Assembly: GCF_003555505.1 (NCBI RefSeq)
Contig: NZ_CP032152.1
Location: 62,001 to 126,000, forward strand
Reading direction: 5' to 3'
DNA from: Thermosynechococcus sichuanensis E542
Lineage (GTDB): Bacteria; Cyanobacteriota; Cyanobacteriia; Thermosynechococcales; Thermosynechococcaceae
DNA: 64,000 bases
Below are positions 1 through 64,000 of this stretch, piece after piece (position 1 is the first letter of the stretch; every line of letters begins with the position of its first letter). The position numbers and the translations under genes were made by a program. The notes below the pieces were generated by a model, which did not search any database, was not told where the DNA came from, and saw only the letters and a list, made by a program, of their open reading frames with translations.

Positions 1-20
1 AGCAGCAACGCCACTGGCAA

Positions 21-1508
21 GTGCTCTTTTGGCAAATTCTCCTCTGCCTTGTTTTGGGGGCGATCGCCCTCTGCTTGCCGGCCAATGCCCAAACGATTCG
101 CCCCTACATTGACCGTGCCATGGATCAAATTAGTGAATTTTACCTTGACAATGGGATGCACTTTATTGTCATGGAGCAACACCAAGCGCCCATTGTGTCA
201 TTCCTCACCTATGTGGATGTGGGGGGCGTTGATGAACCCGAAGGCCAAACGGGGGTGGCCCATTATCTAGAGCACTTGGCTTTTAAGGGTACCCGCCGCA
301 TTGGCACGACGGATTATGCCGCTGAAAAAGAAAAACTTGCCCAACTGGATCGCCTCTTTGAGCAACTGCAAGCCACCACCGATGAGCGGCAACGTCAAGC
401 CCTGATTACAGAATTTGCGGCTGTGCAGCAGGCGGCCGATCGCTACGTCATTCGCAATCAGTATGGCCAAATTGTCCAACAGGCCGGGGGCGTGGGTCTG
501 AATGCAACCACCTCTGCCGATGCCACCCGTTACTTCTACAGTTTTCCCGCCAACAAATTGGAACTGTGGATGTCCTTAGAGTCGGAACGCTTTTTGGAGC
601 CGGTCTTTCGCGACTTCTATCAAGAAAAAGAGGTGATCCTTGAGGAACGGCGACTGCGCACTGAAAATTCTCCCACTGGCCAACTCTTTGAAGCCTTTTT
701 GGCCACCACCTTTCGTCAACATCCCTACCGCCGACCCGTCATTGGCTACCGTGAGGATATTCAAAACCTGCGCCGCGCCGATGTGGAACGCTTTTTTCGC
801 CAGTATTACACCCCCGACAAAATGACGATGGTGCTGGTGGGAGATGTGGATCCTCAAGAGGTTAAGAAATTAGCCAAGGTCTATTTCGGTCGCTATCCCA
901 AGGGCACAGGCAAGGGTACGGTCATTTCCCCGGAACCGCCGCAAACGGCACCTCGGCAGATTACCCTTGAGTTGGACAGCCAACCTTTTTATCTGGAGGC
1001 CTATCCCTGCCCCCCTCTCAAGGATCCCGCCTATCTCACCTATGAAGTTCTGGCTCGCCTGCTCACGGGGGGGCGCACCTCCCGTCTTTACCGTTCCCTT
1101 GTCCTTGAGCAAAAACTCGCCCTCAATGTTCAAGCCTACGTGGGTTTCCCCGGCAATAAGTACCCCAACCGCTTTCTCATCTATGGGGCGCCGGCACCGG
1201 GTCAAACAACGGCCGCTCTTGCCGCAGGCATTGCCCAAGAACTCAAGGCACTGCAAACCACGCCCGTGACCCCAGCCGAATTGGAGCGGGTGAAAACCCA
1301 ACTGCGGATGGAACTGCTGCAAAACCTGATGTCCAATGAGGGCATGGCCAAGCTCTTGGCGGAGTATGCCGTTAAAGGAGGCGGCTGGCAGCAACTCTTT
1401 GCTCGTTTAGAGGCGATTAATGACATTACTCCTGCCGATATTCAGCGGGTGGCTCAATTGCTGCAACCTACGCAGCGAACGGTGGCACAGATTCAAACTC
1501 GCCCATGA
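21..1508 (+). CDS. M16 family zinc metallopeptidase
   Basis: This is an insulinase/processing-peptidase type protein, which cleaves peptides in a clam-shell chamber. The inverted zinc motif HYLEH is at residues 81-85, with the downstream acidic stretch VILEERRL near residue 205 supplying the third ligand. A second M16 domain follows from about residue 220. The listed GTG start is followed directly by a hydrophobic stretch ending in PANAQ, which looks like a Sec signal peptide, so the enzyme is probably periplasmic. The frame remains open to base 3, so the true start could lie left of the window. Cyanobacteria often carry two M16 genes in tandem, and the partner may be just upstream. The family call is secure; substrate and exact start are not. 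Confidence 0.88.
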   Translation: MLFWQILLCLVLGAIALCLPANAQTIRPYIDRAMDQISEFYLDNGMHFIVMEQHQAPIVSFLTYVDVGGVDEPEGQTGVAHYLEHLAFKGTRRIGTTDYAAEKEKLAQLDRLFEQLQATTDERQRQALITEFAAVQQAADRYVIRNQYGQIVQQAGGVGLNATTSADATRYFYSFPANKLELWMSLESERFLEPVFRDFYQEKEVILEERRLRTENSPTGQLFEAFLATTFRQHPYRRPVIGYREDIQNLRRADVERFFRQYYTPDKMTMVLVGDVDPQEVKKLAKVYFGRYPKGTGKGTVISPEPPQTAPRQITLELDSQPFYLEAYPCPPLKDPAYLTYEVLARLLTGGRTSRLYRSLVLEQKLALNVQAYVGFPGNKYPNRFLIYGAPAPGQTTAALAAGIAQELKALQTTPVTPAELERVKTQLRMELLQNLMSNEGMAKLLAEYAVKGGGWQQLFARLEAINDITPADIQRVAQLLQPTQRTVAQIQTRP

Positions 1509-2236
1509 GACCCGTTTGGCAGGAATGGCTGGGGGCGATCGCCTTCTACACCTGTTTGCCCATTCCCCCTAGCTGGCCGATTCAATTGGCAGGGGCCGCC
1601 AAGTGGTGTCCTTGGGTGGGGCTATTGCTAGCAGGAATTCTCTGGGGGGCGCAGTGGCTACTGGCATGTTTGCGCCTTTCCCCCCTAGTGGCCAGTGTCT
1701 TGGTTGTGGCACTTTGGCTGGGATTGACGGGGGGATTGCACTTGGATGGTGCCATGGATACGGCCGATGGCTTAGCCGCCAAGGATCAACAACGGCGCCT
1801 AGAGGTCATGGCGGATAGTCGAGCGGGGGCTTTTGGTGTTATGGCTGCAATTGTGATCCTGCTGTTAAAAGTGACAGCCTTGGCTAGTTTAGAAAATGGC
1901 CGTACCCTAGTGTGGGTATTGGTGTTGGGGCGCCTTGCTCAGGTGTGGGCGATCGCCCGCTATCCCTATTTGAAACCCCACGGCACGGGTCAGATCCATA
2001 AAGCTAGTTGTATCTTTCCCCGCGATTTCTGGCCAAGTGGCTTACTGGTGCTGTTCCTCAACTTCCTGCTACCACTTCCCTTGAACCAATTACTTTTTGG
2101 CCTGCTCTTAATCCTCTTGATCCCTGCATGGTTTCAGTGGCAGTTGGGCGGGCACACGGGAGATACCTACGGTGCGGTTGTCGAGTGGACAGAATCCCTA
2201 ATGCTGGTTGCTTTGACAGTAGGTTCAGCCAGTTGA
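1505..2236 (+). CDS. cobS: Adenosylcobinamide-GDP ribazoletransferase (cobalamin synthase)
   Basis: CobS joins adenosylcobinamide-GDP to alpha-ribazole (or its phosphate) in the last steps of cobalamin assembly and is an integral membrane enzyme. The 243-residue product has the usual CobS length. It shows the N-terminal signature around FYTCLPIP, the conserved acidic stretch GGLHLDGAMDTADGLA near residues 76-91, and several hydrophobic helices. The ATG overlaps the M16 stop codon by four bases, so the two may be translationally coupled. The gene's 3' end runs 70 bases into the convergent comF-type gene. Cobalamin is relevant in this window because the nearby ribonucleotide reductase is of the B12-dependent class. 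Confidence 0.93.
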   Translation: MRPVWQEWLGAIAFYTCLPIPPSWPIQLAGAAKWCPWVGLLLAGILWGAQWLLACLRLSPLVASVLVVALWLGLTGGLHLDGAMDTADGLAAKDQQRRLEVMADSRAGAFGVMAAIVILLLKVTALASLENGRTLVWVLVLGRLAQVWAIARYPYLKPHGTGQIHKASCIFPRDFWPSGLLVLFLNFLLPLPLNQLLFGLLLILLIPAWFQWQLGGHTGDTYGAVVEWTESLMLVALTVGSAS

Positions 2237-2880
2237 TCAGGCAATCCGACAGCCACGGTGATGATGCCCAAAACCTTGTATCCTGCATCCCGTAATACCC
2301 TAGCGGCGCTGCGTGCCGTTGTCCCCGTCGTATAGATGTCATCACACAGGAGGAGCCAGCGCTGGCGTTGTAGCCCTTGTCCAAGGCGGAAAGCATTTTC
2401 AAGATTGGCTTGGCGTTCTCTCATGGAAAGCTGAAACATGGACTGGGTAGCCCGCTGGCGGATTAGTCCTTCAGGCGCAAAGGGTAGCTCAAGGGCACGG
2501 CAAAACCCCTCGGCAATGAGAGCCGCTTGATTAAAGCCGCGGGTTTGTAATTTGTCGCGATGCAGGGGAATGGGGACAATCTGCAAGGGAAGGCGTTGGG
2601 CAATCCTTGATTCAAACCAACTCAAGGCTAACCATTGGCCAAAGAGGCTACCCAGTTCCGGGTGATTGTTGTATTTCATGGTGGCGATCGCCCGCTTCAG
2701 ATCCTGCTGATAGTATCCCCACGGAAAAAGGGGGAGACTGCCCCGCCAGTAGCGTTGGCGTTGGCGCACTTCCCATGCCTTCAGGCGGCGTTCACAGTCC
2801 CTACAGATTGTTTGGGGAGTGACTCGACCACAACAGGGACAGGGCTGTTGCCCCAAAAAGGAGGCGAGCGATCGCCACAC
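2167..2880 (-). CDS. ComF family phosphoribosyltransferase-like protein
   Basis: The 237-residue protein begins with a four-cysteine zinc-finger-like region (CPCCGR and CRDC within the first 30 residues). It then has a type I phosphoribosyltransferase fold with the PRPP-binding signature LLCDDIYTTGTT near residues 177-188. This layout is typical of ComF, linked to DNA uptake in naturally competent bacteria, and of GntX-like proteins. Its C-terminal 23 codons overlap the 3' end of cobS on the opposite strand, which is longer than usual for convergent neighbours. A role in competence is plausible because related cyanobacteria are transformable, but it is not shown by the sequence. Confidence 0.85.
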   Translation of the reverse strand: MWRSLASFLGQQPCPCCGRVTPQTICRDCERRLKAWEVRQRQRYWRGSLPLFPWGYYQQDLKRAIATMKYNNHPELGSLFGQWLALSWFESRIAQRLPLQIVPIPLHRDKLQTRGFNQAALIAEGFCRALELPFAPEGLIRQRATQSMFQLSMRERQANLENAFRLGQGLQRQRWLLLCDDIYTTGTTARSAARVLRDAGYKVLGIITVAVGLPDQLAEPTVKATSIRDSVHSTTAP

Positions 2881-2898
2881 TAGGGCATCCCCTAAGCG

Positions 2899-3189
2899 CT
2901 AACAGTAGGCACTAATATCCTCTTGGCACTCATCCGCCAAGTAGCAGAGGGCACGGTAGCGCAACAGCATCAGTTCCTCATAGAGGGGATTCAGATGGCA
3001 CAGGGGCGGAATATGAATATGCCATTTGGCAACCACAATATCGCGTTCAAAAGGACACTGGGCGGGGATCAAGCGGCATAGACGATGGGCAAGCTGGCGA
3101 TCGTGCACTTCTAGATGCTCTAACCACTGCCGTACCGGCCAGAGGAGCGTGCGGAGCAAGCGTTGCCCCAACGTAAAAATCGTCATCAA
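2899..3189 (-). CDS. Mo-dependent nitrogenase C-terminus-like protein
   Basis: A 96-residue protein that I recognise as the cyanobacterial family named after a 'Mo-dependent nitrogenase C-terminal' domain. Marks of the family are LAHRLCRLIPAQCPFERD, the HIPPLCHLNPLYEEL segment, and the ending CYLADECQEDISAYC. Despite the name, the family is widespread in cyanobacteria that do not fix nitrogen, and no nif gene is seen here. It lies just upstream of the comF-type gene on the same strand with an 18-base gap, so the two may be cotranscribed. Its function is unknown. Confidence 0.75.
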   Translation of the reverse strand: MMTIFTLGQRLLRTLLWPVRQWLEHLEVHDRQLAHRLCRLIPAQCPFERDIVVAKWHIHIPPLCHLNPLYEELMLLRYRALCYLADECQEDISAYC

Positions 3190-3714
3190 CTCAACACCTC
3201 AACTCAGTCATTGAAGTTGGCAGCGAAAAACTTCCCTCCTCACCTGTTTAAGAAGGCAATTTCAATTAGATAAAACAATGGATTCAGAAGGGCAAATTTA
3301 TCGCTGCATTTTATGGCAAAAGGATTGTGCAGATTTGCGTTGGATCGCCCTTAGCGCGGCGCGACATCCCAGAAAAATCTCAATGAAAATCGCCTCACAA
3401 TAGACAATCTCCTTGCCTCCCAGAGATTTAGTAGTAACGGATACATTATGGAATTTAATGATAATTCTGTATCCATCCTTATTCTAGTGATTCCTGTGGA
3501 AGTTGACGATGCGGTTTTCCGAAAAGTTGCCCTTACAGCCACCGAAGCCTTTGGTGGTTGCTTAGTCAATACAGCCTTGAAATCCTAGAAAGCGTCAGAA
3601 TCATAATCTCAACCTCAGACTCATATTTTCTTGCGGGACAATAAATTCCTACTAGCACACGTCCCCCTTCCTAAGCTAATCTGCAATTAGAGTCTGGTAT
3701 CGGGGAGCACTGGC
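3190..3714. other. Intergenic region with two doubtful short ORFs
   Basis: These 525 bases separate the divergent Mo-nitro-like and universal-stress genes. Two short forward ORFs can be read. One is 41 codons at 3278-3403, beginning MDSEGQIYRCILWQKDC. The other is 46 codons at 3448-3588, ending TEAFGGCLVNTALKS. Neither has a convincing ribosome binding site. They may be pieces of a decayed gene or chance frames. The region should also contain the promoters of both flanking genes. I do not recognise anything else. Confidence 0.4.
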
Positions 3715-4596
3715 ATGTTCAAGAACATATTGATTCCAACGGATCTCCATGATGGTCTCCCCAAGCTCACCCACTACCTTGAAGCGCTGAAAACCGCGGG
3801 TGCTCGCAAGTTGATTTTTTTCCATGCCCGCCCCATTGACGAGGATGGTGATAAGCCCCGCCTACGGGAGGAAAAGCTACGACAGGCACGGGAGTTACTC
3901 AAAATTGATCCCGCAAACATTCCAGCGGATCTCAAAGCAGAGGTGATCATCGAAAACCGTCGCCCTGCTGATGCCATCCTAGATACCGTCGAAAAGCATC
4001 AAATTGACTTGGTGCTAGCCAGCCGTCCCATCCGCAACTTATTAGATGAGAAGCTCTTTGGCAGTACAACCATTGAGGTGCTGCAACGGATTAAGGTGCC
4101 AGTGATGATTATGCGCCCGCAACTGTTGTGGGTGATGACAACCGCAGAACTGAATCTCCGCTGTCAAAATCTCTTTCGCCACCTACTGGTGCCCTACGAC
4201 CACAGCCCCTCTGCCCAACACCTTGTCCAAAAGCTGCGGGAAGGCGTGAAAAAGCCCGATCAAAGGAGCATTGCTGCACTCACGTTTTGCTGGATTATCA
4301 GCGATGCGGGCAAAGGGGAACTGGGGGTTGGCGAGCAACGTCCAAAGGCTGAAAAAATTCTTGCCGAGCTGAAGCAAGAATTCACTGGCTATGGTCTCAA
4401 CGTTGAAACCGAGATTCGCTTTGGTAGCCCTGTTGTTGAGGCTCAACTTGCTGCCCACGATCGCGACATCTATGGGATCGTCGTTTCCTCTGGTTCTGTG
4501 GGCAAAATTTGGGAGCTGTCAATCCCCAGCTTTGCGGGGGAAATCATTCGCCGTTGTGTTTTTCCTGTTATCTACTTTCCGCCCGCTGGTCGCTAA
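3715..4596 (+). CDS. Tandem universal stress protein (UspA-type)
   Basis: A 293-residue protein made of two UspA-like domains, roughly residues 1-140 and 155-290. Each starts with a beta strand of the type FKNILIPTD or RHLLVPYDH. The second domain ends with GIVVSSGSVGKIWELSIPS, close to but not matching the ATP-binding G-2x-G-9x-G(S/T) signature, so nucleotide binding is uncertain. A GGGGAG Shine-Dalgarno-like sequence lies about 8 bases before the ATG. It stands alone, convergent with the DUF5132 gene. Its role in stress tolerance is inferred from the family only. Confidence 0.85.
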   Translation: MFKNILIPTDLHDGLPKLTHYLEALKTAGARKLIFFHARPIDEDGDKPRLREEKLRQARELLKIDPANIPADLKAEVIIENRRPADAILDTVEKHQIDLVLASRPIRNLLDEKLFGSTTIEVLQRIKVPVMIMRPQLLWVMTTAELNLRCQNLFRHLLVPYDHSPSAQHLVQKLREGVKKPDQRSIAALTFCWIISDAGKGELGVGEQRPKAEKILAELKQEFTGYGLNVETEIRFGSPVVEAQLAAHDRDIYGIVVSSGSVGKIWELSIPSFAGEIIRRCVFPVIYFPPAGR

Positions 4597-4600
4597 TTAA

Positions 4601-4629
4601 ACAAAAGATGGGGCAGCAGAACTACCCCA
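4601..4629 (-). terminator. Rho-independent terminator of the DUF5132 gene
   Basis: Read on the minus strand there is a perfect stem, TGGGGTAG pairing with CTGCCCCA (one G-U), around a five-base loop, followed by TCTTTTGT. It begins about 33 bases after the stop of the DUF5132 gene. On the plus strand the hairpin is followed by AAAGAC, so it serves mainly the minus-strand gene. Confidence 0.7.
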
Positions 4630-4661
4630 AAGACATTTCCATGAGGCACTAAAAGCAAACC

Positions 4662-4976
4662 TTAGCTAATCGTCACTTCACGGGGTTCCTCAGCAGCGGC
4701 GGCTCTCGCTGCCTTTTGCTCCATCATTTCTGAGCGGGCTTCGGCAACCAAGTCTTGGAAAGACTCACTGGCTTCGGCGACAGCCGTCTGTGCCTTTTCA
4801 TAGGCTTCAAAGGCCCACATCAAGCCTGATTTTGCCGCATTGCGCGCTTGCTCTGCTAAGTTGTGACCGGTCATTGAGTCAACGGCACCCACAACGGGAG
4901 CAACAGCAACAGCACCAACCCCAAGGGCAAGCACGGTAAGTGGTTCTAAACCAAGTAACAGGGCTTCAAACTCCAT
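4662..4976 (-). CDS. DUF5132-like small membrane-associated protein
   Basis: The chosen start gives 104 residues beginning MEFEALLLGLEPLTVLALGV and is preceded by GGAGGA at a good distance. A longer 123-residue frame exists but its extra N-terminus looks non-coding. The first 35 residues form one hydrophobic segment (LALGVGAVAVAPVVGAV), and the rest is an alanine- and glutamate-rich helix likely to form a coiled coil. This pattern resembles the DUF5132 family seen in cyanobacteria. Function is unknown; a single membrane anchor with a cytoplasmic helix is what the sequence suggests. Confidence 0.7.
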   Translation of the reverse strand: MEFEALLLGLEPLTVLALGVGAVAVAPVVGAVDSMTGHNLAEQARNAAKSGLMWAFEAYEKAQTAVAEASESFQDLVAEARSEMMEQKAARAAAAEEPREVTIS

Positions 4977-5107
4977 TCTGCGGCATCCTCCAAAGGAAAA
5001 GAAATGATGAGCACCTCGCACCCATGATAGCAAAGGTGCAGGGAGGGCACCCCCCTCGCTAGAGTAATTGCTAAACGTGGCTTGTTATGCAGGGCTGAGG
5101 CAAAAAG

Positions 5108-5317
5108 TTAGCAAAGCTTAAGGGCAGTACTGGGAACTTCATCCCAAGAGGCCACGGTACGCAGGCGCACTTGCCAACCGGCGGCTTTTTGTTCTGTGGT
5201 CAAGTTTTTCTCAAAAGACTGCACACACTCCTTCGCTTGAGCTTCATCACGACAGGCAATACAGGCATACAGCAGGCCAGAGGGATCAATCTGCTCGCTC
5301 ACCCAGATGGTCATCAT
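5108..5317 (-). CDS. Small conserved hypothetical protein, 69 aa
   Basis: The start at 5317 (MMTIWVSEQ) is preferred over an ATG 11 codons upstream because AAGGAG sits six bases before it. The protein contains a CIAC pair near residue 19 and a further cysteine in KECVQSFEK. It ends in a C-terminal cysteine, giving four in 69 residues, which could bind metal or act in redox, though no known signature is apparent. It is downstream of bioF's promoter-distal side with a gap of about 80 bases and is read in the same direction. No function assigned. Confidence 0.6.
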   Translation of the reverse strand: MMTIWVSEQIDPSGLLYACIACRDEAQAKECVQSFEKNLTTEQKAAGWQVRLRTVASWDEVPSTALKLC

Positions 5318-5398
5318 CGCGCACTCCTTGGCACAGTTGGCCGATTTCACGGGGCTATCTCCAGCCTAGGCGAAATACCCTAGGATCGTCAGCATTTC

Positions 5399-6574
5399 TT
5401 AACAGCGCTTTAATAAGGCAGCCAATGCTGCTAGCAATTGCGCAATGTGCTCAGGGGTGTGATCCGCTCTGAGGGTGATGCGCAGACGACTAAAGGGCAC
5501 AGTCGGTGGCCGTACCGCCGCCACCCAACATCCAGCCTCTTGTAGTTTCTGCCCCCATTGGAGCACCGTGGCGGGATCAGGAGCGGGCAGGCAAAAGATC
5601 GGAGTGGGGAGGGGACGGGGCAAAACCGGCCAGCCTAATTCTTGCAGTCCTACTTCCAGTTGTTGAATGCGCTCCTCGAGGGCTTGGCGCAGGGTGGGAT
5701 TTGTTTGTAGTTGCTCAAGGGCAGCAAGGGCAGCAGCGGTATCCGCCGGTGAGAGGCCAGTGCTATAAATCCATGTGCTGGCGCGGTGTTGCAAATAGGT
5801 GATCAGGGCTTGAGAAGCAGCAATGTATCCCCCTAAACTGCCAAGGGCTTTGCTGAGGGTACCCATTTGAATGACAGTCGGACTAGATTGCCCCAAGGCG
5901 GCTAAGGTACCGGCACCGTTGATTCCCAGCACCCCTGTGCCGTGGGCATCGTCCACCAGCACCATGGCTGTGTAGGCCTCGGCTAGTGACAGAATCTCCT
6001 GTAGGGGGGCAACATCGCCATCCATACTGAAGACGCCATCGGTGAGGATCAGACAACGGCGGTATTGGGAGCGATGGGTTTCTAGGAGTTGAGCAAGGGC
6101 AGCAACATTGTTGTGGGGGTATTCATAGAAGGCAGCATGACTGAGGCGGGCGCCTTTTTTGAGACAGGCATGGTTGTAGGCATCCCCAAGCACCAAGTCC
6201 CGTTGATCCACAAGGGCAGCAATGGTACCGAGATTAGCGGCAGTACCAGAACTAAAGACTAAGGCGGCCTCTGTACCTTTCCAGCGGGCGATCGCGCGCT
6301 CTAGTTGTGCATGAAGGCAACGCTGACCACTGAGAAGGCGAGACCCAGTCGCCCCGGTGCCCCACTGTTCAATCGCTTTAATAGCTGCTGCTTTCACTTG
6401 GGGATGGTTAGCTAACCCCAAATAGTCATTGCTGCAAAAGTTAATCAATGGCCGTGGCGGCTCACCAACACTCACCACTGCCCCCGGTGCGCCACTGAGA
6501 AGGGGTTGGCGATACCAATGGGCACGGTGCAGGGCATCTAGGGCAGGTTCTAGCCACGCAAAGGGATCGCTCAT
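5399..6574 (-). CDS. bioF: 8-amino-7-oxononanoate synthase (biotin synthesis)
   Basis: A PLP-dependent alpha-oxoamine synthase of 391 residues, the usual BioF length. It condenses pimeloyl-thioester with alanine in the first step of the biotin ring-forming branch. Recognisable are NFCSNDYLGLANHP at 45-58, the cofactor-binding DDAHGTGVLG at 208-217, and the PLP lysine in GTLSKALGSLGG (Lys 242). Related enzymes (Kbl, HemA, Spt) share these motifs, but the length and N-terminal sequence favour BioF. No other bio gene is adjacent. Confidence 0.88.
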   Translation of the reverse strand: MSDPFAWLEPALDALHRAHWYRQPLLSGAPGAVVSVGEPPRPLINFCSNDYLGLANHPQVKAAAIKAIEQWGTGATGSRLLSGQRCLHAQLERAIARWKGTEAALVFSSGTAANLGTIAALVDQRDLVLGDAYNHACLKKGARLSHAAFYEYPHNNVAALAQLLETHRSQYRRCLILTDGVFSMDGDVAPLQEILSLAEAYTAMVLVDDAHGTGVLGINGAGTLAALGQSSPTVIQMGTLSKALGSLGGYIAASQALITYLQHRASTWIYSTGLSPADTAAALAALEQLQTNPTLRQALEERIQQLEVGLQELGWPVLPRPLPTPIFCLPAPDPATVLQWGQKLQEAGCWVAAVRPPTVPFSRLRITLRADHTPEHIAQLLAALAALLKRC

Positions 6575-6604
6575 TGAGAATATTTGCGGCAGGCTTGGCC
6601 AAGT

Positions 6605-7357
6605 CTAAACCAATATGTGGCGGGGCGATCGCGAGGGACGGGAATGGGGTTTATTGCCATTCTGCTGGTAGCGGCCATTCAATGGCTCAAGGTGCAGCCG
6701 ATACCCGACATTGCGCACAGTTTGAATCAGGCGCGGCTGCTGCGGATCTACTTCAATTTTCTTACGCAGAGATAAGATATGCGTATCCACGGTGCGGGGG
6801 TTATCAATACTTTCTGGCCAAGCTCGCCGCAGCAACTCCTGACGACTCAAAGGTGTGCCCCCCATTTGCGTAAGCACATAGAGCAAGCTAAATTCCTGCG
6901 GTGTCAAATCCACTGGCACATTGCGTACCACCACTCGCCGCTGCACTAAATCTACCTGTAACTCCCCCAAGTTTAGGACACTGGGTAAACAGGGGCGCGC
7001 TCGCCGTGCCAAGGCCTCGACGCGGGCAAGAAATTCCTGCATGCCAAAGGGTTTGGCCAAGTAATCATCGGCGCCCGCCCGCAGTGCCGTCACCACATCC
7101 GCTTCGTCCTCATGGGCGGAAAGAACTAAAATCAAAACAGCGTTTTGGTAGTGCAGCCAGCGGCATAATTCCAACCCATTGCCCTCATGCAAGTCCAGAT
7201 CGAGAATAACCAAATCGGGATGTCGCAATTGAAATACTTCCTGCCCCTGTTGACAGCCACTGGCCAGATGAACAATGTGCCCCACTTGCTGTAGGTGCCA
7301 GCCAAGGAGGGAACGCAGGTGGGGGTTACTTTCAATAATTTCAATGTGCATCAACAT
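6605..7357 (-). CDS. OmpR/PhoB-family response regulator with altered acidic pocket
   Basis: A receiver domain (about 1-120) is followed by a winged-helix DNA-binding domain (about 125-225) of the OmpR class, ending NVGYRLHLE. The phospho-acceptor is probably Asp53 in VILDLDLHEGNG, and the lysine in DDYLAKPFG is kept. The N-terminal acidic pair that normally chelates Mg2+ reads IIESN instead of V-D-D, so only Glu9 remains and phosphorylation may be unusual. The last 30 residues are a basic, serine-rich tail. No histidine kinase is adjacent. It is 30 bases upstream of bioF on the same strand, so cotranscription is possible. Confidence 0.85.
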   Translation of the reverse strand: MLMHIEIIESNPHLRSLLGWHLQQVGHIVHLASGCQQGQEVFQLRHPDLVILDLDLHEGNGLELCRWLHYQNAVLILVLSAHEDEADVVTALRAGADDYLAKPFGMQEFLARVEALARRARPCLPSVLNLGELQVDLVQRRVVVRNVPVDLTPQEFSLLYVLTQMGGTPLSRQELLRRAWPESIDNPRTVDTHILSLRKKIEVDPQQPRLIQTVRNVGYRLHLEPLNGRYQQNGNKPHSRPSRSPRHILV

Positions 7358-7598
7358 GAATACATCCCCACAACAACAGCGGAGTAGAAGGAAACAAGAT
7401 TTGTTCTACATGTCTGGGAGAATCTGGGAGAAGGTGCAACAGGATGGCAATGTCTGGATGAATTGGATGCTAATTTAGCAAATTTAATACCAAGGATTTC
7501 GTAACGACTAATACTTTAGGGTTTTTTCTTGTTCCCATAATAGAAAATTCTTACTCGTTTTCTAGTGAGACAATGAAGTAGGTTTCTCAAGAAGCGGT

Positions 7599-10580
7599 AT
7601 GGCTTTGCCCATTCTCGAGCTTTTGGCGGCTGATGGTTCACGACAGCAAATTCAACTGGGGCGCGATCGCCTGATCATTGGTACCGACCCCCAAAGCCAG
7701 GTGATTCTCTTCGGTGAGGGGATTTCCCGCCACCATGCTCTGATTCTTCCTACGGAGACGGGTTACCAAGTGGCGGATCTTGGGAGCGCCAGCGGCACTT
7801 TTTTGAATGGTACGAAGTTGCGGCCACGCACCCCTGTGGCTCTAAAGGCGGGCGATCGCCTAAAAATTGGTGACTTTGAAGCCATTTTTGATCCCGAGGG
7901 GAAGGTAACAACGCAACTGCCGGGCACGGTGGTCATGGGGGCTGCCAGTACACCGATTTTGCAGGTAGCAACCCCTCAGTGGTTGCAGGAGTTTCCGCTG
8001 CTGAAGGAGGAACTGATTCTCGGTCGCGATCCCAAAGCAGACATTACCATTGACCATCCCTTTGTCTCCTTCCACCATGCCAAGCTGGTGCGATCGGGAG
8101 ATCACTACCAAATCATTGACTTGGGCAGCAAGAATGGCCTGCACTGGCGGGGCACAACGATTAGTGAACACACCTTAGCACCGGGGGATGTGATCCATGT
8201 GGGGGAATCTCTGCGCCTCACGTATTTGTTAATGCCCGCTACGCAGGTCGTTGAGCAAACGCGCCCCCTCCAACTGCGCGATCGCCAGCAGATTCGGATT
8301 GGCCGTGACCCCAGCAACGATATGGTGCTGGATCATCCTGTCGTCTCGCGGTACCATGCTCGCCTCTACCTTCAGGAGGGACAGTGGTACATTGTCGATC
8401 TCGAGTCTGCCAACGGCACCTTCATCAATAACCAGCGCCTTGAACCCCGCAAACCAGTGCCTTTACCCACGGGTGCTTTGGTGCGGATTGGCCCTTACAG
8501 TTCGCTGTTTACCCCCGATGAAACCATTGTTCCCCACAACGACAGTGGCAATCTGCGCCTCGATGCCATTCATCTCAGCAAAACCACCGCTAAGGGGGCG
8601 AAGCTCCTCCAAGACGTTTCCCTGTCAATTTTGCCCCGCGAGTTTGTTGCGATTGTGGGTGGCAGTGGTGCCGGTAAATCAACGCTCCTCGACGCCCTCA
8701 ACGGCTTTCGTCCCGCCACGGGGGGTACGGTACTGGTCAATGGCTATGATTTGTACCGCTACTTTGGCACCTATCGCACTCAGATTGGCTATGTACCTCA
8801 GGATGACATTATTCACAGTGAACTAACGGTGGCGCAAGCCTTGGACTATGCAGCACGACTGCGCTTACCGGCTGATTTGAGTGAGAAAGAACGACAGGAA
8901 CAGGTGAACCGCGTCCTTGCGGAATTGGAGTTAACAGCTCGCCGCGATGTGCTGGTGAAACAACTTAGTGGCGGTCAGCGCAAACGGGTGTCGATTGGGG
9001 TGGAATTGCTCACCCGCCCCAGTTTATTTTTCTTGGATGAGGCCACTTCTGGCTTAGATCCGGGAACAGAAACGCAAATGATGCGGTTGTTGCGCCAGTT
9101 GGCCGATCAAGGGCGCACGATTTTACTCATTACCCATGCCACCAAGAACGTGATGCTCTGCGATTTGGTGGTGTTTTTAGCACGGGGCGGCCATCTTGCC
9201 TACTTTGGGCCACCGGATCAAGCCCTCAGCTACTTTGATGTCCAAGATTTTGATGAAATTTACCTCAAGATTGAGAGCGAACCCAATCCAGCCGTATGGC
9301 AGCAACGCTATCGCCAGTCCCATCTATACCAAACCTATGTGGCGGAGCGGCAGCGTCCCCTCAACGTGGATACAGCGGCGACCCGTCAAGTTCAACCCCA
9401 ACGTCAAAAAGCAACGATTCCCCAAGTGGCTCCGTGGCGGCAGTGGTGGATTCTCACCCAGCGAAACTTGGCGATTTTACGACAGGATCGGGCGGCACTC
9501 CTTCTTATGCTCTCCCTCGCACCGATTTTAGGAGCCTTGGATTTTGTCCTCTGGAAGCCAACGATTCTCGATCCGGATCAGGGGGATGCGGGGCAGGCAT
9601 TTACGATGGCCTTTGTCACGGTACTGATTGCGGTGATGGTAGGCAGCCTAGCAACGATGCGCGAAATTGTAAAGGAACTGGAGATCTATCGCCGTGAGCG
9701 GATGGTGGGGTTGGGGCTGTGGCCCTATATTTTCTCCAAGCTTGGCTCAGCGGTGGTGCTGGCACTTTACCAAGCAGCCGTCTTCTTGGCGGTGAAGTTT
9801 TTAGCAATTGATCTCAGCCTCGGTCTTGGGGCGATCGCTGGCTTGTATCTAACGCTGTTTCTGGCCACCTTTGGCGGCATGGTGATGGGGTTACTCGTTT
9901 CTGCCCTCTCACCGACTCAAACTGTGGCTCCCTTGTTAACAATTCTCTTCTTGGTGCCCCAGATTACCTTTGCTGGAGCGATTATTCCCCTGAAGGATCT
10001 AGGGGGGGTGGGCAATCTAATCAGTGGTGTGACGCTGACCCGCTGGAGTTATGCCAATGTGGTGTCCCTTTTGGGGTTTGGTCAGGATGTGGCGCGGGAT
10101 GCCTGCTGGCAGCAATCAAAATTGGAACGGGAGAAACTTAGTCCTGACGCCCTAGAACAGTGCCCCTGCTTTGACGATAACCTCTTTCAACGTTGCCGCT
10201 TTCCGGGAGTGCGCAAGGAGTACCACCCCGCTGTGGATGAACCCGAACCCCCACAACCTCCTGAACCCGGTGAGCCACCGCCACTGCCCAATTCAGTCTT
10301 AGGGTTTGATCAGGCCTATCGCGATCGCGTCGAGGCATACAATCAACGGGTCAAAGACTATCAGACGGCCATGGATCGCTGGCAAGACCAATTTGCCCTC
10401 TGGAAAGAGCAGCGGGGGCGGGCGATCGCCAGTGGTGAAGCCCTCATTGATCGCTTTTGGAGTCTGCAAGGGCACACCTTCAACGCCAATGTTACCGCCA
10501 ATCACCTGCGCTTAGGGAGCATTATTGGCCTAATGTTAGGGCTAGTGGGCATCTTTCAAAAACGCAAGGATGTTCTTTAG
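7599..10580 (+). CDS. ABC transporter with three N-terminal FHA domains fused to ATPase and permease
   Basis: A 993-residue protein. Three forkhead-associated domains, which bind phospho-threonine, lie near residues 20-95, 135-210 and 228-305. Each has the G-R-D-P/T-D-P strand, S-R-x-H or S-F-H-H, and N-G motifs. An ATPase of the ABCG/white type follows: Walker A GGSGAGKST near 353, signature LSGGQRKRVSIG near 456, Walker B LFFLDEATSGLD near 476. The C-terminal part from about 610 is an ABC-2 permease with about six helices. A large hydrophilic loop before the last helix contains a CPC pair and a proline-rich stretch. It is a half-transporter fusion that may be gated by Ser/Thr phosphorylation. 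Substrate unknown. Confidence 0.9.
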   Translation: MALPILELLAADGSRQQIQLGRDRLIIGTDPQSQVILFGEGISRHHALILPTETGYQVADLGSASGTFLNGTKLRPRTPVALKAGDRLKIGDFEAIFDPEGKVTTQLPGTVVMGAASTPILQVATPQWLQEFPLLKEELILGRDPKADITIDHPFVSFHHAKLVRSGDHYQIIDLGSKNGLHWRGTTISEHTLAPGDVIHVGESLRLTYLLMPATQVVEQTRPLQLRDRQQIRIGRDPSNDMVLDHPVVSRYHARLYLQEGQWYIVDLESANGTFINNQRLEPRKPVPLPTGALVRIGPYSSLFTPDETIVPHNDSGNLRLDAIHLSKTTAKGAKLLQDVSLSILPREFVAIVGGSGAGKSTLLDALNGFRPATGGTVLVNGYDLYRYFGTYRTQIGYVPQDDIIHSELTVAQALDYAARLRLPADLSEKERQEQVNRVLAELELTARRDVLVKQLSGGQRKRVSIGVELLTRPSLFFLDEATSGLDPGTETQMMRLLRQLADQGRTILLITHATKNVMLCDLVVFLARGGHLAYFGPPDQALSYFDVQDFDEIYLKIESEPNPAVWQQRYRQSHLYQTYVAERQRPLNVDTAATRQVQPQRQKATIPQVAPWRQWWILTQRNLAILRQDRAALLLMLSLAPILGALDFVLWKPTILDPDQGDAGQAFTMAFVTVLIAVMVGSLATMREIVKELEIYRRERMVGLGLWPYIFSKLGSAVVLALYQAAVFLAVKFLAIDLSLGLGAIAGLYLTLFLATFGGMVMGLLVSALSPTQTVAPLLTILFLVPQITFAGAIIPLKDLGGVGNLISGVTLTRWSYANVVSLLGFGQDVARDACWQQSKLEREKLSPDALEQCPCFDDNLFQRCRFPGVRKEYHPAVDEPEPPQPPEPGEPPPLPNSVLGFDQAYRDRVEAYNQRVKDYQTAMDRWQDQFALWKEQRGRAIASGEALIDRFWSLQGHTFNANVTANHLRLGSIIGLMLGLVGIFQKRKDVL

Positions 10581-11830
10581 CCGGCTAGGTGGGCAAAGGC
10601 TCGGCTCACTGCCCCTAAGGCCAGATCAATCTCCGCAGCACTGACAATGAGAGGAGGGACAAAGCGCACTACCTTCGGCCCCGCCGGCACCAGCAATAGC
10701 CCCTCAGCAATGGCAGCTTTGACCACCTCAGCAGCGGTGAGGGGGGTGTCGGGTTGGAGTTCTAGACCGTTGATCAGTCCCCAGCCGCGCACCTCCGCAA
10801 TAAGGTGGGGATAGGCCGCTGCCAGTTCATGAAGTCCGGTTCGCAGTTGCTGCCCGCGATCGCGCACATTTTCGAGGAGATTCTCTTTTTCAAGGGTTTC
10901 ACAAACCGTGAGGGCTGCTGCCGTGGCCAAGGGGTTGCCGCCAAAGGTACTAGCATGATCCCCCGGCGCAAAGACGGCACAAAATTCCTTGGCAACCATG
11001 GCACCAATGGGAACCCCCCCAGCAAGACCCTTAGCAGAGGTGAAAATATCGGGTTCGACACCGAGGGTTTCATAGCCCCACAGGGATCCCGTGCGACCCA
11101 TACCCACTTGCACTTCATCAAAAATCAGGAGAATCCCTTTCTCAGTACAGAGTTGGCGTACCTGCTCAAAGTAGGCGCGATCGCCAGGACGCACTCCCCC
11201 TTCTCCCTGCAAAGGCTCCAAGAGAATCGCCGCCACTTGGGGTTGCGCTTGATCCAGGGAGGCCACCAAGGCTTCTAGGGCAGCAAAATCGTTATAGGGC
11301 ACGTAGGCAAAGCCGGGCACTAAAGGATCAAAGTGTTGCTGGTATTTCGGCTGACCCGTCGCCGTAATCGTGGCAAGGGTGCGTCCGTGGAAGCTGGCTT
11401 GGGCTGTAATGATGATCGGGTTGGCGATGTGGCGAACGGTATGGGCATATTTACGCGCCAGTTTAATGGCCGCTTCATTGGCTTCGGCACCGGAATTGCA
11501 GAAAAAGACGCGATCGCCACAGGAGTGAGCCACCAACCACTGCGCCAGTGCCCCCTGTTGGGGAATGTAGTACAGGTTCGAGACGTGGTGTAGCGTTTGC
11601 ATTTGGCGGCTCACCGTCTCCACCAAAGCCGGATGGGCATGACCGAGGGTACAGGTGGCAATGCCTGCCACAAAGTCTAGGTAGCTGCGGCCTTGATCAT
11701 CCCAAACGCGACAACCTTCACCGCGCACGAGTGTAATGGGAAAGCGGCCATAGGTGGTCATCACCACTTGGTCAAAGGCATCGGTACTCAAGGGCGTTGG
11801 GGGAGCAGCAACCATTGACTCTGGACTCAC
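10577..11830 (-). CDS. argD: Acetylornithine aminotransferase
   Basis: A class III PLP aminotransferase of 417 residues that converts N-acetylglutamate semialdehyde and glutamate to N-acetylornithine in arginine synthesis. It shows FFCNSGAEANEAAIKLARKY (109-128), the cofactor aspartate in LLIFDEVQVGMGRTG (234-248), and the PLP lysine Lys267 in TSAKGLAGGVPIG. The ArgD/SucC group can be hard to separate from other ornithine-type aminotransferases; the overall sequence fits cyanobacterial ArgD. The 3' end overlaps that of the FHA transporter by four bases in convergent orientation. The start could be a few codons later. Confidence 0.9.
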   Translation of the reverse strand: MSPESMVAAPPTPLSTDAFDQVVMTTYGRFPITLVRGEGCRVWDDQGRSYLDFVAGIATCTLGHAHPALVETVSRQMQTLHHVSNLYYIPQQGALAQWLVAHSCGDRVFFCNSGAEANEAAIKLARKYAHTVRHIANPIIITAQASFHGRTLATITATGQPKYQQHFDPLVPGFAYVPYNDFAALEALVASLDQAQPQVAAILLEPLQGEGGVRPGDRAYFEQVRQLCTEKGILLIFDEVQVGMGRTGSLWGYETLGVEPDIFTSAKGLAGGVPIGAMVAKEFCAVFAPGDHASTFGGNPLATAAALTVCETLEKENLLENVRDRGQQLRTGLHELAAAYPHLIAEVRGWGLINGLELQPDTPLTAAEVVKAAIAEGLLLVPAGPKVVRFVPPLIVSAAEIDLALGAVSRAFAHLAG

Positions 11831-11971
11831 AGCAAAAACTTCCTGCTATCTTAGCATCTCCCTCTCGTAGTAGCAGAGGAGTTGAGGGTCTCTCCAGAAT
11901 TAGTGCTTATTGACCCCCAAGAATTGGTTCGGTACACTACACCTAGTATTCAGCCATTGAGTCCTGTCCCT

Positions 11972-14900
11972 ATGGTGCAAAATCCTCCCCGTCCCCAAAC
12001 CAGCTTTCCGGCCACAGCTCCCACAGCCTATCCCGTGTTTTACCGTACCTACAGCCGCCAAAATGAAGCGGGTGAGCGGGAGAGTTGGCAACAGGTGTGC
12101 GATCGCACCCTGCAAGGACTACAGGAAGTGGGGCACCTCACCGCCACCGAAGTTGCCCTTCTCAGGGAAATGCAGCAGGACTTGAAGGCACTGCCCTCTG
12201 GCCGTTGGCTGTGGGTGGGAGGAACCGACTGGGTGCGCCAGCCCGAGAATTTTTCCGGCGCCTACAACTGCACCAGCACCAATGTTGTGGATTGGGATTC
12301 CTTTGGCCTGATGATGGACTTGGCCATGCAGGGCTGTGGCACAGGGGCGATCTTAGAGGAGAAATACATCTCGCAGTTGCCGCCCATTTGCAATCGCCTT
12401 GAGGTGACTGTCGTCGGTCAAATTGGACAAACCCCCAAGGAAGCGCGTCAAGAGCAGACCACCGTAACACTCACGGGGCAGACCTGCCAGATCAAAGTGG
12501 GGGATAGCCGCCAAGGGTGGGTCAAGTCCTACCAAACACTGCTGGAACTAGCCAGCAACCCACAATTGGGGGGTTCAGTTCAGGTGACGATTGACATTAG
12601 TGATGTGCGTCCTACGGGGGAGCGACTCAAGGGGTTTGGGGGGGTGGCCAATCCAGTAAAACTGCCAGACCTTTACCATCGCTGCGCGGCACTGTTGAAT
12701 GCGGCGGTGGGTCGCCGCTTGACCTCTGTAGAGTGTTGTCTGCTGATTGACGAAGCAGCCGTTGTGGTTGTTGCGGGCAATGTGAGGCGTTGTTTGCCTG
12801 AGGATGCTTTGGTACACACAAGCAAGGGACTGATCCCTATCAAAGACATCCAAGTGGGGGACTGGGTGCAAACGCCCTTAGGGTTTCGGCAAGTAACTCA
12901 GAAATTTGACCAAGGCTACCAAGAGGTCTATGAAGTAATAACAAATGGTCCCTTGTTGCGAGCCACCCTAAACCATCGGATTGCAACTCTTGCGGATGTT
13001 TCAGGGGGAATTCACTGGAAATTTGTCAATGCCTTAAACGCGGGCGATCGCCTGCTTCACAATACTCAAGTTTTACCCGGTACAGTTACTCATTTGCCAT
13101 CAGACTTTACTGATTCTCGACCACGCGGTAGTCATACTTCTGAAGAAATCACTATTCCAGAACTGACGGCTGATGTTGCTTGGTTAATTGGCTTTACCCA
13201 CGGGGATGGTTACGTTAGCTTGGGACGCAACAAGTACAACAAACCCTTTGGTAGCATTTGTTGGGCTTACAACAGTTTAGATTCCAAGCTTGCTCAGCAG
13301 ATTCATACTAAAATCAACTGTGCTCTTACTCTCTTCGGTGTACAAGCCAGACAAGAGTGTATCAAAGGTGAGAATACCTTGCGATCGCGAGTAACCTCTA
13401 TTCGTCTTGCAGAATACTTTCACCGCTATATTAAGCAACCTAAACAACCGCTAGAAGTCCCCAGCTTTATCTTGCAGGGAACGGTTGAGGTGCGTTGCGC
13501 TTACTTAGCAGGCCTAATCGATAGTGACGGCTCTGCCTGGGGGCGGCCACCTTACCTATTAACGACTGTATATCCTAAATTTGCTCGTCAAGTTAGCGCT
13601 CTTTTATCTAGCTTGGGGATTGCTATTCGAATCGGTGTCACACTCCCCCAAAAAGAGCATTGGCAACTCAAATACCACCTTGAACTACCGGCCTTTAAGG
13701 CTCGCTACAACAGTCTCATTGCGCCGTATTCCTTGAAAGGCAAGATTCATCAAGGACAGAAAACCCATGGCTTTACAATTCCTGCAACCATGAGGCGGGA
13801 AACCTATACCTATAGTCAAATGGGAGAAATGGGTTTTGAAGGTTCCCGAAGCGTGGAGGCCAATTACGAGAGGTATATTGCTGAAGCTGAAGTTAGTGAT
13901 ATCCCCGTAACAGTAAAAGAACTAGGCAGCTATGACTATGTTCAGACCTATGATATTGAGGTCGAAGATGCCCACTGCTTTTACTGTGATGGTTATCTGA
14001 TGCACAACAGCGCTGGTATGCGTCAGGGGGCAAGTGATGATCAAGCTTTTGCCCAAGCCAAGCAAAATCTCTGGCAGCAGGATGATCAAGGCAATTGGCG
14101 AATTGATCCCAAGCGGGATGCCCTGCGCATGGCCAACCATACCCGTGTCTTTCACACCAAGCCAAGTCTTGAAGAGTGCATCAATGCGGTGCGCAGTCAG
14201 TTCTATTCGGGGGAAGGTGCCATTCAATGGGCCGGGGAGGCCGTCGCTCGTGCCAATGCCGATCTGCTCACCACTGCGGATCTTAAGCAGGCCTTTCTGC
14301 GTGCCTATGAGAATCAACAGGGGGAAGCCTTTTTGCGGCAACTCTCGCCGGCTATGGATCAGCGGGAGCTAGCTCACCGCTTGGGTCGTTATGGTCTCAA
14401 TCCCTGTGGTGAAATTATCGGCAGTGATTTCCACTGCAACCTTGCGGAAATTCACCTCAATCAAATTGATCCAGCAGATACGATCACACAGGAAAAAGCC
14501 TTCAAAGCCGGTGCGCTCTCAGTGGCAGCGCTGTTGAACCATCACTTTGTTGTCGATCGCTATCAATACTCCCGCGCCATTGATCCCATTGTTGGCGTCA
14601 GTTTTACGGGGCTATTTGACTTCTGCGTTCATGCCTTTGGGTTGCCTTGGCTGGAATGGTGGGCAGCCGGACGACCGGATACAACCCAAGGGCGCGAATT
14701 CAAAGCCCAAGAAGCGGCCTTCTTGCAACGCTGGCGGCAAATTGTCCATGAGACTGTCTGGGAGTATTGCGATCGCCACGGCCTCAAGCGCCCCAATCGC
14801 TGTACCACCGTCCAACCCTCTGGTACTAAATCCCTGCTGACGGGTGCCTCCCCCGGTTGGCATCCCCCCAAAGCCCAACGCTTTATTCGGCGGATTACGT

Positions 14901-15463
14901 TCCGCAAAGGGGATCCGGTGGCCATGGCCTGCTATGACTTTGGCTACAATATCATTCCCTCCCAGTCCGACAAGGATGAAACGGGTAAGCTCCTCGATGA
15001 TCCCTTTGATCCGCGGTGTACCGAGTGGCTGGTGGAAATTCCCGTTGCTGTTTCTTGGGCCGATCTGCCGGGGGCAGACACGATTGATATTAGCCAGTTT
15101 TCCGCCTTGGCGCAGTTTGACTTCTATATGCAGGTGCAGCAGCACTACACCACCCACAACACCAGTGCCACCATTGAGCTACGGGAACACGAAGTCGAAC
15201 CCCTTGCCACTGCTATTTATCAAGCCATTCAAGAGGATCGAGGCTACATCTCCGCTGCCCTATTGGCCCGTTTTGATGCCCATGAAACCTTCCCGCGGCT
15301 ACCCTTTGAACCGATTAGCAAAGAACGTTACGAGAAAGAAGTTGCAGCAGTTGCTCGACGCAAGCGGATCCATGATTTTCATGAAGCCCTTTCCCGCTAT
15401 ACTCAACCCCTCATGGAAGCAGGGCCTGCCGGTTGTGACTCCGATAAGTGTCTGATGTCATGA
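11972..15463 (+). CDS. nrdJ: Adenosylcobalamin-dependent ribonucleoside-triphosphate reductase (class II), intein-containing precursor
   Basis: NrdJ reduces ribonucleotides to deoxyribonucleotides using a radical from adenosylcobalamin. The precursor is 1163 residues from the chosen ATG; an in-frame TTG at 11882 would add 30. After removal of a 406-residue intein the host protein is about 757 residues, the size of monomeric class II enzymes. Catalytic features include NPCGEI in the second half and a C-terminal redox cysteine pair in GCDSDKCLMS. The start was set where the sequence becomes family-like (MVQNPPRPQ, then FPATAPTAYPVFYRTYSR). The presence of cobS nearby agrees with B12 dependence. 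No other reductase class is in the window. Confidence 0.92.
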   Translation: MVQNPPRPQTSFPATAPTAYPVFYRTYSRQNEAGERESWQQVCDRTLQGLQEVGHLTATEVALLREMQQDLKALPSGRWLWVGGTDWVRQPENFSGAYNCTSTNVVDWDSFGLMMDLAMQGCGTGAILEEKYISQLPPICNRLEVTVVGQIGQTPKEARQEQTTVTLTGQTCQIKVGDSRQGWVKSYQTLLELASNPQLGGSVQVTIDISDVRPTGERLKGFGGVANPVKLPDLYHRCAALLNAAVGRRLTSVECCLLIDEAAVVVVAGNVRRCLPEDALVHTSKGLIPIKDIQVGDWVQTPLGFRQVTQKFDQGYQEVYEVITNGPLLRATLNHRIATLADVSGGIHWKFVNALNAGDRLLHNTQVLPGTVTHLPSDFTDSRPRGSHTSEEITIPELTADVAWLIGFTHGDGYVSLGRNKYNKPFGSICWAYNSLDSKLAQQIHTKINCALTLFGVQARQECIKGENTLRSRVTSIRLAEYFHRYIKQPKQPLEVPSFILQGTVEVRCAYLAGLIDSDGSAWGRPPYLLTTVYPKFARQVSALLSSLGIAIRIGVTLPQKEHWQLKYHLELPAFKARYNSLIAPYSLKGKIHQGQKTHGFTIPATMRRETYTYSQMGEMGFEGSRSVEANYERYIAEAEVSDIPVTVKELGSYDYVQTYDIEVEDAHCFYCDGYLMHNSAGMRQGASDDQAFAQAKQNLWQQDDQGNWRIDPKRDALRMANHTRVFHTKPSLEECINAVRSQFYSGEGAIQWAGEAVARANADLLTTADLKQAFLRAYENQQGEAFLRQLSPAMDQRELAHRLGRYGLNPCGEIIGSDFHCNLAEIHLNQIDPADTITQEKAFKAGALSVAALLNHHFVVDRYQYSRAIDPIVGVSFTGLFDFCVHAFGLPWLEWWAAGRPDTTQGREFKAQEAAFLQRWRQIVHETVWEYCDRHGLKRPNRCTTVQPSGTKSLLTGASPGWHPPKAQRFIRRITFRKGDPVAMACYDFGYNIIPSQSDKDETGKLLDDPFDPRCTEWLVEIPVAVSWADLPGADTIDISQFSALAQFDFYMQVQQHYTTHNTSATIELREHEVEPLATAIYQAIQEDRGYISAALLARFDAHETFPRLPFEPISKERYEKEVAAVARRKRIHDFHEALSRYTQPLMEAGPAGCDSDKCLMS
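12791..14008 (+). other. Intein with LAGLIDADG homing endonuclease inside nrdJ
   Basis: The insert starts with Cys at codon 12791 (CLPEDALVHTSKG, block A) and ends with the dipeptide His-Asn at 14003-14008, preceded by the block F-like DIEVEDAHCFYCDGYLMHN. The next extein residue is Ser. The flanking host residues join as NVRR|SAGMRQ, a continuous reductase sequence. Between the splicing blocks are two dodecapeptide motifs, WLIGFTHGDGYV and YLAGLIDSDGSA, with acidic residues in place, so the homing endonuclease looks intact. Splicing needs Cys1, the block B histidine (probably TLNHRIATL), Asn and Ser+1, all present. Confidence 0.92.
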
Positions 15464-15816
15464 CAACGCGGTGGAAATTAGACGCCACTGATAGCTGTTG
15501 TGCAGGCTGGTACCCACATCTTCGTTAGACACCTGCAGCTTGGTGTTGGCTTGGGTGGTTTAGACTTTCTTTTTCCTCAACGATGGCTTGCCAAGTGAGA
15601 TACGGAGCAGTAGTGCCTTCCAGATTTTCAACCTAGTGCGGCAGACAACACTGCGGACTTGCTCGCCAAACCGAATCCGCAAGAGTTCTTGCTAGCGGCA
15701 ATCTCTAGCTCGCGATCGCCATAAACGGCTCGCATCTGCCATTCTGCCGGCAGGAAGTAAATCCAGAATCCAGAGCATGTCCAACCCGTTCGTAATTACT
15801 GATTGCCCTAGAATAG
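15464..15816. other. Intergenic region, no recognised gene
   Basis: These 353 bases lie between the nrdJ stop and the 3' end of the Uma2 gene. Reading frames on both strands are broken and I see no RNA gene, strong terminator stem or repeat. It may contain decayed coding sequence. Confidence 0.4.
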
Positions 15817-16404
15817 CTAACTCCAAATTAAGGCAAAGTCCATGACAAAGTTGGGAAGCACAGGATCGGCGCAGAGGACTTCTGGGTGATCTATCCTCTG
15901 TACTGTTTGTCCAGCGCAATAGGAATACACTTGCTGGGCCTCCGGATCAATCAGCCAAGCGAGTTGAGCACCATTGTCAATGTACTCTTGCAGCTTGGCT
16001 TGGAGAGTCGCCAAGTCATCGGTAGGGGATTTGAGTTCCACCACAAAGTCGGGACAGAGGGGGGCAAATTTGCGGCGTTGCTCAGGGGTGAGACGTTCCC
16101 AACGACTTTTGGCAACCCACGCGGCATCGGGACAGCGGATGGCACCGTTAGGAAGGGTAAAACCTGCCGAGGAGTCGAAGACCACACCTAGCTGCATTTG
16201 ACGATTCCACTGCCAGAGCTGGCCAAGCAGGTCGACATTGCGATATCCAGTCTCACTTCCTGCTGGAGGCATAGCAATCAGTTCTCCTTGGGCACTGCGT
16301 TCAAGCCGCAGGTCAGGGTTCTGCCGACAGAGTTGCTCGAATACATCATCAGTGAGCTGGAGGGTGGGGCGGAGGTTGAGGGCGATCATGGGAAACGTGA
16401 ACAT
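15817..16404 (-). CDS. Uma2-family (DUF820) putative restriction endonuclease
   Basis: A 195-residue protein of the PD-(D/E)XK-fold Uma2 group, very abundant in cyanobacteria. The nuclease core is visible as CPDAAWV followed by CPDFVVELKSPTDDL, where the Asp and the E-x-K pair are the likely metal ligands. It ends with the typical AWLIDPEAQQVYSY segment. A longer frame starts at 16563, but its first 53 residues come from the neighbouring IS200/IS605-type remnant. The start MFTFPMIALNLRP at 16404 is therefore preferred; Met at 16389 is also possible. The biological role of these proteins is unknown. Confidence 0.8.
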   Translation of the reverse strand: MFTFPMIALNLRPTLQLTDDVFEQLCRQNPDLRLERSAQGELIAMPPAGSETGYRNVDLLGQLWQWNRQMQLGVVFDSSAGFTLPNGAIRCPDAAWVAKSRWERLTPEQRRKFAPLCPDFVVELKSPTDDLATLQAKLQEYIDNGAQLAWLIDPEAQQVYSYCAGQTVQRIDHPEVLCADPVLPNFVMDFALIWS

Positions 16405-16412
16405 TTGAGTCG

Positions 16413-16682
16413 TTTCGCTTTTGTCAAAACCGCACTGCCCTAAAGGACAGGGATTCCTACGGCGTTCAGGCACGGCATTGAGCTGCCCCTGATTCGCTTC
16501 GGTGGGTTCCTGGGCCGAGCGCGCAACCGCTGCTCGTGTCTCCTCAGGTGTAACTTCCGGCATGTCCTGCCGTAGGCCATAAATAGCAATTTGATTATAG
16601 GACAGCTGCGCCGTTCGCGCTATCTTTCCCCGCCCTGAACGGCGGGGCTTCCCTTCGCTTTTGTCAAAATCGCATTGCCGCC
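16413..16682 (-). mobile_element. Internally deleted IS200/IS605-type element (tnpB 3' remnant with both ends)
   Basis: Read on the minus strand, a hairpin of the form CCCCGCC-GTTCA-GGGCGGGG (16630-16652) is followed by a TATAAT box. Next comes a short coding stretch starting MPEVTPEETRAAVARSAQEP and continuing to PERRRNPCPLGQCG, which resembles the C-terminal tail of TnpB proteins. It ends in a second small hairpin around CCCTGTCCTTTAGGG. Both edges carry nearly the same 24 bases, containing TTTTGACAAAAGCGAA, at 16413-16440 and 16657-16682. The layout fits a non-autonomous palindrome-associated element derived by internal deletion. No intact transposase is present. Confidence 0.6.
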
Positions 16683-16694
16683 TTTGCTCCCTCT

Positions 16695-18269
16695 CTATTT
16701 AGGCAGTTTTGTAAACCAGTTCTTTTTCGTCTTGTCAAGCTGGCCTTGCACCATACCGGAAACCATACTAAAGTCTGCCCCACAAATATCAGCACCGGTA
16801 AAGTTGGCGCCTGAGATCGAGGCATCCAGAAACTTAGCCCCCCTTAAGATTGCCTTTTCAAAGTTAGCTTGCACGAGGTAGGCGCCGCACAGATTGGCAT
16901 CACTGAGGTTAGCCCCTTGGAAATTGGCTTCCCGCAAAACAGCATTCGCCAAAATACAGCCCTTCAAATCCGCATTGGTAAAATTGGCATTGGCAAAGTT
17001 GGCACCTGACAGATCCGCATTGCGGAGGACAACGTTGGAGAGATCCACATCCACAAAATCCCGCTCTCCTCGCTTGTAGGCTGTGAGCACCTGTGTCGCT
17101 GTCATCCGTGGTGCGACTTTGGCGCGCAGATGCTGTCCTGGACCGGTACCCACCACTGGTGGCCCTCCCAATTGGGAGCCTGTCATCCGCGATTGGCGGA
17201 TTCGAGCTGCTTGGGCATTTTGGCTCACAGAGGAGGCATAACTAGGGCGTTTCGTTACCCCTGGAACACGGGGATGGCCTTGACTGGGCGGTGCTGAAAG
17301 GGCATTACTGAGATCGTCGTCTTCTGCAGCAATGCTAGGGGCAGCCACAGCAGTTGTTTGCTTGGATTCTAGGAGTTGTAAATCCGCAAGGACATCTATT
17401 GCACTTTGGTAGCGGTTTTTAACCGCATCTTCCAACATTTTGTCCAAGATGGCAGCAAACTCAGGGGAGATATTTTTGACGTGCCGCTTCCAATGCCATT
17501 CCCCCGTGCGCGGATCCCGTTCAATTTCCTTGGGGGATTTACCCGTGAGGAGATAGACACAGGTGACACCTAGGGCATAAATATCGCTGGCATAGATGGG
17601 ACGCATGGCCATTTGCTCTGGCGGCGCATACATCGGTGTTCCCACAGCAAAACTAGTGAATGTGGATAGCTCTGGCGCATTTTCCACCATCGCTTGGGTG
17701 ACTTTGTCTTTGACTGCACCAAAATCAATGAGTACTAGCTTATTGTCAATTTCACGGCGGATGAGGTTGGCGGGCTTAATGTCACGGTGAATCACACTAT
17801 TTTTGTGCAGGTAATCAAGAATAGGCAACACTTCCTGCAACACCTGCTTCACCTCTGCCTCGCTTTTGGGACCAAAGCGTTTCACCTCCTGTTGCAAGGT
17901 GAGACCAGCAACATATTCTTGAACTAGATAAAACTCATTTTCATTTTCAAAATAACCAAGGAGACGAGGCAGTTGTGGGTGATTACCGACTTTGCCGAGG
18001 GTAGTCGCTTCCCGCAAAAAGAGTTCCCGTGCCATGGCCAAGATATGGGGTGCAGTGGCGGCTGGCCGCAATTGTTTAATGACACAACTGGGATTACCAG
18101 GCAGCTTTGTATCAATAGCGAGATAAGTCGTTCCAAAGCCTCCCCGCCCCAGCACTTTAATTGCCTTATATTGATCATTCAGTAACAGTTTGCTACCACA
18201 GGCTTGACAAACATCTACATCGTCGGGGTTATCTGGTTTGACGCAGTTCGGATTTAGGCAGTAACTCAT
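16695..18269 (-). CDS. spkB: SpkB-type serine/threonine protein kinase with pentapeptide repeats
   Basis: A 524-residue protein. A cysteine motif (CLNPNC, then CQACG) at the N-terminus precedes a Hanks-type kinase domain (about 35-310). The kinase has the glycine loop LGRGGFGTTYLA, catalytic HRDIKPANL and LIDFGAVKD. A variable linker leads to about 18 pentapeptide repeats of the A(D/N)LSGAN type (roughly 405-505). This order is the one described for cyanobacterial SpkB, so the symbol is given by architecture, not by search. Nothing in the sequence shows the substrate, although the FHA transporter at 7.6-10.6 kb is an obvious candidate phospho-reader. Confidence 0.88.
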   Translation of the reverse strand: MSYCLNPNCVKPDNPDDVDVCQACGSKLLLNDQYKAIKVLGRGGFGTTYLAIDTKLPGNPSCVIKQLRPAATAPHILAMARELFLREATTLGKVGNHPQLPRLLGYFENENEFYLVQEYVAGLTLQQEVKRFGPKSEAEVKQVLQEVLPILDYLHKNSVIHRDIKPANLIRREIDNKLVLIDFGAVKDKVTQAMVENAPELSTFTSFAVGTPMYAPPEQMAMRPIYASDIYALGVTCVYLLTGKSPKEIERDPRTGEWHWKRHVKNISPEFAAILDKMLEDAVKNRYQSAIDVLADLQLLESKQTTAVAAPSIAAEDDDLSNALSAPPSQGHPRVPGVTKRPSYASSVSQNAQAARIRQSRMTGSQLGGPPVVGTGPGQHLRAKVAPRMTATQVLTAYKRGERDFVDVDLSNVVLRNADLSGANFANANFTNADLKGCILANAVLREANFQGANLSDANLCGAYLVQANFEKAILRGAKFLDASISGANFTGADICGADFSMVSGMVQGQLDKTKKNWFTKLPK

Positions 18270-18460
18270 AAGCAGCCAAGGGGATGAACAGCACGTTCAA
18301 CAGGGAGAGAAGGGCGAGAGGCTTTAATGGAAGCAACAATGATAGAGTGACCTGTTTTCAAGTCAAAGCTTAAAAAAGGATGCTCCCACCGCCAGCATAA
18401 TTGAGTAGCTTCCACAGGATGACTCCGTACTTTTACGATACTCTTTTTTCTTTGCCTCAC
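18266..18460 (-). CDS. Doubtful 64-codon ORF overlapping the spkB start
   Basis: The frame begins with GTG and its stop overlaps the spkB ATG as ATGA, an arrangement typical of coupled genes. The product (HPVEATQLCWRWEHPFL in the middle) looks protein-like but I do not recognise it and no ribosome binding site is visible. Just upstream (18461-18620, same strand) another frame reads like coding sequence (VKATVEQAQLSPYASHLLGKG) but is stopped, so the whole 18266-18620 stretch may be one frameshifted gene. The rest of the gap up to yqeK shows only a likely yqeK promoter area. Confidence 0.3.
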   Translation of the reverse strand: MRQRKKSIVKVRSHPVEATQLCWRWEHPFLSFDLKTGHSIIVASIKASRPSLPVERAVHPLGCL

Positions 18461-18649
18461 CGTATCCGTGAAATTACGGAAGTTTGACAGAAAGCTGACA
18501 GCCCTTTCCTAAAAGATGGGACGCATAAGGAGAAAGCTGAGCCTGCTCGACAGTCGCTTTGACGGTTTTGCGGGTTTCCCAACCTTGTGAAAAGAGCCTT
18601 CGGTATGATACAAGGGTAGCACTTCATTATCCCTGCTGTGGCTTTGGCT

Positions 18650-19300
18650 ATGACCCCGTTTGTGACAACTGAGGCTAAGGACTCTCTGTGCGATCGCCAG
18701 CAGGTTTTGGCATGGCTCACGGAAAATGTGCCAGCACCCCGACTACAACATATCCTGCGGGTAGAAACAATGGCGGCAGAGCTAGCCCTACACCACGGCT
18801 TGGATGTGGATCGCGCGGCTTGGGCTGGGTTGCTCCATGATTTGGCGAAATACTTTCCCCCAGAGCGGTTGTTAAGTATGGCACGGGAGGCGGGGCTAGC
18901 CATTACAGAGGTAGATGAAGCAGATCCCCACTTGCTCCATGCCGATGTCAGTGCTTTGGTGGCGCGGCAGCAATTTGGTGTGACTGATGAGCAGGTCTTA
19001 GCAGCCGTCGCTAATCACACCTTGGGTCGACCGGGAATGGATGCCTTGAGTTGTGTTGTTTTTCTGGCGGATAGTTTGGAGCCGGGGCGAGGCCAGACGG
19101 TGGAGCTAGAGGAATTGCGCAAGGTGGCTCAGCAAAATTTACAGGAGGCGGTGTGGCGGGTGTGCGATCGCACGCTGTTGTGGCTGGTTGATCAGCATCG
19201 CTTAATTCACCCACGCATGATCCTGACCCGCAATTGGGCAATGCAGGTGGCACCAGCAAAACCGAAAAAGAGCGAAAAGAAAGGCACCGCCAAGGTTTAG
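18650..19300 (+). CDS. yqeK: YqeK-type HD-domain bis(5'-nucleosyl)-tetraphosphatase (symmetrical)
   Basis: An HD-superfamily phosphohydrolase that in characterised relatives splits Ap4A into two ADP. Visible ligands are the first His in LQHILRVETMA, the HD pair in GLLHDLAKY, His in LLHADVSALVA, a further His in NHTLGRPGM and the Asp in LADSLEPGR, which is the YqeK pattern. The C-terminal 20 residues are lysine-rich. A GTG four codons upstream (18638) is an alternative start. In many bacteria yqeK is next to nadD or rsfS; neither is adjacent here. Confidence 0.85.
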   Translation: MTPFVTTEAKDSLCDRQQVLAWLTENVPAPRLQHILRVETMAAELALHHGLDVDRAAWAGLLHDLAKYFPPERLLSMAREAGLAITEVDEADPHLLHADVSALVARQQFGVTDEQVLAAVANHTLGRPGMDALSCVVFLADSLEPGRGQTVELEELRKVAQQNLQEAVWRVCDRTLLWLVDQHRLIHPRMILTRNWAMQVAPAKPKKSEKKGTAKV

Positions 19301-19344
19301 AGGCTTGCTACCCTAGAAAGCAGGGTTGATCTCGGAGTTGCATT

Positions 19345-20190
19345 ATGACCACCGCTTCAGCAAGGGCTGTCCCCGGTATTTTCTCAGGGGAATTCGTTCA
19401 GGAAACGTTGGCTTTAACCCGTCGCCTGTTTATCCAACTGCAACGGCGCCCTTCAACACTGGTGGCGGGGGTGGTACAACCTTTGATTTGGCTCATCCTC
19501 TTTGGTGCCCTCTTCCAGAATGTGCCGCAGGGTCTCTTTGGGGAGAGTACTAACTATGGCCAGTTTCTCTGCGCTGGGATTATTGTCTTTACCGCTTTTA
19601 GTGGTGCCCTCAATGCGGGGTTGCCGGTGATGTTTGACCGTGAGTTTGGCTTTTTGAATCGCTTGTTGGTGGCACCGTTGGCCTCGCGGTTTTCAATTGT
19701 TCTCGCCTCGGCGTTGTTTATGACCACCCTGAGTTTGATTCAGGTGGTGGCGATCGCCAGCTTGGGGGTACTGCTGGGAACGGGGCTACCGAATTTAGCG
19801 GGCATTGGCGTTGTCTTAGCAACGGTATTGATTTTAGTCTTTGGCGTGACAGCCTTGAGCCTCGGACTCACCTTTGCCCTGCCGGGACACATTGAGCTAT
19901 TGGCCGTGATTTTTGTGATCAACCTGCCGTTACTTTTTGCCAGTACTGCTTTGGTGCCCCTGTCGTTTATGCCCCGCTGGTTGCAGTGGATTGCCAGCCT
20001 CAACCCCCTCAGTTTGGCTATTGAACCGATTCGCTATGTCTATCTGCATTCCGATTGGCGGTTGAGCGATGTGGTGATGGTGGCTCCTTGGGGGTCACTG
20101 AGCTTAGGTGCCGCCCTACTGATCCTCTTGGCTGTTGCCCTAGGGATGATCTTCCTGATCCAACCCCTACTGCGGCGGCGTTTGGCCTAG
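19345..20190 (+). CDS. ABC-2 type transporter permease (DrrB-like)
   Basis: A 281-residue membrane protein with about six hydrophobic helices. It has the ABC-2 signature region near the C-terminus, where LSFMPRWLQWIASLNPLSLAIEPIRY matches the family pattern. The cytoplasmic N-terminus ends in RRLFIQLQRRPST before the first helix. Cyanobacterial homologues are annotated as daunorubicin-resistance-like permeases. The matching ATPase gene is not adjacent, so it must be encoded elsewhere. Its 3' end overlaps the convergent caspase-fold gene by four bases. Substrate unknown. Confidence 0.85.
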   Translation: MTTASARAVPGIFSGEFVQETLALTRRLFIQLQRRPSTLVAGVVQPLIWLILFGALFQNVPQGLFGESTNYGQFLCAGIIVFTAFSGALNAGLPVMFDREFGFLNRLLVAPLASRFSIVLASALFMTTLSLIQVVAIASLGVLLGTGLPNLAGIGVVLATVLILVFGVTALSLGLTFALPGHIELLAVIFVINLPLLFASTALVPLSFMPRWLQWIASLNPLSLAIEPIRYVYLHSDWRLSDVVMVAPWGSLSLGAALLILLAVALGMIFLIQPLLRRRLA

Positions 20191-22064
20191 ACCACCCGCA
20201 GTGTGAAGCCTTGGGTACACCACTCCCGCACATCCAAGCAAAACTCATTCCCCTCCGGCTCACTGCTGAGATCCGCTAGCAGGCCGAGAACCAAGGCAAG
20301 ACTATCCTCACCAGCAATCAGCAATGGCTCTGAGTGGCTAGGGTGGCTACTGAGTTGACTAAAACGAGTCAGGGGGCGGGGGCTGCTGATGATAAAGACC
20401 TTGAGCCATTGGCAAGGGCGATTCAGCGTCCACGTATAAAGGGGAATATTCAAGCCCGGCGCAACCACCAACTGCCATGACTGTGTTTGCAGCGGCAGCA
20501 GGAGAATGCCCTGACTGCTATCCCATGCAAAGGCGACAATGTTGAGGGGGCGATCGCTATAGTTGTAGAGGCTCCAGCGACAGGTATCCCCCTTAGCCAA
20601 GGTGAGGGGAGTCTCTAAATTTGTGGGCGGCAGTTTGGTGCTCAGGACATCCGGAAGGGGATTGGGGCTGCGGGGGGGGGATTGGCGGCTCAAGAGTTTT
20701 GCCGTCGGCGATATTTGTTCGAGGGTTGTACACACGGCCACCTGACTGGAGGTGGGATTGAGCGTTAGCGTTAGCCATTTCTGGGCTAGTAGGGCGTTGA
20801 GCAGGGGATTCAGACGACGAATGCCGGCTTTGGCGGCTTCATTGGTGCCACTACAACTGTGTTGAAGCAAGGTTCCCACTGGCCACTCCAGCCCATAGCT
20901 GCCCACTGTCTCACTTTTGGTGAGAACCACATCGGGCAGGGGATCACTACTGTTGAGGACGGCAACTTTTTCTTCATTGGTCAGGGCATTGATGGCATCT
21001 ACTCGCTCAATTTTGCTGAGGTTGGTGTCGAGGGCCACGTGCAGATGGAGATTTTTCCCTAAACGTCGCTGTTGCTCGTAGAGGCGATCACCCACTTGCA
21101 AAGGCTGACTACTGACGCCTTGAGCCATCAGGCCATTAAAACTTGTCATGTCAACAATGGCGGCACCATCGGCAGTGCTCCAGCGACTGTGGGGATGACA
21201 ATGGGCTAATAGCCAAGGACTGAGGCCGCCACACCAAATCTGAAGGGCGCGATCGTGGCTCGTTCCTTGCACTACCCCATCAAAGCCGGGGGATAGGGGG
21301 GCATTCGCCGGCAATCCATCGCTGACTAGATGAATTTCTGCCCCCGTTTGCCAGCGCAGTTCATCGGCTGTGTACATGAGACTGGTTGCCAAGGGGCGAT
21401 CGCCCCCCAAAGCCGCTAGATAATGGCTCAAACTAGCAGTGAAGAGTCCCATAGGAACGCCATTCAGGTGCGTTTCTACCCCCAAATCTGCCCAGAGCAG
21501 ATGATCTTTGGGAACTGAGCCTACGCCACGGGTCTCTACAGGCTGCAACGGCACAAACCGCCAGCGCAACGTCTCCCCCTCAGTGGGTGGCGGGCTAAAG
21601 CGAGTATCCAGCCATACCTGTACCCCTTTGGTACGCAGTAATTCAGCAAGCGGTAAGATGCCCTCACCTGCTGTTGTGGCATCGGCGAAAACCAGTGCTG
21701 GTTGTTGCTGCCAAAGCGTGCCGTAGCCACTAAAGTAAACCAACAGGGGCTGACCAGCCTGGGCCAGTACCCCTAGGGTTTCTTGAACTGCATCGAGGGT
21801 TGCCGCCTGTTCCGTCAGGAGTCTAATGTCACTGTCCGCCAGCCCCCAGCCATCTAGCAATAGGTTTTTCACTAGCTCAACATCCGTTAGACAACCGCCT
21901 AAAGGGGGCACGCCCGCCAACTGGGGATAGTGGTTAATGCCAATCAGGAGTGCGCGCCATGGGCGAAGAGAGTCTGCTAAGGCGCCGCCTGCGGTTTGCC
22001 AAATCCACGGCATCAGTGTCAGTGCCGCAGCACCGTACAAAAAAGAACGACGGCTTAACCTCAT
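20187..22064 (-). CDS. Caspase-fold (orthocaspase-like) protein lacking the His-Cys dyad
   Basis: A 625-residue protein with a twin-arginine type signal (RLSRRSFLYGAAALTL), predicting export. The caspase p20-like region begins RALLIGINHYPQLAG (37-51) with GCLTDVELVKNLL. The position of the catalytic His reads FSGYG (111-115), so it is Tyr. The position of the catalytic Cys reads LDTRFSPPP (152-160) instead of D-x-C-H-S-G. This makes it a probable non-catalytic pseudo-orthocaspase. The C-terminal half has a segment with NYSDRPLNIVAFAWD, resembling the DUF4384-like region often attached to such proteins. Partner and role unknown. Confidence 0.8.
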   Translation of the reverse strand: MRLSRRSFLYGAAALTLMPWIWQTAGGALADSLRPWRALLIGINHYPQLAGVPPLGGCLTDVELVKNLLLDGWGLADSDIRLLTEQAATLDAVQETLGVLAQAGQPLLVYFSGYGTLWQQQPALVFADATTAGEGILPLAELLRTKGVQVWLDTRFSPPPTEGETLRWRFVPLQPVETRGVGSVPKDHLLWADLGVETHLNGVPMGLFTASLSHYLAALGGDRPLATSLMYTADELRWQTGAEIHLVSDGLPANAPLSPGFDGVVQGTSHDRALQIWCGGLSPWLLAHCHPHSRWSTADGAAIVDMTSFNGLMAQGVSSQPLQVGDRLYEQQRRLGKNLHLHVALDTNLSKIERVDAINALTNEEKVAVLNSSDPLPDVVLTKSETVGSYGLEWPVGTLLQHSCSGTNEAAKAGIRRLNPLLNALLAQKWLTLTLNPTSSQVAVCTTLEQISPTAKLLSRQSPPRSPNPLPDVLSTKLPPTNLETPLTLAKGDTCRWSLYNYSDRPLNIVAFAWDSSQGILLLPLQTQSWQLVVAPGLNIPLYTWTLNRPCQWLKVFIISSPRPLTRFSQLSSHPSHSEPLLIAGEDSLALVLGLLADLSSEPEGNEFCLDVREWCTQGFTLRVV

Positions 22065-22195
22065 GCCTTACCTCCCAACACGCCCATCCTCAGGTTCGAG
22101 CACAGGCACGACAACACTATGAATTAGGACTAGTTCTATTCTCAAAGGTTGTGGCGGCAATTCAGCGCCCAGCGAGCATAAAACGTCAATATTTC

Positions 22196-22834
22196 CTAGG
22201 GGTCTTCCCCCCGCACAATGAAGCAGACACGCTGGCCAATGGTGGTCGCATCATCACCCATGCGCTCAAGGTTGTGAATGACCAGCAGCAGGATCAAGCG
22301 CAATTCCACTGACTCTTGGGGATTCAAAGGGGCACACAGTCGCCCATAGAGACGTTGGTAGTCGGCGTCAACGGCATCATCGCAGTTGGCAAGGGCTATA
22401 CCGATCTCAGGATCCAAATTGGCAATGGCGGATAGTGCCTCTGATAGCAACAGTTGCGATCGCTGGAACATGACGCGGATGTCCTCAAGGTAGGGTGGGG
22501 GCGGATAGCGCAGCAGCGTTTGACCGGCGCGGCCAATTTCAAGGGCATAATCGCCAATTCGCTCTAGATCGCGGCAGAGGTGCGACAGCACGACCAAAAA
22601 TCGGAGATCCTCGGCCACAGGGGCTTGCAATGTCAGCAGGGCGATCGCCTCACGATTGAGTTCTTGGGCACTGCGGTCAATCTCCTGCTCCCTTTGGATC
22701 AACTGCTCCATACTGCGGAAATCTCGCTCAATTAAGACACCATAGGCCAACTGACAGGCACTTTCGACTCGTGTCCCCAGTCGCAGCAAGTCACTGCGCA
22801 GACGTTGTAATTGCCGTTCAAAATGGGTGGTCAC
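22196..22834 (-). CDS. phoU: Phosphate signalling protein PhoU
   Basis: A 212-residue, all-helical protein with two PhoU repeats (about 10-100 and 115-210). The metal-binding type signatures are RDLERIGDYALEIG and HNLERMGDDATTIGQR. PhoU links the Pst phosphate transporter to the PhoR/SphS kinase and restrains phosphate uptake. No pst or sph genes are in the window, so this copy is a stand-alone locus. It is read in the same direction as the caspase-fold gene 130 bases downstream. Confidence 0.92.
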   Translation of the reverse strand: MTTHFERQLQRLRSDLLRLGTRVESACQLAYGVLIERDFRSMEQLIQREQEIDRSAQELNREAIALLTLQAPVAEDLRFLVVLSHLCRDLERIGDYALEIGRAGQTLLRYPPPPYLEDIRVMFQRSQLLLSEALSAIANLDPEIGIALANCDDAVDADYQRLYGRLCAPLNPQESVELRLILLLVIHNLERMGDDATTIGQRVCFIVRGEDP

Positions 22835-23195
22835 AGCCTCAGACCAGCTCTTTGTAACATTAAGCCTAATAAATGCTGAATGCCTATCACCCAGGGGGAC
22901 GCCAGTAGTTATTGGCAGTCAAGATGCCCTTCGGGGCTACACGAAGCATCCCCCCAGCAGTAATGGCGCAGTTGCAGGAGCGCCTCCAAAACCCCAGTAA
23001 GTTTGACAGCTATATGGCCATTGTTCAGTGAGGACACTACAGTGCTTTTCTATGGGGTACATCAAAGGAAACAGGAGACTATCCTAGGCTAGCTGCTGCG
23101 GTGTTGAGCAGGTGCCATCGTTGCGACAAGAACTGTAAAGTGATAGCAAAAGACTGTTAGGCTTCTAAATGAGCTAAATTAGGAGACCCCAATTC
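22835..23195. other. Intergenic region upstream of the accessory cassette
   Basis: This 361-base gap lies between the divergent phoU and DUF499 genes. A 35-codon forward frame at 22924-23031 (ending NPSKFDSYMAIVQ) reads like the tail of a protein but has no ribosome binding site and no homologue I recognise. It may be a remnant left at the edge of the inserted cassette. TAGGAGA lies about ten bases before the DUF499 ATG and is its likely ribosome binding site. Confidence 0.4.
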
Positions 23196-26100
23196 ATGGA
23201 CGCGGGTTTACCCTCCCTATTTGAAGTGTGTACCCCCCGTGGGGATGTCCGTCAAGGGCAAATCGTTGAGTCAGATTTTGCAGCGGATTTAGCGCAGGTG
23301 ATTCGCGGTCAGGCACCACCCGCCTATCAAGACCCACAGCAATTTTTCGCTCATACCCATCCTACGCGGGGGCTACGGCAATTGCTCACCAGTGTTTGCC
23401 AGCGACTTCAGGGCAGTCATGAGCAGGTGGGAGCAATTTTTCGCCTTGATACCAGCTATGGTGGGGGAAAAACCCATGCGCTCATTGCCCTGTGGCATAT
23501 CTTAGGCAATCCTGCCAACGTTAGTCACCTTAGTGAGTTTATTGATCCAGCTCTACTGCCTCGGCAAAGGGTGCAGGTTGCTGCTTTTGATGGCGAAAAT
23601 GCGGATCCCCTCAACGGTCGCCAGTTGGCACCGGGCATTTTGGCACGCACGCCCTGGGGGGAAATTGCATGGGCATTGGCAGGACAGGAGGGATATGAGC
23701 GGGTTCGAGCCAGTGATCAGGCGGGAATTGCACCGGGAGCCGAGACCCTACGGGAGTTGTTTGGCGATCGCCCAACGCTGATTTTATTGGATGAGTTGGC
23801 AATTTACCTGCGTAAGCAAAAGGGAACGCTCCAACAGCGGGGGGCACAACTGGCTGCGTTTTTGACGGCCTTGTTTAAGGCAGTGGAATCCTCGCCCCAA
23901 GCGGTTGTGGTCTATACCCTTGCCATTGGCAAAGAGGGGAAGGCGATTGATGCCTATGCGGAAGAAAATCAGGCGATCGCCAACATGATGGCGGAACTGA
24001 GTAGTATTTCTGCCCGCAAGGCAACGCTACTGGATCCCACCGGTGAGGATGAAACGGTAAAGGTCTTGCGGCGCCGTCTCTTTGAGCAGATTGATGATGC
24101 ACAGGCAAAAATGATTTTGCAGGCCTACCAGCAGGTATGGCAGCAGCATAAGGAGGTCATTAGCTATCGTGGGGATGTCGCTAGTCAGCTTGAAGCCTTT
24201 CAAAAGGGGTTTCCGCTGCACCCGGAACTCATCCAAACCCTACGGGAAAAGACAGCAACACTGAGTAACTTTCAGCGGGTACGGGGGATGTTGCGTCTGT
24301 TGGCACGCACGGTTGCCCAACTGTGGCAGGAGCAGCCGACAGCCACCTATGCCATTCACCTCCATCACCTCGACCCCAGCAATCCCCTGATTCGCACCGA
24401 AATCACGGTACGCCTAGGACAACATCAGTTTCAGTCGGCGATCGCTGCCGATGTGGGAGCGGTTCCCGGCGAACCCCCTGCCCTTGCCCAAGCTCTTGAT
24501 CGCCAGTTCTATCGGGGCTTGCCCCCCTACCATGCCTTTGTGGCACGGGCCATATTGTGGCACTCCCTGGCCTTTAATGACCCCCTTAAGGGCTTAACCC
24601 GCGAGCAATTGCGTTATTCGCTCCTAGGGCCGGGGCTGGATGTGAGCTTTATTGATGATGCGGTGCGGCGGTTTGTCCAGGAATCCGCCTATTTGGACGA
24701 TCGCCCGAATGCGCCGCTGCGCTTTGCCACAGAACCAAACCTCACTCAACTGATTCGCCGTCACGAGCTACAGGTGGATCCCGGGCAAGTGCGCTCAGAA
24801 CTGAATGATCAAATTCGCCAGAGTTTTGAAGGGGGAGTGCTACAGCTCATTCCCTTTCCGGCTGGCCCCCATGAGGTGCCCGATGACACGAATAATGGCA
24901 AGCCCTATCTGGTGGTGATTGGCTACGATGCCGAAGCAGTGACCGCACAGCAGGTACAGGTGCCTCCTTTGGTGCAGCGGCTCTTTTTGGAGAAAGGGGG
25001 CAGTGGGGCGGTACGTCTCAATCGCAATCACTTGGTATTTTTGTGTGTGGATGCTGAAGGTCGCGATCGCATGCAGGAACAAATGCGACACTATCTAGCG
25101 ATTCGCGAGTTGTTGCGATCGCCCACCTTTGCCCAATTGCCTGACTATCAACAAACCCGCCTCAAGGATAGGGAAAACCAAGCGCGATCAAACGCCATTA
25201 TTGCTGTCCAGCAGGCCTACCGCCATCTCTTTTATCCGTCGGCTATTCGCCTAGAGGGGGCAACCGTGGATCTCGCCCACGCGGTGATTGAGGGCACCAA
25301 GAGTGCGGAAGCCCATGGCCGAGGACAAAAGCCGATCCTGCAGGTGCTGCGGGAGAGCAACAAGCTGCGGTTACCAGAGGATGCCCCCGATGGGCCGACC
25401 TATATTCGTGACAAGACCCCTCTGCGCCAAGGGAAAATGAGCACAGCGGCACTACGGCTGGAATTTTACCGCGATCCTAAGCTGCCGATGCTGGTGGGGG
25501 ATGAGGTGTTTCTGCGGGGCATTATCCAAGGCATTGAGGCGGGCGTTTTTGTCTATCAGTTTGGGGACTTGCTCTGGGGACAAGGGGATGCAGCGGCAAC
25601 GTTGAAGATTGATGAGAATGCCTATGTCTATACCACAAGCTATGCCACTGAGCAGGGGATTTGGCCGCGATCGCCCGCCCCTAGCCCTTCAGTTATCACG
25701 TACTCCCCCTCTCCAGAACGCAGCGGCACCGTCAACGATCGCCCCACCTCTACTATTGCGCCTGACGTGTCACCGACACTTGCCTTACCCCAACACACTT
25801 TTGTGGCCGAAGCCCCCCTGCGGGAAGCCCTGACACAGATTTGGGAGCAGGCACGGGCAGCCAACGTAAGGACGTTAGCAAGTCTTGAGATTCGCCTCTA
25901 CGACCCCAATGATGCCTTTGGGATTCTGGCCTATGTCCGTCAACTGCCTGAGACCAAAACCACTGTCGCGTGGCAGGGTAACTATCAGACGGTGGCGGGC
26001 AGCCAACTTGACTTTGAGTATGAGGGGGATCTCAATGATCTAGGCCCTGTGAAGGACTTTGTGGCAGCGCAGATGCGAGCCGCCAGTGAGAAGGAGCTTC

Positions 26101-26234
26101 ATGCCACCTACGCGATCGCCTTCTCGAAGGGTCTAGAGTTGACGGGCAATGCCCCAGAGCAGGTCACCGAACGCCTCTGTCGCCAAGGGGTAGGGGCAGC
26201 CTATGTGCGAGCGAGTGCCTCAATTGCGACCTAG
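23196..26234 (+). CDS. DUF499-type P-loop ATPase of a putative defence cassette
   Basis: A 1012-residue protein. The N-terminal half is a P-loop ATPase with Walker A DTSYGGGKTH (residues 85-94) and Walker B TLILLDELAIYL (194-205), the pattern I know from DUF499 proteins. The middle is mostly helical. The last part (from about 870) has an alpha-beta region ending in YAIAFSKGLEL. DUF499 genes are usually found beside DUF1156 DNA methylases, as here. In my reading it is the motor or sensor of the system. TAGGAGA is placed well before the ATG. HIP1 sites occur inside the gene, so it is not recent foreign DNA by that measure. Confidence 0.8.
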   Translation: MDAGLPSLFEVCTPRGDVRQGQIVESDFAADLAQVIRGQAPPAYQDPQQFFAHTHPTRGLRQLLTSVCQRLQGSHEQVGAIFRLDTSYGGGKTHALIALWHILGNPANVSHLSEFIDPALLPRQRVQVAAFDGENADPLNGRQLAPGILARTPWGEIAWALAGQEGYERVRASDQAGIAPGAETLRELFGDRPTLILLDELAIYLRKQKGTLQQRGAQLAAFLTALFKAVESSPQAVVVYTLAIGKEGKAIDAYAEENQAIANMMAELSSISARKATLLDPTGEDETVKVLRRRLFEQIDDAQAKMILQAYQQVWQQHKEVISYRGDVASQLEAFQKGFPLHPELIQTLREKTATLSNFQRVRGMLRLLARTVAQLWQEQPTATYAIHLHHLDPSNPLIRTEITVRLGQHQFQSAIAADVGAVPGEPPALAQALDRQFYRGLPPYHAFVARAILWHSLAFNDPLKGLTREQLRYSLLGPGLDVSFIDDAVRRFVQESAYLDDRPNAPLRFATEPNLTQLIRRHELQVDPGQVRSELNDQIRQSFEGGVLQLIPFPAGPHEVPDDTNNGKPYLVVIGYDAEAVTAQQVQVPPLVQRLFLEKGGSGAVRLNRNHLVFLCVDAEGRDRMQEQMRHYLAIRELLRSPTFAQLPDYQQTRLKDRENQARSNAIIAVQQAYRHLFYPSAIRLEGATVDLAHAVIEGTKSAEAHGRGQKPILQVLRESNKLRLPEDAPDGPTYIRDKTPLRQGKMSTAALRLEFYRDPKLPMLVGDEVFLRGIIQGIEAGVFVYQFGDLLWGQGDAAATLKIDENAYVYTTSYATEQGIWPRSPAPSPSVITYSPSPERSGTVNDRPTSTIAPDVSPTLALPQHTFVAEAPLREALTQIWEQARAANVRTLASLEIRLYDPNDAFGILAYVRQLPETKTTVAWQGNYQTVAGSQLDFEYEGDLNDLGPVKDFVAAQMRAASEKELHATYAIAFSKGLELTGNAPEQVTERLCRQGVGAAYVRASASIAT

Positions 26235-26252
26235 GAGGAGTTCACCTCGCGT

Positions 26253-26441
26253 TCATGAGCAAACGCGAGCAGTTGCGATAAGCACGGGTACAAAATTCTG
26301 GGTAAACGTTGCAGTGTGCTCGCCGTGCACAGCCAAATAGGTCGGCAATAGCTTATCGCCGACGGTATCTTGGAGACGACTAAAGCGGCAGACAAAGGCA
26401 TCCACTCGCTCAGCAGATTGCCGTTTTGTTGGTGCAGATTT
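26253..26441 (-). pseudogene. Decayed HEPN-like fragment and opposite-strand coding-like fragment
   Basis: On the minus strand a 62-codon open frame without a start codon contains ERVDAFVCRFSRLQDTVGDK followed by LLPTYL. This closely resembles the N-terminal region of small helical HEPN-type proteins that I know from cyanobacterial toxin-antitoxin pairs. It stops at 26253 long before a normal end, and no nucleotidyltransferase partner is intact. Overlapping it on the plus strand, 26422-26511 reads GADFHQWAQAAAKLQELGID and ends in TAG just before the next gene, also without a start. I read the 26235-26512 gap as the scar of one or two decayed small genes. Confidence 0.4.
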
Positions 26442-26512
26442 TCATCAGTGGGCACAGGCAGCGGCTAAACTGCAAGAACTGGGCATTGATCCTGAGACCT
26501 TAGAGACGTAGC

Positions 26513-26992
26513 ATGACCCCAACAACAACAGCGGCTCCCCTTCCTAGCCTAGCGTCTGCCTTTGGCCAGCCCAATTATCAACTGCGGGTGACCTATCGTG
26601 GTGCCAGTGATCTGCACATGGAAGTGTGGCAACGACCTACGGTGGCAACGCCCCATCTGGTGAAGCCCTTGCGTTTGGGGGGCTTGGGGGGACGACCTCT
26701 TGCCCTGATTGAAGAGCGAGTGCTGCGGCAATTGGCGCGATCGCGCGTGAAGCTAGGGAAACTGCCCCTCCATGAACCTCAGGTGTATTCCCTGACAGAA
26801 GAGGTGGCACTACGGCTAGGGTTAATGTTTCGGGTGTTGGCGCCGATGCGTAGTCGCGACAAGATGATGGCCTGCGTGATGGGCATTGAGGAAATGGGAC
26901 GGGAGGAAGCGGCCTATTGGTTGGGCATGGCACTGCATCGCCCGAATCCTCGGCGGGTCTTGGCAGCACTACGATTGTTGTTGCAGGAATAA
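26513..26992 (+). CDS. Small conserved protein of the cassette (DUF7680-like)
   Basis: A 159-residue protein with no catalytic motif. The N-terminal half appears to be beta-rich (YQLRVTYRGASDLHMEVWQR). The C-terminal half is helical and includes MMACVMGIEEMGREEAAYWLGMAL. I believe this is the small family found with DUF499 and DUF1156 genes in archaea and bacteria (DUF7680), but the match is from memory. It is the same strand as the ATPase and methylase. Its position suggests a structural or adaptor subunit. Confidence 0.6.
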   Translation: MTPTTTAAPLPSLASAFGQPNYQLRVTYRGASDLHMEVWQRPTVATPHLVKPLRLGGLGGRPLALIEERVLRQLARSRVKLGKLPLHEPQVYSLTEEVALRLGLMFRVLAPMRSRDKMMACVMGIEEMGREEAAYWLGMALHRPNPRRVLAALRLLLQE

Positions 26993-26995
26993 AAA

Positions 26996-27613
26996 TTAAT
27001 TTGGCGCCAAAATTTTAACGAGAATCCGCATCAAAGTCTCAAGATCGTCGGGAACGCGGTACAAGGTTAGGCCTTGTTGAATTTGCTTTTGCGCTCGATG
27101 CAGGAGGCCAAATTGCCAAATATCCCCTGTGGAAACTGCCCCTTGTAGGATGGGCTGCGGACTCTCTGTCCATTGGTCGAGGGCAATCAGTTCAACGGCC
27201 AGTTGAGTAAAGCCTTTGGCGAGGTCAGCATTTTTGGCTTCAACTACCAGCAGCTTGCCGACGGAATAGAGGTAGTAGTCGAGGGAGCCTTTAAGCTGGT
27301 CACTAACGATGAGGGGATACTCGATGCGCAGTTGGGCATGGGTGTAGTGCACCACATCGAGCAAGATAGGTGCAATCAGCAGTTCACGGCGAGCGGCTTC
27401 ACTGGTGAGGCTAATGTAGGGAAGGCTTTCTTGAATGCGTGCTTTCAAGTCCTCAAGGCGATCAAGGGCAGCAGTGGATTGCGGTAGCGTGAGCATAGAC
27501 CGCTGAAGGGTGTAGCCAAATTCTGCCAGAATATCCTCTGGCTCATAGGGCATCTCAAAGTATTGTCGAAAGGTATAGGACTGTCCGGGCTGGAGAATGG
27601 CAGGCCTAGTCAT
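26996..27613 (-). CDS. PD-(D/E)XK-like putative nuclease, antisense within the cassette
   Basis: A 205-residue protein of a family common in cyanobacteria. The likely nuclease core is GSLDYYLYSVGKLLVVEAKN near residues 108-127: an Asp, a hydrophobic strand, then Glu-x-Lys, followed by a helix with QLAVELIALDQW. It is the only gene of the 23-34.5 kb block on the minus strand. Its stop lies three bases from the end of the DUF7680-like gene. It could be the cutting arm of the defence system or an independent passenger of the Uma2-like kind. No target is known. Confidence 0.65.
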   Translation of the reverse strand: MTRPAILQPGQSYTFRQYFEMPYEPEDILAEFGYTLQRSMLTLPQSTAALDRLEDLKARIQESLPYISLTSEAARRELLIAPILLDVVHYTHAQLRIEYPLIVSDQLKGSLDYYLYSVGKLLVVEAKNADLAKGFTQLAVELIALDQWTESPQPILQGAVSTGDIWQFGLLHRAQKQIQQGLTLYRVPDDLETLMRILVKILAPN

Positions 27614-27750
27614 CTTGCCCTCTTTTGCTTAGTTCCTGCGGCGCTGCTCTTTTAGTGTAGCTTTTGGCTTTGGCTGCGGAGGTGCATACTGCATCCTTCT
27701 CGAATGGATAAGACTTAGGGAAGGATATTGTGTCTCTGGGATGAGCAGTG

Positions 27751-28434
27751 ATGAAAACAAATCTGGAGGCCATCAGGCAAGAGATCCAGGGCGCGATCGC
27801 CCCCGCAGGAGTCACTGTCGAGGTTTCACAGACAGGTTCTCAACTCACAGTGATTTTCAATCGCCCTAGGGATAAAACAGTGGACTTTACGGCTCTGGCG
27901 GATCAAACTGTGGACATCCTGAATCGGCAACCCTTGGGACGGATCAACTGCGTGAAATTTTATGGGCGCAAAACTGGGGGAACCCCTGAATGGGAATATG
28001 CTGAACCCCTATCCCCCCCACCGCCGCAAGCGGTTATTCCAAAAAAGCTGCAAACAGGTCTCTCGGAATTTGGGCAGCGGTTTCAGTTCTATAATCAAAC
28101 CGTTACAGCAGCGTCAGCCCTTGCGATCTTTTTCATGCTGCTGCTGGGGGGGCTTTTTCCGAATAGCAAGTGGGAGTACAAAACGGTGTATGTGAGGGCA
28201 GAAACAGTTTCTTCAAATGCGTACCCAAAGTTTTCTGCTAAAGAAGTTTCCCTCGTTGAGTTGGAGAGTGAAGTAGAAAAGCTGGGTAAGCAGGGGTGGG
28301 AGCTGGTGGATTCTTTTGTGGAGGATGAAACAGTGCATCCCAATTTTGGCAACGAGGAATACGTAACAGGTTTGCAGCCCAATGTGCGCCCCAACAGGGT
28401 GGTGTTGCTCTTTAAGCGCAAGACATGGTTTTAG
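27751..28434 (+). CDS. Single-pass membrane protein with DUF4177-like C-terminus
   Basis: A 227-residue protein. Residues 1-75 form a small alpha-beta domain (VTVEVSQTGSQLTVIFNRP) also seen in other cyanobacterial membrane proteins. One transmembrane helix lies near 125-145 (SALAIFFMLLLGGLF). The C-terminal part has the WEYKTVYV ... LGKQGWELV pattern of DUF4177-like domains. A GTG one codon earlier is possible. It lies 20 bases before the DUF1156 methylase and probably shares its transcript. A membrane component is unexpected beside DNA-modifying enzymes; it might be a membrane effector or unrelated. Confidence 0.65.
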   Translation: MKTNLEAIRQEIQGAIAPAGVTVEVSQTGSQLTVIFNRPRDKTVDFTALADQTVDILNRQPLGRINCVKFYGRKTGGTPEWEYAEPLSPPPPQAVIPKKLQTGLSEFGQRFQFYNQTVTAASALAIFFMLLLGGLFPNSKWEYKTVYVRAETVSSNAYPKFSAKEVSLVELESEVEKLGKQGWELVDSFVEDETVHPNFGNEEYVTGLQPNVRPNRVVLLFKRKTWF

Positions 28435-28454
28435 AGAGGGTTTAGACCAGTACA

Positions 28455-31331
28455 ATGACGAAACGATTGATTGAAGAATGGTTACCGATCGCCGACCTCA
28501 GCGAGGAAAGTGTCCGTGAACGTCGCTCAATGACGGCTCTGCCACCCATCTATTATCTTCATGTCTGGTGGGCACGGCGACCGTTGGTGGCCTCTCGCGC
28601 GGCGGTGTTGGCCTCACTGCTCCCTGCGGATAGCGATCGCGCCAAGTTCAAACATCTCCTCGGTATTCATGGCGATCCTGTTGCAGCCAGACGAAAAATT
28701 GATGCTGCCCGACGAAAAGGAGAACGCTTTGAGGGAAAAGCTTACAGTTATCCCAGAGCATTTACCTATAACCTCTCAGCGGCAGATCGAGATTGGATCA
28801 GCAAGGAACAACAAAAATTGGGGCTTACTGAAGTATCAGTCCTTGATCCAACAGCAGGAGGTGGCAGTGTTCCGCTTGAGACACTCCGTCTTGGTTTTCA
28901 CGTCTATAGCAATGATCTTAATCCCGTAGCTGTTTTGGTTCAAAAAGCAACCTACGAATGGCCTGCCAAATATGGTTCACAACTGCTTGAGGAATATAAA
29001 CGTCTCACAGATGAATTTCTCAAGCGACGAGAAGAGAGACTATTACCCTACTTTCCTGATGAACCCAACTCAAATGCTATCCCAACGAATTTCCTTTGGG
29101 CACGAACGATCACGTGTCCTTACTGTGGGGGGGTGATTCCGCTTTCGCCCAACTGGAAGCTGGCACCCGATGGTACGGGGGTGAGGCTAGTGCCCCAACT
29201 GGGTCAGGGGATCCATACCGCAGGGCGCATTTGCCACTTTGAAATTGTCCACCAAGAGAAGGATCAATCTCCCGGCACCGTCAAGGGGGGAACGGCCACC
29301 TGTCCTTACCCCGATTGTGGTCGGGTGATCGAGGGCAGTGAAATCAAAGATCAAGCCCAAGCTGGGAAAATGGGCGATCAACTCTTTGCTGTGATCTATA
29401 AAGAACGTCTGCTCACTCCCACCAAAACAGGCAAACTCAAGGAAAAATGGGAACGCGGTTATCGTGCCCCTCAACCCACTGATGACGTGACTGCACAGGT
29501 GGCAGAGGCCTTGGCCATGAAACTGCCAGAGTGGGAAGCCTTGGATATGGTGCCAACGGAACCCATTCCAGACGATATCAATGATGATCGCCCCATTCAG
29601 TATGGAATGCCATTGTGGCGAGATCTTTTTTCACCACGACAATTGCTGTGCCATGGCACCAGTGTTGAGGTCTTTCGGGAACTCTTAGCCGAGGAAGAGG
29701 CCAAGGGCGACCTACCTGACGTAACCCGCGCCGCGTTTGGGTATTTAGCTCTCTCGATAGATACGCTGTTAAACTACGGTTCTCGAAGTTGTCGGTGGGA
29801 TATTACGACATCCAGAGTTCGAGCAATGTTTGATCGCCATGACTTTGCATTTGTTTGGTCATATGCAGAAATGGCTCCCCTCATTGTCGGACTGGGTTAT
29901 GACTGGGCATTTGAAAAAACAGCAACGTGTGTTGAAGAACTGCTTGAACTCATCCAGCCCGCAGGCAGTTTGCCTCTCTTTCAAGACAAGGGGGCAGCGG
30001 CCACGCCTGAAATCACGATTACCTGTGGTTCAGCGGATGATTTATCTCATTTGGCAGATGCCAGTGTGGATGCAGTGGTGATGGATCCACCCTACTACGA
30101 CAATGTGATGTACGCAGAGCTATCGGACTTCTTTTATGTGTGGCTCAAGCGGACGGCGGGCTACCTTTATCCAGCGCTATTTACTCGCCAATTGACAGAC
30201 AAGGACAATGAGGCAGTGGCCAACCCTGCCAAGTACAAGGGACAACCCAAACCCAAAGAACGGGCCGCCCAAGATTACCAAGAACGGATGGCAGCGATTT
30301 TTGCCGAGTGTCGGCGAGTGCTCAAGGCCGATGGCATTATGACGCTAATGTTTACCCACAAGGCCACAGGCGCATGGGATGCCCTCACCAAGGGGTTGAT
30401 CGAAGCGGGCTTTGTGATCACTGCCAGTTGGCCGATCAATACTGAAGCGGAAGGGTCGCTGCATATCAAGGATAAGTCTGCTGCCAATAGCACGATCTTT
30501 TTGGTGTGTCGTCCGCGCCCTGCCCAAGCCAAGGATGAGATTCGCTACTGGGAAGACCTTGAACCCTTGGTGGGTCAGGCGGTGCGCCAGCGCATTCAGG
30601 AATTCCAAGCCGCCGGGATTCGCGGTGTGGACTTGTATCTTTCCTGCTTTGGCCCTGCCCTAGAAATCTTTTCGCGCCACTGGCCGATCCAACGCGGCCA
30701 ACCCCGCTCCGATGCCCCTGATCCCTATGGGGTCACGCCCGAAGATGCCCTTGAAGCCGCCCGCCGCGAAGTGAAACGCTGGAAGCTGGCACAGTTAACC
30801 AATGCCCAACGACTCCATGAACTTGACCCCCTCAGTGAATGGTTTGTGCTCGCTTGGGATGCCTTTCAAGCACCGCAGTTTCCCTACGATGAAGCCCTGC
30901 GCCTTGCCCGTGTGGTGGGTCTCGATTTGGATCGGCAGGTGATGGGTGTTCTCGGTGAGAAAAAAAGTAGTCAAGTGCTGCTGTGGGATAGTGCCACCCG
31001 TGCTGCTAAAGGTGCCCTCGGTTCTCCCGATGGCAGGCGCGGCATGATTGATGCCATTCACCATGCGGCTTACGTGGGGCGCACCCAAACCCTCGATGCC
31101 GCCCGAGAATTGCTCAGGGCTAATGACCTAGAGAAGGAACCGAAGTTTCTCGCTGCTCTGGAAGCTGTCCTTGAGGTGTTGCCCCCTTCGCGTACCTACA
31201 CGGGCTACGATCCGGTGCACGCGGCGCTGCCGGCGGCCAATGATTTTGAAGCCCTCGAAAATCTACGGCGACTGGCTTTTCAACAGCAGATTGATGAACC
31301 GAAGCAATTGGAATTGTGGCAATTGCAATAA
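28455..31331 (+). CDS. DUF1156 adenine/cytosine-N DNA methylase
   Basis: A 958-residue protein. The N-terminal DUF1156 region has IYYLHVWWARRPL (32-44). The S-adenosylmethionine site is DPTAGGGSVPLETLRLGF (131-148), followed by the NDLNP motif. A zinc-finger-like insertion has CPYCGG near 221 and CPYPDCG near 283. The catalytic DPPYYDNV is at 544-551, the DPPY form used by enzymes that methylate exocyclic amino groups. The large size and the order SAM site then DPPY fit other DUF1156 methylases. In a defence setting it would mark self DNA. Its recognition sequence cannot be read from the sequence. Confidence 0.85.
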   Translation: MTKRLIEEWLPIADLSEESVRERRSMTALPPIYYLHVWWARRPLVASRAAVLASLLPADSDRAKFKHLLGIHGDPVAARRKIDAARRKGERFEGKAYSYPRAFTYNLSAADRDWISKEQQKLGLTEVSVLDPTAGGGSVPLETLRLGFHVYSNDLNPVAVLVQKATYEWPAKYGSQLLEEYKRLTDEFLKRREERLLPYFPDEPNSNAIPTNFLWARTITCPYCGGVIPLSPNWKLAPDGTGVRLVPQLGQGIHTAGRICHFEIVHQEKDQSPGTVKGGTATCPYPDCGRVIEGSEIKDQAQAGKMGDQLFAVIYKERLLTPTKTGKLKEKWERGYRAPQPTDDVTAQVAEALAMKLPEWEALDMVPTEPIPDDINDDRPIQYGMPLWRDLFSPRQLLCHGTSVEVFRELLAEEEAKGDLPDVTRAAFGYLALSIDTLLNYGSRSCRWDITTSRVRAMFDRHDFAFVWSYAEMAPLIVGLGYDWAFEKTATCVEELLELIQPAGSLPLFQDKGAAATPEITITCGSADDLSHLADASVDAVVMDPPYYDNVMYAELSDFFYVWLKRTAGYLYPALFTRQLTDKDNEAVANPAKYKGQPKPKERAAQDYQERMAAIFAECRRVLKADGIMTLMFTHKATGAWDALTKGLIEAGFVITASWPINTEAEGSLHIKDKSAANSTIFLVCRPRPAQAKDEIRYWEDLEPLVGQAVRQRIQEFQAAGIRGVDLYLSCFGPALEIFSRHWPIQRGQPRSDAPDPYGVTPEDALEAARREVKRWKLAQLTNAQRLHELDPLSEWFVLAWDAFQAPQFPYDEALRLARVVGLDLDRQVMGVLGEKKSSQVLLWDSATRAAKGALGSPDGRRGMIDAIHHAAYVGRTQTLDAARELLRANDLEKEPKFLAALEAVLEVLPPSRTYTGYDPVHAALPAANDFEALENLRRLAFQQQIDEPKQLELWQLQ

Positions 31332-31333
31332 AA

Positions 31334-34300
31334 ATGCTTGCGCAATTACGTGAATATCCGTGGCAGCCCAAATATAGCCCCGACACCTGTGAAAACGTGG
31401 TAGAGGCTTTCTATATCCCAGCGTTGTGCTGTGCTATCCGCTACTGGCGCACCACGGGTTATTTTCAGGCAACGGCCTTGGCAATGGCCATGCGTGGTAT
31501 TGAGGGGCTGATTCGCAACCGAGGGCAGATGCGCCTAATTGTTGGCTGTACACTGGCACCCGAAGAGGCTCTGGCGATCGCCCGAGGGCATGAATTGCGA
31601 CAGGTGATCCACCAGCATTTGGTGCAGATTCCCCTTGAGCCACCCGATCGCGCCGCCGAAGATGCCCTAGAACTTTTGGCATGGATGATTCAACAGCAAA
31701 TTTTGGATGTGCAGGTGGCCATCCCCTGTGATGCGCAACGACAGCCCTTGGCGGGCACTGTGCTGTTCCATGAAAAGGCGGGCATTTTAGAAGATAGGGT
31801 GGGCGATCGCTTGGCCTTTAATGGTGGCATTAACGAAACCCTCCAAGGCTGGCGCCACAATTGGGACAGCTTTCATGTCTATACCAGTTGGCAGTTGCCA
31901 GAACATGTAGAGGCGGAAGAACAAAGCTTTGCTCGACTGTGGCAGGGGCGATCGCGCCGTGCCCTTGTGCTGAGTGTGCCGGCTGCCCTAGAGGCAAAGT
32001 TGCTGCCCTTTGCTCCACCCAGTGGTCAACTGCCCCGCCGCCTGCGGGAAACCCCCACCCTCTATACCCCGCAAGTTGCACAACCTGCCCCCACCCCTGA
32101 CCCCCCCCTGACTGCGTCGCCCCGTGCCTTGGTCTGGCATTATCTGTACGATGCGCCGCGTCATTCCCCAGCGGGCGATCGCGTGGGCGAAGCCACCTGT
32201 GCTGTCAAACCTTGGCCGCATCAAATCCGTGCCTTTCAACGGTTGTGGCAGCGGTGGCCACCGAAACTGCTCATTGCCGATGAAGTGGGTCTCGGTAAGA
32301 CGATTCAAGCGGGTCTCCTGCTGCGGCAGGCATGGCTGAGTGGACGGGCAAAGCGGATTTTAATTCTTGCTCCTGCTGCACTTCTCCAGCAGTGGCAGGT
32401 GGAACTGCGGGAAAAATTTAATCTCCACTGGCCAATCTACGATGGCAAGGCACTGCGCTGGCTGGCAACCCCCGGCTGGCATCAACCCACGGAGCAAACC
32501 GTCAGTCGTGACCAGTGGCACCAACAGCCCTGTGTGTTGGTCTCTAGCCAACTGGTGCGGCGCCAAGAGCGATCGCGAGAACTTCTACAGGCAGAGCCTT
32601 GGGATTTAGTCATTCTCGATGAAGCCCACCATGCGCGACGGCAAGGCCTCTCCCGCGATCGCCCCAACCAATTGCTGCGGCTGATGCAGCAACTCAAAGA
32701 CCGCACCCAAGGTCTCGTGCTGCTCACGGCTACCCCCATGCAAGTCGATCCGATCGAAGTTTGGGATTTGCTCAATCTCTTAGGCTTGCCCCCAGAGTGG
32801 ACAGCAGAGCAGTTTTGTCGCTTTTTTGAACTGACAACCACACCTGCCCCGAGCCGCGACGACTGGCAAACACTGGCGCACCTCTTCAAAGCCATGGAAC
32901 GCTACTATGGCCCGATGCCCCTCGACATTGCTCAGCAATACGTTCCTCAGCGGCGCATTGCCCAGAAAATTCTGACGGCGCTGCGGGATGTCTCCTCGAT
33001 TCCGCTACAAAAACTCGAGAGTGATCAACGCCAAGCTGCCCTGCGGATTCTGCGGGCCTATAGTCCAGTGCGGCTCTTGATTTCCCGCCACACCCGCGAT
33101 CTATTGCGGGCTTACCATCGAGCGGGCAAGCTCACCACGCCCATTGCTCAACGCCATGTTCAGGATGAGTTCATTTTCCTGTCTGCGGCTGAACGTCAGG
33201 TCTATGAAGCTGTGGAAGATTACATTGCCACCACGTACAACAATGCGGCGGCTGGCGATCGCAATGCCATTGGCTTCGTGATGACCATTTACCGCAAGCG
33301 CCTAGCCAGTAGTTTCTATGCTTTGGCTCAAACCTTGGGCGATCGCCTTGCCAAACTCCAAGGTGCCAGTACCCCTAGCCTTGCCACCGCTGAAAACCTC
33401 GCCGATGAACTAGAAGCCGGTATCGAAAGCGACCACACCACCGATTGGGAAACTGCCGCCCTCAACTACGAAGAAGCCAATGAACTGGAAAAGCTACTCC
33501 GTCAAGTGCAGGCACTGCCTACTGACACCAAAACCCAAGTCCTGAAACGGGTGATTCAACAACTACAGACAGCGGGCTATCCCCAAGTTATTGTCTTTAC
33601 GCAATTTACGGACACCCTTGACTTTTTGCGGCAGGAACTCACGGCCAGTATGGGGCTGCGGATTCTCTGTTTTTCGGGGCGGGGGGGCGAAGTTTTTGCT
33701 GAGGACAAGGGGTGGCTACCGATTAGTCGCGAGGAAACCAAGCGCCGCTTTCGCGATCGCGCTGCGGATGTGCTGCTGTGTACCGATGCCGCCGCCGAAG
33801 GGTTAAATTTTCAGTTTTGTGGTGCCCTAATCAACTACGATTTGCCCTGGAATCCGATGCGCGTTGAGCAACGCATTGGTCGGATCGATCGCCTTGGCCA
33901 AGCCTACCCCCAGATTCAGATTTACAACCTGCACTATGCCGATACGGTTGAAACCGATGTCTTTCTCGCCCTGAGCGATCGCATTGCCCAGTTCAAAACC
34001 TTTGTCGGCAATTTGCAGCCCATTTTGTCGCTCCAGCCCGTTTTGGCTAATCTGCAAAGCACCATTACTACCCTGATTTTTAGTCGTCGCCAAGAACGGC
34101 AGCAACAGCAGGCACAACTGGTGGAACAACTAGCCGCCATGGCCGCCACCTCACCAACGGCGACGGTTGATCTCGATCCTGTCCCTGATTTGGACTTGAG
34201 CCTACCCCCCCAGTCTGAACCCGCCTATACCCTAGCCGACTTGCGATCGCTCCTTGAGCAACCCCACCTGCTACCACCGGGGGTCACCGTTCAAGTTGGC

Positions 34301-34519
34301 CTTGATCGCAAAGATGTGGCCTACCTCGCCCCTGGTCTGCTTCAAGCGGTGCGGGTCACCACCGATCCTGAGTATTACGATCAGCACTGTGATAGCGTTG
34401 AACTCTGGTCGCCGGGCAATCCCCTTTTCCCGAAACTAGAGATGATTCCCGAACCACTTCCTGCCCAAGGCCTTAGTCGTGGTGAATTTCTAGGGTTGCT
34501 TGGCGATCGCCAAAAATAG
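31334..34519 (+). CDS. PLD-domain SNF2-type DEAH helicase of the cassette
   Basis: A 1061-residue protein whose ATG lies two bases after the methylase stop; a GTG 18 bases upstream is an alternative. The N-terminal 250 residues resemble a phospholipase-D-type nuclease, with HEKAGILED at 146-154 and NGGINET just after, one HxK half-site. The SNF2-like motor follows: DEVGLGKT near 316-323, DEAHH from 429, LLTATPMQ, and the C-terminal helicase motif RIGRIDRLGQ. It would be a DNA-translocating nuclease coupled to the methylase. The last 47 bases overlap the convergent pipY gene. Confidence 0.85.
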   Translation: MLAQLREYPWQPKYSPDTCENVVEAFYIPALCCAIRYWRTTGYFQATALAMAMRGIEGLIRNRGQMRLIVGCTLAPEEALAIARGHELRQVIHQHLVQIPLEPPDRAAEDALELLAWMIQQQILDVQVAIPCDAQRQPLAGTVLFHEKAGILEDRVGDRLAFNGGINETLQGWRHNWDSFHVYTSWQLPEHVEAEEQSFARLWQGRSRRALVLSVPAALEAKLLPFAPPSGQLPRRLRETPTLYTPQVAQPAPTPDPPLTASPRALVWHYLYDAPRHSPAGDRVGEATCAVKPWPHQIRAFQRLWQRWPPKLLIADEVGLGKTIQAGLLLRQAWLSGRAKRILILAPAALLQQWQVELREKFNLHWPIYDGKALRWLATPGWHQPTEQTVSRDQWHQQPCVLVSSQLVRRQERSRELLQAEPWDLVILDEAHHARRQGLSRDRPNQLLRLMQQLKDRTQGLVLLTATPMQVDPIEVWDLLNLLGLPPEWTAEQFCRFFELTTTPAPSRDDWQTLAHLFKAMERYYGPMPLDIAQQYVPQRRIAQKILTALRDVSSIPLQKLESDQRQAALRILRAYSPVRLLISRHTRDLLRAYHRAGKLTTPIAQRHVQDEFIFLSAAERQVYEAVEDYIATTYNNAAAGDRNAIGFVMTIYRKRLASSFYALAQTLGDRLAKLQGASTPSLATAENLADELEAGIESDHTTDWETAALNYEEANELEKLLRQVQALPTDTKTQVLKRVIQQLQTAGYPQVIVFTQFTDTLDFLRQELTASMGLRILCFSGRGGEVFAEDKGWLPISREETKRRFRDRAADVLLCTDAAAEGLNFQFCGALINYDLPWNPMRVEQRIGRIDRLGQAYPQIQIYNLHYADTVETDVFLALSDRIAQFKTFVGNLQPILSLQPVLANLQSTITTLIFSRRQERQQQQAQLVEQLAAMAATSPTATVDLDPVPDLDLSLPPQSEPAYTLADLRSLLEQPHLLPPGVTVQVGLDRKDVAYLAPGLLQAVRVTTDPEYYDQHCDSVELWSPGNPLFPKLEMIPEPLPAQGLSRGEFLGLLGDRQK

Positions 34520-35195
34520 CCGTGCCAATGCGCACCATGGTTGCCCCAGCTTGCACCGCAAGGGGATAGTCTTGGGTCATGCCCATGGAATACTCCTGCC
34601 ACTGAAGCTGCTGCCACGGTTTTGTCCGAAGTTCCTCACCCCAAGCCCGCAATTCTTGAAAGACCTGCAATTGTTCTGAGGAGGACAATCCCAAGGGGAG
34701 GATCGTCATTAGGCCGCAGCAGCGCAGATGGGAGAGGGCATCGAGTTGGGGCAGGGCGTCTTCAAGTTCTGCTTTTTCCCAGCCATACTTTTTGGGGTCG
34801 GGGCGGAGCTTCACCTGCAATAGACAGCGGGGACTGGGGGTGTCGCTTTCCCTAAGAATGGTATTGATGCGCTCCGCCAATTGCCAGCGGTCAACGGAGT
34901 GAATCCAGTCAAAGAGTTGCAGCGCCTGCCGCACTTTATTGGTTTGCAGATGACCAATGAGATGCCAGGTAATATCCGTGAGGTCAGCCAATTCAGCACG
35001 TTTGCTGGCAGCTTCCTGAACGCGACTTTCGCCAAAATCCCGAATGCCCGCCTCGTAGGCAGCCCGAATAGCAGCCGCTGGCATAAACTTGCTCACGGCA
35101 ATCAAACGAACATGGGGGGGAAGTGTGGATTTGAGGTGGGTGGCGCGATCGCGAATTTCAGCAGCGGATAACACAGGCAATTGGCCAGAAAGCAT
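34473..35195 (-). CDS. pipY: YggS/PipY family pyridoxal-phosphate-binding protein
   Basis: A 240-residue member of the YggS/PROSC family, which binds PLP and helps control vitamin B6 and amino-acid homeostasis without known enzyme activity. The PLP lysine is Lys36 in LIAVSKFMPA. Further motifs are DFGESRVQEA, WHLIGHLQTNK and SMGMTQDYPLAV. In many cyanobacteria this gene follows pipX. No pipX is found upstream here, where only 96 bases separate it from the divergent gene at 35292. Its 3' end overlaps the helicase gene, so the accessory cassette abuts a core gene directly. Confidence 0.92.
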   Translation of the reverse strand: MLSGQLPVLSAAEIRDRATHLKSTLPPHVRLIAVSKFMPAAAIRAAYEAGIRDFGESRVQEAASKRAELADLTDITWHLIGHLQTNKVRQALQLFDWIHSVDRWQLAERINTILRESDTPSPRCLLQVKLRPDPKKYGWEKAELEDALPQLDALSHLRCCGLMTILPLGLSSSEQLQVFQELRAWGEELRTKPWQQLQWQEYSMGMTQDYPLAVQAGATMVRIGTAIFGDRQATLEIHHD

Positions 35196-35221
35196 GCTTT
35201 TTGATCGTAAAACCCTGTTGC

Positions 35222-35291
35222 CAAAAGTGAAACCATGGCATGATTTTCAGTCTCCTTGCCTAGGCTAGAGGGTAGGATTCAGAACGCTTCC
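35222..35291 (+). repeat. Leader repeat, copy 1
   Basis: Seventy bases directly before the ATG of the 498-residue gene. They include AAAGTGAAAC, ATGGCATGATTTTCAGTCT and GAGGGTAGGATT, all of which recur at 37014-37075 before the repeat gene. The start codons of the two genes align when the leaders are aligned, apart from one eight-base gap. This supports both start choices and a shared promoter or untranslated leader. Confidence 0.85.
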
Positions 35292-36788
35292 ATGGCTGTG
35301 CCCCTTAAATTCTCCCTTGGCCTGATTGGTTTACTTGCTCTCAGTACCCTTTTAGCGGGGAAGCTGCTCTCCCCAGGAGAAAACTTTATGTCCTCTGCCC
35401 AAGGTCAACCCAGTTGGGGCATTGAATCAGACCCCACGCCACTCCCTAAACCTGAACCGCCACCACCTGTCTCTGTGGCCGACTACGATCGCTATCGCCA
35501 AGTCATTGAGCGCACCCGCAGCATGATCCACAACCCGGAGGCACAGCGACTGGCTCAGCAGTATGGCTTGAACATTCTTGACATCACGTGGGAAGACACG
35601 GCGCGCTACCACAACTCTGCCGTGGGACCCAACATCAGTGACCTGACGATTCAAATCCAGCAGTACAACCCGCGCACAGGCGCTTATGAACTCAGTTTGA
35701 TGCCCGTGATTCGTTTCCCCAATTTTAGCGATCGCACAGCGGATATTCCCCTTGAGCGCTTCTTTATCCTTGTGGGCAATGAAAAGGGTCAGCCCCTGCA
35801 ACGGGTCAATCTCAAGGAATTCCTTGGCAACTTCCGCAACTATCTCCACAACCCGCAATCGTGGGCAGGGAACCGTCGCTCCCTTTTGGCCGATCGCGAT
35901 AGCCATGTTCTGGTGAGTGCCCAAGCCTGTTTCCTACCCATTCCGCCCCAAGGGGAAGCCACCTTTAACCCTGTCCTCTTCAACTATCAAAGCTACGAAA
36001 AAAATCCCGCCGTTTTGGCCATTCTCGTCACCCGCCAAGGCACCAGTGCCACCGTCATCGACAACAAGCGGGACGCCTTTGCAGCGGGGCAAACGTGGGG
36101 GCAGCGACTGTTTTTCAACAAGAACGGCGAACGGGCGAGCCTAGTGGGACAACGCGCCAGAGATTTTGGAGTAAGCACCGGCAGGGGCGAGATCACCTCT
36201 GCCCAAGCGGAAGCGGCGGGAATGAATATGGTGATGCTGATCCAAGTGCCCCTGAAGCAAGCCCCTCGGCCACGACCCGCCATGCCCCTTTTCTCAATGC
36301 CACTCCCCGCGCTTATGGAGGTCATACCTAGCGTTAGCGCTGATCGCTCTAATGTCGAGGCGGCAGTCATTAGTTATGGCAAGGTGGAAGGTCCCTTCAC
36401 TGAAATTGATCACCTGCCCATTGAGCGGGATCCCCGCTTCCCTATCCGCGTCACGGTGCAATTTTATAAAGCCACCGACAATGGCATTGTCTCCGCTGAG
36501 GATATGCGCCACATCCACGATCAAATTGCTAAGGTGTATAGCAATGCAGATTATGTCGGTAGCCTCGTCATCGATGGCGACACTGGTCGTCCCACGGAAT
36601 ACACAGGCAGCAAACAGGAACCCCCCGGCTGGTGGGAGGAATTCTGGCAACGGCATCAACAAAACACGGGTCAAACCCGTGAGGAAGCCCTTGAACTGTT
36701 GCGGCGATTGCGGGGCAAAGACTGGATGCCAAGGTCGCAAGGGGAATTGGAACAGGCACTGAAGGCGCTGCAAAATTCCTCTCGATAG
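35292..36788 (+). CDS. Conserved hypothetical secreted or anchored protein
   Basis: A 498-residue protein. The start MAVPLKFSLGLIGLLALSTL provides one N-terminal hydrophobic segment, either a signal peptide or an anchor, and aligns with the start of the downstream repeat gene. A proline-rich linker (PKPEPPPPVSV) follows, then a long region without a known motif. The C-terminus is charged, with PPGWWEEFWQRHQQNTGQTR. I do not recognise a family. Its leader and its last 222 bases are duplicated around the next gene, which makes it the parent of a local rearrangement. A TTG 36 bases upstream is an unlikely start. Confidence 0.7.
   Translation: MAVPLKFSLGLIGLLALSTLLAGKLLSPGENFMSSAQGQPSWGIESDPTPLPKPEPPPPVSVADYDRYRQVIERTRSMIHNPEAQRLAQQYGLNILDITWEDTARYHNSAVGPNISDLTIQIQQYNPRTGAYELSLMPVIRFPNFSDRTADIPLERFFILVGNEKGQPLQRVNLKEFLGNFRNYLHNPQSWAGNRRSLLADRDSHVLVSAQACFLPIPPQGEATFNPVLFNYQSYEKNPAVLAILVTRQGTSATVIDNKRDAFAAGQTWGQRLFFNKNGERASLVGQRARDFGVSTGRGEITSAQAEAAGMNMVMLIQVPLKQAPRPRPAMPLFSMPLPALMEVIPSVSADRSNVEAAVISYGKVEGPFTEIDHLPIERDPRFPIRVTVQFYKATDNGIVSAEDMRHIHDQIAKVYSNADYVGSLVIDGDTGRPTEYTGSKQEPPGWWEEFWQRHQQNTGQTREEALELLRRLRGKDWMPRSQGELEQALKALQNSSR
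36567..36788 (+). repeat. Parent copy of the 222-base direct repeat
   Basis: The final 222 bases of the 498-residue gene, from GTCATCGATGGCGACACTGG to its stop, are repeated at 40167-40388 with about nine or ten differences and no length change. The spacing between copies is exactly 3600 bases. The repeat gene lies between them. Confidence 0.9.
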
Positions 36789-37013
36789 AGCTTCAATCTG
36801 CTTGTTCGCCCACTCAAGGGCGATCGCGAGGTGCTCCTGATCCCATTATTCATGCCACCGATCGTCCTTGAAAACTGACTGAAAGACGCGAGAGAAAATT
36901 TTTCTCCTTTCGTAAACTAACTTGAGAAAGATTGCCTTCCCTCATTCACATTGATTGGCGAGATGCCAATAGCAGAATATCCAACAGCTTCGTCTCGTTA
37001 GCATCCCTGTCGT

Positions 37014-37075
37014 CAAAAGTGAAACAATGGCATGATTTTCAGTCTAGAATAGAGGGTAGGATTGAGAATGTGACG
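37014..37075 (+). repeat. Leader repeat, copy 2
   Basis: Sixty-two bases directly before the ATG of the repeat-protein gene, matching 35222-35291 except for an eight-base deletion and scattered changes. The rest of the gap 36789-37013 is not repeated and shows no gene. Confidence 0.85.
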
Positions 37076-40048
37076 ATGGGTGGGTGTGCTGGGGAAAGTT
37101 TCTATTGGGAATGGGAACTTACTGAGTTTTTATGGGAACTTGCTGAGTTTTTATACTCTGAGGACGATTGGGAAGTGCGCTCGGCGCTGGCTCAGGATGC
37201 AAATTGTCCTGCGGAACTGTTAGCGTTGCTAGCGAAAGACGACAATTGGGAAGTGCGCAAGGCAGTGGCTCAGAATGAAAGTTGTCCTGCGGAACTGTTA
37301 GCGTTGTTAGCCCAAGACGAAGAGTGGCAAGTGCGTGAGGCGGTAGCGGAGAACGCGAATAGTCCCGCTGAGATCTTAGCGGTGCTGGCGGAAGACAAAT
37401 ATCTGCGTGTCCGCAAGGCAGTGGCGGGGAACACGAATGGTTCTATCGATCTCTTAGCACTGTTAGCCCAAGACCACGATTGGGAAGTGCGCTCGGCGGT
37501 GGCCAAAAATCTAAACTCTCCTGCTGAGGTCTTAGCGGTGCTGGCGAAAGACAAAGAGTGGTACGTGCGATGGAAGGTGGCGGAACACTGGCACTGTCCT
37601 CCTGAAACGTTAGCGCAGTTAGCGACGGATGCGAATGACTATGTCCAAGAAGCCGCTCTCCAACATCGCCAGTTGCCTGTGCGTGCGGTCTTAGAAAACG
37701 GTTCTGCGGCGGTGGTTAAAAATCTTTTCCGACACCGAAAACTGTCTCTCGCAGAACTAGCAGTGCTCGCAAAAGACGAATATTGGAAAGTGCGTAAGGC
37801 GTTAGCGACGAATGCCAGTTGCCCTGTTGAGGTCTTAGGGGTGCTGGTGCAAGATGAAGATGGGTGGGTGCGCAAAGCGGTGGCTCAAAATGAAAATTGT
37901 CCTGCGGAACTGTTAGCGTTGTTAGCCCAAGACGAAGAGTGGCAAGTGCGTGAGGTGGTCGCCAAACGTCCCGATTGTCCCGCTGAGATCTTAGCGGTGC
38001 TGGCGGAAGACAAATATCCGCGTGTCCGCAAGGCGGTGGCGGAGAACACGAATGGTTCTATCGATCTCTTAGCACCGTTAGCCCAAGACTACGATTGGGA
38101 AGTGCGCTTGGCAGTGGCGGCGAAGCAGAACTGTCCCGCTGAGATCTTAGTGGTGCTGGCGGAAGACAAATATCTGCGCGTGCGTCAGGCGGTGGCGTTG
38201 CAGGAGAATTGTCCTGTTGATGTATTACTTGCGTTGGCGAATGATCAGAGTTGGGAAGTGCGTTTGGCAGTGGCGCAGAACCCAAATTGTCCCGCTGAAG
38301 GCTTAGCGATACTGGCAAAAGACGAAGATTTGTCCGTGCGCTATGCGGTGGCTCAAAACGCGAATTGTCCCGCTGAGATCTTAGCGGGGCTGGCTGAAGA
38401 CAAACATCTGTACGTGTGCTGGGCGGTACTGGGGAACCCAAACTGTCCTCCTGAGGTTTTGGCGAAAAATGAAGATTGGCAAGTACCTTCCAAGGTGTGC
38501 AAGGTGGTGGCTCGCCGTCCTGATTGTCCTGCGGCAGTGTTAGCGGTGCTGGCAAAAGACTACGATCGGGAAGTGCGTTTGGCAGTGGCGAACAATGGGA
38601 GCTGTCCCGCTGACGTCTTAGCGCTGCTGGCAAAAGACGACGATCGGGAAGTGCGTTTGGCGGTGGCGAACAATGGGAACTGTCGCGCTGATGCCTTAGC
38701 GCTGCTGGCAAAAGACGAAGAGTGGGAAGTGCGCGAAGCGGTGGCTTACAACCCGAATTGTTCCGCTGAGGTCTTAGGGTTGCTGGCGCAAGACGAAGAG
38801 TGGGACGCGGAAGACGAAGAGTGGGACGCGGAAGTCCGCCGAGCGGTGCGCTTTGCGGTGGCGAAGAACCCAAATTGTCCTGCTGACGTTTTAGTGGTGT
38901 TGGCGAAAGATGATGATTCGGATGTGCGGGAAGCGGTCGCAAAAAACCCGAATTGTCCTGTTGAAATCTTAGGGTTGCTGGCGAAAGACGAATCTCTGTA
39001 CGTGCGGAAAGTGGTGGTCGAGAACGCGAATTGTCCCGTGGATCTCTTAGTTACGCTGGCGAAAGACGACGATTGGCACGTGCGCCAAGCGGTGGCGAAA
39101 CATCCGCAGTGTCCCCCTGAAACGTTAGTTCAGTTAGCGACCGATCCCGATCCCGATGTGTGTCAAGACGCCCTTCAACATCCCCAGTTTCCTGTGCGTG
39201 CGGTCTTAGAAAACGGTTCTGCGGCGGTGGTTGCCGCCCTTTTGCGACACCGAACATTCTCTCTGGCGGAACTGCAATGGGGCTTGCAGGGTTCCCATGC
39301 GTCGTTGATCCAACGACATATTCAGGATCAGAAAACTCTGACTCGCGATCGCCAAAAGGAACAGAATGCAAACTGTTCCATTGATCTCTTAATGCGGGCG
39401 AAGAGTGAAAGCTGTTCTATTGATCTCTTAGCGCGGTTAGCCCAAGACGAACATGCATGTGTGCGCCAGAGAGTGGCGTGGAACCCGAAGTGCCCTGACT
39501 CTGTCTTAGCCGTGCTGACTCGCGATCCGGACGTGGACGTGCGTAAGACAGTGGCTCAACGTCCTCATTGTCCGGCCACGATCTTAGCGCAACTGGCAAT
39601 GGATAAAGAATGGGACGTACGCTGGGCGGTGGCGCGGAACGCAAATTGTCCTATCGACCTCTTAGCCCGGTTAGCCCAAGACGAATCTGCGTTTGTGCGC
39701 CAAGCAGTGGCGGAACACCCGCAGTGTCCCCCTGAAACCTTAGTTCAGTTAGCGATGGATGCGGATCTTGATGTCCAGAAAGCTGCTCTTCAACACCCCC
39801 AGTTGCCTGTGCGTGCGGTTTTAGAGAATGGTTCTGCGGCGGTGGTTGAAACCCTTTTACGACACCGTCAACTGTCTTTTGCAGAATTGCAAGTGGTCTT
39901 GCAGGGTCTCTATGCGGCTTTGATCCAACAACACATCCAAGATCAGAAGACTCTCACCCCTCTCACTTGGCTCCAGCAAGTGTGCCATCGTAAAAAGAGT
40001 CGCATGCGCTGCTCATTCGCGAACATCTTCAGGCTCAGAAAACCCTGA
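37076..40048 (+). CDS. Leucine-rich-repeat-variant (LRV) protein
   Basis: A 990-residue protein made almost wholly of about 24-residue units of the form WEVRxAVAxNxNCPAELLAxLAxD, the LRV repeat, which folds as alternating alpha and 3-10 helices. Three longer modules with LPVRAVLENGSAAVV and LLRHRxLSLAEL lie near residues 205, 712 and 917 and divide the array into blocks. Neighbouring units are also nearly identical in DNA, for example 37340-37495 and 37960-38105, a sign of recent internal duplication. The N-terminal 35 residues (FYWEWELTEFLWELAEFL) differ from the repeats. The frame is open from a TTG at 36932, but the shared leader places the start at 37076. Such arrays are usually protein-binding scaffolds; partner unknown. 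Confidence 0.85.
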   Translation: MGGCAGESFYWEWELTEFLWELAEFLYSEDDWEVRSALAQDANCPAELLALLAKDDNWEVRKAVAQNESCPAELLALLAQDEEWQVREAVAENANSPAEILAVLAEDKYLRVRKAVAGNTNGSIDLLALLAQDHDWEVRSAVAKNLNSPAEVLAVLAKDKEWYVRWKVAEHWHCPPETLAQLATDANDYVQEAALQHRQLPVRAVLENGSAAVVKNLFRHRKLSLAELAVLAKDEYWKVRKALATNASCPVEVLGVLVQDEDGWVRKAVAQNENCPAELLALLAQDEEWQVREVVAKRPDCPAEILAVLAEDKYPRVRKAVAENTNGSIDLLAPLAQDYDWEVRLAVAAKQNCPAEILVVLAEDKYLRVRQAVALQENCPVDVLLALANDQSWEVRLAVAQNPNCPAEGLAILAKDEDLSVRYAVAQNANCPAEILAGLAEDKHLYVCWAVLGNPNCPPEVLAKNEDWQVPSKVCKVVARRPDCPAAVLAVLAKDYDREVRLAVANNGSCPADVLALLAKDDDREVRLAVANNGNCRADALALLAKDEEWEVREAVAYNPNCSAEVLGLLAQDEEWDAEDEEWDAEVRRAVRFAVAKNPNCPADVLVVLAKDDDSDVREAVAKNPNCPVEILGLLAKDESLYVRKVVVENANCPVDLLVTLAKDDDWHVRQAVAKHPQCPPETLVQLATDPDPDVCQDALQHPQFPVRAVLENGSAAVVAALLRHRTFSLAELQWGLQGSHASLIQRHIQDQKTLTRDRQKEQNANCSIDLLMRAKSESCSIDLLARLAQDEHACVRQRVAWNPKCPDSVLAVLTRDPDVDVRKTVAQRPHCPATILAQLAMDKEWDVRWAVARNANCPIDLLARLAQDESAFVRQAVAEHPQCPPETLVQLAMDADLDVQKAALQHPQLPVRAVLENGSAAVVETLLRHRQLSFAELQVVLQGLYAALIQQHIQDQKTLTPLTWLQQVCHRKKSRMRCSFANIFRLRKP

Positions 40049-40166
40049 CCCCTCTCACTTAGCTGAAGCCAGTGGGCGATCGCGAACGGTAATCTGCAAT
40101 CGTGCCGAGGGTACACAGTTCCCGCAGGGGCTGCACCAGTTGCTGCCAGTTCCCCAGTTGCTTCTT

Positions 40167-40388
40167 GTCATCGATGGCGATACTGGTCGTCCCACGGAAT
40201 ACACGGGGCGCAAACAGGAACCCCCCGGCTGGTGGGAGGAATTCTGGCAACGGCATCAACAAAACACGGGTCAAACCCGTGAGGAAGCCCTTGAACTGTT
40301 GCGGCGATTGCGGGGCAAAGACTGGATGCCGAGGTCGCAAGCGGAATTGGAACAGGCACTGAAGGCGCTGCAAAATTCGCCCCAATAA
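40167..40388 (+). pseudogene. Duplicated 3' fragment of the 498-residue gene
   Basis: A copy of 36567-36788 carrying the last 73 codons and stop of the upstream gene. It is in frame from an ATG at 40140, giving a possible 82-residue peptide, but it has no leader or ribosome binding site and is best seen as a remnant. The 100 bases before it (40064-40166), read on the minus strand, give NWQQLVQPLRELCTLGTIAD, which looks like a fragment of yet another gene. Confidence 0.8.
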
Positions 40389-40390
40389 AG

Positions 40391-41569
40391 CTAACGCCGC
40401 TGCTGCTTACTCACCCATTTGCGGCTAAAGCGCAGTTCCATACCAACGCTTTCTGCCCAGACTTGTAATTGCTTGAGGAAGGCTTGGCGATCGCTCCCTT
40501 GGAGAACGGCCAATTGATCGGCAGCTTCGAGGGCATAGGGATAACCTTGACCGCTGATCAGTTCGCCACAGAGCCAGCGAATCACCTGATCCAGTAGGCC
40601 CGCTTCGTGGATCCACAGGGGGAGTTCTAGACGTACGGGATACCCTTGATGCGCCTTGAGGTAGCAAAAGCCAATGCCCTTAGCCCAAGCACCATAGTTC
40701 TCAAGAATGCCACCGCGATCGCAAACAAATAAGGGTGAGCGATCGCCCCATTGGGTCAAAACAGTGTTCAAGAGGTGGGCATCGGAAAGGTGAGGGCTAG
40801 GGACGAGGTGGTCAAGATGCCCCAAGAGGGTCACTAAATCCCGGGCTTGGGAGCTATCAATGTAGGCGACCACTGGAATGCGTTGCTGCGAACTGGCTTC
40901 TAAGGTCTGGCGCAGGGCTGCCACATATCGCCCTTGCCATTCGGGGGCATAGGACTCGGCAAACGTGGCCACAAAGGAGCCATCAAACAATAGGAATGCA
41001 GGTGCGGTTACCTCGGCCATGCGCTCCCGTAGGGTTTTTAGTTCCAGTTCAAAGCGGCGCAGGTGAATATAGCGTTCCTGGAAGCGATAGATTTGCGGCT
41101 GTCGCAACTGTTCTTCCGCTTGGCGCAGTTCCGCTGGTGTAATCAGTTCAAGGACAATTTCCTTAGCGTAGGGGCGATCGCGCCGATGGGGATTGAGAAA
41201 CCACCCTGCCTGTACCACACCCACGGGCAAAAATAACTCTTCACTGGGCACAATCTGGGAGCCATCCACGGCAACAGTGGTGACATCCATGAGTTGAGTC
41301 ATTGCCCACTCCCGCGCCGCTTGACGATGGGGCCACTGTACCCCCAAGGGAATGCGCCACCCCTGATGCCAAGGTTCAATGGGGCGTGCTCCCCAATCGG
41401 TGATCTGCGGATCCATGGCAGCGGTGATGTCGGCAATGGTTTGTTGCTGCCATGTCTTTAGAGCCTGTTGATAGGCCTGTCGCACCTGAGCCAAGGCGGT
41501 GTCATAGCTGAGAAATTCAGCCTTTTTATGGTTGAGTTGCTGCACCAGTTGGGAAAGGGGTAACACCAT
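40391..41569 (-). CDS. NurA-domain DNA nuclease-like protein
   Basis: A 392-residue protein with the NurA fold, an RNase-H-like 5'-3' nuclease that in archaea works with HerA in double-strand break resection. The likely metal site is Asp102 in TTVAVDGSQIVPSEE, a second acidic site in AFLLFDGSFVATF, and a later one in VVAYIDSSQARDLV. No HerA gene is adjacent. The sequence between is typical of the cyanobacterial group. The role in repair is inferred from the family. The gene is divergent from dxr with a 63-base gap. Confidence 0.82.
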   Translation of the reverse strand: MVLPLSQLVQQLNHKKAEFLSYDTALAQVRQAYQQALKTWQQQTIADITAAMDPQITDWGARPIEPWHQGWRIPLGVQWPHRQAAREWAMTQLMDVTTVAVDGSQIVPSEELFLPVGVVQAGWFLNPHRRDRPYAKEIVLELITPAELRQAEEQLRQPQIYRFQERYIHLRRFELELKTLRERMAEVTAPAFLLFDGSFVATFAESYAPEWQGRYVAALRQTLEASSQQRIPVVAYIDSSQARDLVTLLGHLDHLVPSPHLSDAHLLNTVLTQWGDRSPLFVCDRGGILENYGAWAKGIGFCYLKAHQGYPVRLELPLWIHEAGLLDQVIRWLCGELISGQGYPYALEAADQLAVLQGSDRQAFLKQLQVWAESVGMELRFSRKWVSKQQRR

Positions 41570-41632
41570 GCTTGGGAAAGACTAGAGAAACGCCTGTTGC
41601 TATTCTCAACGGAATAGGTATGGGTTTGCCTT

Positions 41633-42874
41633 GTGTCCCCTCCTGCGGTAGATATTAAGGTGTCCACTGACCCTCCCCCAAAAACTGTGAAGGCACTCAA
41701 TCTCCTTGGCTCCACTGGCTCCATTGGCACCCAAACCCTCGACATTGTTGCCCAATATCCCGATCGCTTTCGTATCGTTGGCCTTGCGGCGGGGCGCAAC
41801 TTGGCGCGACTCATTCCGCAAATTCGCCAATTTCAGCCGGAGATTGTCAGTATTGCCGATCCCAAGCAACTGCCGGAGTTAGAGGCGGCATTGGCTGATC
41901 TGCCCCAAAAACCACAACTGGTGGCTGGGGAAGCCGGTATGGCGACGGTGGCGGCCTATGGGGATGCCGATGTGGTGGTAACTGGTATTGTTGGCTGTGC
42001 GGGTCTGGTGCCGACAATCGCCGCCATTAAAGCGGGCAAAGATATTGCCTTGGCCAATAAGGAAACGCTGATTGCCGGTGGACCGGTGGTTTTGCCGCTG
42101 CTTCAGGAGTACGGTGTCAAGCTATTGCCTGCTGATTCTGAGCACTCGGCGATTTTTCAGTGTTTGCAGGGGGTGCCCGAGGGAGCACTGCGGAAAATTA
42201 TTCTCACTGCTTCTGGGGGGGCTTTTCGTGACTGGCCGGTGGAGAAGCTCTCGCAAGTGACGGTGGCCGATGCCCTCAAACACCCCAACTGGTCAATGGG
42301 ACCGAAAATTACTGTGGACTCGGCAACCCTGATGAATAAAGGCCTAGAGGTGATTGAAGCCCACTACCTCTTTGGCATGGACTACGACAATATCGAGATT
42401 GTGATCCATCCCCAAAGCATTATTCACTCGCTGATTGAATTGCAGGATACCTCGGTGCTGGCGCAGTTGGGCTGGCCGGATATGCGGTTGCCGCTGTTGT
42501 ATGCCCTGTCCTGGCCAGAGCGAATTCCCACGAATTGGTCGGCACTGGATCTGGTGAAGGCGGGGGATTTGACGTTTCGATCGCCGGATCACCAAAAGTA
42601 TCCCTGCATGGGGCTGGCCTATGCTGCTGGTCGTGCTGGCGGAGCCATGCCCGCAGTCCTCAATGCGGCCAATGAACAGGCAGTGGCACTCTTTATTGCT
42701 GAGGCAATTGCGTTCCTTGAGATTCCCCGCCTGATTGAGATGACCTGCGATCGCTACTCTGCCCAAAACATTAGCAACCCCACCCTAGAGGACATTTTGG
42801 CCGCTGATCGCTGGGCGCGAGAAACGGTACAGGAGTTGGCACAACGGGGAGTTAGCCCCATGGTTGCCCTGTAG
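41633..42874 (+). CDS. dxr: 1-deoxy-D-xylulose 5-phosphate reductoisomerase
   Basis: Dxr commits carbon to the methylerythritol phosphate route to isoprenoids, converting deoxyxylulose phosphate to MEP with NADPH. The nucleotide-binding loop [13 protein letters not shown] lies near the N-terminus. The catalytic loop includes [14 protein letters not shown], and the later signature [12 protein letters not shown] is present. The listed start is GTG; an alternative GTG at 41687 would begin directly at the conserved KALNLLGS and may be the real one, since the first 18 residues are not family-like. ispH follows 41 bases downstream, so two steps of the same pathway are likely cotranscribed. Confidence 0.95.
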
Positions 42875-42915
42875 GGTGTGTCAAAATACCATCAGACTGC
42901 TTCAGAGGAGAGCCA

Positions 42916-44124
42916 ATGGATACCCGCGCATTCAAGCGATCGCTACACAGTTCAGAAAACTACCACCGCAAAGGCTTTGGCCACGGCGAGGAAGTGAGTC
43001 AGCAGCTCCAAGGGGAGTATCAAAGTTCTCTGATTCAGCAAATCCGCGCCAATGGCTATCGCTGGCAGGAGGGGGATGTAACAATTCGCTTGGCGGAGGC
43101 CTTTGGCTTTTGTTGGGGGGTAGAACGTGCCGTTGCCTTGGCCTATGAAACCCGCACTCACTTTCCCACGGAGCGCATCTGGATTACGAATGAGATTATC
43201 CATAACCCCTCAGTGAATGAGCGCCTACGGCAAATGGCGGTGGAATTTATCCCCGTCGTCAATGGGGCAAAGGACTTTAGTGGCGTGCGCCAAGGGGATG
43301 TGGTGATTTTGCCCGCCTTTGGAGCCAGTGTTCAGGAAATGCAACTGCTGAATGAGCGCGGCTGCACGATTGTGGATACCACCTGCCCGTGGGTGTCGAA
43401 GGTGTGGCACAGTGTCGAAAAGCACAAAAAAGTGAGCTTCACCTCAATCATTCACGGTAAGTACAACCATGAAGAAACCATTGCCACCAGTTCCTTTGCG
43501 GGGACGTATTTGATTGTCCTCAACCTCGAAGAAGCCCGCTATGTCTGCGATTACATCCTCAAGGGGGGCGATCGCGAGGCTTTCATGGCCAAGTTTGCCA
43601 AGGCCTGTTCTGCCGGCTTTGACCCCGATCGCGATCTGGTGCGGGTGGGCATTGCCAATCAAACAACAATGCTCAAGGGGGAAACGGAGCAGATCGGCAA
43701 ATTGTTTGAGCGCACGATGATCCAAAAATACGGTCCCGATCGCCTCAACGAGCACTTCATGAGCTTCAACACGATTTGCGATGCCACCCAAGAACGCCAA
43801 GATGCCATGCTGAACTTGGTCAAGGAACCCTTAGATCTGATGGTGGTGATTGGTGGCTACAACTCCTCAAATACGACCCACCTCCAAGAAATTGCCATTG
43901 AGCATGGGATTCCTTCCTACCACATTGATTCTGCCGATCGCATTGGGCCGGGGAATCGCATTGAGCACAAGCCCCTGCATCAGGAGCTGACGGTGGCTGA
44001 AAACTGGCTGCCCGATCGCCCCATCACCATTGGCATTACCTCCGGTGCCTCCACTCCCGATAAGGTGGTTGAAGAGGTGCTCAATAAAATTTTTGCCCTG
44101 CGGTCTGTGGCAACGGTGGCCTAG
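42916..44124 (+). CDS. ispH: 4-hydroxy-3-methylbut-2-enyl diphosphate reductase
   Basis: IspH is the iron-sulphur enzyme that makes IPP and DMAPP in the last step of the MEP pathway. Its 402 residues, longer than the roughly 315 of E. coli, are typical of the cyanobacterial and plant form. The three cluster cysteines are in [11 protein letters not shown] (Cys66), [11 protein letters not shown] and [17 protein letters not shown] precedes the ATG. The gene ends four bases into the convergent rlmB gene. Demand for the cluster links this gene to the iron genes near the window end. Confidence 0.96.
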
Positions 44125-44993
44125 GCCTGCGGTTCTTGGGTCAAATCCCACGCGGGCGATCGCTGACAACTGATCTCGTAGAGGGCAATGCCCACCGCCA
44201 CTGAGGCATTGAGGCTATTGGTGCGCCCCGCCAAGGGAATGGCAACGATTTCATCACAGTGCTTTTGGGTTTGTAGGCTAATTCCTTCCCCTTCACTACC
44301 GACGACAAAAACGCTGGGGCGATCGAAGGTGATTTTGGGCAGGGGTACGGCTCCCCGCTCTGAGAGGCCATAGATCCAGTAGCCCGCCGCCTTCAGGGTT
44401 TCAAGGGCTTGGTTGAGGTTGATTACCCGTGCCACCGGTAAATACTCCAAGGCACCTGCGGCTGCTTTGGCCACCGTTGCGGTAATGCCCACAGCGCGGC
44501 GTTGGGGAATAATCACCCCCTGCATCCCTAGGGCTTCGGCAGTGCGGATCATGGCACCGAGATTTTGCGGATCCATAATGCCATCGGCAGCCAAGAGGAC
44601 GGGTTGACTCACGGTTGCGGCCTTGGCCAAGAGATCCTCAAGGGACCAATAGTTATAGGCAGCCACCTGCATGGCAATCCCCTGATGTCGTCCCCGCTGG
44701 CAAAGTTGATCGAGGCGTTCGGGGGTCACGGTATCAATAATCGCCCCCTGCTGTTTGGCTTCATTCAAGCGTTGATGAAAGCGTGGATCGTAGCGCAGCG
44801 AGGGAATGACCCAAATACGGTTGCAGGGGCGGCCACTTTCAAGGGCTGAGAGCACGGCATGGCGGCCATAGAGGAGTTCGGGGGCATCCTCGGGTGTTTT
44901 CCGAATTGGTTGAGCTGGGGTACGTCGCTGCGGGCGAGGAGGGCGAGTCGCTGTCGGGCGATTTTTTTTGCGGGGACGAGGTTTCTCGGTCAT
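44121..44993 (-). CDS. rlmB: TrmH-family 23S rRNA (guanosine-2'-O-)-methyltransferase
   Basis: A SPOUT methyltransferase of 290 residues. The N-terminal 45 residues are a basic, proline- and arginine-rich tail. A substrate-binding domain begins [15 protein letters not shown]. The knotted catalytic domain has [32 protein letters not shown] and [22 protein letters not shown], the three TrmH motifs. This fits RlmB, which methylates G2251 of 23S rRNA, although close TrmH paralogues cannot be excluded. It lies 29 bases downstream of the META-domain gene. Confidence 0.88.
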
Positions 44994-45022
44994 TGAAGCG
45001 TCACTAAAATTGCAGATCTGCC

Positions 45023-46333
45023 CTAGGGTGTTCGCTGAAACATCGCAAGGGGGCGATCGCCATCATAGAACGTCAATGTATTTCCCTCAATGCGGTAGCG
45101 GTTCGTTTGCTCAAGGGTCTGCAAAAAGGACATCTCCAGCCGTTGTGCCCGTTGGCCAATACAGGCTCGCCGCGTTGTCGCCACTGCCGAAAACCGCAAT
45201 TGTTGGCCATTGACACTATAGCCGGCGTTAAAGTTATTGCAGCCACTGAAGCCCGCTGCTCGCTGGGCATTGGGATCAAACTCAATAAACACCGTATTCA
45301 TCGGATTGCGCGGTGGCATCGGCATATTTCCTAGGCGCTGAAGTTGCCAGCGGCCACTGAGGGGACGTTCAGTTGCCCCCGCCTCAAAGGTCAACAGCAG
45401 GCGATTGTCCTCAAAAAGTTGCAGCGTATTTCCTTGAATGCGGTAGCGGTTGGTGCGGCTCAGCCCCTGTAGCATCTGGGTTTCTACGCTCTGAAGCGGT
45501 TCTTGGCCGCAGAGGCGTTGGCTAGTGGCTAGGGGAGCAAAAAGCAGGCGTGGGCCGTTAGCGGTGTAGCCACCATTAAAGTTATTGCAGCCCGTAAAAC
45601 CATTGGCACGGCGGTTGGCACTATCAAACTCAATAAAGGCGGTATCCACTGGAACGGCTTGATTGCCAATGCGTCTGAGACGCCACCGCTGACCGCTAAG
45701 GCCTAGTTCTGGGGGTTGGGAGGGAGGGTGATTCGCCGTTGGCTGCGTGGAAACGGCCACAGGCACCAAGCGCGGCAGGGGTAGGAGTCCCCTTTCGAGG
45801 CGATAGGTCACAGTGCTGATGCGACTGGGGCAGCAGAGGGGATCATTGGAGGTGTAGCGGGCAAAGTCTGCGGTGAAGGTGCTGTCGTTTTGGAACTTGA
45901 CCTCGCCAAGGAATGAGCCATCAGTACGGGAGTCCATGAGATTTGGCGATAAGGTTCCCAAGTAGCGTCCTCCGGCAAAGACAAAGGCCTGATACCCCAT
46001 CGGACGACACATGCCATCAAAACCAGTATTGCCGAGAATAATTTCGACATTCTGATGGCGAATGGGAGTGCCCACTAGATACCAGCCTCGCTGTTGGATT
46101 AGACGATCGGCCATGGATTGGGGAGAACGTAGGGTGCTGCGACAGCGGTTCAACTCACTGGGATCAGGATTGCCCCGTGGGGGGATGTCTAGGATAGGAA
46201 GGTTGGGATTCCAATTGCGCGGCGGTTGATCGAGCCAAGACTGGGGGGCTGCCAAACTCATGGGGGCGATCGCCAGCGTTGTGGCGACTGTGTAGAGGGC
46301 GGCCAAGCCAGCCGCAGCGGGAAACTTGATCAT
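45023..46333 (-). CDS. Secreted protein with two META domains
   Basis: A 436-residue protein with an N-terminal signal-like segment (GLAALYTVATTLAIAPMSLAAP). Residues 60-195 are a region of unknown fold. Two META domains follow (about 215-320 and 325-432), each with LSGxRWxLxRxGN, the signature GFxGCNNFNxGY, and NRYRIxGNTL. META domains are found in HslJ-like envelope proteins linked to heat stress and antibiotic resistance. The two copies are clearly related, pointing to internal duplication. The export prediction is good; the function is not known. Confidence 0.85.
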   Translation of the reverse strand: MIKFPAAAGLAALYTVATTLAIAPMSLAAPQSWLDQPPRNWNPNLPILDIPPRGNPDPSELNRCRSTLRSPQSMADRLIQQRGWYLVGTPIRHQNVEIILGNTGFDGMCRPMGYQAFVFAGGRYLGTLSPNLMDSRTDGSFLGEVKFQNDSTFTADFARYTSNDPLCCPSRISTVTYRLERGLLPLPRLVPVAVSTQPTANHPPSQPPELGLSGQRWRLRRIGNQAVPVDTAFIEFDSANRRANGFTGCNNFNGGYTANGPRLLFAPLATSQRLCGQEPLQSVETQMLQGLSRTNRYRIQGNTLQLFEDNRLLLTFEAGATERPLSGRWQLQRLGNMPMPPRNPMNTVFIEFDPNAQRAAGFSGCNNFNAGYSVNGQQLRFSAVATTRRACIGQRAQRLEMSFLQTLEQTNRYRIEGNTLTFYDGDRPLAMFQRTP

Positions 46334-46418
46334 GGTGAGGGAAGACCAAATTCGATGGGGGTATCTCTAGGGACGTAGAGCAAGTATAGGGGTTCCCTAT
46401 GGATTTCCTCGCAAAAGA

Positions 46419-47978
46419 TTAAGAAACCTTTAGCAAGTACGCTAGAGCCAGAGCTTGGGCGATGCTGTCGTGTCCATAGCTAAAAACGCGGGGCACGTCG
46501 GGGTGCAGATGCTGGGCAAGCTCGCGGTAGGCATAGGGACTGCCATAGACCACCAGACCCGCCAGTTGATTTTGGGCATGCAGTCGTTCGAGGGTGGCGA
46601 TCGCTGGCGCACTTAAGCCCGCTTTGCCTCGAAAGGGATTGCCACGACTAAACACCTGCACTAAGGTCGGTGCTTTGGGGAAGCCTGCAATCATGGTGAG
46701 GGGCGTTTGCTGATCAATCACCACCCGTTGGTCAAAGCCCCCGGTGGGGGGCAATGTCAATGCAGGACAAGTACGCTTCAAAAAGCTGGCGTGCAGGGCA
46801 TCATCCACTATCAGGCAATTTACCCCTGAGGTCACGGGTTGCAAGGCTGGGCCAGCGCGCTCAAGACTGTCTTGGGCAATGGCGGTGGCCACCTCAAGGG
46901 CAGGTGTGGTTTGGAAATAGTCCAACTGTAATCCTAGGGGCTGAAGGCGAGCCTTGGCGGCTTGAATGCGGGCGACAGAGTCCCGAATGCGTTCAGGAGG
47001 AATCCGCCCTGACTCGACGGCGGCAACCACCGCTTCAATAGCTGCTGGGGGATCTAAGGGCATGAGCAAAATATCGGCACCCGCTTCTACGGCTTTAACG
47101 GCGGCTTCGGCGGTACCGTAGGTGTTGGCGATCGCCCCCATGACCAAGGCATCGGTCACAATGAGACCCCTAAATCCCATCTCTTGGCGCAGGATGCCCG
47201 TGAGAATCGGAGGAGACAGAGTGGCGGGGCGTGCGGCATCTAGGGCAGGTAGGTGGACATGGGCACTCATGACGGCATCCACCCCGGCGGCAATGGCAGC
47301 AACAAAAGGTGGCCATTCAATGGCTTGCAGGCGATCGCGATCGTGGGGAATCACGGGGAGTTCCAAATGTGAATCCGTGGCTGTATCCCCGTGGCCGGGA
47401 AAGTGCTTTGCCGTTGTTAGCACTGGATAGTCACGCGCCCCTTGAATAAACGCGGTTGCGAGGACACTCACAATGTCTGGTTCTTCGCCAAAGGCACGCA
47501 CATTAATCACCGGGTTGGCAGGATTATTATTTACATCCACCACTGGCGCGAGAACCCAATTCAACCCAATGGCTAAAGCCTCGGCTGCGGTGTATGCTCC
47601 CATTTCCCTTGCAAGGTCAATTGCCCGTTCGCGGTTCTTTTGGGCAATGGCTCCCAAGGCTGCCGGCGGGGGAAATTGTGTGGCGCCACTGAAGCGTTGA
47701 CCGACCCCCTCCTCAATATCCGCCGCTAGTAATAGTGGAATCGTCGCCCAAGATTGAAGTTGCCGACAGCGTTCTGCCACTTCGACGGCACTGCCCCCCA
47801 AGAGAATTACCCCACCTACTCCCCAGTCTTTAATCCAGCGTTTTAAGGTGTTTTGGGGCGGCTCCCAAGTGGGGTACTGAATCTGGCGATCGTAGAGGTA
47901 GCCACTGGCTCGCACCACCACCATCTGCGCCACCTGTGCCCGCAGCGAAAGATCAACAAGAGGGGGAATCAATGTCAT
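46419..47978 (-). CDS. nagZ: Glycoside hydrolase family 3 beta-N-acetylhexosaminidase (NagZ-like)
   Basis: A 519-residue GH3 enzyme. The NagZ signature KHFPGHGDTATDSHLELP provides the histidine-aspartate general acid/base, and the nucleophile is the Asp in GLIVTDALVMGAI. A second C-terminal domain of about 150 residues (from about 365) follows, as in longer NagZ proteins of cyanobacteria and Bacillus. No signal peptide is seen, so it may act on cytosolic muropeptides in cell-wall recycling. It lies 85 bases upstream of the META-domain gene on the same strand. The exact sugar specificity is inferred. Confidence 0.87.
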   Translation of the reverse strand: MTLIPPLVDLSLRAQVAQMVVVRASGYLYDRQIQYPTWEPPQNTLKRWIKDWGVGGVILLGGSAVEVAERCRQLQSWATIPLLLAADIEEGVGQRFSGATQFPPPAALGAIAQKNRERAIDLAREMGAYTAAEALAIGLNWVLAPVVDVNNNPANPVINVRAFGEEPDIVSVLATAFIQGARDYPVLTTAKHFPGHGDTATDSHLELPVIPHDRDRLQAIEWPPFVAAIAAGVDAVMSAHVHLPALDAARPATLSPPILTGILRQEMGFRGLIVTDALVMGAIANTYGTAEAAVKAVEAGADILLMPLDPPAAIEAVVAAVESGRIPPERIRDSVARIQAAKARLQPLGLQLDYFQTTPALEVATAIAQDSLERAGPALQPVTSGVNCLIVDDALHASFLKRTCPALTLPPTGGFDQRVVIDQQTPLTMIAGFPKAPTLVQVFSRGNPFRGKAGLSAPAIATLERLHAQNQLAGLVVYGSPYAYRELAQHLHPDVPRVFSYGHDSIAQALALAYLLKVS

Positions 47979-48236
47979 CGGTGTAATCGCATTTAGAACA
48001 AAATTTCACAAATCAATAACTTCCTTATTCAGCATATAAAAAATTGTCTCCAACTCTCTCAGGTAACTGGTCTGATTTTTTATACTAAAAGTACAGCCTT
48101 TACCTAATGATCTTGAGGCTCTTGAGGTGAAGTCCGCTGCCGTTGCTCTGGTAGAGCAAGTTTCAAGTTTTTCTTGCGGTGTTCAATCATTAAGCCAAAG
48201 GCTGAAGCCTAAATCGCTTTCTTTAGGAGTTGACCT

Positions 48237-48380
48237 ATGTTAAAAGCACTACGTGAGAAACTACAAAGTATGATGGTCTTTTTGATGGAGGCATTTGGGC
48301 GCATCTTCACCCCTCGCAACGATCACTATCCTTCCACAGGAGCACAGCCCTTTACGGGAACGCCCTCCCGTAAGAGTTAG
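48237..48380 (+). CDS. Small protein of 47 residues
   Basis: A short gene with a clear AGGAG seven bases before the ATG. The product begins MLKALREKLQSMMVFLMEAF, a likely amphipathic or membrane-associated helix. It ends with a flexible polar tail containing DHYPSTGAQPFTGTP. I have an impression of similar short proteins with a YP-x-TG-x-QPF tail in cyanobacteria, but cannot confirm it. A strong terminator 69 bases after the stop supports a real short transcription unit. The 258 bases upstream back to nagZ hold its leader and probably both promoters. Confidence 0.6.
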   Translation: MLKALREKLQSMMVFLMEAFGRIFTPRNDHYPSTGAQPFTGTPSRKS

Positions 48381-48448
48381 TTACTGTCTGCCACAAGCAT
48401 CATCCCTGTAGAGACTTTACAGGTAAAAATAACTAGTATTAGTTCTGC

Positions 48449-48494
48449 ATCAGCTCCGCCATAGCGGCAAGGAGGGGGCTGGTGCAATTTTTTA
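48449..48494 (+). terminator. Rho-independent terminator after the 47-residue gene
   Basis: A long stem pairs CATCAGCTCC with GGGGGCTGGTG (one G-U, minor bulge) and encloses a smaller CCGC-CATA-GCGG hairpin. It is followed by CAATTTTTT. The position, 69 bases after the small gene's stop, fits its terminator. Confidence 0.75.
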
Positions 48495-49090
48495 TGAGCT
48501 TGGGGCGATCGCCCAAACTGTGAAAACCTAGAGATAACGCTCAGCGCTGAAGATACCACTAATAAGGTCGCAACCACTGAATCTAACGGCATATTGCAGA
48601 ATCGGTTAAGGAATATTTCAGATATTGAATTTCCAGTTAACATTTGAGCATTCCCAAAGGCCTATGCTAACTTAAAAGTAGGCACAGAAAGAAAGGTTAA
48701 CGATAAGAGTGAACTTAAGGCTTGTGCCTCCCAGTCCTTGAGTTCGGGATAAAGCAAAGTTACTCCAAGATAAATCTCACTCCTGTCTTGTGGGTAACAT
48801 CACAATTCATCCTTTGAGCTTCACCGTTGTGTATTTGTCCTCTCGCTTTATCCAGCCTTATCGTTTGTGTGGTTACTGCCGAAGTCCCCATCCTGTCGTC
48901 CATGGGAGTTAAGGCAAACTAGGTAACCTCCTAATACTAAAGGTCGTCAACGTTGACAGCAATCCATTACCTAGTGTCCATGCTCCAAGCTTGATCGGTT
49001 GAGATCGTATTGTGGGGGTTTGGATCGCCAGCTAAAACCACGTTTTGTCCACGTTAGTTGTTGAGTTAATTCGTCATTGCTAACTTCGTT
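48495..49090. other. Non-coding region, possible structured RNA
   Basis: No frame of convincing coding character is found on either strand in these 596 bases. Pairing segments exist: GGATAAAGC (48748-48756) with GCTTTATCC (48845-48853), and a perfect 12-base palindrome GTCAACGTTGAC at 48946-48957. A plus-strand terminator closes the region at 49091. I looked for tmRNA, RNase P, SRP RNA and group II intron hallmarks and saw none. It may encode an untranslated RNA of the plus strand. Confidence 0.35.
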
Positions 49091-49127
49091 AGGGGTCTTG
49101 CTGCCGTCAGCTTGACCCCCTCGTTTT
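49091..49127 (+). terminator. Rho-independent terminator-like hairpin
   Basis: AGGGGTC pairs with GACCCCCT around a 16-base loop and is followed by CGTTTTATGTTT on the plus strand. On the minus strand the stem is followed by AACGAAG, so it does not look like the sat terminator. It implies a plus-strand transcript ending here, although no plus-strand gene is seen in the preceding 700 bases. Confidence 0.6.
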
Positions 49128-49144
49128 ATGTTTAGGCGTTTAGG

Positions 49145-50347
49145 CTATGACGTGAATTGCGGTTGCCGCATGGCGCGTGCCAGTTCTGCTGCGACTTCTG
49201 GCCGCGAAAACTCTGGGGGGGGCAATTCTCCCCGGCGCAGCATTTCCCGTACCTTTGTTCCTGAGAGGTGAATGCGTTCTTCGGGTTTGCTGGGACTGGT
49301 TTTGCTGGTGGCCATCGACTGGGTGCGGGTGCAGTAGAAGGCATGCTCAAATTTCAAGGGAATAATGCCCAAGGCTGCTGGGTCAAATTCATCAAAAATA
49401 TGTTGGGCATCGTAGGTGCCGTAGTAGTCCCCCACGCCCGCGTGATCCCGACCGACAATGAAATGGGTACAGCCATAGTTTTTGCGCACGAGGGCATGGA
49501 AAATTGCCTCCCGTGGTCCTGCATAGCGCATGGCTGCCGGGTTAATCGCTAGAATGACCCGATCTTTGGGGAAGTAGTGCTCGAGCATGATTTCATAGCA
49601 GCGCATCCGCACATCGGCGGGAATGTCATCCTCCTTGGTGGCACCCACGAGGGGATGTAAAAAGAGGCCATCAACGATTTCCAAGGCGCATTTTTGGATG
49701 TATTCATGGGCGCGGTGGATGGGGTTGCGGGTCTGGAAACCAACGATCGTGCGCCACCCTTTTTCACGGAAGAGGGCACGGGAGTCCACTGGATCAATAC
49801 AATAGTTGGGGAATTGGGGGTGGGGATGCCGCTCTAGGAGCCAAATCGGGCCTGCAAGATTGACGTCTCCCTGTTCATAGACCACCTTGACGCCGGGGTG
49901 TTTGTCATCTTCGGTGCGATAGACACAGCGAGCCTCACGGCGTTTGTCATAGGTGTATTTTTCTGTAAGCTCGAGAATTCCCAAAAACTGACCCGCGGCA
50001 TTATCAAGGCGAATGGTTTGGCCAATTTCTAAGGGAGCCGCCACCTCAGCACTGACGGAAAGGGTAATGGGAATAGACCACGGCAACCCATTGGCTAGGT
50101 ACATTTCTTCAACCACTCGCTCATAGTCGGCCTGTCCCATAAAGCCGGTCAGGGGACTAAAGCCACCAATGGCAATGAGTTCCAAGTCAGAGACAGCCCG
50201 TTCATCAAGGGTGATGCGGGGCAATTGATCGGCACGGGCCAGCCAAGCCTGTTTTTGTTCGGGGGAGAGAATACGATTGACGAGAATACCGCCGTGGGGG
50301 GCGATCGCGTCCTTTGTCTGTACGGTTGCTGATGGACTCAAGGTCAA
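49145..50347 (-). CDS. sat: Sulfate adenylyltransferase (ATP sulfurylase)
   Basis: Sat forms adenylyl sulfate from ATP and sulfate, the first step of assimilatory sulfate reduction. The 400-residue monofunctional form is typical of cyanobacteria. The substrate-binding signature [11 protein letters not shown] lies in the middle, followed by [13 protein letters not shown] and the ATP-binding region [20 protein letters not shown]. The C-terminal [25 protein letters not shown] is also family-like. No cysH or sulfate transporter is adjacent. It is divergent from the alpha/beta hydrolase gene. Confidence 0.96.
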
Positions 50348-50439
50348 ACTCCTTTTGGGGCTGGATGAACCTGTGGCAAAACTTCATAGGATAGAAAGAT
50401 AAAAGTCATTATTGGACGAATGGGTACAGGAGACAACTG

Positions 50440-51336
50440 GTGGATCCCTATCGCTATGGTGTCCAGCGAGAGTGGTGCTGGCGGGGGTGGCAGAGTCGCT
50501 ATAGTTTTTGGCGACCCACTTGCGGTGGGGGGACGCCGCTAATCTTGCTCCACGGCTTTGGCGCATCTTTACAACATTGGCGATACAATTTGCGGGTTTT
50601 GGGAGAGTATCAGCCGACCTATGCCCTTGATTTAATGGGGTTGGGGGCAGCAGAAAAGCCCATTGCGGCCTATGGGGCTGAATTTTGGGCAGAGCAGGTT
50701 TATGCCTTTTGGCAGCAGATTGTCGGCCAACCAGGGGTGATTGTTGGCAACTCCATTGGGGCGTTGATTGCCCTTACCTGTGCTTATTGCTATCCGCAGA
50801 TGGCGGCGGGGGTGGTGATGCTGAGTTTGCCGGATCCAGCGGTGCGTGAGGAGTTGATTCCAAGGGCGATCGCCCCCCTTGTGAGCGGAATTGAACAGAT
50901 ATTTACCGCCCCTTGGCTGCTGCGCCCCCTTTTTTACACCATTCGCCGCCCCTGCATTGTCAAGCGGTGGGCACAACTGGCCTACGCCAACCCTGCTTGT
51001 GTGGATGATGAATTATTGGACATCTTGCTCACTCCTGCCTATGACCGCGATAGCGATCGCGCCTTTGTGCAAATGACCCGCGCCATGAGTCGTACAGACT
51101 TTGGTCCTAGTGCCAAAACGATGCTCAAAACCGTGTCTCAACCCCTATTGCTCATCTGGGGCAAACAGGATCGCTTCATCCCGCCGATGTTGAGTCAGCA
51201 GTTTCAACAGGTACAGCCGAGGATGCAGGTGGTGGAGCTAGATCACACGGGGCACTGTCCCCATGATGAACACCCCGATCGCGTCAATGGGCTGATTTTG
51301 GATTGGTTGCGCAGCCACGAACTGGCGAGGGGTTGA
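50440..51336 (+). CDS. Alpha/beta-fold hydrolase
   Basis: A 298-residue protein starting with GTG, preceded by AGGAG seven bases upstream. The oxyanion-hole motif LILLHGFGASLQHWRYN, the nucleophile Ser in IVGNSIGALIAL and the catalytic His in LDHTGHCPHDEHPD are in place. The acid is probably the Asp in IWGKQDRFIPP. It resembles the large cyanobacterial and plastid group of epoxide-hydrolase/haloperoxidase-like proteins. Substrate cannot be told; an unusual feature is the tryptophan-rich N-terminus (EWCWRGWQSRY). The next gene, gltS-like, follows after 54 bases. Confidence 0.85.
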   Translation: MDPYRYGVQREWCWRGWQSRYSFWRPTCGGGTPLILLHGFGASLQHWRYNLRVLGEYQPTYALDLMGLGAAEKPIAAYGAEFWAEQVYAFWQQIVGQPGVIVGNSIGALIALTCAYCYPQMAAGVVMLSLPDPAVREELIPRAIAPLVSGIEQIFTAPWLLRPLFYTIRRPCIVKRWAQLAYANPACVDDELLDILLTPAYDRDSDRAFVQMTRAMSRTDFGPSAKTMLKTVSQPLLLIWGKQDRFIPPMLSQQFQQVQPRMQVVELDHTGHCPHDEHPDRVNGLILDWLRSHELARG

Positions 51337-51390
51337 GTCCTACCCTTACAGGCTCTATGATCACGGCAATCTTTAGGATTAGCGTGGCGG

Positions 51391-52821
51391 ATGTTTAGGC
51401 TGATTACAGTTTTCTGGGCGTTTATTTTTATTGGTGTTTTGCTACTCTTGGGGCGAATCTTGCGGCAGCGTTGGGCACTCATGCGATCACTCTATATGCC
51501 CAGTTCGGTGATTGCCGGCGTCTTGGGACTCATTCTTGGCCCTGGGGTCCTAGGGGCGATCGCCAGTCAAATTGCACCTGACTCAGGTTTGGTGAATGGC
51601 CTCTTTGCCGAAGACATCCGTGAAGTCTGGAAGCAGTCCCCGAGTATTTTCATCAACATTGTTTTTGCCTGTCTCTTTCTAGGGGAAGTGATCCCTAGCC
51701 CCCGCGAAATTTGGCAGAAAGCTTCACCGCAGGTCGCCTTTGGTCAGATTTTGGCTTGGGGGCAATATGTAGTGGGTTTGCTGCTGACGTTGCTTGTTCT
51801 CACGCCTGTATTTGGCATGGATCCGATTGCTGGTGCCCTGATTGAGATTACCTTTGAGGGGGGGCATGGCACTGCCGCCGGCATGGCCGATACCTTTAGG
51901 GAGTTAAACTTTACGGCTGGAGCTGATATGGCCTTGGGCTTGGCCACTGTGGGCTTAGTCTCTGGGGTGATTTTTGGGGTGGCACTGATTCACTGGGCAC
52001 GGCGCACGGGACGCTTACAGGTCAAACCCTTACTGGACTCGGAAGTCGAGGAGAATCCCGACCCCCATCCCCACGATGACCCAGAAACACGGCAACGGCG
52101 GCGACAACTACTGCGGGGGCTACTCATTGATCCTTTGTCATTAAATTTCTGTTTTGTAGGTTTGGCGATTATTGTGGGCTGGGTGATTCTCGAAGCCCTG
52201 CGCCGGTTAGAAGCAATAACTTGGGGACAAACGGGTTTGAAGCTCATGGCCTATGTGCCCCTATTTCCCTTGGCGCTGATCGGTGGCATTATTGTGCAGT
52301 TAATCCTGACCCGTTGGCACAAACAGTACCTGATTAGCCGCCCATTGATTAACCACATTGGCGGTGTCGCCTTAGATGTGACGATTATTACTGCCTTGGC
52401 CACCCTCTCTTTGGCCGCGATTGGCGAAAATCTCATTCCCTTTATCCTCTTGAGTGTAGGCGGAATTGCTTGGAATCTTTTTGTGATGCTCTATTTAGCG
52501 CCGCGAATTTTGCCCATGTTCTGGTTTGAGCGGGGGATTGGCGACATGGGACAATCCATGGGGGTGACCTCTACTGGGTTATTGCTGATTCGTATGGTGG
52601 ATCCCCACAACCAATCGGGGGCACTGGAAAGTTTTGCCTACAAGCAAATTCTCTTTGAGCCGATTGTTGGCGGTGGGTTATTTACGGCTGCGGCACCGAT
52701 TCTAATCCGTAATTTTGGGGTTGTGCCGGTACTGGGATTCAGCGGCGGGCTATTGCTGCTGTGGTTGTGGTTTGGGTTGTGGAACTATGGCCAGATTCGG
52801 CGATCGCTCGTGCAAAATTGA
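51391..52821 (+). CDS. Sodium/glutamate symporter family protein (GltS-like)
   Basis: A 476-residue membrane protein with about ten hydrophobic helices. The family signature FEGGHGTAAGMADTF lies in the first half, and a related re-entrant segment with GDMGQSMGVTSTGLLLIR lies in the second, as in GltS. A charged cytoplasmic loop with repeated His and Asp residues (ENPDPHPHDDPETRQRRR) lies between the two halves and is longer than in E. coli GltS. Glutamate as substrate is presumed from the family. The next gene is sucrose synthase, so a shared osmotic theme is possible but speculative. Confidence 0.87.
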   Translation: MFRLITVFWAFIFIGVLLLLGRILRQRWALMRSLYMPSSVIAGVLGLILGPGVLGAIASQIAPDSGLVNGLFAEDIREVWKQSPSIFINIVFACLFLGEVIPSPREIWQKASPQVAFGQILAWGQYVVGLLLTLLVLTPVFGMDPIAGALIEITFEGGHGTAAGMADTFRELNFTAGADMALGLATVGLVSGVIFGVALIHWARRTGRLQVKPLLDSEVEENPDPHPHDDPETRQRRRQLLRGLLIDPLSLNFCFVGLAIIVGWVILEALRRLEAITWGQTGLKLMAYVPLFPLALIGGIIVQLILTRWHKQYLISRPLINHIGGVALDVTIITALATLSLAAIGENLIPFILLSVGGIAWNLFVMLYLAPRILPMFWFERGIGDMGQSMGVTSTGLLLIRMVDPHNQSGALESFAYKQILFEPIVGGGLFTAAAPILIRNFGVVPVLGFSGGLLLLWLWFGLWNYGQIRRSLVQN

Positions 52822-52903
52822 CCCCCTTCAGGGAGAAACCTAGAATAGAAACGACTTGAGCCGCTGTGCCGTCTCAGGTAAAAGTTGCGTTGTGAGTTTG
52901 CCG

Positions 52904-55330
52904 ATGACCTCTGTGCTCCTCCAATCCGTTGTTGAAAGTGATGAACGTATCGATCTGCGTCAATTTTCACGCATTTTGCAGTTGGGGGAAAAACGCTATC
53001 TCTTGCGCAATGAAATTCTGGGCGCCTTTGCGGACTACTGTCGCGAGCAAGATCGCCCTGTCCCTACGCCCTTAGAATCTCGGCTCAGCAAACTGGTCTT
53101 TTATACCCAAGAGATCATTGTTGACAACGAAAGTCTGTGTTGGATTATTCGGCCACGGATTGCCCAGCAGGAGGTGTGTCGGTTACTCATAGAAGATTTG
53201 ACGATCGTGCCGATGACAATTCCCGAGCTACTGGATCTGCGCGATCGCCTAGTGAATCGGTACCATCCCAACGAGGGGGATGTTTTTGAAATTGATGTCC
53301 AGCCCTTCTATGACTACTCGCCGATCATCCGCGATGCCAAGAATATCGGTAAGGGGGTGGAGTTTCTCAATCGTTATTTATCCAGCAAACTTTTCCAGGA
53401 CCCGCGCCAATGGCAGCAGAACCTCTTTAACTTTTTGCAAATTCATCGCTACAACGGCTATCAACTCCTTATTAACGAGCGGATTCGCTCTCCGCAGCAT
53501 CTCTCGGAACAGGTGAAGCAAGCCCTTGTAGCCCTGAGCGATCGCGCCCCCGACGAGGCCTACAGTGAGTTTCGCTTTGAACTGCAAAATCTCGGCTTTG
53601 AACCGGGTTGGGGCAATACCGTCGCCCGCGTACGGGACACCCTAGAAATTTTGGATCAACTTTTGGATTCGCCCGATCACCAAGTGCTGGAGGCCTTTGT
53701 CTCGCGGATCCCGATGCTCTTTCGCATTGCCCTAATTTCTCCCCACGGCTGGTTTGGCCAAGAGGGGGTGCTGGGGCGACCCGACACGGGTGGGCAGGTG
53801 GTCTATATCCTCGACCAAGTGAAAAGCCTTGAAAAGCAAATGCGCGAGGATTTAGAACTAGCCGGGTTGGGGGTACTGGAGGCACGGCCGAAAATTATTG
53901 TCCTGACTCGCCTGATTCCCAATGCCGAAGGGACGCTGTGCAACCAACGCCTAGAGAAAATCTACGGCACCAATGATGCTTGGATCCTGCGGGTGCCCTT
54001 CCGTGAATTTAATCCCAAGGTGACGCAAAACTGGATTTCTCGCTTTGAAATCTGGCCTTATCTGGAAACCTTTGCCATTGATGCGGAGCGGGAGTTACGA
54101 GCTGAGTTTGGCCATGTCCCCGATTTGATTATTGGCAACTATTCCGATGGCAACTTGGTGGCCTTTTTGCTGGCACGGCGACTGAAGGTGACCCAATGCA
54201 ACATTGCCCATGCCCTCGAGAAATCTAAATACCTCTTTAGTAACCTCTACTGGCAGGACTTAGAGGATAAGTATCACTTTTCGCTGCAATTTACGGCGGA
54301 TCTGATTGCCATGAATGCCGCCAACTTTATTATCAGCAGCACCTACCAAGAGATTGTGGGAACCCCCGACAGTATTGGCCAGTACGAGTCCTATCAATCC
54401 TTTACCATGCCTGACTTGTACCATGTGGTGAATGGCATTGAACTCTTTAGCCCAAAATTTAACGTGGTGCCACCGGGGGTGAATGAACAGGTTTACTTTC
54501 CCTACTACCACTACACAGAGCGACTGGAGGGCGATCGCCAGCGGTTGGAGGAACTGCTCTTTACCCTTGAAGACCCGCAGCAGATCTACGGTCACTTAGA
54601 GGATCCTGAGAAACGCCCCCTCTTTTCGATGGCGCGGCTAGATCGGATCAAAAACCTGACTGGATTGGCAGAGGCCTTTGGTCGGAGTAAAGAATTGCAA
54701 GAGCGCTGCAATTTAATTTTGGTGGCGGGCAAGTTGCGCACCGAAGACTCTAGCGATCGCGAGGAAATCGCTGAAATTGAGAAGCTCTATCAAATCATCC
54801 ACGCGTACAATCTCCACGGCAAAATTCGTTGGCTAGGGATTCGTTTACCGAAAGCAGATTCGGGGGAAATTTATCGCATCATTGCCGATCGCCAAGGGAT
54901 TTTTGTCCAGCCTGCTTTGTTTGAAGCCTTTGGCTTGACGATTCTCGAAGCGATGATCAGTGGTCTGCCCACCTTTGGCACGCGCTTTGGCGGCCCTCTG
55001 GAAATTATCCAAGATGGGGTGAATGGCTTTTATATCAACCCCACCCACTTAGAGGAAATGGCGGAAACGATTGTCCGCTTTTTAGAAGCTTGCGATCGCG
55101 ATCCTGACCAGTGGCAGCGGATTTCCAAAGCGGGTATCGAGCGGGTCTATAGCACCTACACCTGGAAAATTCACTGTACACGCCTGCTCTCCCTTGCCAA
55201 GATCTACGGCTTCTGGAATTTCTCTTCTCAAGAAAACCGCGAAGACATGATGCGCTATATGGAGGCGCTCTTCTATCTGCTCTATAAACCCCGCGCCCAA
55301 GCCCTATTGGCAGAGCACATGCAGCGGTGA
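52904..55330 (+). CDS. susA: Sucrose synthase
   Basis: An 808-residue GT4 enzyme that reversibly makes sucrose and a nucleoside diphosphate from NDP-glucose and fructose. The N-terminal 250 residues are the sucrose-synthase regulatory part. The catalytic domain begins SPHGWFGQEGVLGRPDTGGQ and includes the donor-site signature EAFGLTILEAMISGLPTFGT (E-x7-E). The chosen ATG (MTSVLLQSVVES) matches the usual length; a TTG 48 bases earlier is less likely. Cyanobacterial forms often prefer ADP-glucose, linking sucrose to glycogen. No sucrose-phosphate synthase is in the window. Confidence 0.95.
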   Translation: MTSVLLQSVVESDERIDLRQFSRILQLGEKRYLLRNEILGAFADYCREQDRPVPTPLESRLSKLVFYTQEIIVDNESLCWIIRPRIAQQEVCRLLIEDLTIVPMTIPELLDLRDRLVNRYHPNEGDVFEIDVQPFYDYSPIIRDAKNIGKGVEFLNRYLSSKLFQDPRQWQQNLFNFLQIHRYNGYQLLINERIRSPQHLSEQVKQALVALSDRAPDEAYSEFRFELQNLGFEPGWGNTVARVRDTLEILDQLLDSPDHQVLEAFVSRIPMLFRIALISPHGWFGQEGVLGRPDTGGQVVYILDQVKSLEKQMREDLELAGLGVLEARPKIIVLTRLIPNAEGTLCNQRLEKIYGTNDAWILRVPFREFNPKVTQNWISRFEIWPYLETFAIDAERELRAEFGHVPDLIIGNYSDGNLVAFLLARRLKVTQCNIAHALEKSKYLFSNLYWQDLEDKYHFSLQFTADLIAMNAANFIISSTYQEIVGTPDSIGQYESYQSFTMPDLYHVVNGIELFSPKFNVVPPGVNEQVYFPYYHYTERLEGDRQRLEELLFTLEDPQQIYGHLEDPEKRPLFSMARLDRIKNLTGLAEAFGRSKELQERCNLILVAGKLRTEDSSDREEIAEIEKLYQIIHAYNLHGKIRWLGIRLPKADSGEIYRIIADRQGIFVQPALFEAFGLTILEAMISGLPTFGTRFGGPLEIIQDGVNGFYINPTHLEEMAETIVRFLEACDRDPDQWQRISKAGIERVYSTYTWKIHCTRLLSLAKIYGFWNFSSQENREDMMRYMEALFYLLYKPRAQALLAEHMQR

Positions 55331-55371
55331 GATTGGTTTCGCTACTAGGTGGGAAGCTCCGCAAGAGGAGG

Positions 55372-56016
55372 TCAAACGTAATGGTAATCGATCGCCCAGC
55401 GAGCCAATTCAGTGCGATTGTGGCACCCTGTTTTCCCCAGCATATTGCTGACATGGCTTTCCACCGTACGCTGACTCACGTGTAGCTCTGCGGCAATTTC
55501 ACGATTCGACATGCCGCGGGCGACGTATTGGAGGATGCGCGTTTCTGTGGGGGTGAGTTCGACACCCGGCGGGGGTGTGGGCACAGGCGGCGTTTGCAGA
55601 CCTTGAGCTTCCCGCAGGCGAGCGGTTTGTTTGAGGAGGGCTTGAATCTGAGCAAGGAGTTCATCCGGTTCAAAGGGCTTGACCAAATAAACATCACCGC
55701 CGGTTTGCAAGCCCTTAATGCGATCGTGGGTTTGCCCCTTGGCCGAGAGAAAGAGCACCGGCAACCAACTGAGGTGTGTTTGTTGTCGCACCGCACTGAC
55801 AAAGCTATAGCCATCCATCTGTGGCATCATCACATCACAAATAATTAAATCGGGCGTCTGCTGCTGAAGAATTGCCAGACCCTCATTGCCATGGGCTGCC
55901 GTTAGCACACGATACCCCTGCATCTCAAGGTAGTCCTTCACCAAGAGCACAAGGTTGGGGTCGTCATCTACTAGGAGAATCGTGGCATTTTGCGCAGGGG
56001 ACGCCTCAAGGTTCAT
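55372..56016 (-). CDS. NarL/LuxR-type response regulator, Ycf29/Rre1-like
   Basis: A 214-residue regulator. The receiver has the acidic pair in LLVDDDPNL, the phospho-acceptor in LIICDVMMPQMDG, and LSAKGQTHDRIKGLQTGGD, which matches the pattern of the plastid/cyanobacterial Ycf29 (Rre1) group. The proline-rich linker (PPVPTPPPG) leads to a LuxR helix-turn-helix with SNREIAAELHVSQRTVESHV. In Synechocystis, Rre1 works with the conserved kinase Hik2. Close paralogues exist, so the ortholog call is tentative. It is downstream of the diguanylate cyclase on the same strand. Confidence 0.8.
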   Translation of the reverse strand: MNLEASPAQNATILLVDDDPNLVLLVKDYLEMQGYRVLTAAHGNEGLAILQQQTPDLIICDVMMPQMDGYSFVSAVRQQTHLSWLPVLFLSAKGQTHDRIKGLQTGGDVYLVKPFEPDELLAQIQALLKQTARLREAQGLQTPPVPTPPPGVELTPTETRILQYVARGMSNREIAAELHVSQRTVESHVSNMLGKTGCHNRTELARWAIDYHYV

Positions 56017-56084
56017 ACAGTTCGGGCAGTCAACGGTGCTGGTGGAGGGTTTGCCTGAAAATCAGTGTACTTCTTTAGGATAGC

Positions 56085-57761
56085 CTATTCCGCTGGGGAG
56101 GAAGCGTTGGCAAATTCTGGGGCGGCCTCTTGGGGGGCGATGACAATCTGAGAGCGTCCTGCTGCTTTAGCGGCATAGAGGGCATCATCGGCTACCTTCA
56201 CCAGTTGCAGTAAGCTTTGTCCATGGGTGGGAAATTGACTGAGACCAGCACTAAAACTCACCTTGAAACTGTCATGGTTGGGGGCGTGGAAGGTGTGATT
56301 GCGCAATCGCTGTAAACAGATAGCAAGGCGGTGTTTGGCCACATCAAGGGAAATATCATAGAGGGCAATTAAAAATTCTTCGCCGCCCCAGCGAGCGACA
56401 ACATCTTCCATCCGCAGGGACTGTCGCAACAGGCGGGCAGTGGTCACCAATACCTGATCGCCAACGTCATGACCATAGGTGTCATTGATGCGTTTGAAAT
56501 GGTCTAAGTCTAAAACGGCGATACAGAGGGTTTGCTGTTGGCGGCTAGCAAGGGTCAAAAAGCGTTCAATATCCTCTGTGGCCTTGCGGCGATTGCTCAG
56601 CCCTGTGAGGGGATCCACCTCTGCCAAGCGTTTCAGAAGGCGGGTACGCTCGAGGCGATTGATGATCCGTGTCATTAGCTCAGGGCCAACAATCGGTTTA
56701 TTGACAAAATCATCGGCGCCAGCGGCAAAGAGTTGGGTGACGAGGGCTGGATCGGTGGTGGCGGTGAGAAAGAGAATCGGAAGCTGATTCCAGCGGGGAT
56801 CATTGCGCACCACTTGGCAGAGTTCTAGGCCGTTAATACCCGGCATTTGGACATCGAGAATTACCAATTCGGGGTTAGTGGCTTCTAGGACATCCCAAAA
56901 TTGATCGGGATCCTGAAGGGAGGTGACACTCATTCCCCAGGGTTCTAAGAGCCGTTTCAAGATGGTTAGGGTGACGGCGTCATCATCCACGGTCAGGATA
57001 CTGGCGGAGGTAATTTCTTGAGGTTGGAGCAACTGTTCAAGGGTCTGCAATAGCCGCTCGACATCCACTGGTTTACTCAGGGTCATCCGTGAGCCAAGGC
57101 GAATGGCGGCGAGGCGATCGCGCCACGTGTCGTGGGCAGTAAACACCAGTGCAGGGATGGGCGGACGATGTTGCCGCAATTGCTGCAAAAATTCGCGGGT
57201 GGTGACGGCATCGGGCATCACTTCAGGATTGAGAATGACGGCATTGGGCCAGCACTCCTCAAGGAAGGTCTTGACCAGTGGCCAACTATCCATGGCGACG
57301 TAGCGAAACCCACCATCGGCGGAATGTTCCTCAAGGGAGCGAATTAACTCAGCATCGTTGTCAATGTGGAGAACAAGGGGTAAGCCTGAGTCGTTGTTAT
57401 TGTCAGGTTTGGAAGTGGCGATCGCGCTAAGGAGTTGCTGGACAATTTCAAGGAGCGCTGCTGGGGAGCAGGGATAGTGGTAGTAAATGACTTGGCTTTC
57501 TGGCTGAGTGGGTAAGTTGGTGCGGGTGAGGACTAAAATTGGCTCCTGAAACCCGCGATCGCGGACTTGATGGCAAAAGACCTCAACGGCTGTGCCCAAG
57601 TGAGACTCATCCACAATCAACAGGTGGTAGCGACGACTGGCCAATAACCCCCAGAGGTCTTCGGGACGCGCCACCACATCCACCCGATGATCCGCAGTGG
57701 TCAAAATAGAGACCAACCTTGCTGCCGTTGCCACGTCGTCGTGATAAAGCAAAATGGCCAT
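56085..57761 (-). CDS. Diguanylate cyclase with three receiver-like domains
   Basis: A 558-residue protein of PleD-like design. Receiver-like domains lie at about 1-115 (degenerate), 128-245 (with LHIDNDAEL and VILNPEVMP, acceptor position altered) and 258-370 (complete: LTVDDDAVTL, LVILDVQMPGINGLEL, NKPIVG). The GGDEF domain (about 385-540) has the active form GGEEF, and an inhibitory-site RxxD (RMED) five residues before it, so it should make and be feedback-inhibited by cyclic di-GMP. Only the third receiver seems fit for phosphorylation. The gene starts 229 bases from isiA, divergently. Confidence 0.88.
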   Translation of the reverse strand: MAILLYHDDVATAARLVSILTTADHRVDVVARPEDLWGLLASRRYHLLIVDESHLGTAVEVFCHQVRDRGFQEPILVLTRTNLPTQPESQVIYYHYPCSPAALLEIVQQLLSAIATSKPDNNNDSGLPLVLHIDNDAELIRSLEEHSADGGFRYVAMDSWPLVKTFLEECWPNAVILNPEVMPDAVTTREFLQQLRQHRPPIPALVFTAHDTWRDRLAAIRLGSRMTLSKPVDVERLLQTLEQLLQPQEITSASILTVDDDAVTLTILKRLLEPWGMSVTSLQDPDQFWDVLEATNPELVILDVQMPGINGLELCQVVRNDPRWNQLPILFLTATTDPALVTQLFAAGADDFVNKPIVGPELMTRIINRLERTRLLKRLAEVDPLTGLSNRRKATEDIERFLTLASRQQQTLCIAVLDLDHFKRINDTYGHDVGDQVLVTTARLLRQSLRMEDVVARWGGEEFLIALYDISLDVAKHRLAICLQRLRNHTFHAPNHDSFKVSFSAGLSQFPTHGQSLLQLVKVADDALYAAKAAGRSQIVIAPQEAAPEFANASSPAE

Positions 57762-57890
57762 ACTTGCCCGCCAACAGCCTATTGCTATTACCCTACTCCC
57801 TTGTCTTTATCTTGCTCAAGTTCTCAAAGATACAAATTGCTGCTGGAGGCAGTTACATATCTTTACGTTTTCATGATTACCAAATGCCAC

Positions 57891-57947
57891 TAATTCTCAA
57901 TAGTGATGGTATAGTAAGCCTAGGCTTTATTGAGACTCATACTCAAT
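57891..57947 (+). promoter_or_regulatory. isiA promoter with candidate Fur operators
   Basis: A TATAGT box at 57910-57915 may be the -10 element. Overlapping the probable -35 zone, 57891-57901 reads ATTGAGAATTA on the minus strand, identical to a site before feoA. A second element at 57929-57947, ATTGAGACTCATACTCAAT, is an inverted repeat with six-base arms just downstream of the expected start of transcription. Both resemble cyanobacterial Fur boxes, and isiA is a classic Fur target in other cyanobacteria. Transcript data are not available here. Confidence 0.6.
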
Positions 57948-57989
57948 AAGCTTGATATTGACACCATGCTTTTATCAAAGGAGGAATGT

Positions 57990-59081
57990 ATGGCGATCGC
58001 CAGTGAATCTCCGACCCCTGTAACCACGTCACCACCAACCGGTGCAGGTTTGCAAACCTACGGTCAAGCTAATGTCAAGTATGACTGGTGGGCGGGTAAT
58101 GCCCGATTTGTCAATCTTTCAGGGTTATTTATCGCTGCCCATGTGGCGCAAGCAGCGCTGACGGTATTTTGGGCGGGAGCGTTTACGCTCTACGAAATTT
58201 CCCAATACAAACCTGATCTGCCCATGGGGGAACAGGGTTTAATTTTATTGCCCCATTTAGCAACACTGGGCTTTGGCATCGGCGAGGGCGGTAAAGTTGT
58301 CGATCTCTACCCCTACTTTGTCATTGGCGCTGTACATCTCATTTCCTCGGCAGTGCTCGGTGCCGGTGCTCTCTTTCATACCTTTCGTGCTCCTCAGGAT
58401 CTCAGTACGGCTACAGGGCGGGCGCGGCGCTTCCATTTCCGCTGGGACGATCCGAAACAACTGGGGATGATTCTGGGGCATCATTTACTCTTTTTGGGGT
58501 TTGGTGCCCTGCTATTAGTCCTGAAGGCCACGCTCTGGGGGGGACTCTACGACGCCAATTTGCAAACCGTGCGCCTTGTTACTCAACCCACGTTGGATCC
58601 CTTTGTTATTTACGGTTATCAAACCCACTTTGCCAGCATTGACAATCTGGAAGACTTGGTGGGCGGCCATATCTACGTCGCTATCTTGCTCATTGCAGGT
58701 GGCATTTGGCATATCCTTGTGCCGCCGCTAACTTGGGCACGGAAAGTCTTGATGTTTAATGCTGAAGCCATCCTTTCCTACTCCCTAGGGGGTATTGCTC
58801 TCGCGGGATTTGTGGCGGCCTACTTCTGTGCGGTGAATACCCTGGCCTATCCCGTAGAGTTTTATGGGCCACCCCTAGAAGTAAAACTGGGAATTGCTCC
58901 CTACTTTGCGGACACAATCGACTTGCCCCTTGGGCAGCATACGCCCCGTGCTTGGCTTGCAAATGCGCATTTCTTCCTTGCCTTTTTCTTCCTACAGGGG
59001 CATCTTTGGCACGCCCTACGAGCCATGGGATTCAATTTCAAGCAATTGGAAACTTTTCTCAATCCGGTTGTTGAAAGCTAA
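57990..59081 (+). CDS. isiA: Iron-stress-induced chlorophyll-binding protein CP43' (IsiA)
   Basis: A 363-residue chlorophyll a antenna protein with six transmembrane helices that forms rings around photosystem I when iron is short. Family marks include [55 protein letters not shown] and the end [14 protein letters not shown]. Histidines for chlorophyll are in place. It lacks the large lumenal loop of CP43 (PsbC). The start is set by AAAGGAGGAA just upstream and gives an N-terminal extension of about 20 polar residues ([11 protein letters not shown]) before the conserved part, longer than I expect for IsiA. isiB is not downstream. Confidence 0.93.
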
Positions 59082-59115
59082 TTGCAATAGTTCTCCTCTT
59101 GAGCTATAGGTGCTG

Positions 59116-59144
59116 CCCTCGGTCAGAGCGATCGAGGGTTTTTT
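59116..59144 (+). terminator. isiA terminator
   Basis: CCCTCG pairs with CGAGGG around an 11-base loop and is followed directly by six T. It begins 34 bases after the isiA stop codon, so the isiA message is probably monocistronic. Confidence 0.85.
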
Positions 59145-59152
59145 CTAGGGAT

Positions 59153-59371
59153 TTAAGGAGGGCTTTCATTCTTTTGGGAGCGTCTGCTACCCCTAAGCTG
59201 TCGCGCGATTGCCGGCGCAAAGAAAATCAAAAAGGCAACTTGAGCCGTAAAAACCCAGCCATAGTACCGCAAAATAGGATGTAAATCCCACTGCGCCATG
59301 AACCCTAGACTGGCCACTGTCCATAGGAGAATAACTGTTGGCAGCAGCAGTTGGCGTTTTGGTCGAGCCAT
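59153..59371 (-). CDS. Small two-helix membrane protein
   Basis: A 72-residue protein with two predicted membrane helices (LLLPTVILLWTVASLGFMA and GWVFTAQVAFLIFFAPAIA) and a basic, serine-rich tail. Its start is three bases after the DUF3318 stop, so it is translated from the same message. I do not know a family for it. The tight coupling suggests it works with the DUF3318 protein at the membrane. Confidence 0.65.
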   Translation of the reverse strand: MARPKRQLLLPTVILLWTVASLGFMAQWDLHPILRYYGWVFTAQVAFLIFFAPAIARQLRGSRRSQKNESPP

Positions 59372-59374
59372 GAT

Positions 59375-60016
59375 CTAGGATTCTGCTTGCATGGCCTGCA
59401 TGCGGGCTTTCGCTTTGGCCGCACTCTTTTTCAGGGCTTGCAGACGCATTTCATAGCGTTTGCGTTGGCGGCGGTTAGGAGCTTGCTCAATCAAGAGCTT
59501 GAGGGCACTGCCAAGGCTTTTATAGGCGTTGGGGAGTTCGTAGCCAAAACGAGTCGCAAGGGCGATCGCTCGCTCATCAGCGGCAATAGCTTCCTTGAGC
59601 ACCTTTTCACCATTGTTGCGCTGGTAAAGCCGCCAGCCCGAAAAGCCACACAACCCAAGGGCAAGCAGCAGTAACAGGCCATCCTGTACCCAGAGTTCCC
59701 CCACGGCTCCTCCTAGACCAATCGCCAGTGCAGCCATCTCCCAGCCATCACGAGGAATCGTGTCATTCTGAATGCGGGCAACCTCATGCCAAAAGAGGAG
59801 ATTGCGTTGATCCTTGGCCAATTGATCCCAGCGGGCTAAATCAATTTGAATTTCCACCTCATCCTTGCCGATTTCCTCGCAGGTAATGAGGGGAGGATTC
59901 ACCCCACTGGCTGGTTCGATCGTCACCCAGCTTTGCAGCTCTGGTGGCAGGAGAGACTTGAGACGACGCAATTCTGCTAAGTCAGAACGGGCAACTGAGG
60001 ATGCAGCCGAGGTCAT
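59375..60016 (-). CDS. DUF3318 family membrane protein
   Basis: A 213-residue protein conserved in cyanobacteria. The N-terminal part is soluble ([19 protein letters not shown]). It contains an HE pair in [21 protein letters not shown], reminiscent of a metal site in M48-like peptidases although the full HExxH is not present. Two hydrophobic helices follow (about 95-130), and then a basic helical tail rich in Lys, Arg and Ala. The function is unknown. It is the first gene of a pair with the small membrane protein downstream. Confidence 0.8.
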
Positions 60017-60073
60017 AGCACCACAAAATCCTAGGGTATTTCTTACCTATCTTAACAGTTGAAGGCTGACCAA

Positions 60074-60147
<74 letters not shown>

Positions 60148-60665
60148 ACAACTTATCTAAGATAACATTTGCTGGCCTTTTCCTCAATTGAGCTGTGGGA
60201 ATTATCAGGGCAAAGAAATTTAGGCCAATTTTAGTCCATGGTGCAAACTAGAGTGGTAAAAACTCCCTCTGAGAGATAGTTTGAGAAATCTGCTCTATTG
60301 CGGCACCCACAATCGGTCAAACAGAACCAGTCAGCCACAGCCGTTTTCCAAGTGTTCGATACCCACTGCTCTCTCCTGTGAGGGTAACTGTAAATGATTG
60401 TCGCTGCCAAAGCGCTGGGAATGGGGGATGACACCCTACCCCACTGGCCTGAAGAACCCAATGACCCAAGCGCAGAAAAATACCATCAAAACTTGGCTGA
60501 CGACAAAACTCAGGCAAATTTTCAAACTGCCTCTATAAGCAAGGGTGATTCCTCCGATAGGGGCTTTCGCAGTTTCGAGTGCGTTTGATCCTCGTGTCAT
60601 AACGCTGAGGTGACATTGCGGCAGCTTTGCCCATTTGTAAAAGATAGCTCTTTATAAAATCTCTT
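60148..60665. other. Intergenic region with a coding-like remnant
   Basis: Between the tRNA and the feo operators there is no intact gene. On the minus strand, 60317-60540 has an open frame reading FDGIFLRLGHWVLQASGVG and ending in TGSV. A second frame continues to 60231 (ADFSNYLSEGVFTTLVC). Together they look like one frameshifted gene without a recognised family. A TnpB or other transposase remnant was considered but no signature supports it. Confidence 0.35.
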
Positions 60666-60685
60666 ATGAGATTAAATGTCTCAAT
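60666..60685 (+). promoter_or_regulatory. Candidate Fur operator 1 of the feo operon
   Basis: ATGAGATTAAATGTCTCAAT is an inverted repeat with arms TGAGA and TCTCA. On the minus strand it begins ATTGAGA, the same core as the sites near isiA and at 60825. It lies about 265 bases before the feoA start, so it may act on a distal promoter. Confidence 0.45.
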
Positions 60686-60824
60686 AAAAGACTCATTGCA
60701 AGTCTAAATATTTTACTTAAGACAAAAAGCCGCACCAAAACTTTCAAATAGCCCCACTCTCAGGATGACGGCAGATAGGTTAAGACTTGCTAAAGCCACG
60801 CTGTCACTGCAAAGCCGTACTGTA

Positions 60825-60844
60825 AATTGAGAATTATCTGCAAT
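60825..60844 (+). promoter_or_regulatory. Candidate Fur operator 2 of the feo operon
   Basis: AATTGAGAATTATCTGCAAT contains the 11-mer ATTGAGAATTA (60826-60836), exactly as found before isiA at 57891-57901 on the other strand. It is about 107 bases before the feoA start, a good place for control of the main promoter. Confidence 0.55.
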
Positions 60845-60950
60845 AAGTAGCTTTCAGAAAGTCATTAAATGCAATATGTCATCACCTTCATGGTCACCCT
60901 TTACCTACATTGGCGACCCCCATCCTCGAAGGCAGCGCTGGAGACGAGGT

Positions 60951-61415
60951 ATGTCTAACCTGATTTCCCTTGCCGAAGCCAAGGTGGGCGATCGCTATAC
61001 CATTGCTCAATTGACCTGCAATAATACTCAGCAACTATTGGGGATGGGTCTAAGGCCAGGGGCGGTGATTACTGTTTTGGATCGGAGCGATCGCGGGGCA
61101 GTCATCGTAGCTTTGGATTCACAGCGGTTTTGCATTAACCACGAGCTAGCCCAAAACATCTTGCTCAAGGCGCTAGAGCTTCCAGTGATAAACCTACGCA
61201 CCGCCCCGGTTGGTACTCGCCTACGCATTATTGGTTACGCCCCGACCGCTCCCAGTTATAAACGCAAATTATTAGCAATGGGTCTAACGCCGGGTACTGA
61301 AGTAGAGGTGATTCGCCATGCTCCCTTGGGAGATCCCACAGATATTAAAGTGCGGGGCTTTCATTTGACCTTGCGCAAGGATGAAGCCGATGCCCTCAAA
61401 GTCTATCCACTCTAG
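60951..61415 (+). CDS. feoA: Double FeoA-domain protein of the ferrous iron uptake system
   Basis: A 154-residue protein containing two SH3-like FeoA domains in one chain (about 1-75 and 80-154), each with the pattern LLGMGLRPGAVITVL or LLAMGLTPGTEVEVI. FeoA domains are normally about 75-90 residues and single; they help FeoB transport Fe2+. GGAG lies seven bases before the chosen ATG. A longer frame from 60876 lacks a ribosome binding site. The gene is 14 bases upstream of feoB. Fusion of two copies is a notable variant, found also in some other cyanobacteria as far as I recall. Confidence 0.88.
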   Translation: MSNLISLAEAKVGDRYTIAQLTCNNTQQLLGMGLRPGAVITVLDRSDRGAVIVALDSQRFCINHELAQNILLKALELPVINLRTAPVGTRLRIIGYAPTAPSYKRKLLAMGLTPGTEVEVIRHAPLGDPTDIKVRGFHLTLRKDEADALKVYPL

Positions 61416-61429
61416 CAAAGGAATGTGAC

Positions 61430-63724
61430 ATGGTAGCAACAATTGCTCTGATTGGCAACCCCAATTGTGGCAAAACAACGATCTTCAATGGTCTTACAGG
61501 GGCAAATCAGCGGGTGGGGAATTGGCCAGGAGTCACCGTTGAGCGCAAGGAGGGGCGCTATCGCGATCGCGACCTCATCGTACAAGTTGTCGATCTACCG
61601 GGGGTCTATGCCCTCGATGCCGAGGATAGCGGTCTAGACGAGCAGATTGCCCGCAAGTTTCTATTGGCGCGCGAGTATGATTTGGTCGTCAATATCCTTG
61701 ATGCGGCAAACTTGGAGCGCAACTTTTACCTGACCTCACAGTTACTCGATCTAGGAGTACCGCTGCTTCTCGTCCTTAACATGATGGATGTGGCTCATGC
61801 TGCAAGAATCAACATTGATATAGAGCTGCTGAGCCAACGTTTAGGCCTTCCTGTCTTGCCGTTTTGTGCCAAACAAAAACGGTATGTTGCACAACTGCGG
61901 GAAGCAATTCGCACCGCCTTGGCCGCACTGCCCATGTCTCCTATCAGTGTGCCCCAACCACCTGTAATTGAAGAGGCGATCGCTGACTTGCTCACCCAAG
62001 GGGTTAGGGATCGAGCCGAGGCCTTAGCGTGGTTGCAGTACATTGAATCAGTTCCCAACGAGGTTGTGGCACCACTGCGTCAATGGCGACAGCGGATTCA
62101 CCAGACCCTAGGGGAAGATATTGATCTCCTCATTGCCGATAGTCGCTACCGCTGGATTCAGCATCTGATGGCTGAGGTTCTGGAACAGGGCGATCGCCTG
62201 ACCACCACCGTTTCGGATCGCATTGACCGCATTGTGCTCAATCGCTGGCTAGGGATTCCCATCTTCTTGACCGTCATGTACTTGGTGTTTCTGATCTCAA
62301 TTAACGTAGGGGGTGCCTTTATTGACTTTTTTGATATTGGTGTGGGGACACTGGTCGTGGGCTGGCCAACGCAAGTACTAGAATCGCTCAATGCTCCCGG
62401 ATGGCTGATTGGTCTATTGGCAGAGGGGGTAGGGGGCGGTATCCAAACAACGGCAACATTTATTCCTCAAATTGGTTTGCTCTTTATTTTTCTCACGCTG
62501 CTTGAGGACTCCGGCTATCTTGCACGGGCAGCCTTTGTCATGGATCGACTTATGCGCTGGATGGGGTTACCGGGCAAATCCTTTGTGCCGATGATGGTTT
62601 CCTTTGGCTGCAATATCCCTGGCATTATGGCCACCCGCACCCTCGAAAATCAGCGCGATCGCCTAATGACGATCCTGATGAATCCCTTTATGTCTTGCGG
62701 TGCTCGCCTACCCGTCTATGCCCTGTTTGTGGCCGCTTTTTTTCCTCGCAATGGCCAAAATATCGTCTTTTTGCTCTACATGTTGGGAATTGCAGCAGCT
62801 ATCTTTACTGGATTTTTAATGAAGCACACCCTTTTTCAGGGGGAGATTGCGCCTTTTGTCATGGAATTGCCCCCTTACCATTTGCCTACATCTAAGGGGC
62901 TCCTCCTACGGGCTTGGGAGCGGCTGAAGACCTTTATTACTCGGGCAGGCAAGATGATTATTATCCTTGTGGTTATCCTTGGCCTGCTCAATTCCGTAGG
63001 CACCGATGGCAGCTTTGGCCAAAAGGATAGCACCCACTCAATTTTGAGCGCCTTTAGTCGCCAGATTACGCCAATTTTTTCACCCATGGGGATTCAGCCC
63101 AACAACTGGCCAGCAACCGTAGGACTCTTTACCGGAGTTTTTGCCAAGGAAGTAATGGTGGGAACCATGGATGCCCTCTATACCGAGTTAGCCCGCCAAG
63201 AGGCTCAAGGCGTTGAGACAGCAGATGAGCCAGAAGAACCTTTTTCGGTTTGGAGAGGCTTGAAGGAGGCAGTGCTGAGTATCCCCCAAAATCTCAGTGA
63301 GCTAGGACAGCGGGTGCTTGATCCTTTGGGGTTCGATGTCTTACAAGAAGCAGATAACCCGGAAGTAGCGGCTGAGGTGCAGGAAGTGCACTACACCACA
63401 TTTGGTCAAATGGCCAAGCGGTTCGGTACGCCCACGGCGGCGATCGCTTTCCTGTTATTTGTTTTGCTCTACTTCCCCTGCGTGTCCGCCACGGCTGCCG
63501 TCTATCGAGAAACCAATTTGGGCTGGACGGTCTTTGTTGCCGCTTGGACAACGGGCTTGGCCTACTGGGTGGCCACTGCCTACTACCAACTCATGACATT
63601 TGCAGCACATCCGATGTTCTCCCTGATGTGGTTATTGGCCTTAGGGGCAGTCATGGGGGTGGTCATTATCGCCTTGAAATATCGGGGCGATCGCCAGCGG
63701 CTCTCTTCTCCACGGAGGGCATGA
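61430..63724 (+). CDS. feoB: Ferrous iron transport protein B
   Basis: FeoB is the inner-membrane Fe2+ transporter with a cytosolic G domain. The 764-residue protein has G1 GNPNCGKTT (9-17), G3 DLPGVYAL and G4 NMMD, then a helical insertion domain. The membrane part begins near residue 275 and has about eight to ten helices, with the two gate motifs including MVSFGCNIPGIMATRTLEN and FPCVSATAAVYRE. ATGTGAC... spacing after feoA is 14 bases. The stop overlaps the feoC start as ATGA. Uptake would be highest at low iron if the upstream operators bind Fur. Confidence 0.96.
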   Translation: MVATIALIGNPNCGKTTIFNGLTGANQRVGNWPGVTVERKEGRYRDRDLIVQVVDLPGVYALDAEDSGLDEQIARKFLLAREYDLVVNILDAANLERNFYLTSQLLDLGVPLLLVLNMMDVAHAARINIDIELLSQRLGLPVLPFCAKQKRYVAQLREAIRTALAALPMSPISVPQPPVIEEAIADLLTQGVRDRAEALAWLQYIESVPNEVVAPLRQWRQRIHQTLGEDIDLLIADSRYRWIQHLMAEVLEQGDRLTTTVSDRIDRIVLNRWLGIPIFLTVMYLVFLISINVGGAFIDFFDIGVGTLVVGWPTQVLESLNAPGWLIGLLAEGVGGGIQTTATFIPQIGLLFIFLTLLEDSGYLARAAFVMDRLMRWMGLPGKSFVPMMVSFGCNIPGIMATRTLENQRDRLMTILMNPFMSCGARLPVYALFVAAFFPRNGQNIVFLLYMLGIAAAIFTGFLMKHTLFQGEIAPFVMELPPYHLPTSKGLLLRAWERLKTFITRAGKMIIILVVILGLLNSVGTDGSFGQKDSTHSILSAFSRQITPIFSPMGIQPNNWPATVGLFTGVFAKEVMVGTMDALYTELARQEAQGVETADEPEEPFSVWRGLKEAVLSIPQNLSELGQRVLDPLGFDVLQEADNPEVAAEVQEVHYTTFGQMAKRFGTPTAAIAFLLFVLLYFPCVSATAAVYRETNLGWTVFVAAWTTGLAYWVATAYYQLMTFAAHPMFSLMWLLALGAVMGVVIIALKYRGDRQRLSSPRRA

Positions 63725-63975
63725 TTATGCTTTTGCAACTACAGGACTATATTCAAAAGCGCCAAGTGGTTTCCTTGGCAGAATTGGCAACCCATTTTCA
63801 CACATCGCCAGCGGTGATTGAACCGATTCTGCGCCAACTCATTCACAAAGGCCGCCTGCAAAAAGTCACCTCTAGCCACTGTGGCGGCTGTCATTCGTGT
63901 GGCTCCCACACTCTTGAACTCTACGAATGGAGGACAAATCATGCTATCCCAAGCAATGACCAATCGGCTCAATGA
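63721..63975 (+). CDS. feoC: FeoC-like winged-helix protein
   Basis: An 84-residue protein starting within the feoB stop (ATGA overlap), with GGAGG just upstream. The winged-helix part (LLQLQDYIQKRQVVSLAELA) is followed by a cysteine cluster SHCGGCHSCGSH, four of the type expected for a small iron-sulphur or zinc site in FeoC. FeoC is thought to stabilise or sense iron for FeoB. Although it could be annotated from an upstream in-frame ATG inside feoB, that extension is not family-like. Its 3' end overlaps the next gene by 35 bases. Confidence 0.85.
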   Translation: MIMLLQLQDYIQKRQVVSLAELATHFHTSPAVIEPILRQLIHKGRLQKVTSSHCGGCHSCGSHTLELYEWRTNHAIPSNDQSAQ

Positions 63976-64000
63976 ACAAATCAACCTTGAAATTTACTCG
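63941..64000 (+). CDS. Ferritin, 5' end only
   Basis: Twenty codons before the window ends, reading MLSQAMTNRLNEQINLEIYS. This matches the well-known start of bacterial non-haem ferritins, in which the Glu in NLEIYS is a ferroxidase ligand. GGAGG lies eight bases before the ATG. The start lies inside feoC, in another frame, so it is translationally coupled to the feo operon. This joins iron uptake with storage on a single message. The rest of the gene is outside the window. Confidence 0.75.
   Translation, partial: MLSQAMTNRLNEQINLEIYS

What the first reader, a model, noticed from the sequence alone, without database searches (positions are those of the whole stretch)
35222..40388. LRV repeat gene framed by a leader and a tail copied from its upstream neighbour
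The leader at 35222-35291 recurs at 37014-37075 with aligned start codons, and the last 222 bases of the neighbour (36567-36788) recur at 40167-40388, exactly 3600 bases away. Both repeats are collinear with the parent gene. The simplest reading is a tandem duplication in which the body of the second copy was replaced by an LRV gene, so that the LRV gene captured an existing promoter. This looks like a cassette-exchange locus.
Basis: seen in the sequence. Interest (0 to 1): 0.7.

Follow-up and report, generated by a model that had tools for sequence, protein, structure and literature searches.

The report
LRV gene inside duplicated gene ends
In one hot-spring cyanobacterium a repeat-protein gene sits between a copied front end and a copied tail end of its neighbour; related species suggest a single patchwork insertion rather than a site where genes are routinely swapped.

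Summary
The repeats are real. The neighbour's tail (36564-36792) recurs at 40164-40392, 3600 bases on, 95% identical. Its leader and aligned ATG (35213-35298) recur at 37005-37082 with an 8-base deletion. Both repeats group with this genome's own lineage, so they were copied after it split from its sister species. Five of the ten other Thermosynechococcus species genomes show the empty site: yggS / leader-gene-tail / nurA, with no second tail and no LRV gene. The tail beside nurA is therefore in the ancestral position, and about 3.6 kb was added.

The added block is a patchwork: a spacer of unknown origin, the leader copy, a 990-aa LRV gene, decayed LRV coding DNA, a 72-bp antisense recJ fragment, then the tail. 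A duplicated gene whose body was replaced by an LRV gene (promoter capture) explains the collinear ends best. Integration of a preformed molecule remains possible.

"Cassette-exchange locus" is not supported. No other genome has two tails or other cargo between them; the others keep, lose or break the parent gene. Two other LRV loci in this genus are also lineage-specific inserts, without duplicated ends. This looks like an informative one-off rearrangement; same-species strains could not be compared and transcription from the captured leader is untested.

The parts
34473..35195 (-). yggS (PLP-binding) gene, divergent upstream flank
   Evidence: TIGR00044 E=7e-63; syntenic beside the neighbour gene, its remnant or its former site in G002-G007, G009 and G010
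35213..35298 (+). leader 1: presumed promoter/5'UTR and start of the parent gene (first codons included)
   Evidence: conserved in orthologues
35292..36788 (+). parent ('neighbour') gene, 498 aa, no known domain
   Evidence: ORF; orthologues 80-93% identical in 8 other genomes, one of them truncated at residue 445; no Pfam/NCBIfam/PDB hit
36564..36792 (+). tail copy 1, joined to the intact parent gene
36793..37004 (.). spacer of unknown origin
   Evidence: no convincing match in 11 genus genomes or elsewhere in the window
37005..37082 (+). leader 2, copied leader with an 8-nt deletion, fused to the LRV start
37076..40048 (+). LRV gene, 990 aa (ORF open from TTG 36932), 21 LRV stretches, three copies of a non-repeat module
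   Evidence: Pfam LRV E=7e-147; PDB 1lrv E=1e-14; module copies D3
40022..40082 (+). decayed LRV coding DNA, out of frame (copy of 39930-39990, offset 92)
   Evidence: D6 repeat; reading frames
40091..40162 (-). 72-bp antisense fragment of recJ (chromosomal copy at G000:C1:437639-437710)
   Evidence: 89% identity; gene named recJ from its sequence (DHH-type ORF), not by a family search
40164..40392 (+). tail copy 2, in the ancestral position beside nurA
   Evidence: empty sites
40391..41569 (-). NurA-domain gene, convergent downstream flank
   Evidence: Pfam NurA E=1e-55; syntenic

Best explanation
In the ancestor of this strain the site was leader-parent gene-tail facing nurA, as in its relatives (shown). 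The gene was duplicated within this lineage (shown for its two ends, inferred for the body). In the nurA-side copy the body was then lost and replaced, by illegitimate joining, with an LRV gene whose 3' side carried in decayed LRV DNA and a 72-bp recJ fragment (parts shown, order of steps inferred). The copied leader and ATG ended up in register ahead of the LRV ORF, so the LRV protein is probably made from the copied promoter and start (inferred). The product would be an alpha-solenoid scaffold of LRV repeats, probably a binding surface (inferred from the Pfam/PDB family match).
For: Two separate pieces of one parent gene flank the LRV gene in parental order and orientation. Both carry lineage-specific bases, and the two tails are sisters with 97-98% support. 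Five relatives have the plain empty site. Start codons align exactly. The LRV ORF is open although 2-2.6% of neutral change would leave it open in only 3-7% of simulations. A recJ scrap at the junction fits illegitimate joining. The leader is single-copy apart from this one duplicate.
Against: No trace of the second copy's body survives. The 212-nt spacer matches neither flank, whereas a clean tandem junction should show yggS-side or nurA-side DNA. Leader 2 has an 8-nt deletion in a conserved stretch and no sigma-70-like match was scored on the coding strand of either leader, so promoter function is unproven.
Confidence: 0.58

Rival explanations
1. Single-crossover (Campbell-type) integration: a preformed DNA molecule holding a tail copy, the spacer, leader 2, the LRV gene and the recJ scrap recombined with the chromosomal tail, leaving the tail as flanking direct repeats.
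For: Direct tail repeats flanking about 3.4 kb of novel DNA are what this predicts and it explains the foreign spacer at once. Natural transformation and polyploidy are reported for the group (titles and abstracts; not tested here).
Against: The molecule must already have held two pieces of this lineage's own parent gene in parental order, so the duplication and fusion must still have happened first. No such molecule was found in plasmids or phage/viral records.
Confidence: 0.27
2. Cassette-exchange locus: the paired repeats are used repeatedly to swap cargo genes.
For: The site varies in the genus: parent gene absent in G005, reduced to leader and tail scraps in G007, broken at a C-run in the tail in the G009 MAG.
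Against: None of the other ten genomes has duplicate tails or alternative cargo between them. Two other LRV inserts lack duplicated ends. No recombinase among the parts.
Confidence: 0.04
3. The leader and tail copies were picked up independently around an LRV gene that landed here by chance.
For: LRV genes sit at unrelated sites in this genus, and the junctions are ragged.
Against: Two independent captures from the same parent gene, in its own order, orientation and start-codon register, would be a coincidence.
Confidence: 0.08
4. Assembly artefact.
For: Direct repeats are a common cause of misassembly, and no independent assembly of the strain could be checked.
Against: The tail copies differ at 12 of 225 sites and the leaders by an 8-nt deletion and many substitutions, and unique sequence lies at every junction.
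Confidence: 0.03

Closest known systems
Promoter capture / activation of an acquired gene by tandem duplication and illegitimate recombination (e.g. PMC11111574, abstract read)
   Same: A duplication by short-homology, recombinase-free joining brings expression to an acquired gene.
   Different: There the acquired gene itself is amplified and selected; here the copy's body is gone and only its two ends remain around the LRV gene. Selection for expression is not shown here.
Campbell-type single-crossover integration (general knowledge)
   Same: Insert bounded by direct repeats of a chromosomal segment.
   Different: The insert also carries the parent's leader ahead of the new gene, which integration alone does not give.
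Leucine-rich repeat variant (LRV) proteins, Pfam PF01816 / PDB 1lrv
   Same: Repeat family match with 21 LRV stretches.
   Different: No close relative of the whole gene in 390 genomes of the class; contains three copies of a non-repeat module.

Membership tests
LRV repeat protein (PF01816) | Tandem LRV repeats scoring above the curated cut-off | tested here: met
   468.6 bits vs cut-off 21.6
LRV repeat protein (PF01816) | N-terminal 4Fe-4S cluster as in the Azotobacter protein (recalled, not a requirement of the Pfam family) | not tested
   cysteines recur in the repeats but no cluster site was examined
Gene duplicate with replaced body | Both ends of the parent present, collinear and in parental orientation | tested here: met
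Gene duplicate with replaced body | Copies arose within the host lineage | tested here: met
Gene duplicate with replaced body | Recognisable tandem junction or residual second body (would prove it; loss of both is possible) | tested here: inconclusive
   neither found: spacer without match, no residual body
Cassette-exchange locus | Different cargo between the same repeats in different strains | tested here: not met
   none in ten other species genomes; same-species strains not available
Cassette-exchange locus | Dedicated recombinase or att-like sites | tested here: not met
   no recombinase among the five genes searched; no inverted repeats of 30 nt or more
Promoter capture | Transcription of the LRV gene from the copied leader | not testable with these tools
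   no expression data; consensus scan found nothing in either leader
Transposon insertion | Terminal inverted repeats or transposase | tested here: not met
   no inverted repeats of 30 nt or more in 33-42.5 kb; no transposase ORF in the added block; flanking repeats are parts of a host gene

The most novel reading that the evidence does not exclude
LRV genes in Thermosynechococcus form a spreading class of accessory genes that enter by illegitimate joining, and some become expressed by taking over the promoter and start codon of a duplicated host gene.
Probability: 0.1. Interest if true: 0.6.

Novelty: new member of a known kind. Interest (0 to 1): 0.3.

Why it matters
It is a recent, readable case of how a large repeat-protein gene can acquire a start and probably a promoter from a host gene, with the donor gene, the empty site in sister species and the joining scars all preserved. 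It also shows that LRV genes in this genus sit at lineage-specific sites.

Tried and rejected
Cassette exchange: rejected on genus comparison. Transposon: no inverted repeats or transposase. Origin of the spacer: no convincing match in the genome, the genus or the window. Plasmid or phage source: only generic LRV matches below 60% identity in plasmids, no DNA match, one weak phage hit, none in IMG/VR. Residual parent body beside the LRV gene: none. LRV DNA shared with the other LRV genes of E542 or CL-1: none found by blastn. Duplicated ends as a general feature of LRV insertion: not seen at the two other insertions examined. Scan of genome contigs with the parent protein gave names for two Thermosynechococcus MAGs and distant relatives but no same-species strain. 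A file of the whole genome was not available.

Full report
Identity of the window. The window lies at 62001-126000 of a single 2,650,294-base contig. That length equals the one listed for Thermosynechococcus elongatus PKUAC-SCTE542, and two relatives, G003 (2,647,823) and G010 (2,593,857), equal CL-1 and BP-1 (PMC9403480; lengths). The strain names are inferred from length only.

The tail pair (36564-36792 / 40164-40392) is 95% identical and 3600 apart; no third copy was found in the genome. The leader pair (35213-35298 / 37005-37082) has exactly one copy besides the parent, with an 8-nt deletion, and ATG 35292 aligns with ATG 37076.

The ancestral site. In G002, G003, G004, G006 and G010 the order is yggS, leader, parent gene, tail, nurA, with the parent and nurA genes converging a few bases to about two dozen bases apart. 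The window's second tail is the one that continues into nurA as in those genomes; the first tail diverges from them just after its stop. In G005 the parent gene is absent, in G007 only scraps of leader and tail remain, and in the G009 MAG it is broken at a C-run in the tail, the two parts lying on different contigs. In G001 and G008 the parent gene and nurA lie apart. G002's copy has a TGA inside the matched frame. The site is therefore unstable, but only this genome has the duplicated ends.

Timing and origin. Six tail bases are shared by the two copies and absent from seven orthologues; the copies are sisters with 97% (IQ-TREE) and 0.98 (FastTree) support. The leaders share GCATGATT and a C before AAAAGTG that the orthologues lack (by inspection). 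The ends were thus copied in this lineage after it separated from CL-1. Both tail copies have changed since.

Structure of the added block. In order: tail 1, a 212-nt spacer with no convincing match, leader 2, the LRV gene, LRV coding DNA that has lost frame (D6 repeat offset 92), a 72-bp antisense fragment of a gene I read as recJ, 89% identical to this genome's copy and 82-85% to that of six relatives, then tail 2. The fragment's divergence from its source (8/72) does not differ significantly from that of the tails (12/225; Fisher p=0.11).

The LRV gene. It matches Pfam LRV at E=7e-147 and PDB 1lrv at E=1e-14. No close relative was found in 390 genomes of the class at E<=1e-50; the best is 47% identity over a repeat stretch in CL-1. 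Among its own repeats third-position differences exceed first and second positions about 1.5-fold per site, consistent with weak past constraint; these comparisons are not independent. If it had accumulated 2-2.6% neutral substitutions since insertion, it would remain open in 3-7% of simulations. The rate is a rough estimate from the tails, so this is suggestive only.

Other LRV genes. CL-1 has a 1564-aa LRV gene at a site where E542 has only about 157 nt, and E542 has a block of about 8.9 kb (two LRV ORFs, a VWA-like and a MoxR-like ORF, named from sequence appearance only) where CL-1 is contiguous within 37 nt. Neither insert has duplicated flanks. So these LRV genes are lineage-specific inserts, and the duplicated ends belong to this one event.

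Mechanism. Because two ends of one parent gene flank the LRV gene in parental order and start-codon register, I favour a duplicate whose body was replaced by illegitimate joining. The spacer is unexplained and leaves room for integration of a preformed molecule, which would still need the same fusion to have formed earlier. That the copied leader drives the LRV gene is inference: it has lost 8 nt in a conserved stretch, and a consensus scan recognised no promoter in either leader.

Limits. The cassette-exchange idea is therefore refuted between species, not within this species.

Noticed in passing
L105:3616-12561 (G000:C1:231615-240560): Block of about 8.9 kb with two LRV ORFs (276 and 1199 aa), a VWA-like and a MoxR-like ORF and a 468-aa ORF, absent from CL-1, where the flanks are contiguous within 37 nt; may be an accessory or defence-type island (names from sequence appearance only).
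   Followed up: partly
L106:4176-9089 (CL-1, G003): Solitary 1564-aa LRV gene inserted at a site that is empty in E542, BP-1 and G004; its N-terminus resembles that of the E542 1199-aa LRV protein at a different locus.
   Followed up: partly
window 40091-40162: 72-bp antisense recJ fragment embedded in an intergenic junction, 89% identical to the chromosomal gene.
   Followed up: yes
L099 about 9838 and L100 about 8935 (G009 MAG): Parent gene broken at a C-run in its tail, the two halves on different contigs: a rearrangement breakpoint or a MAG assembly error.
   Followed up: partly
L066-L077: The domain-less parent protein has 48-69% relatives in distant phyla (Spirochaetes, Fermentibacteria, Bacteriovoracaceae and others, many MAGs): an uncharacterised, widely scattered family.
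   Followed up: no
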